From contig NC_092035.1 in NCBI RefSeq assembly GCF_042242105.1, positions 1,802,083 through 1,866,082 of the forward strand: a stretch of 64,000 nucleotides of DNA, read 5' to 3'. This document shows, piece by piece, positions 1 through 64,000 of the stretch (position 1 is its first letter; the number at the start of each line of letters is the position of its first letter). The translations under genes and the position numbers were made by a program. Origin of the DNA: Pempheris klunzingeri. Its lineage: Eukaryota > Chordata > Actinopteri > Acropomatiformes > Pempheridae. The notes beneath the pieces were generated by a model. That model had not been told where the DNA came from. It worked only from the letters and a program-made list of their open reading frames with translations, and searched no databases.

Positions 1-1691
1 ACATCTCCCTCAGGACAACATCAGAGACCTCAACCACTGCAGCGAATAACCACACGTACTGTGAACTCCACCATCGTCTGATTCCTCACTCTGAGCTCTC
101 TGAGCTCACAAACCTTTGTTGGCAAGCCAAACAAGCTTTTCCTCCATTTCTGATTCTTTATTTCTGAGTTTGTATTCTTTCACTGGCAAAAAGAAGGCCG
201 AGCAGATGTTTCTAGCTTGCCAAAAACAGTCAGCCCAATGCTAACTTCACACGTGACTCAGTGTAGTCCGTGCAGTAAAGGTACAGTACGTCTGTTTATG
301 CAAGATGTGCTTCTATTTTTATACCTGCAGAACAATACAGGTTATGTTATGTACGATCGACAGTGTTATTCTTGGTTTGTCAGCTGGTGTGACAATGCTG
401 CAGTCTGTCAAAGTGAAGAGTTCAAGCTTCAAATTCCAGCCTTGGTTTATTCTGTTAATAATAAAGAATAGAAAAACACCAAAATCCAGTTCCTTGAGCA
501 AGAGCTAATGCTAACTTAAGAAGCTAGCATTAGCTCGGCCCATTTCCTGCATTTATTGTGAGTGCATCTAATGTTTTTCCAGGTTTAAAACTGCTGCACA
601 CACAAACATTTTGTTTAAATCAGAACGATAATGTGATGGAAGACGGAGCTGAAGTGTATTTCAGAATAATAAAATGTTTGTGCTAACGGTGCAGGCTAGG
701 CTACCACGGTTAACCACAGTTTACTGCTTATGAATTAAATATGATTTAAACTGTGAAAAAGAAGTAGCAGAAAATATATTAATTATGTGATCTGAGCAAA
801 TATAATCAAGTCAGCTTTGATGCTTTTATTGTTAATTTCCGTCTCTCATTCAGTGTTTCTTTTTGTGACTGCTGCAGTGTTTCTGTATCTGTTTGGAATA
901 TAAAGTAAAGTTTATATATTTGTACTGAACGCCGATCGAGCGTTGACTCGCTCTGAAGTGACGCCGCATCACCTGTGACAGGTCGCACGTCTGTTTCTGC
1001 TCGGAAGGTTTCAATAAAACTGGAAATCTGAAAACAACATAAAATGTTTTGACGTTTTGAGTGTTAGAAAACACTTTTTTAAGTATTTACTTGTTTCCCA
1101 TCAAACCGAGAGTCAAATGAAAGGATCAAAATTTCATATCAGTGCAGCAGATAGTAATTTAGTATTAGTGTAATATTGATTATTGACTTATAAGATTATA
1201 TTGTTACGATTTCTGATTAAAAAAAAGTTTTTGTTTTACAAATTTAAAGTGAATGCATTTAATTAATCATGTGTTTTTGCACGTATTGTCCATATTTTAT
1301 AGGGAATATATTCTAAATAATATTTGATTTTAATATAAACCAGCCTGATGCTATACATCCAGGATGTCTTGGTTAGCTTAGCGCAGCAAACAACAGGTTA
1401 CTTCATAAAATCGATAAAGCATGAAGCCATAATATCTCATTTTAGCATTCTCTTTTCTCTTAAATACACAAGATGAAGCATTAAAATGAAATAAGACGGC
1501 TTTGAAGCTTTTTTTTTTTTTTCCCCCCTGCCTCCAGTCTTCATGCTAAGCTAGGCTAAACACACCCGGCAGCTAAAATATCTCTGCACTATCTTTTCCA
1601 GAGCTTCTGCAGTAAACGGTCGGTTAATTAGCAGAGCGTGGCCCGACTGTGATTCACTCTGCAAACGAGCGCTGTGTGGCCACGGCACGTC

Positions 1692-1744
<53 letters not shown>

Positions 1745-2997
1745 AGAAAACACATTCAAACATCACACATGAATGCACAAACGTCCCCGTGTGCTAATGC
1801 ATGCACAAACACCACACATGAATGCACACAAATCCTCCTTCGTATGCTCTCTTTCCCACACACACACACACTTTAATGTGCCTTAATTAAAGCCCATAAT
1901 TCCTCTCCCTCAGAGGACAGGCCACCTTGACAGACTCGTCCTTTCGCCTTTCAATGACTAAACCCTCGACATTCCTGCTCATCTCCTGGATACGACTGAG
2001 AACTCAAATCTCGGTGTATTTTCAGAGCACAGCGAACAAGGTCATAAAACTCTCCCCTCGCTGAGGCTTTAACAAGCTGCCATTTAAAAAAAGAGAGAGA
2101 GAGAAAGTGCATAAATCACCTCACACTCATGTTTCAGGCTGCTCGAACTCACACCTACAAAATGTGGAAAGCGCATTAAGAGTCTGGCATTAAAACGACG
2201 AGTTTCTTGCAAGAAATTGTGCATTTAATTCTCATAATCTTTATTCAGAGAGTCTGTGCTTATAATGTGTTTTCTGTTGTTGCTATGGTGGTTGTTTGAA
2301 TCATATCTTTAATATTTCTCAGCACAAAAACACTAATATTAATGTTAAAGCCATCCGTTTTAATTATTTCTCCTTCTGTTTCTGAGAAATAACATTTATG
2401 TTGTCAATTTTAGAAGCTAAAAAACATCTTTTTCATTTTTCTTCACACTGGTCATCAACATGCAGTTAAATTACTAGTTCAGCTGTACTAGATGTTTTAT
2501 ATATCAAACAGATACACACACACACACATATACAATTATTATTATACACATTTTATACAGTCTTTGGCTTGGACATGAGTATGGCTGGACTATTATTCAC
2601 CAAAAATTGTGCATAACTTTGCATATTGCCTGTTTCCAGATTCCCTTTTTACAGCCAGAAACATTCAGGTTCAGATTACAATCACCTCACGAAGAGCTAA
2701 CAAACAAACTAAACAAATTCAGCCTGTAATCTGGGGATTTCAGGTGTTATTCTGCTTTCTAAAGAAGTGTGTGTCTCTGTCCACCAAAACAGAGATGAGA
2801 TGCGCCACACCATCCTTCATTGATTCAGGATATGCTGCTTTAGGATGCTTTTAAAAACGCTCAACAGGTGGTGAGATGAAAGGCCGTCGGTCTGTTTCAT
2901 CTGCTGTTTCTGAAGGACGAGAGTGTGCGAACAGGCCAGGCTGGTTTCACCTGGTGGGTCTGGACAACGTGCAGAGCCCTTGACAGATAAAGAAAGC
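1..2997. other. Intergenic DNA, no gene recognised
   Basis: I find no coding exon, RNA gene or complete mobile element here. The open frames are short (under 90 codons) and show no known domain. Visible structure is limited to a (CA)n tract, a small inverted repeat at 502-513/525-536 (arm GAGCTAATGCTA), and an A/T-rich background. Such gctaac/gctagc-type words are common in percomorph fish DNA and are not evidence of function. Confidence 0.6.
1692..1741. repeat. (CA)n microsatellite
   Basis: About 24 uninterrupted CA dinucleotides followed by a short (GA) run. The open frames crossing it on both strands (Thr-His or Cys-Val repeats) are artefacts of the repeat. Confidence 0.97.
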
Positions 2998-2999
2998 AC

Positions 3000-3182
3000 C
3001 CAGCATCCAGCGTCCAGCATCCAGCACCCAGCATCCAGCATCCAGCATCCAGCATCCAGCATCCAGCATCCAGCATCCAGCATCCAGCATCCAGCATCCA
3101 GCATCCAGCATCCAGCATCCCGCATCCAGCATCCAGCATCCAGCATCCAGCATCCCGCATCCAGCATCCAGCATCCAGCATC
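3000..3182. repeat. 7-bp minisatellite, unit CAGCATC
   Basis: About 26 head-to-tail copies of CAGCATC. Variant units (CAGCGTC, CAGCACC, CCGCATC) are concentrated at the two ends and at two internal positions, while the middle is homogeneous. The unit length is not a multiple of three and contains no stop in any frame. Several overlapping open frames therefore result, all reading the same seven-residue peptide MLDAGCW on the minus strand or QHPASSI on the plus strand. These are not genes. Confidence 0.95.
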
Positions 3183-3575
3183 AGCGTCTGGGATGTTTCC
3201 CTAGTCCAGGTGATGATCACGGCTTCAACTGTTTGTGTCCTTCGTGGAGTGAAAACATGTCAAATCTTATAAAGCTCTCCTTTCCCATCAGGCCCATCTC
3301 AGCGCTGAGCTCATGTATGTGAAGCTGGCGGAGGCTGATCTGAGGCCGATGACCACGAGAAGCTCGAGAAGAACGGGTTCATCGACCACGAGGCCAAAAC
3401 CTGGAAAGAAATGAGATGAGAATAAAAGGTGGGAATGAGAGAAGAGTGAAAAAACATCAGGATAACTTCTCCTTCTCCTCCACATCTCATGGGTAAATAT
3501 CTTCTACTGCTTTTTACCACAGACGACTGTTCTTCATCCCCTTATTGGAAAAACTTTGCTTTTCTGCACATGTGG

Positions 3576-4505
3576 CTCTAACTCAAGGGTGTCCAAACTA
3601 CGGCCCGCGGGCCAACTGCGGCCCGTGGTCCAATTTTCATTGGCCCGCAGGAAATTCTAAAACTGTATTGGAATGCGGCCCACACATGGAACTGTGTTGT
3701 ACTTCTTAGTCTCACCACTAGGTGGAGTAACTGTCTTGAACGAGGCAGCTTTTCTATAAAATGAGTAATAGAAGAAGAAATGTGCTACAGGTGACCCAAG
3801 ATGGCCGAAAGAGAGCAGGTGAGAGTAGAAAGTTTCAGACTTGGTGTGCGATGAGAGCACAGCTGATAACTAATGAAGATCACTTCTGCTTTACGGAGGA
3901 GCTGCTTGATGTTAGCAGTCTAAAGAGCACCAGGACAGGTGAGGATGTTTCTGAAGCTGTGCCAGGTGCAGTTGGCATGATGGGACTTAAATGGGACGAG
4001 CTGTGTGGAGGTACGAAGGATGGAGCTCCAGCTGGGACAGGTGAGCACAAAGGAATCTACAGTGTCCACCGAGGGGCAAGAAAGTGGAGGTAAGGCTGTT
4101 GATTCGAGCACCAGGGCTCTAACACAGACTATTTCAAGCTTCCCTCTCTGATGCTGATGCTGGCTAAGTCGTGGCTCTGTGCTGCAGTGGTTTTATTCCC
4201 TGAGATCAGAAATGGACCAGTTTTGAAGAGAGAAGGAGCTCTTCATGAGCTCAGTCACCCTCTGGTTGGCATTTTTAGTGGATCTCACCTGAACAAGAGC
4301 CTACAAGGCAAAGACCAGCTTGTTCCACAGCTAATAAATGAAAGCCCACTACTGGAAAGGCTGTTTTTTTTTAATCATATTCAGTTATCAAGCAGAATTT
4401 ACCTGCATTTGATTGATTTTGCCAACTTTAATCCACTAGAGCCCTTTGGATGTTGTTCTGTATGTGTCCCTCAGTGAAATAAGTTTGGACACCCCTGCTC
4501 TAACT
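3576..4505. mobile_element. Internally deleted hAT DNA transposon with 8-bp target duplication
   Basis: The element body runs 3584-4497. It starts CAAGGGTGTCCAAACT and ends with the near-complement AGTTTGGACACCCCTG, giving a terminal inverted repeat of about 16 bp with one mismatch. It is flanked by a perfect 8-bp duplication CTCTAACT (3576-3583 and 4498-4505), the hAT signature. Plus-strand remnants of a hAT transposase of the GTF2IRD2/ZBED-like type remain. One segment near 3990-4060 carries a DGAPAGTGEHKG-like motif. A later segment near 4290-4340 reads LNKSLQGKDQLVPQL. The reading frame is broken and most of the transposase is missing, so this is a non-coding relic. Confidence 0.88.
3761..4477 (+). 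pseudogene. Broken hAT transposase fragments
   Basis: Two open segments in different frames (3761-4093 and 4151-4477) inside the hAT remnant keep short blocks of hAT transposase, including the DGAP.TGEHKG block of the catalytic region. The BED zinc finger, the intact catalytic core and the dimerisation region are not present as one frame. It cannot encode an active enzyme and is best called a transposase pseudogene. Confidence 0.7.
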
Positions 4506-5407
4506 GGACAGTGACACTACAAATGCATGATGACCTTATATCCCATGATGCATTGCGGTGGCTTAAACCACCCAAGAGGAAAAAAGAAAAGGAAAAAAGC
4601 CACAACTACAGACGATGAAGCTTAAAAACTGTCAGCAAGGATCTCAGTTTATTATCACGGATGTCTGGTTGCCTTTTGCATTGATTTCTATCATGAATCT
4701 CAAATATTTCCCATAAATTTGGATCTTTGGAAATACAAATGTGTTGGAGGCCACATCTTAACCTTAACCACAGCTGAACTCCTAACTAAATCATCTGACT
4801 GTATCACACATCAACCAGCTGCAGTTTATTCCAAATCCCATTCACATTTTAGCGGTTTTAACAAAAGCACGTTGGGTTTTTTTTTCCCGCACAGCATCTT
4901 TGAGCAACAGAGAAAATCCTTTCCTGTCCACAAGGCAAAGAAATAAGTATAACAACATCTGAACTGAAGAACAAAAAGTGCAGTATGGTAATGCAACTCC
5001 CCAAATAAAGGCTCAAACTAAACTTTGATTCATTAGAAGCACAGAGGATAAAGTTTGAAGCAAATCTTAAGTGAAGATTAATCAAAATTGACCCTGTGTT
5101 GTCTTCTATAACAGCTCTGCTCAGATTTCATGTGTCATTTACACGCAGAGAGATAAAAAAAAAAGAAGCCTGTTTTGTTTTTGTTTCGGACTTTCTCAGC
5201 ATCTTCTGGTTGCTGCTTGTCGTCTGTTACCTGAGGAACAGCCGGCGAGGAGACGGAGGAATAAATTAGAGGTAAATCAGTGGAGGAGGGTCTTGTTTTA
5301 TGGATGAGACTGTGTGGGCGGCGGGCGAGTGACATTCAGGTGACTCAGCCTTGTTAGAGAGAGAGAGAGAGGGGCGTGCAATTAGAGCCAGTTGTGGTCT
5401 TATAAAA

Positions 5408-5438
<31 letters not shown>

Positions 5439-5561
5439 TCTGCTTATAATTTGCTTTATTGATCTCACACACAATCATTTGCTGGGAAATCAATGGAGGA
5501 GGAGGTCAGAGAGAACAATTAGCGAGGTCTTGATGACTCAGATAGTTGCCTATGTGTTTAG
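4506..5561. other. Intergenic DNA between the hAT relic and the LTR element
   Basis: No gene recognised. It contains a (GT)n run at about 5410-5438 and a GAGAGA run near 5355-5370. The sequence ending at 5565 is the left flank of the LTR retrotransposon. Joined to the sequence from 11939 it reconstitutes the empty insertion site. Confidence 0.6.
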
Positions 5562-5565
5562 GGAC

Positions 5566-6085
5566 TGTTGTGCTTTAACAAGTGGTAATGTTCAATTTGG
5601 CTATCAGAAATAATTAATAATTATCAAAGATAATTAATAATTATTAAAATAAATGAACTTCGATTAAAGTCCACCTCGATTGGGGCACCACCTCGAAAAA
5701 CGAGGAAAAGACAGCCGTTTTAATTGATTTAGTCTCATAAAAATACTAAACTATCAATCTGGAATTATGTTTTATAATTAATTTAATAATTACTACCAAA
5801 ATTACCACATTGATAGCTAGCTGAAGGATTTTTGGAGTTCTTGACAGTGTAGAGGTTGGCAGTGTCCACAATTGTACAACATTAACGGAGACAGCAAGTA
5901 TTAAAACATTTATTAAAACAGAGCAAAATTCAGGGACATCATTTGTTATGCATTAAGGACTTGTACTTTGGTTGTAAGTACGGCTGAAGCAGAGTAGGTG
6001 TTAAAGACATCTGCTGTTGCAGAAACAAAATCAATCAAACAATCTAACTAAATCTCTATGACTAAACTAAAATAATATGAGTGTA

Positions 6086-6120
<35 letters not shown>

Positions 6121-7114
6121 TAAGGCTGAGGAATGTGAGATGGGTCCCACAAAGGTGGGGGAGAGAGACCAAATGGTGATGGCCAGACCCCCTGGGGTGT
6201 GGGTCAGAGGCAGACAAAGGAAAGCTAAGTGCTGTTAGCTTAGCCTTGTCCCTCAGTGGCCTGTAGCAGACTGTGTGTGTGAGAGAGATAAAGGTGCAGG
6301 TTAAGACAGGATGGTTAGTTTGTAGGCTAACATCAACTAAACTTAATGGATGCACAGTAATCTGCAACACATCACAATAATCAAACTCACTGAACATTAA
6401 AACAAGTCAATACATTAACAAGGGTAAACCATGTATGCAGTAATGCTATGCTAATTATGCCCAGTTAGAGTTTGTTACCAGTCCTTAAAGGGGAGAAGAA
6501 GTGTCCTTGAGGATGCTGCTTTCTCAGCTTGTTGCTGGAGGAAAGGTGTGGTTCGTGTCCGTGCTGTGGTTGCAGGCTGGAGGAATCCGGTCGCTCCTTT
6601 GTTCCTGTTAGTTAGCAGCTCTGTGCTAACTTGCTGGTGTGCTCTTGTTGTTGGTTATCAGCTGGCAGACTCTGGGTCGTGCCTGCTGGCGCTGATCTGC
6701 TTACTTCAGGCAGGACCTTGTGTCGCTACCATGAAGGAGGTGGCTGCTCTGGACAGACCACACTGAGGCAGAGCTTAGCTGAGTTGAGCTGGTCTCTCCT
6801 CTGCAGGAGGAGAGGGAGCAGGAAAGACCTGGTCTCTCCACTTCAGGAGAGACGATGAGAAAGAGCTGGTCTCTCCACTTCAGGAGAGACGATGAGAAAG
6901 AGAGAGTTCAGTGGGGGTGAACTGGTTTTGTGGGCCTGTGGTCGTAAAATCATGTGTCCCCTCCGGCCAATGGTGACAGTGGAGCTGGGCGCGGGGGTGA
7001 TTTCACACCTATCTGTGAAACTGGGCATTGGGGAAAGGAGCCCAGTAGTTTTACACAGACAAAGAAACATGCGGTCTTCACCATGCGCTGTTCACTGGAT
7101 AGTGAAGCCCAACA
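5566..7114 (-). repeat. 3' LTR of the retrotransposon
   Basis: This 1549-bp repeat starts TGTTG and ends CAACA on the plus strand. It matches the other LTR base for base as far as I can read, except for a shorter (GT)n at about 6089-6119. It contains two tandem 37-bp units (6829-6902), each carrying the hairpin TCTCTCC-acttca-GGAGAGA. Short open frames inside it are duplicated in the other LTR and show no domain. Confidence 0.95.
6829..6902. repeat. Two 37-bp hairpin-bearing tandem repeats in the LTR
   Basis: Two consecutive copies of a 37-bp unit. Each contains the perfect inverted repeat TCTCTCC/GGAGAGA around a 6-nt loop. A degenerate third partial copy lies just upstream near 6789. The same array is present in the other LTR at about 11639-11712. 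Confidence 0.85.
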
Positions 7115-7125
7115 TCCCCCCTGCC
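7115..7125 (-). other. Polypurine tract next to the 3' LTR
   Basis: On the minus strand the sequence GGCAGGGGGGA directly abuts the TGTTG start of the 3' LTR. This is the expected place and composition of the plus-strand primer of LTR retroelements. Confidence 0.8.
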
Positions 7126-7666
7126 ATCAGGATGTCACCTGATGTGGGATGCTGATGGGATAATTGTGCATGTTTCGGCCATTGTTCATTTTTGTCAGTC
7201 CAGGTGAAACAAGTTGGTAACTACTGGGCAGTTTGTTATCCAACTGGGCATATGCTGAATCTATCTTGGCTAAGCTAGAACAGACATACGTTACAAAACA
7301 GTTCTTTATACACAACAATGACATACTGCATCCTAATAACCTGTGTTTCTCAGTTGTTAGTGAGGGTTAGTGGGAACAGGAAATGTCAGTGTGTTATGTA
7401 GCAGAGATAGAGGCACCTAAAATGACAAAGTCATAACAGTGTGTCCTAAGTGTGTTTTGTATGATCTTACTGACAAAATATGAAGTTGGTCCAAGTGTAC
7501 TTGGAAGTTGAGCAGTGGTGTTGAATCCAATCAGAATTTAGGCTTTCAGTAATGTTTGTTTTATCACTGAGTGCTCAAATGAGTTTGTTGCTGTTGCTAA
7601 CAAATTCGAATTTGCCTAAATAACTGTAGTGAAGGTGAGATGCAAGATTGGGTGTCTGTCATCCGG
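7126..7666 (-). other. 3' untranslated part of the LTR element
   Basis: The 540 bases between the Gag stop codon and the polypurine tract. This is where pol would be expected in a full-length relative. It is A/T-rich and contains stops in all frames, with no recognisable pol motif. The pol region is absent, not merely frameshifted. Confidence 0.6.
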
Positions 7667-9493
7667 TCAGTGCTGCCATGACCAACAAGAGTGCGCTCTA
7701 GAGCTCTTATTCTTTCTTGGCCCAGGGCTGTAACGCTCCTGGTAGCCAGAGGGAGAGAGACATTCAGAGTCACTGTCAGTGTCTGGAAGATTATTACCAT
7801 GTTCTGAGCTGCAGTCAGAGATGCTGTAGTCATCATCTGACCCGTACACTACCTGGTCATTGTTCCTTGCCTGGATTTCTGCATATGGCAGTCTCCTGCT
7901 CCTGTGCTTGGAGTGTCTATCCCTGGGCAGTGGACGGACCTGGCGGTTACGCTCAGTGTCCCTATGTGGTCTTTTGTCACCCCCCTTTCGTCTGTTGTGA
8001 GGGTGAACTTTTGGGGCAGCTGACCTGTCTGACACCTTGGTGTGTGAGCTGGGTGGCTCACTTGTCCCCCCCCTTGCTTTGGAAGAGACAATAGTTTCCC
8101 AGACTACCTGTGTCATCTTCCGGATCTCCTGCAATGAGGGGTCACCTTCCTGTGTCCTGAGTACAACGTGAGTACGCACACATGGGTGGAGGTTCCTCAA
8201 GAATAAAGCTTTGAAGGTGGAGCTTTCTTCTAAGCCTGGTGCATTCTTTCCCTGGAAATATGCGTGTCTCAAACGTTTGTAGTACTCTTTCGGATGCTCA
8301 CGACGGGCATGCTTAATTTGTAGGGCTGCAACTATTGCTGTGGTGTCGTCAGTAGCACAGGAAAATTCTTCTGTCAGTGCTTGACGTAGCAATTTATACT
8401 CATTTCTGACACTGGGAGGTCGTGACTGTATAAACTTGTGGACCGCTTTAGAGCTGGTTTTCCACACAAGTCTAACTTTCTCCCTTTCAGTTGCATGGGG
8501 TAAGTCAATTAGGTTGTAGTCTAGCTCCCTGAAATAGTCCTCAACTTGGTGATCACAGTTTTCTGGATCAAACCTATCAATGCTTCTAGCTAGAAGCTCA
8601 AGCTCTTCAAGGCGGGGACCCTGTGAAGGCGAGACTAAGCTAGTGTCATTGATATGTAAATCATGCCCTACACTTCTCTGTGGTGGAAGAACAGGGGCTG
8701 AACAGCGGCCACTCTGACGGTGATGCAGAGAGGAGGCTGAGCAGTCCTGGACTGTTCTAGTCCCATCTTTGGAGGGACAAGCATGGAGAAATGTGTCGTG
8801 CAATGATGTGAATGAGGGACTTGGGACGGAATATCTTCTAGAAGATATACTAGACAACTCCTCTTTGTCTGTTTCAGAGGAATGGGAAGTCAGGTGGCTT
8901 TGAGCTCGGTCTCTCAGCGGAGGCTGAGGAGCTGACTTCATTCCCAAGAACTTGTGTTCAGGTGGGAATAGTTCATGTCCTCTGTTGGGGGAAAAACTGA
9001 ACCTGTCACTGATAGAAGAGTGTGAATCGGAGTAACCGGAATCACACTGGCTGATCGACTCTGGTCGGGCCAAATGTTCTGACTTCAGTCTATACATTTC
9101 TTCCTTCTGCGAACAGAGATCTAACTCTGCTGTGTGCAGGTCTTCTAAGTAGCGCAGGGCTTTCTTATTAGCCATCTGAACCTCATGGAAGAGGCTAGCA
9201 TTTTGCGCTCTCAGGATTTCTACCTCCTTCTCTATGGCTGCTCTACTCTGAAGGGCGAGGCTGGTTTGCCTGTGGAAAGTCAAGAGCAAGCATTTTAACA
9301 AGGAGCCCTTGGATGCAGTCTGTGCATCACACCTGTTGTTTAGTAGGGAGTCTATCTCTTCTGTACACTCACTGAAATTCAATTTGTTGATGAATTCGGG
9401 GTAGCCAGGCTTTAGGCTCTGTGCTAGGAAAGAAATAAACTGCTCTACACAGGGGTTCTCCATTGTTGCCTGAAAAGGGGTGAGGTAAAACAA
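7667..9493 (-). CDS. Gag-like capsid protein of the LTR retrotransposon
   Basis: An uninterrupted 608-codon frame inside the LTR element. Initiation could be at residue 1 or at a second Met at residue 11 (MENPCVEQF), which looks the more natural start. The N-terminal part contains a predicted coiled coil at about residues 60-130. A Ser-rich region follows. A retrotransposon Gag-type helical domain lies at about 300-460 and begins around DRFDPENCDHQVEDYFREL. The tail is first strongly basic (Arg/His-rich, a possible RNA-binding segment) and then acidic (YGSDDDYSISDCSSEHG). No CCHC zinc knuckle is visible, nor any protease or reverse transcriptase motif. Likely role by family: self-assembling capsid and RNA packaging. 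The open frame and near-identical LTRs suggest recent activity with polymerase supplied by another element. The superfamily (Ty3-like is most likely) is not settled. Confidence 0.82.
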   Translation of the reverse strand: MFYLTPFQATMENPCVEQFISFLAQSLKPGYPEFINKLNFSECTEEIDSLLNNRCDAQTASKGSLLKCLLLTFHRQTSLALQSRAAIEKEVEILRAQNASLFHEVQMANKKALRYLEDLHTAELDLCSQKEEMYRLKSEHLARPESISQCDSGYSDSHSSISDRFSFSPNRGHELFPPEHKFLGMKSAPQPPLRDRAQSHLTSHSSETDKEELSSISSRRYSVPSPSFTSLHDTFLHACPSKDGTRTVQDCSASSLHHRQSGRCSAPVLPPQRSVGHDLHINDTSLVSPSQGPRLEELELLARSIDRFDPENCDHQVEDYFRELDYNLIDLPHATEREKVRLVWKTSSKAVHKFIQSRPPSVRNEYKLLRQALTEEFSCATDDTTAIVAALQIKHARREHPKEYYKRLRHAYFQGKNAPGLEESSTFKALFLRNLHPCVRTHVVLRTQEGDPSLQEIRKMTQVVWETIVSSKARGGTSEPPSSHTKVSDRSAAPKVHPHNRRKGGDKRPHRDTERNRQVRPLPRDRHSKHRSRRLPYAEIQARNNDQVVYGSDDDYSISDCSSEHGNNLPDTDSDSECLSPSGYQERYSPGPRKNKSSRAHSCWSWQH

Positions 9494-10356
9494 GTTAAAA
9501 TATAAAATTTCAAGTGGTTGGCTGTGGTGTTGCTGTGGCAGACACCTTGAAGTGTAGCTTGGGGAATACTACTAGCCTAACACTGTGGTGGCCTACACTA
9601 GAAGGTAGCTGTACACTATCTAGTGGAACTGGTGGGAATAGCAAACTGAGGCCAATTAAGGTAAATGCAGATTTACACAAAATAAGTTTGCTCACCAAAA
9701 TTATGACTCTCTAGCTGAAATGCACGGCAGTAACAGTCAGGAATGTCTCTTTAAGTTACTCAAGCTGGAACACGTGGCAGTTGCAGCTAGGTATTAACTT
9801 CACAGGGCTGATAGCACACTGTGGCTCTCTCTCAGGCTCTATTTCTTATTCAGGCTGAAATGCACGGCAGTAACAGCCAGGTTCAAGCTCTACGTTCACA
9901 GGGCCGGTGGCACGCTGTGTCTTAACAAACAGGAAGCACTTTAGTTAACAGCGAATGGACAGATTGCATTGAATGTGTGACATTCAAATGCCGAACCAAA
10001 TTCTTCCTACAGGGTAGGTTTACCTGAAAGGTTAGCAGCAGTAGCAAGCTCTAAATGTAACACTATGGGGCTTTCAATGTTTGCTTTCAAACATAGGCAC
10101 CAGTGTTGGCATTAGCTTTAGCCTTAATTCACAGTACACTACACTAACTCTTCAAATTGCTTTTAGCTTAATTTAGTTAGATTGATTTTCACCACAATGC
10201 ACTTGAAAGTACAGCTGGAAGTACTTCTGTGACTGACTAGTGGTTAAAAATGATAATTTTGCTCGTTTTAAAGTTTTTCCAAAAATTTTGGTTTTGACCA
10301 AAATTCTGCTGAAAATTAATATTGTACAAATATGAACAATTGCCAACAGTACTCTG
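9494..10356 (-). other. Leader of the LTR element with three imperfect repeats
   Basis: The 860-base untranslated leader lies between the primer site and the Gag frame. A motif close to TGAAATGCACGGCAGTAACA occurs at about 9717 and 9857, with a diverged third copy near 9765. The second and third members also share a following block ending in GCACRCTGTG. The position suits a packaging or dimerisation signal, but that is inference. No open frame of note. Confidence 0.55.
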
Positions 10357-10373
10357 CCTCACACGGGGCACCA
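10357..10373 (-). other. tRNA primer-binding site (elongator tRNA-Met type)
   Basis: Two bases inside the 5' LTR, the minus strand reads TGGTGCCCCGTGTGAGG. This is the exact complement of the 3' end of vertebrate elongator tRNA-Met as I remember it (CCTCACACGGGGCACCA), a 17-base match including the CCA tail. Its position directly next to the LTR and its start with TGG are what reverse-transcription priming requires. Confidence 0.85.
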
Positions 10374-10375
10374 TT

Positions 10376-10895
10376 TGTTGTGCTTTAACAAGTGGTAATG
10401 TTCAATTTGGCTATCAGAAATAATTAATAATTATCAAAGATAATTAATAATTATTAAAATAAATGAACTTCGATTAAAGTCCACCTCGATTGGGGCACCA
10501 CCTCGAAAAACGAGGAAAAGACAGCCGTTTTAATTGATTTAGTCTCATAAAAATACTAAACTATCAATCTGGAATTATGTTTTATAATTAATTTAATAAT
10601 TACTACCAAAATTACCACATTGATAGCTAGCTGAAGGATTTTTGGAGTTCTTGACAGTGTAGAGGTTGGCAGTGTCCACAATTGTACAACATTAACGGAG
10701 ACAGCAAGTATTAAAACATTTATTAAAACAGAGCAAAATTCAGGGACATCATTTGTTATGCATTAAGGACTTGTACTTTGGTTGTAAGTACGGCTGAAGC
10801 AGAGTAGGTGTTAAAGACATCTGCTGTTGCAGAAACAAAATCAATCAAACAATCTAACTAAATCTCTATGACTAAACTAAAATAATATGAGTGTA

Positions 10896-10940
<45 letters not shown>

Positions 10941-11934
10941 TAAGGCTGAGGAATGTGAGATGGGTCCCACAAAGGTGGGGGAGAGAGACCAAATGGTGAT
11001 GGCCAGACCCCCTGGGGTGTGGGTCAGAGGCAGACAAAGGAAAGCTAAGTGCTGTTAGCTTAGCCTTGTCCCTCAGTGGCCTGTAGCAGACTGTGTGTGT
11101 GAGAGAGATAAAGGTGCAGGTTAAGACAGGATGGTTAGTTTGTAGGCTAACATCAACTAAACTTAATGGATGCACAGTAATCTGCAACACATCACAATAA
11201 TCAAACTCACTGAACATTAAAACAAGTCAATACATTAACAAGGGTAAACCATGTATGCAGTAATGCTATGCTAATTATGCCCAGTTAGAGTTTGTTACCA
11301 GTCCTTAAAGGGGAGAAGAAGTGTCCTTGAGGATGCTGCTTTCTCAGCTTGTTGCTGGAGGAAAGGTGTGGTTCGTGTCCGTGCTGTGGTTGCAGGCTGG
11401 AGGAATCCGGTCGCTCCTTTGTTCCTGTTAGTTAGCAGCTCTGTGCTAACTTGCTGGTGTGCTCTTGTTGTTGGTTATCAGCTGGCAGACTCTGGGTCGT
11501 GCCTGCTGGCGCTGATCTGCTTACTTCAGGCAGGACCTTGTGTCGCTACCATGAAGGAGGTGGCTGCTCTGGACAGACCACACTGAGGCAGAGCTTAGCT
11601 GAGTTGAGCTGGTCTCTCCTCTGCAGGAGGAGAGGGAGCAGGAAAGACCTGGTCTCTCCACTTCAGGAGAGACGATGAGAAAGAGCTGGTCTCTCCACTT
11701 CAGGAGAGACGATGAGAAAGAGAGAGTTCAGTGGGGGTGAACTGGTTTTGTGGGCCTGTGGTCGTAAAATCATGTGTCCCCTCCGGCCAATGGTGACAGT
11801 GGAGCTGGGCGCGGGGGTGATTTCACACCTATCTGTGAAACTGGGCATTGGGGAAAGGAGCCCAGTAGTTTTACACAGACAAAGAAACATGCGGTCTTCA
11901 CCATGCGCTGTTCACTGGATAGTGAAGCCCAACA
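10376..11934 (-). repeat. 5' LTR of the retrotransposon
   Basis: This 1559-bp repeat is the upstream LTR because the element reads on the minus strand. It is longer than its partner only by five extra GT units (about 10899-10939). It should hold the element's promoter. An A/T-rich stretch near 10571-10590 reads TTATAAAAC on the minus strand and could be a TATA box, but this is only a guess. Confidence 0.94.
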
Positions 11935-11969
11935 GGACTGTGTTCCCCTTTTCCTCGTCTTAAAGGCTC

Positions 11970-12019
<50 letters not shown>

Positions 12020-14400
12020 TTTTGGGATTCTGGCTAATTGGACCTTGTTACGGCTTTGATTTGTCTGGAGCTTCGCTGGGAGTTTGCTGAAGTCACCAAA
12101 CTTTCTGCCATTAGGAGGGTCTCACAATCAAAACAATAACAAAAGACATAGTTTTTAAGAAGCGTGGAATCATGGGAGTTGTAGTTTTCACTACCACTGC
12201 AGGTGAAAATCAATCTAGTACGTCTAATAGTCATGTTTATTCACGTTTAGTCAGCTCACTCTAATGAAACATTAGCGAATGTGACGCTAAGTTGCTAACT
12301 TACCATTAGCATCATCCCTGTAAACATAAACCCCTTTTACACTTTCACTGCAGAGCTTATCTAGATGTTAATGTCTGGAAGAGCAGACCTGAGATGCAGT
12401 CATGTCTCTGTAAAGATGTGGACACACTCTCTGATTTCCTGCTCGCTCAGGTCTGATCCCGAGGCCGTCCTGCTGCACGCTGAACCACGTGCTGCAGCCT
12501 GGTGGTCGACAGAAGCCGTGGGCATCTACATCCAAAAGTCACACTTCATTTTCCCACTTCCTATGAGTGTATTTCAGCAGATGCACAGAAACGTAGTGAA
12601 GTTTGAAGGAGTTAAAGCTGCTTCATCTGGATACACACAGTCACACTAAAATAACTTTATTAGCGTGCTGAACGTCGCTCTAACGCTGTGAAATTAACAC
12701 ACTCATTAACCTGGTAGCAGGTACGAACAACTTCTCGCAGCAGCACGTCATAGTGGGACACATTGAAATTGAAAAATCATTTCTGCTGGATCTCTGCGCT
12801 GCAAAATGGCTGCAATTAACGAAAAAATGAAGCTTTGGTGCAGAAAAAAACTGCTGTATTACTGCTGATGAGTATAATTCTGGTGTTTTGAGGGGTGAAG
12901 GTCATATTGACACGAACAAATTAAACAGATTGATTAAAAAAAATATATCTAACAGTCATTTATAGACATTTTAAAGTGGAAATTCTACATAATGCACCTT
13001 TAATGTACCTGGGCAGAAACTTATTTCTACTTATTGGCAGCTCTTCAGAGTTATCTCGCTGTCTTGTGTGTGTTTTCGTACTTTTTCTGTTTTACTTTCT
13101 GACACAGACATTGATCCAGTCTGGCGTTAGCTGAAACCAACCGGAGGCGTTAATTAGCTCTGCGTTATGTCAGAAAATCCATACAGCACATAAATTCGAG
13201 TGAGCAATAATGTGACAGCATAAAGTATACTCAGGGCACCGTCTATTGATACTTTTCTCCCACAATGCAGTGCGCACAGGAAATGGAGGAGCTGGGGAAA
13301 TTAATTGTGGATGATGGTGAAACAGCTCCAGACAGTTAAATTGTGTCATGTCATGTAGATGTTCTGTGCTTTCCTGTTATTAAATGTGCAGATTTATAGA
13401 GAGAAGATCGATTATGTGCCCTGACTTGTTGTCTCTGATGTGTGAATTAACCTAAATTAGCAGTGATGGGCAGTGTTATCCCATTTTGGAGCACATTCGC
13501 CTTTAAAAAGTCTACGTTTTCCCGCTTTAACAGGCAAAGTGAAGGCACCAGGAGAGGCAGGCAGCCTTCAGTCAGGTCTAATCAAACCGCATCCTCACAG
13601 GCCTGAGCTGAATCCAATCAGCCACAGAGAGAAAACACCTTTGAGCCATTTCAGGTGCATTCATGAGGCTCGGTGTGGATTTGAAGAAGGAAAACGGCAC
13701 TAAAAAGAGAACCTGAGAGCAGCAGGTGATGCTTTGACTGCATTCTGCTAAATCTCCTCAGCTCCCTGTGAATGCTCTCACATTCTGTTTGGTTTGTTTT
13801 GATTCTCATCCTGTTAGGAAATGTCTTGCTGCCGCCTAGTGGCTCTTACAGGACCACACATTAAAGGGCCATGCCACTGTTTTACAGTATTTTTGAGTTC
13901 TGAATACTCGTGAAATTTGTTAGAATAAGATAATCAATCATCTCAACGCTTTATAAACTCTGTGTGTTTCTACAGATCCTGCAGCTGATATAAGCTGTTC
14001 TGGGGCTGTGCAACATACAGCACAAGACATGTAAGGTGAGCATTTTAATGGTTTTCTGAACATATTTTTTTAAATATAATTTGCAAATGTGCAAAAAAAG
14101 AAAAGTCTGCAACCCAGAAATGACTGATATGTATTCTAAAGACATATTTTTAATATGTGCTGAGGTGCAAAATGTTCAAAAACAGCTTACATGGGGTCCT
14201 GAATGAGTCTTTATTATAGACACATCTATTTACAGGCAGTATCAGCCTCCCACAGCTGCTGTGTTTGTCAGATTTTACCACGAGGTGTCAGAGTTTCAGC
14301 AGCTCCGACAGCTCAGTGCGCAGAGGAAACACTAAAGCCACAACATGAGGGAACACCTTGCAAAATAAGATCCTCTTCGACCCATGAGCAAGCCTGTGTT
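11935..14400. other. Intergenic DNA right of the LTR element
   Basis: No gene recognised. A (CA)n microsatellite lies at 11970-12016, only 36 bp from the LTR edge. The sequence ATGGGAGTTGTAGTTTTC at 12172-12189 resembles the reverse complement of the ZNF143/THAP11 motif. The remainder is A/T-rich with short, domain-less frames. Confidence 0.6.
11970..12016. repeat. (CA)n microsatellite
   Basis: About 23 CA dinucleotides in the host flank immediately outside the LTR retrotransposon. Confidence 0.97.
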
Positions 14401-14951
14401 TTACGGAGCTTTGGGGAAATTGGGGCTTTTATTTTTTAGGCGCCATCGCTTAACCGGAAGTCCTGTTTTACATTTCACTGCACGAGCTTGGCGCAGCTTT
14501 TAGGGGCTGATCCACGCGTCACACACACCAACATTTGTGTGCGTGTGTTCCCACATGAAGGCGGCCGCCACGCACTTGGAGACGCAGACAGATGCGGAGA
14601 CATGATGTGACATTCGGCCACGCGTAATTTGCGCATTTGGAGAGCGGTGCGCACGGCCAAGGCACCGCCGTGTGTGTGATGATTTGGCTGTTTGTGGACG
14701 CCTGATGCCGTTGGAGTGAGTCCAGGGATGCTGCGGCTTGTCTGGCTGCCGGAGTGCCTCCGCGCAACGAGGGGCTGCGCCCTCCACATCTGCTGAGGCG
14801 CGGATCGGTCTGTGCGCGTTTTCTCACCTTATGATTTAAGTCCCTCCGCTATGGAGCTCTCCCGGGACCTTTAAGCGTCCCCTGCACTGATATTGCTCGC
14901 TGCTGGGACTGTGGAAGTGCATACTGTCCCTCCTCCTTCCCAGGCTGCAAG
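14401..14951 (+). promoter_or_regulatory. CpG-rich promoter and 5' untranslated region of the ARL4C-type gene
   Basis: Base composition changes sharply from A/T-rich to CpG-rich here, directly upstream of the single-exon GTPase gene. ACCGGAAGT at 14453-14461 is a perfect ETS/GABP-type site. No clear TATA box is visible. The transcription start is unknown, and an upstream non-coding exon cannot be excluded. Confidence 0.55.
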
Positions 14952-15536
14952 ATGGGGAATAGTTTCTCCAATTTGGGTGCCTTCCAGTCCCTGCACATAG
15001 TCATGCTCGGCTTGGACTCTGCGGGCAAAACCACCGTGCTGTACCGGCTGAAATTTAACGAGTTCGTCAACACGGTGCCAACCATCGGTTTCAACACGGA
15101 GAGGATCCGGCTGGGCGGCGCGGGGGCCTCCAGGGGCATCAGCTGCCACTTCTGGGACGTCGGGGGCCAGGAGAAGCTGCGGCCCCTGTGGAAGCCCTAC
15201 AGCCGCTGCACGGACGGCATCGTGTACGTGGTGGACTCCGTGGACGCCGAGAGGCTGGAGGAGGCCCGGACCGAGCTGCACAAGATCACCCGGTTCTCGG
15301 AGAACCAGGGGACCCCGCTGCTGGTCATCGCCAACAAGCAGGACCTGCCCCGGGCGCTGGATGTCGGGGAGATAGAGAGGCAGCTGGCCCTGGCTGAGCT
15401 GAGCCCCTCCACCCCGTACCACGTCCAGCCGGCCTGCGCCATCATAGGAGAGGGGCTGGATGAGGGCATGGACAAACTGTATGAGATGATAGTGAAGAGG
15501 AGGAAGTCACTGAAGCAGAAGAAGAAGAGGCAGTGA
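14952..15536 (+). CDS. arl4c: ADP-ribosylation factor-like small GTPase, ARL4C type
   Basis: One uninterrupted 194-residue exon, as in mammalian ARL4 genes. The N-terminus MGNSFSN gives Gly2 for myristoylation. The GTPase motifs are in order: P-loop GLDSAGKTT (residues 20-28), switch I PTIGFNTE (43-50), switch II WDVGGQE (68-74) and NKQD (128-131). The C-terminus is a lysine/arginine tail ([13 protein letters not shown]) that serves as membrane and nuclear targeting signal in this family. [15 protein letters not shown] and [22 protein letters not shown] match ARL4C better than ARL4A, whose N-terminus is longer. The family acts at the plasma membrane in actin remodelling and vesicle traffic by recruiting cytohesins and filamin. 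Compared with the human protein, the loop at 55-61 is Gly/Ala-rich and one extra Gln ends the chain. Start chosen for the intact myristoylation signal. Codon use is very GC-rich. Confidence 0.95.
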
Positions 15537-16100
15537 TTATTTCCCGTACAATAAAACATTACAGGGTGGATTCAAGAGGGATTTAACAGTGATAACTAGC
15601 AAAAGAAGCATTCATGTCATTGCTGATCACCACAGAAACATTGCAAGCCTCCATATATGAATATATTTATAGTGATGCTACATGAGCTGAAAATATCAAT
15701 GTTGTCACTCTAAACTCATTAGATACCTGCATCAGATTGTATTTGAATGTCACAGAGGGACATAAAGAAGGCAAACCTGCCATTTACCAACACTTTTATT
15801 TGCAGAGAACAAGTAGATGATCATATAATATAAATATTAATGACATAAACTCACTAAACAATCACAATAATCTTAAATACATGGGAAAATATTAACGGCT
15901 TGCCTTGATCAACTGTTTTAACCCTCTTTGCAGGACTCGTTCTAAGTGAGTCCCTGATGTCCTGATGTATATTAATAGCACCGCTTCATTAGGGACTTGC
16001 ATTATAGCGGAGAGGTTTTATAGCGTATGGATCCACTGGCGGAGCTCCCTGTTGCTGCCGTGTTGTGCTGTGCACAGATGTGAGGCTGCTGTAAATGTGA
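15537..16100 (+). other. Probable 3' untranslated region of arl4c
   Basis: An AATAAA at 15550-15555 lies only 14 bases after the stop codon, which is unusually close. Another AATAAA occurs at 16768-16773. Which is used cannot be read from sequence. The A/T-rich sequence between has no gene. Confidence 0.4.
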
Positions 16101-17547
16101 TTAGGGATGCGCTGATGCACAGACTGGTGTTACACCAAAGATGATTCCCCTGAGAAGACAGAGCTCTATCTCTTCCATCCTCCATTGTTTTTGTTTTCTT
16201 TACCACCACTTTGAGGTGAAAATGTGACTGGCTGGGTTGAGGCGAGGCTAAGTTTAACTTCTGGAGGGCACTGGGTCTAAATAATGAAGTTCAGTTAAGA
16301 AATATTAAGGAATATTTTTACTTATGTAGCGTCGTGGTTTAAAGACGATTGTTCATGGTGGATTAAAAGGGCTCAGAGTTTGTTGCTCACAGGTTAAGAC
16401 AACAATAAGATGGATTTTAAATAAGTGTGGCATCGATTCTGTCTTTATGAAAACAAGCAATTTTAAGAAAGAAGTTTGCAGAATTGTAGATTATGTGTTG
16501 GATTATGAAATTCACCCTGTGCTCATATGTCTTTCCCAGAGAAACCACCTTTGATTATACCTCCTCTAGAAGCCATATTGGAGGTCTTGAGCCCTCTGAA
16601 CAGCTGATTTTGTGTCCACAGAACTCAGTTGTTTACTTTCAACCTTTACATGTATGTAGCTCTAGTTTTTAGCCATGGGTGCAGCGTTACCATGTTCCTT
16701 CCATGCAAAATAACAAGTAGTTGCCTAAATAAGTTGCCAGTGGACACCATGTGTTAGTTTATAGCTGAATAAACAGTATTTGCTACAGCCAATTAGAGCT
16801 TACACATCTCCAGCTGCAGTGATTTGCTGCCAAATGCTTGGAGAGAGTGCATTAACATTTTTCCAGTGGCGAGAAAGAATGCTTTGTTGATAGCTTCCTC
16901 TTTGAGTGATGTCAGGACACAGATAAATGTAGCAATGGCTGTTTTTGATTATTTGTGCACCAGATTCCTACTGAACCTTCATGATGGAGCCACAAACGGA
17001 GGCCTGAGGTTAATGAGGGAGTCTTATATCCCGACAACTTACAGCAAAACAGTATGTAGTCGTCAGCATAGAGTAATTTTGGGCACAAAATTTGGACAAA
17101 ATCAGATCAGCATCCTCATTGTTCTCCAAAATAAATTAGTTTTGGAATCAGCTGTTCTGCAGAGGACATGCTATGAGTGCATCCCTCGTGGTGTTGACCT
17201 GCTGGCAGTGACGGGACGGAGAGGCGAGGAGCAAAGTGTCTTCCTGTAACGATGTAGTGAAACAAACTGACGGGCTGGAACCTGTTAAACTGCTCCGAAC
17301 ATGACTTTTCCTTTTACTGAATGATATTTAACGATACGCTTTTTTCTCCAGTTGAATGATAAACCAAAAGATGCTGCGTGGGGAGGGGAGGGGGGGGTGC
17401 TTTCTTAAATGAAATGATTACCCATAAGTGACACAGTTTCCTCCCACATCTTTGACAGCTTGCAGAATAGTTCATAAGAGGTCACGTAAATTAGCATTTT
17501 GTCTTAACTGACTGGACTGTTGAATGTCTCACATGGACTGTTGTCTA

Positions 17548-17835
17548 ATGCCGCGTTCACGTCAAAACAGAAGAAGATACAGGATGAAATTTAGTTGCTG
17601 CAGCTCGATGTCCACTAAATAACACAATTTTTATGGATTTTAAATGACAAACTGCAGCATGTTCCTCATTTTTTAAGCACAGTTCATTGTTTTTCTTAAC
17701 GGTAAATTGATCATTTAGTATCTTGGAATGCAACAATAACTCCCACATGTCATCCACGCGTCTAAGGGGCAGACATACATGTTTTCTCCCACTAAATATT
17801 ATATTTCCCACATAAATCCGACGTGAACGTGGCAT
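17548..17835. mobile_element. MITE-like element with 16-bp terminal inverted repeats
   Basis: It starts ATGCCGCGTTCACGTC and ends GACGTGAACGTGGCAT. The ends are inverted complements with a single mismatch, and the body is 288 bp with no coding capacity. The long open frame on the minus strand across it is a by-product. I could not see a convincing target-site duplication, so the superfamily is open. Confidence 0.7.
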
Positions 17836-18907
17836 CCTTTTTCTGCAGTAATCAGTCGGGCTGTGTTCAACCTTGCATGACAGCCACAACTTCAGACAAT
17901 GTAAATTACACGGTGTAGTGTTACAGCCAAGATACAGCAAGACCAAACGATGTATTAAATGCCAAAATGGGGGAAAAAGAAAAAAAGTATTTTTGGGATT
18001 AAACTCTTTGTAACTGAACTTGTGTGATGTCTGGTTTCGAAAGCTTCAATCACAGTGGGAAATAATTCCCAATGGCAGTTATACGGTGCATCTTATTGTA
18101 AGTTAATATTAAAAAGTTTCCCACATTATGAATTAAATCAACTGCAGCTTTGGTTAACTAAAGGTTTAATTAATTGTAGATAATTTACTGATGATTTAAA
18201 GACCAGTTGGTGAGTTTTGGGTTGCCAGGCTTACCAGAAATTAAAGTTTTGTCGTTAAACACTTACAGAAGAAGAAGAGGTCTTGTTATGTCAATATGAC
18301 AGAGGGAAATAAGAACTTTAAAGGGTTTATAAGTTGCCTCTAATGTCTAATTAATGTTCAAATCATTTAATAATGGATCAGCAGTAAGGCACCAATATGA
18401 TAAGCAACCAATTTAAGCTATTAGTCACCCTTAAATGCTTAAAAGTCTTATTGAACATCCTTTACAGAGGACGTCTTATTAAAAGTTTTAAACACACATT
18501 GGGAGCCTCCCAACCTGTGACCGAATTTGCCTGAGAATCTTCACATTTTTAAGTTTTCTTCAGTATCAAAACAATCCAGTGGTAGTTGTCTGCATGTCAG
18601 TGGGAACGTCACTAACAGGAACTCCAAATAGTTAATTCGGCTTACTTTTATACAACGGTGCCAAAAATATAAACACATGTAGGCTACAGGTAACATGGTA
18701 ACATTATTCTTCCTGTTTACAGCCCCAAAGCATTATGGGGCCTGTAGTTCCAAACCTTGGGGCACGATTATCCCCTAAATAAAAGTAAGACAAAAAAAAC
18801 ATGTTAACAATAATATTGGCAATGATACAATGCAGTAGAAACTACATATTAATAAATGTACTGATCTTTATAGTTTTGATACTGGTTGATGTGACTACTA
18901 CCCACTA

Positions 18908-18933
18908 AATAATAATAATAATAATAATAATAA
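18908..18933. repeat. (AAT)n microsatellite
   Basis: Eight to nine AAT units in A/T-rich intergenic DNA. Confidence 0.9.
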
Positions 18934-20824
18934 ATTAATTAGATTAGATTAAAGATTGGCTGGTGTTTTAAGAGATTTATTCATGAATTGATTGATGGAA
19001 GCTCTAGTAACATAATATTTATGCCACTCATGGACACTTTAAGGGTTAATAATGTGAAAATCACCATAAAATGTATCAGACATTATAGTAAATTATCTAT
19101 AATTAAATGAACCTATGAATTAAAGATGTTTAGGGGGCACGTCCTTGTCTCTCTATTTCCAAAACTGTAATTTAAGATGGTTTCAGTAAGAAAACAACAT
19201 TGTTATTCACTTCCTTAACTTCATTATGTGAAGTTATGTATCTCATGAATATATTTAAGGAACCATGAAAGGAAAATTAGACGGCGGTTTTGATTGTGCT
19301 GTAAATTAAGCCACAGAAACATTAACTCCAGAGACAGAAGGTTCAGGAGAAGTTCGTGTTTCCTTGTTTACTCTTCTCCTCGTGCACATATTTACCTTTT
19401 GAGCGCTCGTTGTGTTCACAGCCAAAGCGCCTCCCACCTTATTATTATGGTTTATGTAACTCATGCGCAGCTCAAAGCCGCTGTCATGTCAAAGTGTAAT
19501 CACCGACGAGGAAAATGTTATTTTCCCTCTGTCATTTACTTGTTTGCTGTAATTGCATCGTGTACTTGAGACAGTTTTTATCTCTCCTCTGGGGGTTCAA
19601 AGGAACGCACATATTTACTGATTTATCTGAATATCAGGCATGTGTGGAGCTGGAGGAGCTGGACTCACAGACAAAAGGTCACCAGTTCAAGTTAAAAGCA
19701 TGGGAATGAAGTCTCTGCAAGCATAAATACGTAATGAAACCTTTGGTTGGATCTCGGTGAGGAAAACCTGGTAGAAAGAGACACATGTGGAGCATTTTAT
19801 TATCTCCATTTATTTATGTGCAGCATGTTGTGTGTGTGTTGCCTGTAAGTTTTAAGACTCTGAGTCTAATTGAGTTGCACATAATACGAGTAAAACTGTA
19901 AAATATGCATTTTAAAAGTACTTAATTTGTATTTAAGATACTAAAATGTAAAATAATGTAAAAAAAACAAATACTTTTTTCTAAATAACTTCCTTGCTAG
20001 TAATCTTCAGGCTTAAAAAATAGATTTTATGATGTTGTCAGAGCTGTAGTGAAGACTTTTATTTAAAATAAAATATACATGTGTGAGTTTCGAAGGGCTT
20101 AAACTCAGCAGCTGGTGAAGCAATCACTGAGTTATTGGTTTTATTGATCCACAACCTAACCAGCCCCCGTATTAAGATGTCTTTGTGCAGAGGAAACTTG
20201 ACTTAACGCACAAAATGGCCCTTTCTGCTCCACAACCCACTTCCTGTTCCCAAATGTGCTGCAAACTCACAGCCACATTAAAGTGTGTTCATCCTCAGTG
20301 GAGCACGATTCTGCTGTGTCTCCTCGTCTAACTGCTGAAAGAGCGCAGAGGCTTCGGCTCTCTTTGTTCCCATACCTTCATCTCTGTTTCCGTGGGTGTC
20401 TGTGAATGGGATTTTATGTTTAATCTGTGTATTCTCCCGGACGGTGATAATCCCCCATCGCACTTCCGCCCTCGCCATCCGTCCAAATGGAGAGCCGTCA
20501 CGTTTTCCGCTGAGCATGCACAAGCTTTGGACGCCGAAGATGAAGAGGAAGAGCAATGTTAACATGCTTTAAAATCCATTTTTGGATGGCGCTGAATGTG
20601 CAGGAGTTTTATTTCTTTAAAGCAGGTTGTCGGCGGCACAAAGCTCTTTTTTTTCTGATGGGAGGAAAATATATTCAGTTCACGACTACAGTTATTAAAG
20701 TTCAACAATTTCTGGTTTTTACATCATATGAGGAGTATTAATACTGTGGCCACAACGGTACTGAAGTGCAACAGCACTAATGACGACAAAGAAACACTCT
20801 TTCTCGTCTCGAACTTCAAAGCCA

Positions 20825-21055
20825 CAAGACTCCATTCACAAAAACAGCTATTTTACTTTTGCAGAAGATGGTTGTTCTCTGTGCTGCTGCTGCCTCTATC
20901 AATGAACTACGACATTAGTTCAGATCCAGACTGACAATTAAAAACACTAAAGTCACACAACAACACAAACTAACTAACTGAGTGAAGAAATAATAGATGA
21001 GCGACTCCTGTTTTCTGCGAGGTAAAATCACTGTTTTTATCAATGGAGTCTGGTG
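20825..21055. mobile_element. Foldback element copy 1
   Basis: Inverted arms: AGACTCCATTCACAAAAACA near 20827-20846 and its complement in TGTTTTTATCAATGGAGTCT near 21032-21051. The central part shares AACACTAAAGTCACACAA with the other copies. Non-coding. Confidence 0.7.
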
Positions 21056-22499
21056 TCTTTGGACAAACTAAGGGAAAGAATGGCTTCCTTTCCATTTTGC
21101 TGCTACAACCACACTCCAAAAAATCCAAACTATCGCTTTAACTGTGCTATTAATCAGCGGAAAGTTTATTTGGAGACAAAGGTCGACTAAAGATCCAGAG
21201 TTTCGATCAAAGTGACGTTCAGTCCTCCTGCTCCTGCGTCCAAAGTGCTGCAGACAGAATCTGTTGTTGCATAAGCTCAGCTTACTGTTTACTGCTGCCA
21301 AAGGCTGCTCGTGTTGAGTCAACAGAGGCTTTAAGACTTAAAACCAGACTGTCCGACAATAAAGCTGCTCTGATTTTGGTTGTTCTACTCCTCGTATACC
21401 CATATTTCAGTTTTAGTCTGACAAAGACAGAAACCTGGTCCCAGTCTTGGATCAGCCGATAACCCCTGCTGACTTTGGGGACTTGATTTTTCATAATTGG
21501 GTCAAAATTTAAATTTTTCTACTGATATATGACCAAATACTTAATTTTTAAGCTTCATTTTTTGTCTTTATAAAACCCAGTCATGTCAGCTTTGACATTA
21601 GCTTTTCTAAATCCTGGTTTTGGTCTTTCTAAGTTCTTGTTTCAGTCTAAAAGTCTCCCCCTCTGCAGAAAGACAGAAATGTGGACTTTAATCCGTCTAA
21701 ACTCAGGTGTTCATCTCTAAATTTGGGTCTTGCTCTTCCTAGCTCGTCTTCAGCCTGTTTTTTTATGGCCTCGTCCCATTTTTTAGTCTCAGTTCTTTCT
21801 AAACTCTGGCCTTTCTCAGCTCTGGTTCTTCAGATGTCTGCTTGTGTCCTTGATGTGCTGTAAAATGGTGATTTGCCCCAAAACACCACCCTGAAATGAC
21901 AACTTTGGACCACAGATCATCAGACGTGGAAACGTTTAGAGAACATCTTTCATTCAGAGCTCATCAGTCGCACTTTGGAAGTGAAGTGTCCCTATTATGA
22001 TGTAAATTCCACCTAAGAGCTCAAGTCGAATCGTCCCTCGTTTGGGGTTTGCAGCACTGCGAGCTGGTTCAGGCGGAGGCTAATCCGCCTGCGTTTCCTC
22101 CCGCTCGCAGCGTGTTGGGGTGAACCGACAGTCAGCACTGACGTCACGGCCGAGGCTTTGGTTTGAAACCAGCTCATTATCACTTTAATTACAGGCTGGG
22201 AGAGTCTGAGGAGGAGAGAGACACCAGAGCCACCAACAAGTCATTTAAAGGCAAATTCAGCCAAAATACTAATATATTTAGGGGGCCCAAAAGGGACACG
22301 GGAAACAAAAAAATTGATAAATCATGATTTAAAATGTTCAGAATGTGTCAGAATATTCAAAAATAATTACATAAGAAATTAAGTTTGAGTAGGAAATGAT
22401 TAAAAATAACCACAAGGTCAAAATGGAGTTTAATGGAATTGGTCTAGTAAACAGGCTACAATGGCTGTAATGTATTCCTATGATCACTGACAGGCTCAG

Positions 22500-22885
22500 G
22501 TTGTTATTTTAAGTGTGTGACAGCATTATGGAAAGGTTCCCTACAGAGAGAGACCTGGAAGATCCTTTTGGTTTAACCAGGAAGAGCTTTTGTCTTTTGT
22601 CTGGTGGCTCCACCAGACTTCATTCGCAAAAACGCTATTTTTACCTCTTAGAACACGGGAGTTGCTGTTGTAGTTGCTGTGACTTTGGTGTTTTAACATG
22701 CCTGTGCGGATCCAAACTAATCTTTTAAAACACCAAAGTCACACAATAACACAAAGAAATTAACCAAATGCAGCAATGATATAGACCAGTAGCTCCTGTG
22801 GTCTGCACAGTAAAATGACTGTTTTTGTCAATGGAGTCTGGTTGCTTCGAAGAGAGCGCTATAACAGCTGTTTCCTGCTAACTTT
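22500..22885. mobile_element. Foldback element copy 2
   Basis: This copy shares with copy 4 a long left part (GTGTGTGACAGCATTATGG and GACCTGGAAGATCCTTTTGG) and the inverted arms CACCAGACTTCATT and AATGGAGTCTGGTT. The short open frame at 22513-22728 is inside the repeat and is not a gene. Confidence 0.7.
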
Positions 22886-23239
22886 TGCATATGCTTTCCC
22901 CAAACTTAAGTTCTTTATTGTCCCCTGCAGAGCAGAATAAAAACAATAACTCAATAAAAACACAATAAGACAACGATAACATAACATTTGACTCTATTGA
23001 TAAGGTGTCACAGGAAAGTAGAAAGGCCAACAAATGCCAACAAAAAGAAATAGAAACACTCTCAGCTGTCAAACAGACTGGACCTAATGAAGAAAGATAA
23101 ATTCTGCTGTGATTTGATGCTTCATGAGCAGAAGCAGGTCGGCCTCGTCTGAAATCTGCTCGGATATGTTTCCTGTGTAGGTGGCAGCGAGGCTCTGCTT
23201 CTGTCTTTGCTGCTGTCAGAGCCAATTATATCATATGTA

Positions 23240-23262
23240 ACACACACACACACACACACACA
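23240..23262. repeat. (CA)n microsatellite
   Basis: Eleven CA dinucleotides in intergenic DNA between two foldback copies. Confidence 0.9.
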
Positions 23263-23752
23263 TACTGCATACAGAGGAATTCACAGATGGGATTTTGCAA
23301 GATGCTGAGGCAAATCGGATTGTGACAGTCAGGATGAATCGTCCTTTTAAAAGACACTTTAAGAGGAGTCATAATTTTTATTCAGTAAAAATTTGCACTA
23401 AAGGCATGCAAAGTGTTTTAAAACAACAAAAATAAAGAGGAAGATGGTTTAAAAAAAAGGAAAAAACAGAGTGGAGAAACTTAAGAGACGGACTTTGTGT
23501 CAGATTTCCAGCTTTAATGGCAGCTAGTGTGGCGAAGCGTGTCATTAACATGTTAAATTACACAGCTCACCTCTGTAATCCAGAGGGCGGGTCCCTCGCC
23601 GTCAGGACTCTCCCAGAGGATGCTGGGATTTGACGGAAATAAACTGAAAATATAAAAACCAATCTTCAGATGTTTTCTGGACTTGTTTGCAGGAAGAAGG
23701 GGACTTTCCCAAAACACTATCTTACCCATAGTGTGTTACTTATAGTAAATAG

Positions 23753-23985
23753 ACCAGACTCCATTGACAAAAACAGCAATTTTACCTTGCAGTACTTGGG
23801 AGTTTGCTGTGTAACCGCTGCCTCAATCAATGAGCTAACATGTTATTTTGGATACAAACCAACCATTTAAAACACTAAAGTCACACAATAACATATGCAA
23901 AATAACCAATCGAGGCAACAGCCGACTAACAACTGTGGTTTTCTGCAAGGTAAAATTCCTGGTTTTGTGAATGGAGTCTGGTGGC
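23753..23985. mobile_element. Foldback element copy 3
   Basis: Inverted arms ACCAGACTCCATTGACAAAA and the complement of GGTTTTGTGAATGGAGTCTGGT bracket a centre containing AACACTAAAGTCACACAATA, as in the other copies. No coding capacity. Confidence 0.7.
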
Positions 23986-25068
23986 CTTGATGCTAGCAAA
24001 GAGAAAGGTGGGAAAATGGCTTAATTTCTATCAGTAAGGGCTGTCTGATGGCAATGTAAAGCAGTGAAAATGTAAAACACACTTAAACTGATGTTTATCT
24101 TCTTATTTGGGCCTGTTTTTAGAAGCTAATGTGCATTTTTCTGCTGTCTGATGGATAACTACATCATACAACCTCACTTCAAATTGTCCGTTATGTGTTA
24201 AATGCTAATTTGCACAATTAGAAGTAGAGTTGTTGCTTCCTATATTTCCACATTCAGAAACACCACGAACTGAAATATGTCCATTAAATTTTCCGCCCAT
24301 TTCCTGGCAGATTTTCATCTCCTGCTTCTGGTGGTTTCACAGTGACGCAGTGTTTTTGATTTAATGCTTCTGATTTATTTAAAAATAATCTAATTCATAT
24401 ATTCAAACCGTTGTTTTAACTGGAGACCGTCAGACTCCCAGATCTCCTGGGGGTCCAGGCTGGAACTGGGTCACACATTCGGAGGCTTTTGGTCGTAAAT
24501 AATGACAAAATGGACGTCGTAACAAAAAGTTTTTTGTGGTTGCTGATGTTTTAGGACAGAGATGAAGTGACACAGAACAAATCCACCTCAGGGGCACGTC
24601 TCCTCACTCAGCCTGCTCCCAAAGAGCTGTAATACCTTTAACATTACATAAATATCACAGCAGACTGTCTTCAAATACTTTTCTGTCTGTATAAATCCCC
24701 CAAAGCAGCCATCAGCGTTCACCTCAGGTCAAATCCACAACTTTTTCCAATCACTCTCAACATTTTCTCCTCACATCCTGAGTTTTTAATTGCAAAGTAA
24801 GTAAATAAAAGCAGCAGTTTCCTCACTTGGCCCCTGTGAGCTGTACTTATGGAGGGAAATTATCTCCCACCGCCCATCAAATGTGGCTGAAAATTGGCAG
24901 TGGTGCTTTTGCTGTTCGCACCCCTCTGCAGTCTGACGGCGTCTTGTGACACCGTGAGGCCAAATCTTAGCTCACCAGGAGAGTAAAGCGAGGTCGTGAG
25001 GGGTTAAGGCGGCATTTCCTCAACAAGAGAAGAACCAAAGGATTAGATCAGCAAGAGGGAAATGACAG

Positions 25069-25097
25069 AGGAAGAGGAGGAGGAGGAGGAGGAGGAG
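25069..25097. repeat. (GGA)n microsatellite
   Basis: About nine GGA units, purine-only on the plus strand. Confidence 0.9.
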
Positions 25098-27229
25098 AGA
25101 AGCTGTCCTACAGGAGATTTATTCATGTTCAGCTGATGGCAGGAGAAAGTCGACTGACGCTCGTGTGACGGGTGGAAAAACAAACCCCCGCAGCTGTACG
25201 CCGCCAGCTGACCTGGAAGATCAGTGTTTCACACAGATACACACTAATGTTCATGAAAAAGAACTTTAAACACCAAAAGTGGAGAAAGCCACGAAGCACT
25301 GAGGTGACAGAACAATGTTTTTAGATGTTAAAGAAGATTTAGACGACAAAAACTTTCATCAGCATGAGGATAAACTCCCCAGTGTGGAAAAAACACCAGC
25401 TTTCCCACCTTTTTTATAGGAGATTATTCTTAAAATTATTGCGTAAACACCAGGATTTTCTCACCTGTGCATAAAAACAAACAAAAGATTTGAACAGCTC
25501 TTCTTCTGGCTCATTTCCCTGTAGAAAAAGGCTCCTCTCATCTCCTCCTCATCATAAATCATCCCTGAAATCACATGAACACAATTCAAAACTGCATCAG
25601 TAAATACCGATCACATATTGTAACTAACATCTGATCGGCTCACAGGTCAGATGAAGTAGATGACAGTAGAGTACATTGAGGCTTATTAGAGGAGTTTGAT
25701 CGGATGCTTTAACAGATAAATAAGAAGAACATGAACATAAATGTCACATCAAGTAACATAATCAGAAAGTTTGAGGCTTCAGAAACATTTAAAATACACT
25801 AAAATATAAAATAGTCTGTTTCTAACAATCAGATTAAAGCACGTTTGTAGCCTACATGTGTGTGAGAGAGAGTTTTCAAATCAAACTCACAGACGTGCTG
25901 CAGAAGTAAGAAAAGTTAAACAAAGATACATAAAAAAAATACATTTTTAAGTGCTTATTATGTTAAAAACAGAGTTTTGTCCAGTTGTTTTCTTCTGGGG
26001 CTTCACTCTGCAGTCCTCTCCTTTAGCTCCCTCTTGTGGCCAAACTCATCTCCTGCACATTGCAGCCGTGAAGAATGAAGCCTTTCACTTTATTTTCCCG
26101 ATGCATCACATGAAAGTACAGATTATGTGTTGATACGAGCTGCAAAAGAACACAAACAAACGGTTTCCCCTGAAGCGTGAGCTCCTTCTGGCTGATTTAT
26201 GGTTGTTTTCTTCACCGACTGGAGCTCAAAGGTCGTCCAGCCGCTGCAGCTGTATGCTTCTTGGTTCATATTCTCACATATTTGTGTAAGAAAGTGCATG
26301 CAAAGCTTTTTTTTTATGTTGTTAGCTGCCTTTTATGTGGAGATGAACGGCTCAAACACACCGTCTTGTTGCTGTTTTGCTAATAAAACACAGACTGAAC
26401 TGGCCGAGCAGACTTCAGGCTGCAGATGTTCAACATTAACGTTAGATTTTAAGTGTCACAGTCGCTGCACAAAGACAGTTTGCTCCAAACACCTTCTTTA
26501 AAATGTAGGTTATGCTTGTTGCAGTCAAACAGATAGAGACAGAGGAGGGCGCCTCTGGACCTGGACAAGGAAATCTGAATGGACGAGCCCAGAGAGAGGC
26601 AGCAGTGTGGGACAGGAAGTCTGCAAGCAAAAATAAAAGCTACCACAATATGATGTATGAATATAGTTTGAAGACTATTTGTTCTTTTTTAATTGATGTT
26701 TCCCCTTTTTTATTGTGTTTCTGGTGTGTTTCCATAAAGCATAAAGGTGCATTACAAATAAATATGCTTTCCCTTCACTGCCTAAAGACTAAATTGTTGT
26801 TTTTGTGTGTGAGTCCACATGCACACATAAACACATGTGGTTCATAGCTCAAATCTGAGGGTTTGCAAGATGATTAAAACGCTGCTGTAGGAGGACAGAG
26901 GGATAAAAACAACTTTCTGTCACCTTAAAATGATGCTTGTTTGCTTTTGCTGTGAAATCCAGATTAATTTCTACAATATTCAGATTAAACCACTTTGTTC
27001 AGATGAAGATTTGACACAGTGGATAATCTTAACAAGCTTTTGACAGAACGAACTGATGGAGGTTAATCCAGTCAGACAATTTCCTCCAAACGTCTAACAG
27101 GGTTTCACTCAAATAAGTGTTCAAGTGATCCAATATTTCACCAAAAATCAGGTCATCAAAAACAGTATATCTAATATTGCTCTAATATCAAAGTACTAAT
27201 AATTTATTCATGTCTGCAGGATTGAAGCT

Positions 27230-27395
27230 TTAAATGCACCACACCCACCTCCACTGTATATACTGCATTTATATTGTTCTACTTTATTTCTTTACTTTAC
27301 TGTACACAGAAAAAGAAGTTTCACCAGAGTCAAAGTCCTTGTTTGATTGTACAAACTTGGCCAATAAAGTTGATTCTGCTGTGAATAATTATATA
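27230..27395 (+). mobile_element. 3' tail of an L2/CR1-like LINE
   Basis: The stretch containing CCAGAGTCAAAGTCCTTGTT, followed by ACTTGGCCAATAAAGTTGAT and TCTG, has the characteristic 3' end of fish L2-type non-LTR elements (a CAAATTCCTTG...TGGCCAATAAAGC.GATTCTG consensus, from memory). Only the tail is present, which is normal for 5'-truncated LINE copies. It lies about 240 bp upstream of the aox start codon. Confidence 0.6.
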
Positions 27396-27539
27396 ATTTT
27401 ACTTTTAAGCAAAGAATCTGAAAATTTCAGGCTATGATGGAGTATAAATGAGTAAAAATACAAATAAATATCACCAAAAGTGCTAAAGCAATTTAAAAAA
27501 AAACAACAAAACACTAAATGAATATACTTCCGCATACAC

Positions 27540-27630
27540 TTTTATTTTGAAGGTCGTGTCAGGCGGAAGTTGGTCGGGTTCAGTCGGACTTGATTCCCGA
27601 GTCAAAAAGTCTCCTCCTGCACTCAGAAAC
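27540..27630 (+). promoter_or_regulatory. Proximal promoter/5' untranslated region of aox
   Basis: The 90 bases before the aox start codon contain CGGAAGT (27564-27570), an ETS-type core. No TATA box is evident. The true transcription start is not determinable here. Confidence 0.4.
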
Positions 27631-30600
27631 ATGTCTTCCAAGAAGGAGGGAGGTGATATCTGCTTCTTTATCAACGGGAAAAAGGTGCGTTTGTCGTTTA
27701 GTTAAAGCACAAACCGTTATATAGCAGTTTAGCTAGTTTTAGCTGTCTGTTTATGCTAACGTCCGCCACAAATGTCTGTTTTCAAGCTGCGAAGCTTTTT
27801 ACAAACGATTTTCAGACTGAAGTGTCTTTTTTTGACTCTTAAAACGCTGTCAGAGGGTTTGAAATATGAAATTAGTTAATTAAAATAACGAGAAATTAGT
27901 CCGAAGTGTTAAATCAATAGATGGTGTTACAGTGAAATCTGTGACCCGTCAGATTCTGTGACGGAAGAGGGAGACGGATTAACAAATAAAAGCCCTGATT
28001 TTCATTTTCAACTTTTGAAATCTGGTCACATTATATGTTTTTAGGGGGGAAAAGCATTCTAACATCATAAAATGATGTGGTACTGCAGCCAAATTCACAC
28101 GGAAGACATGTAGACATATTTAATAGATTTAAATTATAGTGGGAGATAATGGAAAAGTTTTTTCTAAGCTTGGAAAAGTTCAAATTCTGTCTTAGATGTT
28201 TTCTTCCAGTCATTTATTGAGTATGTCAGTAACCTGCCAAACTGAGACCCAAATCTGTGGCCTGTTTAGTGCACTGGTATGACTATAATCTGTCATTATT
28301 TCCCATTTACTTCCCTAAATAACAATATTAGATTCCCTGACAAGCCTTCCTACCCCTTCTTCTCCTCTCTCTCTTATGTAGCAGCTTGGTTTTGGTTTGT
28401 TAATCTGTTTTTTTCTACGTTCTACTTACAGGAAAAGCTAAATGAGGTGATATGTAATTGACTTTCACCAATAAAAAGAGTTAAAAAAAGACAACTTGCT
28501 GTTCCCAACTGGTTCTCGCTTAGAAAATACAACATAACATGGGAAATTACACACAAATGAGTTCTGAAATTAGAGTCATTGACTTGTTTTGTTATAGATT
28601 AATGGATTCAGATACTTTTCGAGGCTTCTTAAACCAGATTTTCATCTTTTTCTGGCCATATATGATCAAATAAATGAAATATCTTTTGGTTTTTCAGTTG
28701 TTAATTGGACAAAACAAGACGTCACTTTACGCCTCGTGAAACTATCATAACCAGTTTGCTCAAAAGAGTAAAAAAAAAACACATCTAAGTCCAGTAGATG
28801 CACGTGGTCACAAAAATAAAGTGCTGAGTTTGATCTCCGTTTGTGGAAACAGGTGACGGAGAGCCATGCCGACCCTGAGACCACGCTGCTGTCCTTCCTC
28901 AGAGAGAGGCGTATCCTTCACATCAGTTCCAGATCTGCTTTTATTCACGAGTTTCCTGTTGCTGTGAGCGCCACCTGCAAGGTTTCAACACCCAAACTCT
29001 CATTATGTCCTTGACTGTGATTTCAGTGAGGTTAACTGGAACTAAGTACGGCTGTGGCGGCGGCGGCTGCGGGGCGTGCACGGTCATGGTGTCGCGCTAC
29101 CAACCTGCCACCAAAACCATCGTGTATCCTTGATATGATAAACCACATGACCCTGAAGCTCCACTCTGATTGGCTGAGACACAAGCTGTCATTTTCATAC
29201 TGCAGCACTTGTAGCGTATTTTGTATTTAAGAACTATACGCAGGTTTATTTGGAATAAAGATCTACTCTGTGTACACCAGTGGCTCCCGACAGAGGGGGT
29301 GTCAGGTGGTTAACAAGTTAGGAAATAAGAAAGCACATGTCTTTCCTGCAATATGAGATGCTGTGTTTGTTCAGACGGGCCAGTTTTAACTCTCCACACA
29401 ACTTGAGAAGCTAAACAAATCGCTCTTTGTTCAAATTTCAGAAGGCTGTTTGTCCCTCCAACAATACAATTACAGCTGGTATGAAATATTAATAATTCAG
29501 GTCCATAAAAACAGCATCAAAATTTGGGTTTTCGCCAAGCAAGTTTTGGTTTAATGGTGCGTAATCGAGACGTAATCAACTCAGAATATGAGAAAAAAAC
29601 TGCTTTTAAAAATGGAAGAGCTTGACAAAACATGGAAGACATAAAGGCAATTATGCAAAACATAATTAAACATGTATATGTGTGCATGAATTGAATACAG
29701 CAGAGTTCCTTTCTGACGGAGAAACAGCTGTCAGGAAGCAGATTAGCGCTGAAATCATCCAAATCTGCTAAATTCTCACCAATGTCAGCGTTTGTAACCA
29801 CACACACACACACCGGAAAAGCAATTAGTTCAGAACATGCTTGGTTAAATTCCAAAATACCAAACACAGGCACCGTTTTATTAGCTAAATTTGATTTTTT
29901 TGGGAAACAAGAGGGAGTGTGAATGTGAGCTGGTTATCTGCCAGCGTGGTTTGGACACCGTCAGCGAACAGATAACTGGAACTCTGTGGTGGCTGACGGT
30001 AATTTCCCCTCCTGGCACCGAAGCAGGACAACATCTGTTCGACTGTGTCGTAGCAGAGGAGGAGATAACCGTCCAAACGTCGAACAGATGCTGGACAGAG
30101 AAGACAAAGCAGAGGAGTCTACATATGAGATGTGGGTAGTGGGATTAGCATTAGCAGCGTGGAAGTGACAGTCTGGTTGTTGCAGTAGTAGTAGCAGCCT
30201 TTACAAACAGAATACCAGAAACCAGAAAACACAAGAGAGTAAAATAATAAAATCTCTCATACTGAGTTAAAAGCAAAGGACACAAAGGACACTAATAATA
30301 ATACTAATATCTTTATTTATAAAGTACTTGTCAAAAATAAGTTTCAGACTGTTTTGCAATAGAAAAAAACAAAAGATAACAATAAAATAAGTAGATATAG
30401 CAGCAAAGATTTGATGGTAGTACGTGTTCAAAGCCTGTTGGAGGAGGTGAAAAGCATGGATGACCCTTTCTAAGTAAGTCTAAACAAGACTGCACCACCT
30501 GAGCATCAAAAGACAACTGTGAAAATAACATGCAAGTGATTTATTGGGGTTGTAGCAGCAGTGGTAGCAGCACCAGTGCTGGTAGTGTAATATGACCTTC

Positions 30601-33600
30601 ACCACACCATCAGGCATTACTCAGCCAACTCCTGCCTCCTGCCACTCTGCCAGCTTCACGGAGCCGCCATCACCACGGTGGAGGGCATCGGCAGCACCAA
30701 GACCAGGATCCACCCTGTACAGGTGAGGCCAGAGCTTGTCTGATGACATGCAGAAAGTAGCTCAGATGATAAAGAGATCTAAAGCCCTCAACCAAACAGC
30801 CTGCTTAATTAACTAAACTTAAAACTAAACTGTGGCTGCTGTGTTTGTAGGAGCGAATAGCGAAGGCTCATGGCTCCCAGTGTGGCTTCTGCACCCCGGG
30901 GATGGTGATGTCCATGTACACCCTGCTGAGGAACAAGCCTCAGCCCACTATGGAGGACATCACACAGGCTCTAGCTGGTTTGTTTTACCTAAATCTATCA
31001 TAGTTTACACTACTTTAAAGTTTAGAGGGATGTATATGGTGAGAAATGTCACCACTGAAAGGTTTTTTTTCATATATGGGAACACACAAAAGGATTTTTT
31101 AATAACTTTGAAGTGTTGCACACTGTCTTTAGCGTCCAAACTCACAAATCTGACCTGCAGCCAGATCTGTCCTCTTTGTGTGTTGTTGCTTTTTCAGGTA
31201 ATCTGTGTCGGTGCACTGGATATCGACCCATTGTTGACGGGTGCAGGACCTTCTGTCAGGTACAAAGCTCAGCTTTCCAACCAACACAAGTTACACAATT
31301 CAGGAATAATCAAACGTCAGATCCACGGCTGTAACTTTATCTGTTTGTCGGACTAGTTACTGTCACAGTGCCGCGTTTCAGTCTGAGAACAAGTAAGAAC
31401 AAAGCAAGGTTATTTTTATGTCACATTTCAGCAGCAAGGCAATTCAAAGTGCTTTGAATAAAACATTAACAGCAGTGTGACAAAGTGCAAAAGAAAGACA
31501 TTATAAAAGGTCATTTGAATGCAATAAAAAGCAGAGACACTAGAAAATAGAAACAAGCTAAAATAGAATAAGACCCTGTTTAGAATTACAATGATAAAAG
31601 TTGCCACAAATGAATAAAGTATGTGTTTTAATGAAAGGAGGCAACAAACAGAAAGGTCTTCAGCCTTGATTTAAAAGAACTGCACCTACGCAGTGCTTGT
31701 GTTGGACTAAAGTCCCCTGCTGATATAGTAATGTAGACGTGTGCATCGTCTGCATAAAACGGTAACATATTTAGTTTTTTTCTGTGATCTCAGCCAGTGG
31801 GAGCATGTAGGTGGATAGAAGAGGCTCCTGCGGTCCCAGAGAAAGTTGAAATTGTCACTATAATGAACTGAGTGGACGGTGAAAGCCACATGTTCAGATT
31901 CAGTCATTAAAGTCTTGTTTCAGTGCTTCAGACATCGACCCCGTGTGCAACATGTGGTTTTGCACACTTGGGTGCAGCCGTGAAATGCATTTTTGTGTTT
32001 TTGAGTCTGAGGGCCAGTCAGTAGCTTTCCCTGTAGACTTTTAGTTTCTGAGTTACTTCCAGTCTTTCCCCTGCTGTGCGAGGATGAGAGGTTCTCCAGG
32101 TCATCAGTTGGAGATCCAGTATTTTGCACACTGTGTTGTTGGGAAGGCCTGTTGTTAGTTCTCCCTCCTGTGTAGCTGTGTTGGTGCTGATTAGCCGTGT
32201 GCTAGCGTGATCTCCACTGTTTTGAGTCCAGGGTAAAGGTGTCGTTCCTGCACGGTCCATTCGCTTCCACTTCAAACAGGGAAAACAATAACCAGTACAG
32301 CAGAAAGGCTCCAGCAGTGCTGCATGCCTTCAGACAGATAACAACATAGTGTCATCCTTATATCTCAGTCCCAACAGGAAGCCACCTGCTGCAGAGCCAG
32401 CGGAGCCGCAAACTGTTGCCTCAATGGAGACGAAAGTACTGATGAACCCGAGCATGTGAGTTCAATTTTCCCTTTTTGAGTTCCCTATAGTGTGTTTTTA
32501 GTGTTGTCCTTGTCTTCATCCTGTCCATTTCATCTTTTCCTCTGCTCTAAGTTAACTTTCTGAACCCTCTCCTTCCCCTCTGTTCCCTCCTCACCCTTTA
32601 TGGTCAGTTAAATACCTGTCACACCCTCCTCAGACGTTTTGAGTTCAGATTTCAGTGCTTGTTTTCCACCTCTCCATCCTGTCATAACGTGCTGCAGGAA
32701 GAGCCGCGGTTGTTTGACAAGGAAGAGTTTCTGCCACTGGACCCGACGCAGGAGCTGATCTTCCCTCCTGAGCTGATAGTAAGTCCTCAGATGTCGCCTC
32801 ACTCATCACGTGAACATCTCAGCTCTAAAGCTGATCGGTTATCGATGCTGCAAAGTGCTTTTAATTGTAACTCTTAATTAATAAGATTTGCTCCAATGTC
32901 TCCACAGCTGATGGCAGAAACAGGGAAGCCACAGACGCTCACCTTTCGTGGGGAGAGGATGAGCTGGGTATCCCCTGTCTCGCTGGAGGAGCTGGTCCAG
33001 CTGAAGACCAGTAACCCCAAAGCTCCGCTGGTGATGGGAAACACCCACGTAGGTGAGCAGCAAAGCCAGAAGTTACTTCATCAGCTTCAACTTCATTTTT
33101 TTTTTTTTTAATTCTGTTTTAGGTACAAAAATCAGGCTTATAAACCTGAAATGTTTAATTCCAAAATAGAAAAAGACAAAAACAAGAAGAAGTAATGGGT
33201 CTTTTTTTTTTTAAAGATCCTCATGAGCTATTTTAGAAAGCAAGAAGATCTACACGTTCACATCCAGATTAATTTCTCTGCTTTGTGTTGAAGGTCCAGA
33301 TATAAAGTTCAAAGGCGTCGTGCATCCTCTGATCATTTCTCCAACCAGAGTTTTGGAGCTGTTTGAGGTCTCTCAGACTCCACAGGGTGGGTGACTTTCT
33401 GGTTTTCTAAATTCTTTGGGCTCGTGTGTGTCAGCCACCAAACGTGCAGCAGCTCTGTTGTTTGCGGCCTCTCGGCAGGCGTTTGGGTGGGAGCGGGCTG
33501 CAGTCTGGCCGAGGTTCACTCTCTTTTGGAGAAGCTGGTTCCTCAGTTTCCGGAGGAGAAGACCGAACTGTTCAGAGCCCTCATCCAACAGCTGGGGAAC

Positions 33601-36600
33601 CTGGGAAGCCAGCAGATCCGCAATGTCGCTGTAAGTAGACTTTACTCGAACTTGGTCAGTCAGTTTGACTTCTGCCTTCTGTACTTACTTACTTCTCCTC
33701 TCCTGTTGGGAAATAAGAACAAAGTGTTGTGAAATAGGTTTGAAATAACATTTATAAGAGTTTAACTACAACTTACAACTACGATCATGTGATTTTATGT
33801 GTTTAATAAGTGTGTGAGTGTGTGTTTGGTTTTGCATGTTTAGTCTTTTGGAGGAAACATCATGAGTGCGTACCCAAACTCAGACCTGAACCCCGTTTTG
33901 GCTGCTGGGAACTGCAAAGTGAGCGTCATCTCAAACGGTACGCTGAAATCTGTGCTGCTGAGACGGAAGAAAACTGTAGATTCATGCCTGACGTGTTTAC
34001 GTTTCTTCTCTCTGCCAGGAGGAAGACGAGAGGTTCCCCTGAATCAAGACTTCTTCGTGAGCTTTGGGAAAACCAGCGTGAAGCCAGAGGAGATCGCTGT
34101 TTCTGTCTTCATTCCCTTCACCAGAAAGGTGCAAACATCCTCTCTGAGAGTGCTCACATGTACAGTTATTAGTAAATCAGCAAGCTCAGCAACAATCCAA
34201 TATCATATTATCTTTGCTGAAATTAAAAGACCCTTTGCTACATGCGTCCTGCAGGGGGAGTTTGTTCGAGCTTTCCGTCAGGCTCCGAGGAAGGAGAGCT
34301 CCTTCGCCACAGTGACGACCGGGATGAGAGTGTTTTTCCCCGGAGGATCCAGAGTCGTTCAGGACGTCAGTGTTTACTACGGAGGTGTCGGGCCGACAAC
34401 TGTCAGCGCCGCCAAAACCTGCGCAGCCATCGTCACAAGGTCAGAGTCATGTTTGTCACTTAGAGATGGATTAGCAGTGATTGCTTTATTCCCTTCTTTG
34501 CCCTGTTTCTTTTCTCCCACCCTTCTTTAATCCTTCCTCTCTTCTCCTTCTCTGGTTTCCTTGTTTCTGGCTTCTTCACTTTCCTTTGTGGTTCCTTTCT
34601 TGTTTTCACATCCTTCATCTCTGACCTTTACTTGTACTCAAACTCTTGGTAAATTGAAGGCCAGTAAAAATCCTGTGTTTCCTTCAGGCCGTGGGATGAT
34701 GAGACCCTCAGCCGGGCCTATGACGTCCTCCTGGATGAGTTGGTCCTCCCTCCGTCGGCTCCTGGAGGAAAGGTGGACTTTCGTCGCTCTTTGACTCTCA
34801 GCTTCCTCTTCAAGTTTAACCTGGAGGTCCTGCAGAAGCTCAGAGAAATGGTAGGACAGGGCGCTGATTGCCGTCCATAGCACAAGGTAACAGTAGATCC
34901 TGTTAGATATTCATACCAAAGTTTCTTTTTTCAGGATGTGATTGCAGAGGAGCTTCCTGAGAGGATGCAGACGCAGCCTTTACCCAGAGAGATCCAACCC
35001 GGTCTGCAGGAGTTCCAGGTGGGAAAATGTCTCTCACAACGTTGTGTTTGCTTCCTGGACCCACAGGTACAGTAACTAAACCTGGCTGCCTCCTCCTCCT
35101 CCTCCTCCTCAGCATGTGCCAAAGGACCAGAGCAACCAGGACCCAGTGGGGCGTCCCATCATGCATCGCTCCGCCATCGTCCAGACCACAGGCGAGGCCG
35201 TGTACTGTGACGACCTCCCCAGAACAGACGGAGAGCTCTTCCTGGCTCTGGTTACCAGCTCTCGAGCGCACGCTAAAATACTGTAAGGACGAGTTTCCAG
35301 CTGTGCAGCCGCTGACCTGTGGTCCACTTTCCTTTCTTTGTAACGTGTCTGTCGTCCTTCAGCGCGCTGGATGTGAGCGAGGCTCTGCAGCTTCCTGGTG
35401 TTGTCGACGTCATCACAGCCAAAGATATTCCAGGGAGGAAAGTCCGCACATTATTTGGTTATGACGAGGAGCTGCTAGCTGAAGCTGAGGTAGTGTTCAT
35501 GAACCTTTTATGTTCTTGTTTTCATGGAGTTTGTGTATTTAGATGGACATCCTTATGGATTATATATACATCAACCATATCCTTAAAAGAAGAGCTTTGA
35601 ATTCACTTCTTTTTTAGGCAGCCGGACGTCCAGAAAGAAGTTTTTTTTTGGAAGTTAAAATACTGATGAAAGATTTTTAGTATATTAAAGCTGAAGAATG
35701 TTTGAGCATTGAGGAATACTGTATATGTTACTAATATGGAAAAATATGCATGAATATGATATCAATTGTTACTAGAAATAAAAAGTGTATATGTATAATA
35801 CCAAAATGAGTTATGTAGTAATGAAAATTGTGTTTCTTATACCAACAACAACATTTTTCTTTATATTGTGCAGGATAAACTGTGTAATTCACTCAGATTT
35901 CAGTGAATAGAAACTATATTTCTGTTGCTATTAATTCAAAGTTCTTCAGTTTCAAAGTCTCTGCTGTTTGTCCGCAGGTGTCATGCGTCGGTCACATGAT
36001 ATGTGCGGTGGTCGCTGACACGAGGACGCACGCCAAACGAGGAGCGGCGGCTGTGAAGATCAGCTATGAAGACCTGCCCGAGCCGCTGTTTACCGTGGAG
36101 GTCTGTGGAGTCAAACACATCCAACACGCTTTTCATTTGGTCCACAGGAGCTGAACACTTAGTTGTTGAGTTTCTGTCACATCGCGGCTCCTCGCCGTGT
36201 TTGTCGTTTCTCTCTGTGACAGGACGCCATCGAGAAGTCGTCTTTCTTTGAGCCCCAGAGGATCATTGAGAGAGGAAACGTGACCGAAGCCTTTAAAACT
36301 GTGGATCAGGTTCATGAAGGTAAACGTTTCTGTCAATAGAAGAACAAGCATGTGCTGAAACATGTTGGTGTTGAAAACTGTGAATATTTATAAGAAGATT
36401 TCCTGCATTTCAAGGATTTTTTGATTAACTTTGCACTAAAGACTTGTTTGCTCCTCACCATCCCTCAGGACAGATTCGTATCGGGGGCCAGGAGCATTTC
36501 TACATGGAGACCCAGAGCATGCTGGTTGTTCCTGTTGGCGAGGAGACGGAGTTCAACGCCTATGTGTCCACTCAGTGGCCGACATTAACTCAGGTACGTA

Positions 36601-39600
36601 GACGTCTGGATGAACTGTATGAATATGTTGTTGAGCTTCCGGTTTAGTCACACCACTTGTCTCGTTTTCCCAACTGCAAGGAAGTGATTGCGGAGACGCT
36701 GGGCATCCCGTCCAACAGAGTCACGTGTCACGTCAAAAGAATGGGCGGTGCTTTCGGCGGAAAGGTCACTAAAACAGCGATACTGGCTGGTATCACCTCT
36801 GTGGCTGCGTGGAAGTAAGAAGATTATCAATGGAAGTTAGACAAAAATGAAAAAGCAAGTGTGATAAGAGTCAAAGAGAAGCTGGAGAGGTCTTGACATG
36901 TTTATTTTGTTGTTATAACTTTTCCGTTCAGGACCAATCGTGCCGTCCGCTGTGTCCTGGAGCGAGGCGAGGACATGCTGATCACTGGAGGCCGTCACCC
37001 TGTCCTGGGAAAATACAAAGTACAGAAACACACTCTAAAATCCAACTATTATTCTATTATTCACAAGATTAAAGGGATAAAATAGAAGAAATATTAGATA
37101 CTTTGAGTTACTTCCAGGCCTTCAGATCCTTCAGATTAAACATCTGAGAAGGAAATAATGAATCATTCTTTGGCTGAGCAGCTCGCAGCTAAAGCCAGAG
37201 CTGCCACAAGGGGGCGTCATCAGACCTGGCTTCATTTTAAGGAGCCAGAGATATGAGCCACTGTAGATTTTAGAGTGCATACAGTCGATGGTGGTTTGAT
37301 CCAACATGGTGAAGTCTCTGTAATGTTAAGATATCCTGATAGTTCGCTCTTTGTTCCAGGTGGGTTTCATGAATGACGGACGTATCATGGCTGCAGACAT
37401 CCAGTACTACGCCAACGCTGGCAACGCTGTCGATGAATCTCCCCTGGTCGGTAGAAGTTTGTTATTTAGCACGACTGTGTGTGTTCTTCAGGTGTCGTGT
37501 AGTGATCGATTTGCTCCTTCCTGCAGGTGATAGAAAAGATTCTGCTTCACATGGACAACACCTACAACTTCCCCAACCTGCGTGGCCGTGCTGCCGCCTG
37601 CAGGACCAACATGCCCTCCAACACCGCCTTCCGGGGCTTCGGCGTGCCCCAAAGCCTCATGGTCGTGGAGAACATGATGAACGACGTGGCCGTGGTGCTG
37701 GGACGCCCTGCAGACCAGGTCATGAGGAAAAAAATAGGAACAACTCAGCAAAAACTAGAGGGAAAGAAGATTAAATAAAGAATAACTCCGGTAGTTTTTA
37801 AACCTGGGCCCTATTTTGGGTTCGAATGGTACTATTTGGAATTTGTTATTGTTATTCTAAGTGTGTGACAGCATCATGGAAAGGATCCCTACAGAGAGAG
37901 ACCTGGAAGATCCTTTTGGTTTAACCACAAACAGCCGTTATATCGCTCTCTGCACACACACCAGACTACATTCACTAAAATAGCAATTTTACATGGGAGT
38001 TGCTGGTCTACTGCTGTTTTGATCGATTAGTGTGTTTGTGTTATTGTGTGACTTTGGTGCTCTAAAGGATTAGTTCTTGTCCAACACAGTATTTGTGTAA
38101 CACATAATAACACAAACAATCTATCAGATTGAGGCAGCGGTAGTCGAACCACTGCAAGGCTCTGAGAGTAAAAATGCTGTTTTTCTCAATGAAGTCTGGT
38201 GTGTTTGCAGAGAGTGATATAACGGCTGTTTGTGGTTAAAGGGCCCAGGTTTAAGAATACCAGAGTTATCCTTTAAGACCAATAACAGCCCAGTATAACC
38301 AATTCCTCAAAATCTTCATCAGATTCGGGAGCTCAACATGTACAGAGGGCCATCGGTCACCCCTTACAAGATGGAGTTCAGCCCGGAGAACATGCTGCGC
38401 TGCTGGGAGGAATGCAAGCTGAAGAGTGACTACAGCGCCCGGCGCAAAGCTGTTGACCAGTTCAACCTGCAGAACCGCTGGAAGAAGAGAGGGATGGCCA
38501 TCATCCCCATTAAATATGGGATCGCGTTTGCAGAGAGCTTCTTAAATCAGGTGTGACTTTGGTCTCTCTCAACTATGAGCTTTAATTTGAATTACCGTTT
38601 ATCTCCTGTTTGTGTGTGTTAAAGGCTGCAGCTCTGGTCCACATCTATACCGACGGATCTGTTCTGGTCACTCATGGCGGGACAGAGATGGGTCAGGGGA
38701 TCCACACTAAAATGCAGCAGGTACTGTGCCCTCCTCAGTTCACCACAGTCTGTTAATTTAACCTCTGACTTGGAGCAGGTACTGCTCTGAACCCGTTCTG
38801 TATGTAACGGGTTCTGTAAAGTACATTTGTTTCATTTAAACATTTTAATTTAGTTTTAGTTTTTAATTCCTTTGTTTGTTCCCTTTTGTTATTAAAATCT
38901 CTGTGATATTTTATATTTTTCTGATTGTGAGTGAAGATCAAAACTCAGCACTTTATATGTATGTATCAAAACACTGTAGTACTTTTTTTATTTTGACCCC
39001 CACACACCGTAATACTCACCAAATCTTTATTAATCTGCACTATTTCTGTCATAGAGCCTTTTTTAAAAATGAAATCTATATTTTTGAGGGTTTTTTTTTT
39101 TTCTGGGATTTGTAGATATTAACAAAAACATTTACTTTAGCCAGTTTTTGCTTCCTGTTTGCCGTCAGGTGGCGAGTCGGGAGCTTCACATCCCCCCCGC
39201 TAAGATCTACATCAGCGAGACCAGCACCAACACTGTTCCCAACACCTGCCCGTCTGCCGCCTCCTTCGGCACGGACGCCAACGGCATGGCGGTCAAGGTG
39301 AGGCTCAGTTCGGTTCAAAGAGCTTATAGCTAAATGGGGCGTAATGAACAAGCTCAGTAAGTATCACCCACGTTTTCCTTCCTGGCAGATTGCCTGCCAG
39401 ACTCTGTACCAGCGACTGGAGCCAATCAGGAAGAAGGACCCCAAAGGATCATGGGAGAGCTGGGTACGATTTGAAACATGAAAGTGGAAACGTATCTTAA
39501 AGAACAACAGCTAACAGTCAAACATCTTTTTTTTATTTCAGACCAAAGCAGCATTTTTTGAGAAAATCAGCTTATCTGCTGTTGGATACTACAGGTACTG

Positions 39601-39838
39601 ATAGATTCACTCTTCATCCGTTCGTTCACTCATCAAGTGACGGTAACATGTTCCTGTGTGTGATCAGAGGTCCAGACCTCTACATGGACTGGGAGAAGAT
39701 GGAGGGGCAGCCGTACCTTTACTTTGTGTTCGGAGTATGTTGCTGTGAGGTGGAGCTGGACGGCCTCACCGGAGACTACAGGGTCAGAACCGAAGCACCC
39801 AAACGTGTGACACCTTAACACGGATGGCGCTCATCGTA

Positions 39839-39881
<43 letters not shown>

Positions 39882-41268
39882 GACGGTGCGGACGGACATT
39901 GTAGTCGACATCGGTAGAAGTGTGAACCCGTCGGTGGACATTGGCCAGGTGGGCTCACACCAAACGGGACGAAACACAAGAAAAACATTATTATTTTGTT
40001 GTTTATAGTGAGGAATTAGTATATTTGGAACCTTTTCAACTGGAAATAGATGTTATTTCTTTTATATATTGTACACAGGAACCATAAAAGAGTGAATATA
40101 AGCTCATAATCCTGAATATTTCCTTTGCATGCTTCTGTTTTTTATCCAAAAATGAGCAGAAAATGTGTGTTTCTATAGATTTGTTTCCTTTCTTTCCTGT
40201 CCCTCCATCTTTCTCCTGCCCTCCTCTCAGATTGAAGGAGCGTTCATGCAGGGTTTGGGTCTCTTCACTCTGGAGGAGCTGAAGTTTTCCCCCTCTGGGC
40301 TCCTGTACACTCGAGGTCCGTCTCAGTATAAGATCCCCGGTGTGTGTGACGTGCCGCTGCGCTTCAACGTCTACATGCTGTCAGACACCCACAACCCCCA
40401 CGCCATCTACTCCTCAAAGGTCAGAGACGTCCACTTCGACTTTTCTGAGAGTTCTTTGTTTCAGTCTGTGTGTCACACGGCTGTCTGTCTGTGCAGGGAA
40501 TCGGAGAACCTGCCATCTTCCTGGGCAGTTCAGTGTTCTACGCCATCAAAGACGCCGCGGCTGCCGCCCGCTCAGAGTCCGGTTTAGTCGGCCCGTTTTC
40601 CCTCGACAGCCCCGCCACTCCGGAGAGGGCCTGTCTGGCCTGTGCCTCCCCATTCACTCAGAAGGTAACAACACTGACGGCCACTCAGCAGCACCGTCTA
40701 TACAACGATTTCCCAAAAATTCCCTGAAAAATGCTCCAAAATGTTCCTTTTGTCCAGGTGTGAATCCTCTGAAACAACATTTAGACCTTCATAAAACACT
40801 CAACACTCATTTTTAGGAGTTTTTTCACCCAAAATAACCGAAAGATTAAATAGATTAAAATGTTGTAGGACTATAAAAGTCCCTGTGTGGTTTTCCAGCC
40901 TTAATACATCGTCAATAAGCAATCAGGCTAATTGGAAAACTGACACATACAGATGAAGCTACAGTACAAGTTCCTCAGTTTATTACCTTAACTTGTGTTT
41001 TTTATATTTCCTCACTGTTTTACTCTTTAGTCTTAAACTAATCTCGCAAAATACGGTAAAGTAAAACAATAGAAACTAACATGAAAGAAAATATACTGGT
41101 TATAAATCTTCCTTAAAGTTCATTATTGTGTTTATCATGTGTAACATCATTACAAAACAAATTAAAATGTTCATTTGTGTTCATGTTTTCTTGTTTGTTG
41201 TTTTGTTTTGTTTCCAGATTCCAGCCAGCAAACCAGGATCTTTCACGCCGTGGGCCTTAAACATCTAA
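27631..41268 (+). CDS. aox1: Aldehyde oxidase, complete 35-exon gene
   Basis: Spliced CDS of 4005 bp encodes 1334 residues; every junction is GT-AG and phases agree. Exons: 27631-27684, 28853-28910, 29027-29123, 30614-30722, 30851-30977, 31198-31259, 32378-32455, 32698-32778, 32908-33052, 33294-33386, 33479-33630, 33844-33937, 34019-34128, 34255-34439, 34688-34850, 34935-35018, 35113-35282, 35363-35489, 35978-36100, 36223-36319, 36469-36593, 36681-36814, 36932-37019, 37360-37446, 37527-37718, 38323-38550, 38625-38720, 39169-39297, 39389-39463, 39542-39594, 39668-39782, 39883-39948, 40231-40419, 40497-40664, 41218-41268. Cytosolic molybdo-flavoenzyme oxidising aldehydes and N-heterocycles with O2. 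2Fe-2S ligands: Cys47/52/55/77 and Cys117/120/152/154. An FAD domain and a molybdopterin domain follow (GGAFGGK 800-806, catalytic Glu1266). Oxidase rather than xanthine dehydrogenase: the NAD-site FFPGYRK is FFVSFGK (395-401), and XDH Glu802 is Val807. Odd: Lys885 replaces XDH Arg880. Human AOX1 also has 35 exons and neighbours BZW1. Confidence 0.95.
30290..30380. repeat. Possible degenerate interspersed repeat in aox intron 3
   Basis: The A/T-rich stretch TATCTTTATTTATAAAGTAC and following bases resembles the ends of common fish retroposon copies, but no boundary or duplication is visible. The rest of the 1.5-kb intron shows no gene. Confidence 0.25.
31400..31920. repeat. Degenerate interspersed repeat in aox intron 6
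   Basis: The segment with GGCAATTCAAAGTGCTTTGA and the later GTGCATCGTCTGCATAAAAC block recalls a repeat found widely in teleost introns. Short open frames across it carry no domain. Identification is from memory of similar sequences, so the family is not named. Confidence 0.4.
37776..38275. mobile_element. Foldback element copy 4, most complete, in aox intron 25
   Basis: Outer inverted repeats of about 35 bp share AAACCTGGGCCC (left ending at 37811, right starting at 38241) and AATAACTC/GATAACTC. A second inverted pair further in (about 37920-37992 and 38163-38238) shares AACAGCCGTTATATC and CACACCAGACT. About 110 bp of extra sequence sits in the left half between outer and inner arms. TTAA occurs near both ends (37771-37774, 38273-38276), but the ends are not flush, so the duplication is unproven. 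It lies wholly in the intron and does not disturb the flanking splice sites. Confidence 0.75.
39843..39882 (+). promoter_or_regulatory. (TG)n tract acting as the 3' splice region of aox exon 32
   Basis: About 18 TG dinucleotides end in TTAG, which is the acceptor of the 66-bp exon 32. No ordinary polypyrimidine tract lies between the repeat and the AG. The exon is a multiple of three, so its loss would remove 22 residues without a frameshift. Confidence 0.8.
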
Positions 41269-41554
41269 AACTGTGATTTTTGTCTCTTTGTGTGATCAAA
41301 CTGAAGCCACACTGACTGCCGAAATCTAAAATCTAAACCTAAAATAGAGGGAGTGTCTGTCCCCGTCCGTTTTCTTGACAAACGTTCATCCGATCAAGCA
41401 CTCAGCTCTGCTCTAGTGGAACTATAACGAACTAATACAGCTGCTTTACTTTGTTTTGCATTTTAACCAAACAAAGCGAACGTCCTGTGGCCACTTGAAT
41501 TTAAAGCACATTTAAATGTTTTATCCTCCAGAATCGCTGCTTCAGTAAGAGGAA

Positions 41555-41560
41555 AATAAA
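41555..41560 (+). terminator. Polyadenylation signal of aox
   Basis: AATAAA lies 287 bases after the aox stop codon, with GT-rich sequence (TTCCTCTGTGTTC) following within 30 bases. A typical 3' end. Confidence 0.75.
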
Positions 41561-41676
41561 CCACTGAACTTTACATAAGTTTCCTCTGTGTTCATTAAGC
41601 AGCAGCAGACGACCACAGAAAGAACCCCCCCCCCTCTCTCTCTCTCAGACGACCACAGGTGATCGTATCTGCTGGA

Positions 41677-42079
41677 CAAAGAAATGAAGCTAAGGAAGAA
41701 GGATGGAAGGGAGCAGGAAGGAGGAATGAAGGAAAAAGAGAAGAGCAATAAAGGAAGGAAGAGGGGTAGAAGAAGGAAGGAGGGAAAGGAGGGAGTGAGG
41801 GAGGAAAGAAGGATGGAAGGGAGGGAGGAGAAAAGAAACAGACAAGAGCAACAAAGCAAGGAAGGAATGGAGGGATGGAAAAGGGAAGAGAGGAAGGATG
41901 GATGAGAGGGAGGGAGAAAGGAAAGAAGAAAGAAGAAACAGACAAGAGCAAGGAAGGAAGGAAGAAGGATGGATATTGGAAGGTAGGGAGGGAGGAAGGA
42001 AAAAAGAAACAGAAGAGCAAGGAAGGAAGGAAAAGGAAATGAACAAAAGCATAGAGGAAGGAAGGAAGGAGAACATGAA
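41677..42079. repeat. Polypurine GGAA/GGGA tract
   Basis: Almost 400 bases of purines on the plus strand, built from irregular GGAAGGAA, GGAGGGA and AGGATGGA units plus repeated AGAAACAGACAAGAGCAA-like inserts. The Pro/Ser/Phe-rich open frames on the minus strand (up to 185 codons) are artefacts of the composition. It sits about 100 bp behind the aox polyadenylation signal. Confidence 0.9.
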
Positions 42080-43200
42080 ATTAAAATAAAAATAAACATT
42101 TTATTCCAACTTTATGGACAACAGTGTTTATATATATATATATTTATATAATTAACATAATTAAATATGATTCATAATCAAAAATGTTTCTAAATTGTTT
42201 TATAGTTTGACCTTTTTACTGAAACAGCATTTGAAGTCTGCTCATTAGAGATCAATACAGCCCTCATGTCTGTACGCTAACTAGCTAACAGCTAACTAGC
42301 ATAGCATTAAAGCTAAAACAAGAGTACTTTACTTCCTCTGTGAGGCTCTTTGTTAAAAAGTGATGATTTTTATAATAAATAATAGTGAAGCTGCAGAAGT
42401 GAAACTCTGTCGGTGTGGAAACAATCTGAAGCCACCAGCTGAGGAGGAAACAGCTGCCAAGAAAGCAGTTTGTGCACTAACTGGCATCATATCTATCTTT
42501 TTTTAATAAATATTATCTTTTTTTTAGCATTGTGGCAAATTTAGTTTGAGTACTGATCCATCGCGTCAGTCACATAACACCAAATCAGTCACTTCCACTT
42601 AATGTGGCCTGACAGAATTACCTCAGGTGTGCATGAAATTAGTTTTTTCCTAAAACATTTCATGTTTTTTTGAGGCCATTCAGTAATATTTAATCTTTTG
42701 AGTTTCTCTGAGCATCAGCAAATCTGTGCAACCCAAATTCCTCCATCACTAGTTCCCTGTTTGTGTTTTGTCCAATCAACAGTCCAAAACAAAAAATAAA
42801 TAATAGAATAAAATAAAATAAATATAGACCAATTGGAGTTTGGAGCATGATTAATCACTTAAAATTAATTATGAAAATACTTAATATTTAATATTTAAAA
42901 ATGCAAATATAACTCACACAGGTTAATAATGCCGAATAAAAGCATAAAAATGTTCACGTAGACATGGACAACAGGAAGTAACGTCACTTCAATTGACACA
43001 GCTGTAACCCAATATTTTAAAAAATAATCAATAAAATTGCTTTTATTTTCATATGAAATGCAAATCAAATCAGCTGAACTAAAATACAGTAATATAGTTT
43101 TAAATTTTTGAACAAATGCACAGCAGTTACCCTCTCTCTCTCCTTAAAATAATTAAATATTCAGGTCAAAATGAAGGTTTTTATAGAAATAATAACCTGC
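42080..43200. other. Intergenic A/T-rich DNA between aox and bzw1
   Basis: No gene recognised. A short (TA)n run lies at about 42130-42150. The sequence is otherwise A/T-rich up to the bzw1 promoter. Confidence 0.6.
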
Positions 43201-43230
43201 GTGTGTTTCTTAATGGAACGGAAATCCCCT

Positions 43231-43300
43231 TTAAATTGCGCATGCGCGGCGGGCGGAGCTTGCGGAAGTCATAACGGGAAGGTCTTTTTGTTTGGGCCGC
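43231..43300 (+). promoter_or_regulatory. bzw1 promoter with NRF1 and ETS sites
   Basis: Base composition becomes CpG-rich. TGCGCATGCGCG at 43237-43248 contains the palindromic NRF1 core GCGCATGCGC (43238-43247). CGGAAGT at 43263-43269 is an ETS/GABP-type core. No TATA box is seen. The arrangement is typical of housekeeping genes. Confidence 0.75.
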
Positions 43301-43365
43301 TGAGACACTCGTCACTTGGTTTCATTCCCCTGGTCAATAACCGTTTTTTATCTGCATTAATTTCG
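43290..43365 (+). other. Probable non-coding first exon of bzw1
   Basis: CpG-rich transcribed leader ending TTTCG before a strong donor GTGAGT at 43366. The next acceptor is CCTTCCCAG at 45092-45100, ten bases before the bzw1 start codon. The left boundary is approximate. Confidence 0.55.
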
Positions 43366-45110
43366 GTGAGTACCTGTATTTCCACCTCCCCACGCTCGCC
43401 TCGCACCTTCACCTCGTCGCGAGGACGTGAATATCTCGTGTTAGACGGCGCTAAGTTTTTTTTTTTTTTTTTTTTAAACCCGGGTATGTCGCCATCATGG
43501 AGGGCGAATTTTTTGGCTTTCTGGAGCTAGCTTAGCTTAAGCCTCATTAGCTCACATGCTTCAAGATCGTGTCGATGTTCAGTTTTTGCTGTGACACTTC
43601 GACAGGAAGGTGGTTTTTAGGTTAGATGAGCACATTATGGTGGTTTTTAGTGTGTTAGCAGCGACTGGGTAATGAAATAAACACGGTTTTACCAGCTAGC
43701 AGGCCCGGCTAATCAGTTCTGGCTCGGCGCATGGTGAGGCCCGGAGTTAGCTAATGCTAACCTATAATTAGCCAGCTGTAGCTTTGGAAAAAAACTAATT
43801 ATATCCGAGCCCTTACTTGTTTTTTAACCCTTGTGACATGTACACACAATTAATTTTCTTCCAGGTTCACACTTCTGATGAAGGTTTATGATCTATTTTC
43901 CTGATTGATCAACTAAATAGCAGCCAGCAGCTCCATTGTGCCTCCTCTTATTGTCTTTTGTCTGCCTTTTCCTTCCTTTTGCTGTTGTGTGGGTGATTAT
44001 TAAAGCTTTTTCTAATTACTTGGCACCAATGACACTTATTTTAATATTTCAACAGTACAGGTTTTAGATTAACCCCATTTTACATGAAACTGATCATGTC
44101 TTGTGTGTATAATTTGGTGATTAGAAGATTTTAATTGGCAATTCATTAAATAAAATGTGTCTGCCTTGTTGGGAAAACTAACTGGTGTTTAAAGGCTGGA
44201 GTTGTTCCAGCTGATGCCCAACAAATCCCATTTTAATTAAACTAAACCAACAATGTGTTAAGTCTCTCTCAACACCTTCCAACCTCTCAAACCTGTTTAT
44301 GACGTTCAGCCACTCGCATGTTGGAAAATCTGATTTTATTATTCACAACTTTGTTTAACTTATTAGAAAAGGCCCAATAAAACAGGGCGCAGTAGATTTT
44401 AGTAACTCTACTGGACACAAATGGACTAAAGTGTGAAAAACAATATTTTATTGCTGCTTTTCATTTTCAGAAAAACAAACTACATCATTATTTCTTGGAT
44501 GTGTATAAATATTAAGCTGAATAACTGCAGATTTAAGTTTTTTTTGTGTATGAAGGGACAACGTGCAGTTCATCGTGCAATCCTGTTTCACAAAATGAAT
44601 AAAAAATAATAAAACAAATAGTATAAATATGATGATAAATGGTGCGTTTGTTGGGCTGTATAGTAATGTAAGTCCAATCTATATGAGCTGGGGTCAAAAT
44701 AAACTGCTGGTCACGATCGTGGTTGTGAGGATCTGTCACTCAGAGCAACAATGGGGCCCTTTGTTGTGTTTCTCATAGTTTTTTTGCCAACAATGGTGCT
44801 CTGCAGACACTTTGAGTCAGTAGGATCAGTTCTTTGTTTGTTTCACAAGCCTCATCCTGTGGGAAACTGAAGGTACACGTTTATCTACAGGCTTTATACT
44901 TTTGCTGTCCAACTTGAGTTATATAAGAATAATTTACAGTGGTGCGCTCATGACTTTGACATGGCGCTCGCCCAAGTTACACCCAAACTCTGGCAATACA
45001 AAACTTAATGAAAGTGAACGTTGTGTACTCTTCTCTCCTGTGCTCAGGTGTCGTCCGCACACGTTGATTAAACATTAACTGTTTGTTTTATCCTTCCCAG
45101 GGTGTCTTTT

Positions 45111-48100
45111 ATGAATAATCAAAAGCAGCAAAAGCCGACGCTAACAGGACAGCGTTTCAAAACGAGGAAAAGAGGTTTGTGTTGCTGCTTTGCATGTCTG
45201 AGCCATGCACAGATCTTGTCTCTTGGTTTTTATTCTCCCAAATCCAACATACGCATCTTATTATTATTTTTTTCCCCCCTCACAGATGAAAAGGAGAGAT
45301 TTGACCCTACTCAGTTTCAAGAAAGTATCGTACAAGGCTTGAATCAAACTGGCACTGATTTGGAAGCGGTTGCGAAGTTCCTTGATGCCTCTGGCGCCAA
45401 GCTTGACTACCGCCGGTATGCAGAGACACTCTTTGACATCCTGGTGGCCGGTGGAATGCTGGGTAAGCTGCGCACAGAAACACGAAGCACTTGTACACGT
45501 GTTTCGCCCAAGTACAGGCGTGTTGGTTTGTGTCAAGAGGAGCAGACAGTTGTTTTTGTGAGGGGAAAGCATGCATTTTGAATTTTTCCTTGTGTGAGTG
45601 AGATTAACGTAAGGAATGGATTAATTCACCTGCAAACTCACGCATTTTACCACTTTTTGCTCATGTTTCGGTGTCTGACGTAGAAATGTTACAACTGTAG
45701 GTCATAAAAAGGCAAAATAAAACCCTTCGTATAAATGGGATGTAGACAGGAAGTAGATGAACCATGTTACTGAAGCTGTTTTGACCTAAATGGTTATTTT
45801 CATGTCTTCTCATGCAGCCCCAGGCGGGACTCTATCTGACGACATGACCCGCACCGAGTTCTGCCTCTTCACGGCACAAGAAGACCTGGAGACAATGCAA
45901 GCATATGCTCAGGTGGGACGCACGTCCAGCTACTGTTCCCACCAGTTTCTAAGCTCTTATATGATTAAAGAAACCTTCAGCAAGACATTTACACTGAATT
46001 AAGAGAGTGGCGTTTCCTCACAGGTTTTTAACAAGCTGATCAGGCGTTACAAGTACCTGGAGAAGGGATTCGAAGAGGAGATCAAGAAGGTGAGTCTCAT
46101 TTTATTTATTTTTTTTAGCAGGTTTTTGAACAACAGAACCTTTGAATACTCTGACATCATTATTTTTTACTTGTTGTGCTGGTTTGACTTGTCTGTGACG
46201 TTTGTCAGCTCCTCCTAAACTTTATTGACAGCTTTACAAGTCTTACAGCAGGCGGTAAACAGTTGTGGCACCAATGATTACAGCTCAGAGGGACACTGTA
46301 AATTTATAGGTGTTATGTGACATGAGACACCACAGCTTGGCAGGCTCGGCATTGAGCCTTAAAGAATTATTTTTATTGCTAATGCTGCTACGAATACATG
46401 AGCTGCTTTTATAGAACACCAAAGTGATGAGTGTAATTATGTGAGAATATTCTCAAATGTCAGGGGATCGACTCATTTTCAGATTTAGGTGGAAAACCGA
46501 CATTAAACGCGACCAAACTTTTAAACAGTTTAAGCAGCTGATTGTTCGCCAGCTGCAAGACAATGAAGCTAAAGTCACAGCTGCTTGTTTGTTCTGAAAA
46601 GGCTTCAATTCTCCTGCAATGAACACGAACAACAGACCTCTATGTGCGGTTCCCTCTGTCCTTTTGTAGTTGCTGCTGTTTCTGAAGGGGTTCACTGAGT
46701 CTGAGCGCAACAAACTGGCCATGCTGACCGGCATCCTGCTGGCCAACGGCAACATATCAGCCTCCATCCTGAACAGCCTCTTCAACGAGAACCTCGTCAA
46801 AGAGGGTGAGGAGGAATTCTGTGGAGAAGATGGGCTTTTAAGATGTTGATTCAACTTTCGGACTGTATTTAGTGAGAATCACACAAACTCATTGTGTTCT
46901 GTTGTTTCTCTTCAGGAGTATCTGCAGCCTTCGCTGTCAAGCTGTTCAAGTCATGGATCAATGAGAAGGACATCAACTCTGTTGCTGCTAGTCTCCGCAA
47001 AGTCGGCATGGACAACAGGCTGATGGTAAATAAACCGTTTTAATCTGAGTCGACTGGAAGAATCATCTAGTCCAGCCTGTATTTGGTGTTTATACATTTT
47101 ATCTGTAAGCTGAACATATCTCTGCTCAACAGGAACTCTTTCCTGCCAACAAACGGAGCTGCGAGCATTTTTCTAAGTACTTCACCGACGCCGGGCTGAA
47201 GGAGCTGTCCGACTTCGCCCGCAACCAGCAATCCATCGGCGCCCGCAAGGAGCTGCAGAAGGAGCTCCAGGAGCAGATGGCCCGCGGCGACCCTCAGAAG
47301 GAGGTGAGGTTAACCACATCCTGTCTTTCTCTGAGGTCATGAAGCAAGGCTACAGCTTCTTGTCACCTACAAATACACCTGCAGCAGGGAGACTGGCAAA
47401 TATCCTGCAAAAGGAAGGTGTGAACATCATCATCGGGTCGGGCAGTAACTGTCGATCACCACAATAACAATAGCGGCCACACAGTCGATCTAAAATGGTT
47501 TCAGTTTAACTATTAAAGTTTCCCTGATACAGACTTGATGTGTTTCATGGCTGATAAACATCAACCCAGCTGTTTTTTTTTTGTTTTTTTTTATTATTTA
47601 GTTTTAATGTTGTTCCCCTGTTTGTTCAGATTATCGCCTACACCCGCGAGGAGATGAAAAAGGCCAACCTCTCTGAGCAGGCCATGATCGGCATCATCTG
47701 GACCAGCGTGATGAGCTCCGTGGAGTGGAACAAGAAGGAAGAGCTGGTGACCGAACAAGCCATCAAACACTTGAAGGTATGCGGCTTAAACGCGTGTCCT
47801 GGAGGAAGTCTAAATAAAGCCCTGAGATCACCAGACGCAGTGAATCACCAGAGAAAGTTTGCTCATGTGTTTGTTCTTGAGGATTGCGCAATAAATTGTG
47901 AACCGTGTCACGGTGACTGCAGGCTCTGGCAAGTCTGAAAATGTTTTTGAGTTTAAGGCTTCCTAAAACACACAGCAGGAGAACAGCTCTGTTCTCTAAT
48001 GACGTCTTCATGTGTTTACCTGCATGTAAAATGTCGTCTAGTTGACTTGTGTTGCTTCCTCTTGAGGGCCACACCTGCTCTTTCTGTCGTCGCTGAGTAA

Positions 48101-50255
48101 ATCGGTGAATCTAGGAGGAACTACCGTCTCAAACGTGAGTTATTCAGGCTTGTTTTTTCATCCTGAAGTGCAGAGCTCATGCTGCACAAGTAGAACTTGT
48201 CCTGTTGACGTGGTGATCACAGAAGGTGTGAAAGTAGCAGGAGACGGGAACAAGAACAACACTCTGAGATGAGTGTGAGGACGGCCCCGGCTAGAGCGTA
48301 AAGCCACGATCAATAATGAGCTGCTACTACAAACTACTAGGAGTTGGCTCATTTCCATCTCTGGTCTAGAAAGGAGCCATTTTCTTTTCCTAACACAGCT
48401 TCACGTTGTCTCTGCAGCAATACAGCCTTCTGCTGAAAGCCTTCACCTCCCAGGGTCTGTCCGAGCTCAGCCTGCTGCTGAAGATCCAGGAGTACTGCTA
48501 CGACAACATCCACTTCATGAAGGCCTTTCAGAAGATCGTGGTGCTCCTCTACAAAGGTCGGTGTCGCGCTCGGCCCACGTCGATGCCTGAACTGAGTGCA
48601 AAGCATCCACTGACGGCTTGTCTCGTTTTGTTTTAGGTTTATGAAAGTCCGTTCAGTTTTAACGCTGTGACGAGTGTGAGGTCATTTTTCAACATTTCTT
48701 GACCTAAAATGTCAAACCTCCTAATGCTTGGTGTCATTTTTTTAACAAACGCTTACAAGTCTGGCCTTTTACTCACAGCTTCAGCTTCTGATTGGTGTCC
48801 ATAGTTCCCTGAAACACCTTAATGACTGGCTAAGAAGCTGTTTTAGAGCAAATCTGCGTATTAAAGCCTGAGAGCTTCGAGCAGAAACGTCCCACCAAGC
48901 ATCAGTTAACTGTTTTTCTTCAAGTGATCCTTTACAAAGACAGATTTCAGGCACTTTGTGATGCTTTTTAATGGGCGTGCAGGAGGACTGACCGTGTCCC
49001 TGTTTCTTCTCACAGCGGATGTATTGAGCGAAGAGGCCATACTGAAGTGGTACACTGAAACCCACCTTGCCAAGGGGAAGAGCGTTTTCCTCGAGCAGAT
49101 GAAAAAATTCGTTGAGTGGCTGAAGAACGCTGAGGAAGGTAAAAGAAAAAACCCTGAGGCAGATTTTTGTGACTTGTCGGAGCAGGAAAGGATGTGTTCA
49201 TCATCATCAATAATAATAATATTATAATAATAATTCCTCTTGTGTGCCAGTGAAGCAGCTCAGACCATAAAATACAGCATTTGTTAGTTAGACCTGCGTT
49301 TAAAAGCCAAGATGGCTTCCTTTTTTCTCCACGATTCAAAATAAGATGAAGGGCTGTAACGGCCATCTGAAAAGCTTTAGCTGATGCATTTCTGGATATT
49401 TAACTTATAAGAAATCAACAATTAATCAGTTATCTGTAGTTTTCTGTTCAGTGAGATGAAGATGCTGATACATCTGGTAGGCCTTAATGTCTGAAATAAA
49501 GAACATTTCCAGAATAAGGGTTAGGGTTAGTGGCCACTTTATTAGGAACATAGTTTTATGGTTGTTGTTGCCTAATAAAGTGGACACAGTGTGTGTTGTG
49601 ATTAATTAGAGTCGATCACAACGATCGAGGTGCTTTTTGGAGGAAGAACCTGTGATGCAAAGATGATTTTTGTCTAAATGATGAAACACGAATGCTGCTG
49701 AACGTGTTCAAGGCCTCAAACGGCCTGAGGCAGATCTGCCTTTTAGAGACGGTTATCTGGAGCCTGGAGTCAGTGTGGTGCTGATAATCAATATCTTTTA
49801 ATGCCTCTTTTTAAGTTCCTGTGGAAGCTGAAGGTAGAGCGGAGACAGTCGGGAACCATTTCAGCTAGTTCATGAAGAGTTTAGTAGATTTTCTAAATAA
49901 ACGATGTGAGGATGTTTTTAGATTTAGGAGTTTGTCGACTTATTGTTTCAGCTTTAAAGTCTAATAATGGTTTGATTTACTTTTCAAGCCGAGTTGTTAA
50001 AGAATATTTTGGTTTCTGCTCTTTAAAATGTGACGATCTGTTATTTCCCTGTTAAATATCTCTGTAAAGTTTAATGGAACAAAGTATTTTAGAGTAGTTT
50101 ATCTTTTAATCTGCAGCTTTAGACTTGATTATCCAGACAGGGGAGAATATTTTGCATTGAACCCAGATTTAAATGTATTGATCACTTTGACCATCTAATC
50201 GTCGCTCTCTGTTCTCTCCGCAGAGTCCGAATCGGACGAAGAGGAAACGGACTAA
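45111..50255 (+). CDS. bzw1: Basic leucine zipper and W2 domain protein 1 (eIF5-mimic protein 2)
   Basis: Eleven coding exons encode 419 residues, the same length as human BZW1: 45111-45174, 45286-45462, 45818-45912, 46024-46089, 46670-46805, 46916-47025, 47133-47303, 47630-47776, 48418-48556, 49016-49138, 50224-50255. All are GT-AG and in phase. [20 protein letters not shown] identifies BZW1; BZW2 begins MNKHQKP. The middle is HEAT/MIF4G-like. The C-terminal W2 domain ends [21 protein letters not shown] and an acidic tail DEEETD, the aromatic/acidic boxes that bind eIF2-beta and eIF1A-containing complexes. By family knowledge it competes with eIF5 in the preinitiation complex, raises start-codon stringency and influences ATF4 translation, in the cytoplasm. 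The start codon is the ATG at 45111; the intron 5' of it separates a non-coding exon. Whether it is the a or b teleost co-orthologue cannot be told. Confidence 0.97.
49531..49586. mobile_element. Miniature inverted-repeat remnant in bzw1 intron 11
   Basis: TGGCCACTTTATTAGG (49531-49546) and CCTAATAAAGTGGACA (49571-49586) are inverted complements with one mismatch, around a 24-base centre. Similar ends are known on larger non-autonomous fish transposons (from memory). The last bzw1 intron (49139-50223) otherwise holds nothing recognised. Confidence 0.6.
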
Positions 50256-50960
50256 AACCTCCACCGCCAGATGAGCTTTCTTTTTCTTTTTTCCTTTTTT
50301 TTTTTTAATTAAACAAAAACAAACCAGTAGCAGCAGGAGCAGTAAAACGTCTTTCCCTTCTCTCTCTTCTACCTCCTGTTACTTCTGTCCCCAAACAAAC
50401 CCCTGAAACACTTAAACGTTGCTCTAACTAAACAAAAAGGGCTCAGTCCTAATTGGTAACACGTGAAGGTATTGCAGAAAACGATGACTACGCCCCTCTT
50501 TTCTTTATTTTTTTTTTTTGGTATTTTTGTTGTAACGCCTTCTGTAATCTGGGTACAAACATTCCATGTGATCTCGATGGCCGCTGCGTGTTTGAATCTG
50601 AACCAGGATCTGTTTAGAGTTCGCGTTTTTGCCATGCGACGACAAGGCCGACGAAAACATAGATGCGATTTTGCCAAAGTTTTTTTTTTTTTTTTTTTCC
50701 CCCTCTTTTATTTGCCCTTCCACGTTTTTCTTATTTCGCCCAGCTCATGTGTTGGCTCCTGTTAAACTTGGCCTTCTCTCTTGACTTTTGGGTAAACCTG
50801 TACCGCGTGTCGAGGTCGCTCTGGTCAGTCCGCCAGAAGACACGCCCCCTGTAAGATGCCTCGCCAGCTAACTGATTATTATTGGTTTCTACTTTCTTTA
50901 ATCTGATATAAACCGATTGACTTTTTTATGAAATAAAGATTATTGAAATGCTTCGACTGT
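50256..50960 (+). other. 3' untranslated region of bzw1
   Basis: A/T- and T-rich sequence with poly-T runs after the stop codon, ending near AATAAA at 50932-50937 followed by GATTATTGAAATGC and a GT-rich stretch. Overlapping frames on both strands are not genes. Confidence 0.7.
50932..50937 (+). terminator. Polyadenylation signal of bzw1
   Basis: AATAAA followed about 20-30 bases later by GTGTTCGAC and T-rich sequence, matching a standard cleavage site. Confidence 0.75.
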
Positions 50961-53490
50961 GTTCGACGGCTTTTTGTTGACCCTGTTGTGTCTCAGTAGG
51001 AATAGTTGTGCTATAATAGAAGTCAAATATGACTTCAATCAACATTTCTAATAACGTTTGAGCTAATATCTACATTTGGACCCATTTTTAGTGTCTTTCT
51101 TTATGGTCTAACTTCATTTTTTTCCTTTTTAATGGTAGCTGCTGTCTTCCAGAGAAACCTTGGTGAAGCCAGAATGTGCTTCAGATCTTTTTAGCATTTG
51201 AACAAACCTACGGACCCTTTTGCTTCCCTGCTTGTTTAATCAGGTGCCAGTGTTGAATGAACCTGTAATCCTCAAACCTCGTGCTCTGCTGTTGCTCATT
51301 TGTGATGCTGTTGAACTTGAAACTGCATCCTAACGATGAATTCTGTGATTTATAACCGCTCTACTTCCAAAGTTAGGAATATTCTTAAGTCCCTTCTTTA
51401 AAATGCCTTAATTTCAACATAATCTGTTTCTTCCACATAATCGCTCGTGTAAAGTAGAAAGATTTTAATGTTTGAAATGAAACGATCCTGTTGTCACACT
51501 TGTGCTGAGAGGGACAGAAATAAAAAGGGTCTGATCCTTTATTGTGGAAATTAGGAAGCCTTAAACGATCCTGATCAAAATATACAATCAAAGTTAAATA
51601 AAGTGACAAGTTCAGTAGAGTTTATAGTAAAAAAGCCTTGAAAGTTCATGAAAAGTGCTTTAATGTTACTTTTAAAACGCCGTCTGAGCCCCTTAAGCTA
51701 CAAATGCACGTTTGAAGAAAGAAGCCGTGAGATTTTATTTCTCATTTTGACTTTTATTGTACAAAAATACATTTTTCTTCAAGCAGCTTCTCAGTATTTG
51801 CGATGTGCAAAGGACACATTTGTCAGGCATTCAAGTACGTCTCTCCACGGTCGTGTTACACATTCGGTTTAGAGGTAGGCCGTCATATTGAAAACACAGG
51901 CTTTGAGGTAGTGTGCAACATTTCCCAGTCGTGGTTTTCATCCGTTTGTACCGAGGGTTCAGCTTGATGGCAGGATTACGTTTTAGATTCTCCAAATTTG
52001 TGCAAAAGGCAGCTGATGCGCGTTCCTTTTTCAGGGTTTATCCCACAAAACGTCCCGCTTCTGTGTCTTTAAAGTGATACAGAGTTTGTGCAACAATGCA
52101 AAAGTAAACATTTCACCACACTGCAAAAATAGTTCTCCTAACATGTCATGGTGAGTTCAGGCAAACAGCTAAGATGGACTTTGCAGATTGTTCCTGAGCT
52201 TTGAGGCTAAGCAGCACAGGTTGAAATCCCCAGCCCCCCCCCAAACAAAAAAAATCTCTCCGGCTCAGATTTACGTCATCAAAACCTGAACAAATGACCC
52301 ACAAACGTCTACAACAACAAAAATCCTTCCTGTTTTTTTAGTATAATCCTCAATCTGAGATTAACTGACATGTCAAACAGGCCTTTTTCATGTCTAGTGG
52401 AAGATATTCTGCAGGTTTTAGAGCCATAAAGATGGAGGAGAGCAGATTAAATGTGTCTCTGCTTTGGCTCAGCCAGCCTTTCAGTGGATTTTCACATGTT
52501 TGCAGCTGTAGGAGTCGTATCTGGTGGCCTCGGCGGGGGCAACGACTTCAATTAGGATCATCTCCCTGATTTCTTTTTTTTCCTTTTAGGCAGCACAGAA
52601 ATCCCCAAATGTTGGAGCGAACTCTTCGATGCTTTGGGGATTCGATCCAAGCTGATGAGGAGGAGATCAGAGGGCTGAAGCAGGTTCTGCTCTCTTTGCT
52701 CTCTCCCGATCAGAGCAGCAGCCTTTGTTCGGCCGGGTTCCCCTTCTCCCACGGGTTTATATCTGTGGCAGCTGCACGTTTAGAGCTCCTAAACTTTAGC
52801 TTTATGCTGAAGAAGTCCGATAATGGATCTCTCTTTAGTCTGTGGTGACAGTGTGAGCCTTCATCATGCTTCAGTTTGCATAATGCATCCCAAAGCTCGC
52901 TCATCGGATCAGTCTCCGGTCTTGAGATCCTCTCCCTCTGAAGGGAAACCCGGATCCTCATTCTCGAAGGTGATCCGTGGAAAGGAGGCCTCTCTAGCCT
53001 GAGAAAACTCTGGCTTTGGGCTCCACACACCTCTCTCAGCTCACCCCTAGAGGTGAGGCGCCCCCCGGCATAATGGCGATATTTTGCCACCGCTGAACTG
53101 ACAGCAACCGCTGCAGAAGCTGCTCTTTAGTTTCCTGCATGTGACTGCAGGCGGCAAGGCTTTTTTATTTTTTATGTTTTTAGGAGTAAGGCTTTTTTTT
53201 AGGAGTTGGACGAGGGGAGGAAGGGGAGGAGGGGGTGTAGTTTGTACTATTCGTGGGACCAAAATAGCCCCCCCCAGTCAGGTGCAACTTAACACATGGG
53301 CTCAGGTTACAGCTCAACCAAAACACAGAAGGTCCAGAAGCACACGGACGTGAGCAGAAAGTGCTTTTCAGTGTCGACTCCGTCTTTTGTTTTCTCGTCT
53401 AATCCAAAAATAAATCAGTTTTTATAAATAAATGTACAACAGGTGTGTTTTCACGCCACGTGTAAACAACATGGAGGTGTTTACTCCCCC

Positions 53491-53537
<47 letters not shown>

Positions 53538-54468
53538 CGCTCGGCGTCACACAGCAGCTGAGTGCTTCCCTCCGTCTCTGAGCTGTGGAGGCAAACAAAC
53601 GGTCATTTTTACCACAAACACGGTTCAGTGAAGGCACCATGACATGATCCTTTTGCTGATCTCAGTTCAGTGAGCTGTTGGTTTTTATAGCATCTTTACA
53701 TGAAATCTGTTAAGTTTGGCCATAATTTATTGTTTGTTGACTTCTAGAAGCCCAACTTTGTTAAATGAGCCTAAAAATCACATGTAATTGAAGAAAAGGG
53801 CTTTTAATTCATCTGAACACTCACGATATTCCACCTCATCCCACTACCTACTTTAGATTTTTATATTTTCTCTCTTTAAGAGATGAATATTGGTGAAAAT
53901 ACACTCCAACATAGTGACATAATGCTGCTGATCTAATTATAAAGTGTGAGTGTCAAACCACTGACTGTAAACACCTCTGATCCACCACTGCACCTGGATT
54001 TAACATCAAAAATCATCTCTATTGTTGAATATTAACAATATCCACACGTATCCATCACTAAAGATGCTTTTAATCCATTTCAGAACCTGTTTTTTTTTCA
54101 CCTACAGCTCCCAAATCTCAAATTCTAATCCCTTTCTATCTGTTTAGAATAAACTAACCTCTAAATCCTCGTTGGATAAAACCACCTGCTCCCCTTTAAC
54201 AAACCACATCAAAGTGCCCAAACAGCTTTCAGTCTTATTTTAAGCCCTCAAAGGCAGCAGCGCGTGTTTTCTTTGTGTGTCGTCAATCACTGCAGAAACA
54301 GGTGTTTCCTCTGGTCAGCACACAAAGTGTCTGAGCCGTGGAGCTCAGCACCTGAACGCACCTCCACTGTGGGAGGATGCTGCGTGCTCAGGTGGCCTCA
54401 CCTGCTCTACCTGTGTGACCCAGAGAGAAGCAGCGCTCCTGATCTGTGCGTGTCGTCCTGCAACTCAC
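50961..54468. other. Region between bzw1 and the bHLH first exon
   Basis: The second exon of the minus-strand bHLH gene should lie here, or further left, but I could not find a frame ending in the expected basic tail. Otherwise the region holds A/T-rich DNA and a (CTGT)n microsatellite. No other gene is supported. Confidence 0.5.
53491..53536. repeat. (CTGT)n microsatellite
   Basis: Eleven to twelve tetranucleotide CTGT (GTCT) units. The Cys-Leu-Ser-Val and Gln-Thr-Asp-Arg repeats in open frames here are artefacts. Confidence 0.97.
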
Positions 54469-55041
54469 CAGCTTCCTCTGGTTGCTGAGGCAGAAAGTGC
54501 AGATGGGCCGCAGGGAGGCCGCGCTGAGCGCCGCGGGGCCGTGCAGGATGCTCTGGTAGCGGAGGCAGGGCTGTCCGTCCCGGCAGTCCTCCCCCAGCAG
54601 CAGCACGTTGGCCAGGTGGGAGATGTAGCTGGAGGCCAGGCGCAGCGTCTCTATCTTGGAGAGCTTCCTGTCGGCGGGCTCGGTGGGGATGAGCGTGCGG
54701 AGCGCCGTGAAGGCCGTGTTCACGCTGTGCGTCCGGTCCCGCTCCCGCGCGTTGGCCGCTTGTCTCTGCTGGCTGACTCCGGGGAGCCGCGCGTCTCCGC
54801 CGCCTCCGCTGCTGCTGCGCCTCCGCCGTCTCCTCCGCCTCGGCGCGTCGGCCCGGGAGCCGCGTCCGGCCGCCGCCCCCTCCCCGCCCTCCTCCTCTTC
54901 CTCCCCCGGGTCCCTGCGGGGGCTGCAGCCGCCGGTGGACTTCCCGTCGGAGCTGTCGCTGCCGCTGTCCAGCTCGTCCAGGTCGGACGCGAAGCCGTCG
55001 GGCTGCGCCGTGCGCTCGCTGCGGTGCGCGGTGGACTTCAT
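54469..55041 (-). CDS. TCF15/scleraxis-family bHLH transcription factor, first coding exon
   Basis: A 191-residue exon in CpG-rich sequence. Order: acidic-serine N-terminus ([16 protein letters not shown], residues 20-35), glutamate run, arginine run (68-75), and bHLH at about 92-145 ([20 protein letters not shown] with the E-box-contacting ERDR). The helix-loop-helix [19 protein letters not shown] follows, then the signature [11 protein letters not shown] found only in TCF15 (paraxis) and SCX. A donor (CTG|GTGAGT) follows Leu191, where SCX and TCF15 also splice. The last 10-25 residues, expected in exon 2, were not located. [13 protein letters not shown] and LANVLLLG favour paraxis. [22 protein letters not shown] favours scleraxis. 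Function by family: heterodimer with E proteins in somite, tendon or mesoderm development. The start at 55041 gives an N-terminus similar to the SEDE.R.SDSS region of both relatives but with different first residues. Confidence 0.85.
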
Positions 55042-55330
55042 CCTGGCTCTGCTCTGCTCTGCTCTGGTCTGACTGGAGCTGCTGGGGCCGTGAGGGCGGG
55101 CGGCGGCTGCACATCACTTTATCCTGAGGGTGAAAATAGCACCGGGGGGTCGAGCAGCTGCCGCCGATCCGGTGACCGAGGGGGTTTGCGCCGTCCGGCC
55201 CCCCGGCGGTTCGGCATACCATTTCTAATGAATGACGGCTGCTTTCTGGGTCGCCAGCCCGCCGCGGAGAAGGGAAGACAGGTGGAGCGTAAAGAGAGGG
55301 GAGGGGGCACCTGTTGTGGTCTGGAGGACA
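55042..55330 (-). promoter_or_regulatory. CpG-rich upstream region of the bHLH gene
   Basis: GC-rich sequence upstream of the start codon. GGATAAAGTGATG on the minus strand near 55111-55123 is a weak TATA-like element. Open frames here on both strands are composition artefacts. Confidence 0.4.
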
Positions 55331-58300
55331 GACCCTCAGGTTTAAATTAGGCTCCACCGATATGGGCCTGCCTTCAAGGCCAATTTCACACCTAAAACAC
55401 TGATATTCTGGCCGATATCCAGTGTTTAAAACCCAACAAGCAATATGTTTACATGCTGAGGCCGCTCAGGTTCAGCACCTCTGGCTGCTCCACTGGTATT
55501 TACTCCAGAAATTAGATTAGATATCATCATATAGAGAGAGATAGAGCTGCAGTTTGAATAGAAAAGTGCACAAAACTGATCTTTTACTCACTTTGATTAG
55601 TGCAAACATGTAAAAGAACCCCCCCTGACGGCTCTGAGTTATGCCCCCATCACTCAAAGTGTTCACACTGCGGTCAGAATCATTAATTTGCACTAAACTT
55701 GTAGTGAAGTTGAACATAGGTAAAGCAGACGATGCTTTAAGGTGGAGGTGTGACGTCTGCAGAGCCTCAGAGGAGCTGCTGCTGCTCCACGTGACCCTCG
55801 GGGGGGAAACACAAACTTTAATCTGAGCTTTAAGCAACAAATTCGGCCCCGTTAAAAGCCTGCGGTGGCCTGATTGGACACATCTCTGCCCGTCACAGCA
55901 GCTCCAGCTGGGCTAAAGGAGATTACTCCTGCTGCACCACATCTCAGAGGACATTCAGATTAATGACACAGAACACAATGAACTGATACATGATGGTTTA
56001 TTATCACAGGATAAGAAACACAGCTTCACCTGCTGCAGCACTGAGGTGATAGACTCTCATTATATTGACTCTTCTGCACCAGGAGCTCTTCTGCTTTTGG
56101 TGCTTTAGCTTTATTTGTCTGTTGTTTTGAAGGCAGCTCTTGTATTTCTCCTCTGTGCTGCGTTCACTGAACCACTTTCTTCCTCCTCAGTTTGCAGCTA
56201 AATGGAAAAGCTGAAGTTCTGAAAGCAGGAAGCTGAAGCTGAAGTGACAGAAACCCAAATGAAAGCATCATTTTCCCTCCTGACGTCACACACACACACA
56301 CACACACGCAGGAGGTTTCCACTAACTAGTGTGTGCATGTTTGTGTGTGTCCTTCCCCCTGGCGTCCAGGGTGGAGGATAACCTTGCCGCCTTGGCGGGC
56401 GGCTCTGAGCCTCCATTGAGTGAACAGCCCAGGTGGACCCACCAGTCAGTGCCCACCAGGATGGACACACACTCTCACACACACTCCCCCTCCTCCACCT
56501 TGCCCAGTGCCATCTTTGGGACTGGATATAAATATCTGGGAACGGACGATGCCTTGTGTGTGTGTGTGTTGCTGTGAGAGCTCGGAGCAACCTTGGCGTC
56601 CGCTTGGTTCCACTCAGATCTCGTCTGGAGCCTGAAATCCACGAGGAGATCATTTAAATTTCCGCTCAACAACAAACCATCATGGTTGAGCTGTGGATTT
56701 CATCAGCACTTCACACACTGACGTTGCTGCCGCTGCCACCAGAGGGCACTGACCCCCCAGGCATCACTGCTGGAACGTTTCACTGAGATTTCTTATGGTA
56801 GGTTTCCAGTTTGTAGGGTTTTTTTTCCCAGTTATGTGCTAATTTCTTGAGGTCAAAGGTCGCCCTCCTGCAGGTTTGAGCTTGCAGCAGCAGAAAGATT
56901 TACAGATCCAGCAGATTTATCTCCTGAATTTAGGGGAAAAGATCATTTCCCTAACATTCACACACCTGAATAAATGATGTTTAAGCACGCGGCCCCAGAG
57001 TCACACAGGGATTAGAGTGGCGGCAACAAATATCAACAGAGGGCCCAGCTTGTTGCTCCTGCCGCGGTCCTAACAAACCGAGCAGCCTCGTCCTAATCAG
57101 ATGTACAAAGTCAACAGGCTGTGCAGCGATGGGCCGTGCAGAGGCAGGAGTCAGGGGCAGGCCGGCAGAGAGGAAGCCTAATTGGTGCGGAGCTAATGCG
57201 GCCTCATTAATCTTTTAATCCTCATTTCCTCGCCGCCCCCCCCCGGCCCCGACCCCGCCGGCCCTGAACTTGTCTGGCCCCTGCAGCAAAGTCAAATGCC
57301 TCTCTGCTGCTGCCCACTCTGCAAAGATCATCAGCAAAGTAAAAACAACAACGCAGAAACATTTAGTGTCTTCTTTTATTCCCTCTGTGCTTTCAGGTGA
57401 TGCTGACACATCCTCTGGCGGCCATGTTGGAGGTCCTCAGTTCTGTGGGCAGCAGTCAGCAAGGGATTGTGGGTAGAAGGAGACCATGTGTAGACACTGA
57501 AGGTGAGCTACCACAGTATGTCTGATCCTGGGAGGAATGTGCTGCTGTTTACTCTGCACTGTTCGCTAATACAACTATGAGGAAGTCTATCTCTATTTTG
57601 TTAGTTTAAACTCTTAACTATTGTACTTTTTACTCCACTACTTTATTTTTTTATTTGACTTTTGTGGTTGCTGAGCAGATTCCAAAAATATAGCAGGACA
57701 TCAGGAAAGAATGTGAAGAAACCACTACCTTGAAAGGATCTTTATTTGTTTTCTTATAAAACAACCAATAAACAATGCTTTAATAAGAAATAACATCGAT
57801 TACACAGTGAGTAAGATATATACAACAAGAAATATGCGACAATATAAAACAACCAAATAAATAAATACTCATACGGAGGTTTGTGGAACCTGAACATGAC
57901 AGTCACTCCCTGCCTGCAGAATGAATATGTTGCATTGTGGAAGTTACCAAGAAAGGTCTTCATCTCTGTGCTTCGTGTCGTTAGCCTAGCTTAGCACAAA
58001 CACTGGAAGCAGGGGGAAACTGTTAGCCGGGACCTGTGAATCAGTTTAGCTTTTTTTATCTGCATGTTCTAGCAGTTTTCACTCATTCACTCAGGAGGGA
58101 GGTGTGAATGAAGGTGCCAGTTAAATCTACCTGGCAACATGTCTGCAAGAAGTCAGGAAATAACAGCTTCTAAACGCACAAGCTCTCGTTTTTAGATGAG
58201 CACTTTTCTGCAGGCTGTCAAACAGACTTCCCCCTGCTGCTCTTTGTTTTTGCTACCAGAGGCTGAGCGCTGTGAGACGACACTGATCCACTGGAGTCAG

Positions 58301-58350
58301 ACCTTTCAGGTACGTTGGTACTTTTCTTTCCATGGCTCTGGATCACCTGA
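55331..58350. other. Intergenic DNA between the bHLH gene and the EGF-repeat gene
   Basis: No exon recognised. On the plus strand GGACTGGATATAAATATCTGG (56519-56538 and next base) looks like a TATA box, with CCATCTTTGG just upstream. No coding exon can be attached to it. Several (CA)n runs occur near 56290 and 56560. Confidence 0.5.
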
Positions 58351-58356
58351 CGGATT

Positions 58357-58363
58357 TATTGGT
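58357..58363 (-). terminator. Possible polyadenylation signal of the EGF-repeat gene
   Basis: On the minus strand CACCAATAAATCC lies about 35 bases after the tentative stop codon, which supports the proposed last exon. The hexamer alone is common in A/T-rich DNA. Confidence 0.35.
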
Positions 58364-58395
58364 GCTGGTTTTGGTGTCGGTTGTGTAAGCGGGTC

Positions 58396-64000
<5,605 letters not shown>

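What the first reader, a model, noticed from the sequence alone, without database searches (positions are those of the whole stretch)
5566..11934. Structurally intact, very young, Gag-only LTR retrotransposon
Seen: TGTTG...CAACA LTRs of 1549 and 1559 bp, 4-bp GGAC target duplication, primer site, polypurine tract and an open 608-codon Gag-like frame, but no pol at all. The internal region is too short (3.26 kb) to hide pol. The open frame and identical LTRs imply the Gag is kept intact while polymerase comes from elsewhere. Gag-only elements of this kind are described mainly in plants; a recent animal case would be of interest.
Basis: partly seen in the sequence, partly recalled or inferred. 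Interest (0 to 1): 0.75.

Follow-up and report, generated by a model that had tools for sequence, protein, structure and literature searches.

The report
Young gag-only retroelement family
A genome that looks like a fish's carries a family of about fifty very young mobile elements that keep only the gene for their capsid protein, under strong selection, and probably borrow the copying enzymes of a related endogenous retrovirus.

Summary
In detail: an LTR element on the minus strand with no substitution between its LTRs, 4-bp target duplication, primer site, polypurine tract, one 598-aa Gag-like frame and no pol. It is not a one-off deletion. The same genome holds 52 copies with at least 93% capsid-region identity, 47 of them with an open frame of at least 595 aa. 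All 22 internal regions measured lack pol. 16 of 20 LTR pairs have no substitution. Gag is under purifying selection, dN/dS 0.21, capsid region 0.08. Homology to pol-bearing relatives points to the lokiretrovirus lineage. Zebrafish BHIKHARI-1/-2 are published gag-only endogenous lokiretroviruses, so this is a new member of a known animal kind. Not in the parts of that paper I read: a candidate helper in the same genome with open gag and pol frames and the same primer site, polypurine tract and LTR start; a second gag-only family with an integrase remnant; dense recombination among copies; hybrid 5' LTRs. That the helper mobilises the family is inferred. Transcription, mobilisation and host function were not tested.

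The parts
5562..5565 (.). target site duplication GGAC, left copy
   Evidence: 4-bp TSDs also at 19 of the 20 copies L009-L028, read by eye off the flanks printed (exception L021)
5566..7114 (-). 3' LTR (1549 bp), TGTTG...CAACA
5909..5914 (-). AATAAA in the 3' LTR; R/U5 border inferred just after it
   Evidence: sequence; the hybrid 5' LTRs of four other copies switch just after the matching place
7115..7122 (-). polypurine tract AGGGGGGA
   Evidence: GGGGGATGTTGGGC at 61 sites in the genome, 1 for the reversed control pattern
7123..7666 (-). 3' untranslated tail, no pol remnant found
7667..9463 (-). gag-like ORF, 598 aa plus stop
   Evidence: complete in 36 of 41 copies by strict test
8066..8620 (-). 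capsid-like region, the part conserved in family B (49%) and in pol-bearing relatives L066 and L067 (39 and 37%)
   Evidence: dN/dS 0.080
9469..9489 (-). pyrimidine tract ending CAG just before the gag ATG, splice-acceptor-like (inference only)
   Evidence: sequence
9464..10356 (-). 5' leader
10357..10373 (-). primer binding site TGGTGCCCCGTGTGAGG (recalled match to elongator tRNA-Met)
   Evidence: PBS pattern at 50 sites in the genome
10376..11934 (-). 5' LTR (1559 bp)
11935..11938 (.). target site duplication GGAC, right copy

Best explanation
A young, probably still active family of lokiretrovirus-lineage elements that lacks pol (and env) but keeps Gag. Shown: about 52 near-identical copies, perfect 4-bp TSDs in 20 of 21 copies looked at, near-identical LTR pairs, purifying selection on Gag. 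Inferred: each copy's transcript is packaged by its own Gag, and reverse transcriptase, RNase H and integrase come in trans from a pol-bearing relative that uses the same primer site, polypurine tract, LTR start and last LTR bases (CAACA). A provirus on chromosome 9 with open gag and pol frames is the best candidate in this assembly. Gag is kept because packaging is largely cis-preferential: copies with a broken Gag are copied less. Co-packaging of different copies' RNAs lets reverse transcriptase switch templates, which reshuffles the family.
For: 52 copies with capsid-region identity >=93%, 47 of 52 with open frame >=595 aa and no stop (my count). Internal length 3242-3265 bp in 20 fetched copies plus the window, 3252 in L029. 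16 of 20 measurable LTR pairs have 0 substitutions, while 3' LTRs of 22 copies differ by 1.5% on average. dN/dS 0.213 overall, capsid 0.080, N-terminal region 0.146. Variants seen in one copy only also have a low N/S ratio, 0.28, which fits cis-preference. Helper candidate: PBS at C9:12935287, gag frame 625 aa, pol frame 1739 aa without stop, open RT and RNase H pieces, PPT/LTR junction at C9:12925606, LTR parts with 0 mismatches and one gap over 895 aligned bases. Lineage: L066 has RT_RNaseH and RNase_H in one piece; L067 has an Env piece weakly like Fusion_gly. Precedent: BHIKHARI. Linkage falls to background beyond about 100 bp.
Against: No evidence of transcription, particles or mobilisation. 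The helper's LTR parts share no detectable DNA with this family's LTR, its last LTR bases are CCCAACA, not CACAACA, its PBS spacer is TT, not AA, and its capsid is 47% identical, so another or a polymorphic helper is possible. 22 of the 52 copies had the internal region measured. The 41 used for the ORF test were the window, the other 39 scored hits and L029. dN/dS used full ORFs only, which biases it down. Dual RNase H is shared with canonical retroviruses; the F-like Env hit (E 0.0095) and the integrase hits are below Pfam's cut-offs. Pfam and PDB gave no significant hit for Gag and the structure model failed.
Confidence: 0.82

Rival explanations
1. Gag is kept because the host uses it: the 'addiction' or co-option model proposed for zebrafish BHIKHARI, with replication secondary.
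For: Very low dN/dS in the capsid region; Bik-1 Gag is reported as needed for mesoderm development and Bik-2 Gag for neural crest in zebrafish (PMC10996621).
Against: Many dispersed, very young copies with LTRs, PBS and PPT kept show selection for copying; a host need would not require about 47 open copies.
Confidence: 0.25
2. A low-frequency autonomous version with the same LTR exists but is missing from this assembly, and it is the helper.
For: One genome only was searched; the BHIKHARI authors raise the same possibility.
Against: Of 50 exact PBS-pattern sites, 41 are this family, 7 family B, 1 the chromosome 9 provirus, 1 unassigned. Of the 18 integrase hits I carried over from the 147 scored (458 candidates), the only two within 9 kb of a family A capsid lie 6-7 kb upstream of it. 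Copies with a changed PBS are missed by the pattern.
Confidence: 0.3
3. This is a one-off internal deletion of a pol-bearing element, with Gag open by chance or youth.
For: Family B shows that pol loss by deletion happens in this lineage.
Against: The measured copies share the same pol-less structure; Gag is under purifying selection.
Confidence: 0.01
4. Pol comes from more distant LTR elements, which are common and often open in this genome.
For: Most integrase hits have roughly 26-41% identity, many in long open frames.
Against: The shared primer site, polypurine tract and LTR start point to the lokiretroviral relatives. Whether the distant elements have similar ends was not tested beyond these pattern lists, in which 4 of 61 PPT/LTR sites were left unassigned.
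Confidence: 0.08

Closest known systems
BHIKHARI-1 and BHIKHARI-2 (crestin), zebrafish endogenous lokiretroviruses (PMC10996621, preprint; abstract and sections 5, 10, 11, 14, 31 read)
   Same: gag-only LTR families, no pol reported in them, about 600-aa Gag (617 aa in Bik-1) with capsid domain, recent dispersed copies with target duplications
   Different: No Bik sequence was at hand, so relation by sequence was not tested. 47 of 52 open here (copies picked by capsid identity) versus 8 of 25 proviral Bik-1 copies with full Gag (section 5; the figure legend says 7 of 22), so the fractions are not strictly comparable. A pol-bearing relative with matching cis sites is found here in the same genome; [quoted passage not shown]
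Lokiretroviruses (PMC9040795, passages seen)
   Same: capsid homologous to that of relatives of which L066 has dual RNase H and L067 an Env piece weakly like paramyxovirus F
   Different: this family has neither pol nor env
TR-GAG non-autonomous LTR elements of plants (listing only; definition recalled)
   Same: LTR element with gag alone, thought to be mobilised in trans
   Different: plant elements; no sequence comparison made; all 10 papers of the listing are about plants by title or abstract start
HeT-A of Drosophila (recalled, no call)
   Same: Gag-only element that needs pol from elsewhere
   Different: non-LTR element at telomeres

Membership tests
Non-autonomous gag-only LTR element | paired LTRs, TSD, PBS, PPT | tested here: met
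   20 of 21 copies (window and L009-L028) with a perfect 4-bp TSD
Non-autonomous gag-only LTR element | intact gag, no pol, in a multi-copy family | tested here: met
Non-autonomous gag-only LTR element | pol supplied in trans | not testable with these tools
   only a candidate helper found
Endogenous lokiretrovirus lineage | Gag homologous to that of pol-bearing lokiretroviruses | tested here: met
   37-50% identity to the capsid region of L067, L066 and family B. That L066/L067 are lokiretroviruses rests on dual RNase H (also in canonical retroviruses) and a weak F-like Env hit
Endogenous lokiretrovirus lineage | dual RNase H and F-like Env in the element itself | tested here: not met
   no pol or env in the element; seen in relatives only
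Endogenous lokiretrovirus lineage | position in a pol phylogeny | not tested
   element has no pol; no reference lokiretrovirus sequences held
BHIKHARI | sequence similarity to Bik-1/Bik-2 Gag | not tested
   no Bik sequence held
BHIKHARI | gag-only, about 600-aa Gag, recent insertions | tested here: met

The most novel reading that the evidence does not exclude
Loss of pol with retention of Gag is a recurrent, evolutionarily stable life style of fish lokiretroviruses: two separate gag-only families here plus BHIKHARI in zebrafish. In this genome a standing population of about fifty freely recombining capsid genes lives on the enzymes of one or a few pol-bearing proviruses. Reverse transcription in mixed particles also yields hybrid LTRs in which the 5' U5 and 3' U5 come from different RNAs.
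Probability: 0.45. Interest if true: 0.75.

Novelty: new member of a known kind. Interest (0 to 1): 0.58.

Why it matters
The BHIKHARI paper, in the sections I read, left open which element supplies the enzymes to a gag-only animal retroelement. Here that question, and why Gag is conserved, become testable in one genome: helper candidate and dependants share the primer site, polypurine tract and LTR start, the capsid region is under measurable selection, and copies show dense recombination. If gag-only families recur, selection on Gag by replication and by the host can be separated by comparison.

Tried and rejected
Unique deletion: rejected. Neutral Gag: rejected. Relatives in viral contigs and bacterial/archaeal genomes: pattern matches, none confirmed. 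Pfam and PDB by sequence: no significant hit for Gag. Capsid structure: one model without alignment, mean pLDDT 40.6, so no fold search was made. Clonal tree of copies: the internal tree is of little meaning, since 4290 of 7260 site pairs fail the four-gamete test. Alternative U5 as the mark of a pol-bearing partner: rejected; the joined alternative U5-PBS pattern occurs at 5 sites, four in family A copies that I fetched with LTRs (L020, L023, L028, L029) and one at C18:13019550, the 5' side of a family A copy whose LTRs I did not fetch. The alternative U5 alone was not searched for. C18:1392998 PBS site: no capsid match near it and no match of its fetched pieces to relatives beyond the PBS itself. 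Post-integration gene conversion as the main cause of recombination: judged unlikely because LTR pairs stay near-identical while copies differ. A relaxed PBS pattern and an LTR-end pattern for solo LTRs did not complete. Literature: 'gag-only' + 'LTR retrotransposon' + 'fish' gave 0 papers and 'nonautonomous' + 'gag' + 'endogenous retrovirus' + 'lacks pol' gave 0, yet 'bhikhari' found the precedent, so such null searches mean little.

Full report
Observation. The window lies at G000:C24:1802083-1866082 of a 646-Mb assembly. The element at 5566-11934 is on the minus strand. Its LTRs (1559 and 1549 bp) have no substitution between them, only a 10-bp difference in a (GT)n run. GGAC flanks both ends. 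The internal 3261 bp holds one long frame: 633 codons stop to stop, against a maximum of 227 in 500 simulations. From the first ATG (9463) the protein has 598 aa. The primer site lies 2 nt inside the 5' LTR; the polypurine tract abuts the 3' LTR.

A family, not a single case. A DNA search of the own genome scored 40 of 97 candidates; 37 of the 40 cover the whole query. A search with the capsid-like region gave 108 matches from 106 candidates, all scored; 52 have at least 93% identity, and 47 of these 52 have an open frame of at least 595 aa without a stop in the match (my count). The other five have 403, 498 and 565 aa, a TGA and a TAA. I fetched 20 copies with flanks, then L029, then gag regions of the other 19 hits. 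Internal length is 3242-3265 bp in the 20 plus the window and 3252 in L029. At 7 further sites the 3' LTR junction lies where a gag-only element puts it (pieces L051, L056-L059, L063, L064).

Gag is intact and selected. By a strict test 36 of 41 copies have the complete ORF. Of the five others, L044 and L045 have real stops (TAA and TGA); L041 ends three residues early; L046 and L047 were cut by my own fetch coordinates and are open. Pairwise Nei-Gojobori over the 36: dN 0.0123, dS 0.0579, ratio 0.213; N-terminal part 0.146, linker 0.386, capsid-like part 0.080, C-terminal part 0.323. Variants seen in one copy only have a ratio of 0.28, shared variants 0.22. About eighteen neutral substitutions per copy would leave 51% of copies free of stops. 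Limits: the 40 scored hits (window included) plus L029, and full ORFs only.

Age. Of 20 LTR pairs, 16 have no substitution. Leaving out the oldest (L013, 19 of 1556), 19 pairs have 4 substitutions in 28,979 aligned bases (my sum); with L013, 23 in 30,535. For L020, L023 and L028 only about 1.2-1.3 kb of LTR could be compared. L021 has a rearranged 5' LTR and no pair. L029 was not in this comparison. 3' LTRs of 22 copies differ by 1.5% on average, 0.5-2.7%. So each copy is very young, yet the family is diverse. Perfect 4-bp duplications flank 20 of the 21 copies looked at.

Recombination. Among 22 copies 4290 of 7260 pairs of informative sites fail the four-gamete test. Linkage (r2) is 0.22 within 25 bp and about 0.05, the value for unlinked sites, beyond 100 bp; 0 of 1000 position shuffles match the trend. 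The trend also holds for transversions alone, though with 14 sites and 3 close pairs, and in the LTR with 30 sites. Because LTR pairs within a copy remain near-identical, I infer that most exchange happens before integration, by template switching of reverse transcriptase.

Hybrid LTRs. In L020, L023, L028 and L029 the 5' LTR follows the family LTR to just after the AATAAA motif and then ends in a different 19-nt tail before the primer site; the 3' LTR has the usual end of about 330 nt. L020, L023 and L028 have perfect target duplications; L029 was not checked. The tail joined to the primer site occurs at 5 sites in the genome, the fifth beside a further family A copy. In canonical reverse transcription both LTRs get the same U5. 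A possible route, not shown: the first strand starts on one RNA and runs through the primer site into the 5' end of a second RNA, and the second transfer pairs through R. The primer site too has two forms, with and without a GT insert, in 9 and 12 of 21 copies (one of the 12, L019, has a further change).

Relatives. Family B: eight copies, 49% capsid identity. The primer-site pattern is found at 7 of 8 and the polypurine/LTR junction at 8 of 8; in L068, the one fetched at length, the LTR starts TGTTGGGC and ends GCACAACA as in this family. All eight keep, about 1.0-1.3 kb from the capsid match, a 218-aa frame with an integrase remnant, in L068 59% identical over 88 aa to the L066 integrase. 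I infer that pol was lost by deletion. Pol-bearing relatives: L066 and L067 are decayed. L066 has RT_RNaseH (2.4e-19) and RNase_H (6.4e-14) in one piece; both have integrase pieces (best 5.2e-05 and 1.8e-06, below Pfam's cut-offs); L067 has an Env piece weakly like Fusion_gly (0.0095, below cut-off). Lokiretroviruses have dual RNase H, as canonical retroviruses do, and an Env like fusion proteins of Mononegavirales (PMC9040795, passages); so the lineage rests mostly on the weak Env hit and on the likeness to BHIKHARI. A provirus on chromosome 9 has gag (625 aa) and pol (1739 aa) frames without stop, open RT and RNase H pieces, an open piece that looks Env-like by eye, LTR parts with 0 mismatches and one gap over 895 bases, and this family's primer site (TT instead of AA before it), polypurine tract and LTR start; its LTR ends CCCAACA. 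It was seen in pieces only. Two other loci, near C9:8354241 and C6:3958058, have a capsid and an integrase match about 5 kb apart; the first also has the polypurine junction. I name none as one to restore.

Mechanism. Shown: gag-only structure, youth, selection, recombination, a pol-bearing relative with matching sites. Inferred: own Gag packages own RNA, pol comes in trans, probably from that provirus or one like it. The fetched LTR parts of the provirus share no detectable DNA with this family's LTR, so the link is plausible, not proven.

Comparison. Zebrafish BHIKHARI-1 has 196 insertions, 25 proviral, 8 with intact Gag (617 aa consensus), none with pol; BHIKHARI-2 is likewise gag-only; both Gags are reported to matter in embryos (PMC10996621). 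I file this as a new member of that kind by organisation and probable lineage; sequence relation to BHIKHARI was not tested. Plant TR-GAG elements work alike (listing only).

Noticed in passing
L020, L023, L028, L029 (5' LTR end), C18:13019550: Five sites of a different 19-nt U5 joined to the primer site; in the four copies fetched with LTRs it is in the 5' LTR only, with a normal 3' LTR.
   Followed up: partly
primer sites of L009-L028 and window 10357-10373: Two forms of the primer site coexist, with and without a GT insert (9 and 12 of 21 copies), although it should be recopied from a tRNA each cycle.
   Followed up: partly
C9:12925606-12935310 (pieces L052, L053, L069, L070, L072-L075): Very young pol-bearing provirus with open gag and pol frames and an open Env-like piece.
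   Followed up: partly
L068:4354-5010 and seven other family B copies: A 218-aa open frame with an integrase remnant; in L068 it follows the gag stop codon in the same frame, so readthrough is possible.
   Followed up: partly
C15:8549492 and 8554371; C9:27917346 and 27922974: Neighbouring copies of family A and family B at a spacing that fits tandem copies sharing an LTR.
   Followed up: no
L021, 5' end: Part of the 5' LTR is inverted beside the primer site; the rest was not found in the fetched flank.
   Followed up: no
C18:1392998 (L071): Primer site with a similar LTR end but other sequence behind it and no capsid match nearby.
   Followed up: partly
C1:20368773, C2:15451412, C7:12173364, C18:735823: Four PPT/LTR-junction pattern sites that I did not assign to any family.
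   Followed up: no
window 54388-55113, 14835-15536: Frames that look like scleraxis-type bHLH and ARL-type GTPase genes (from recall, not searched).
   Followed up: no
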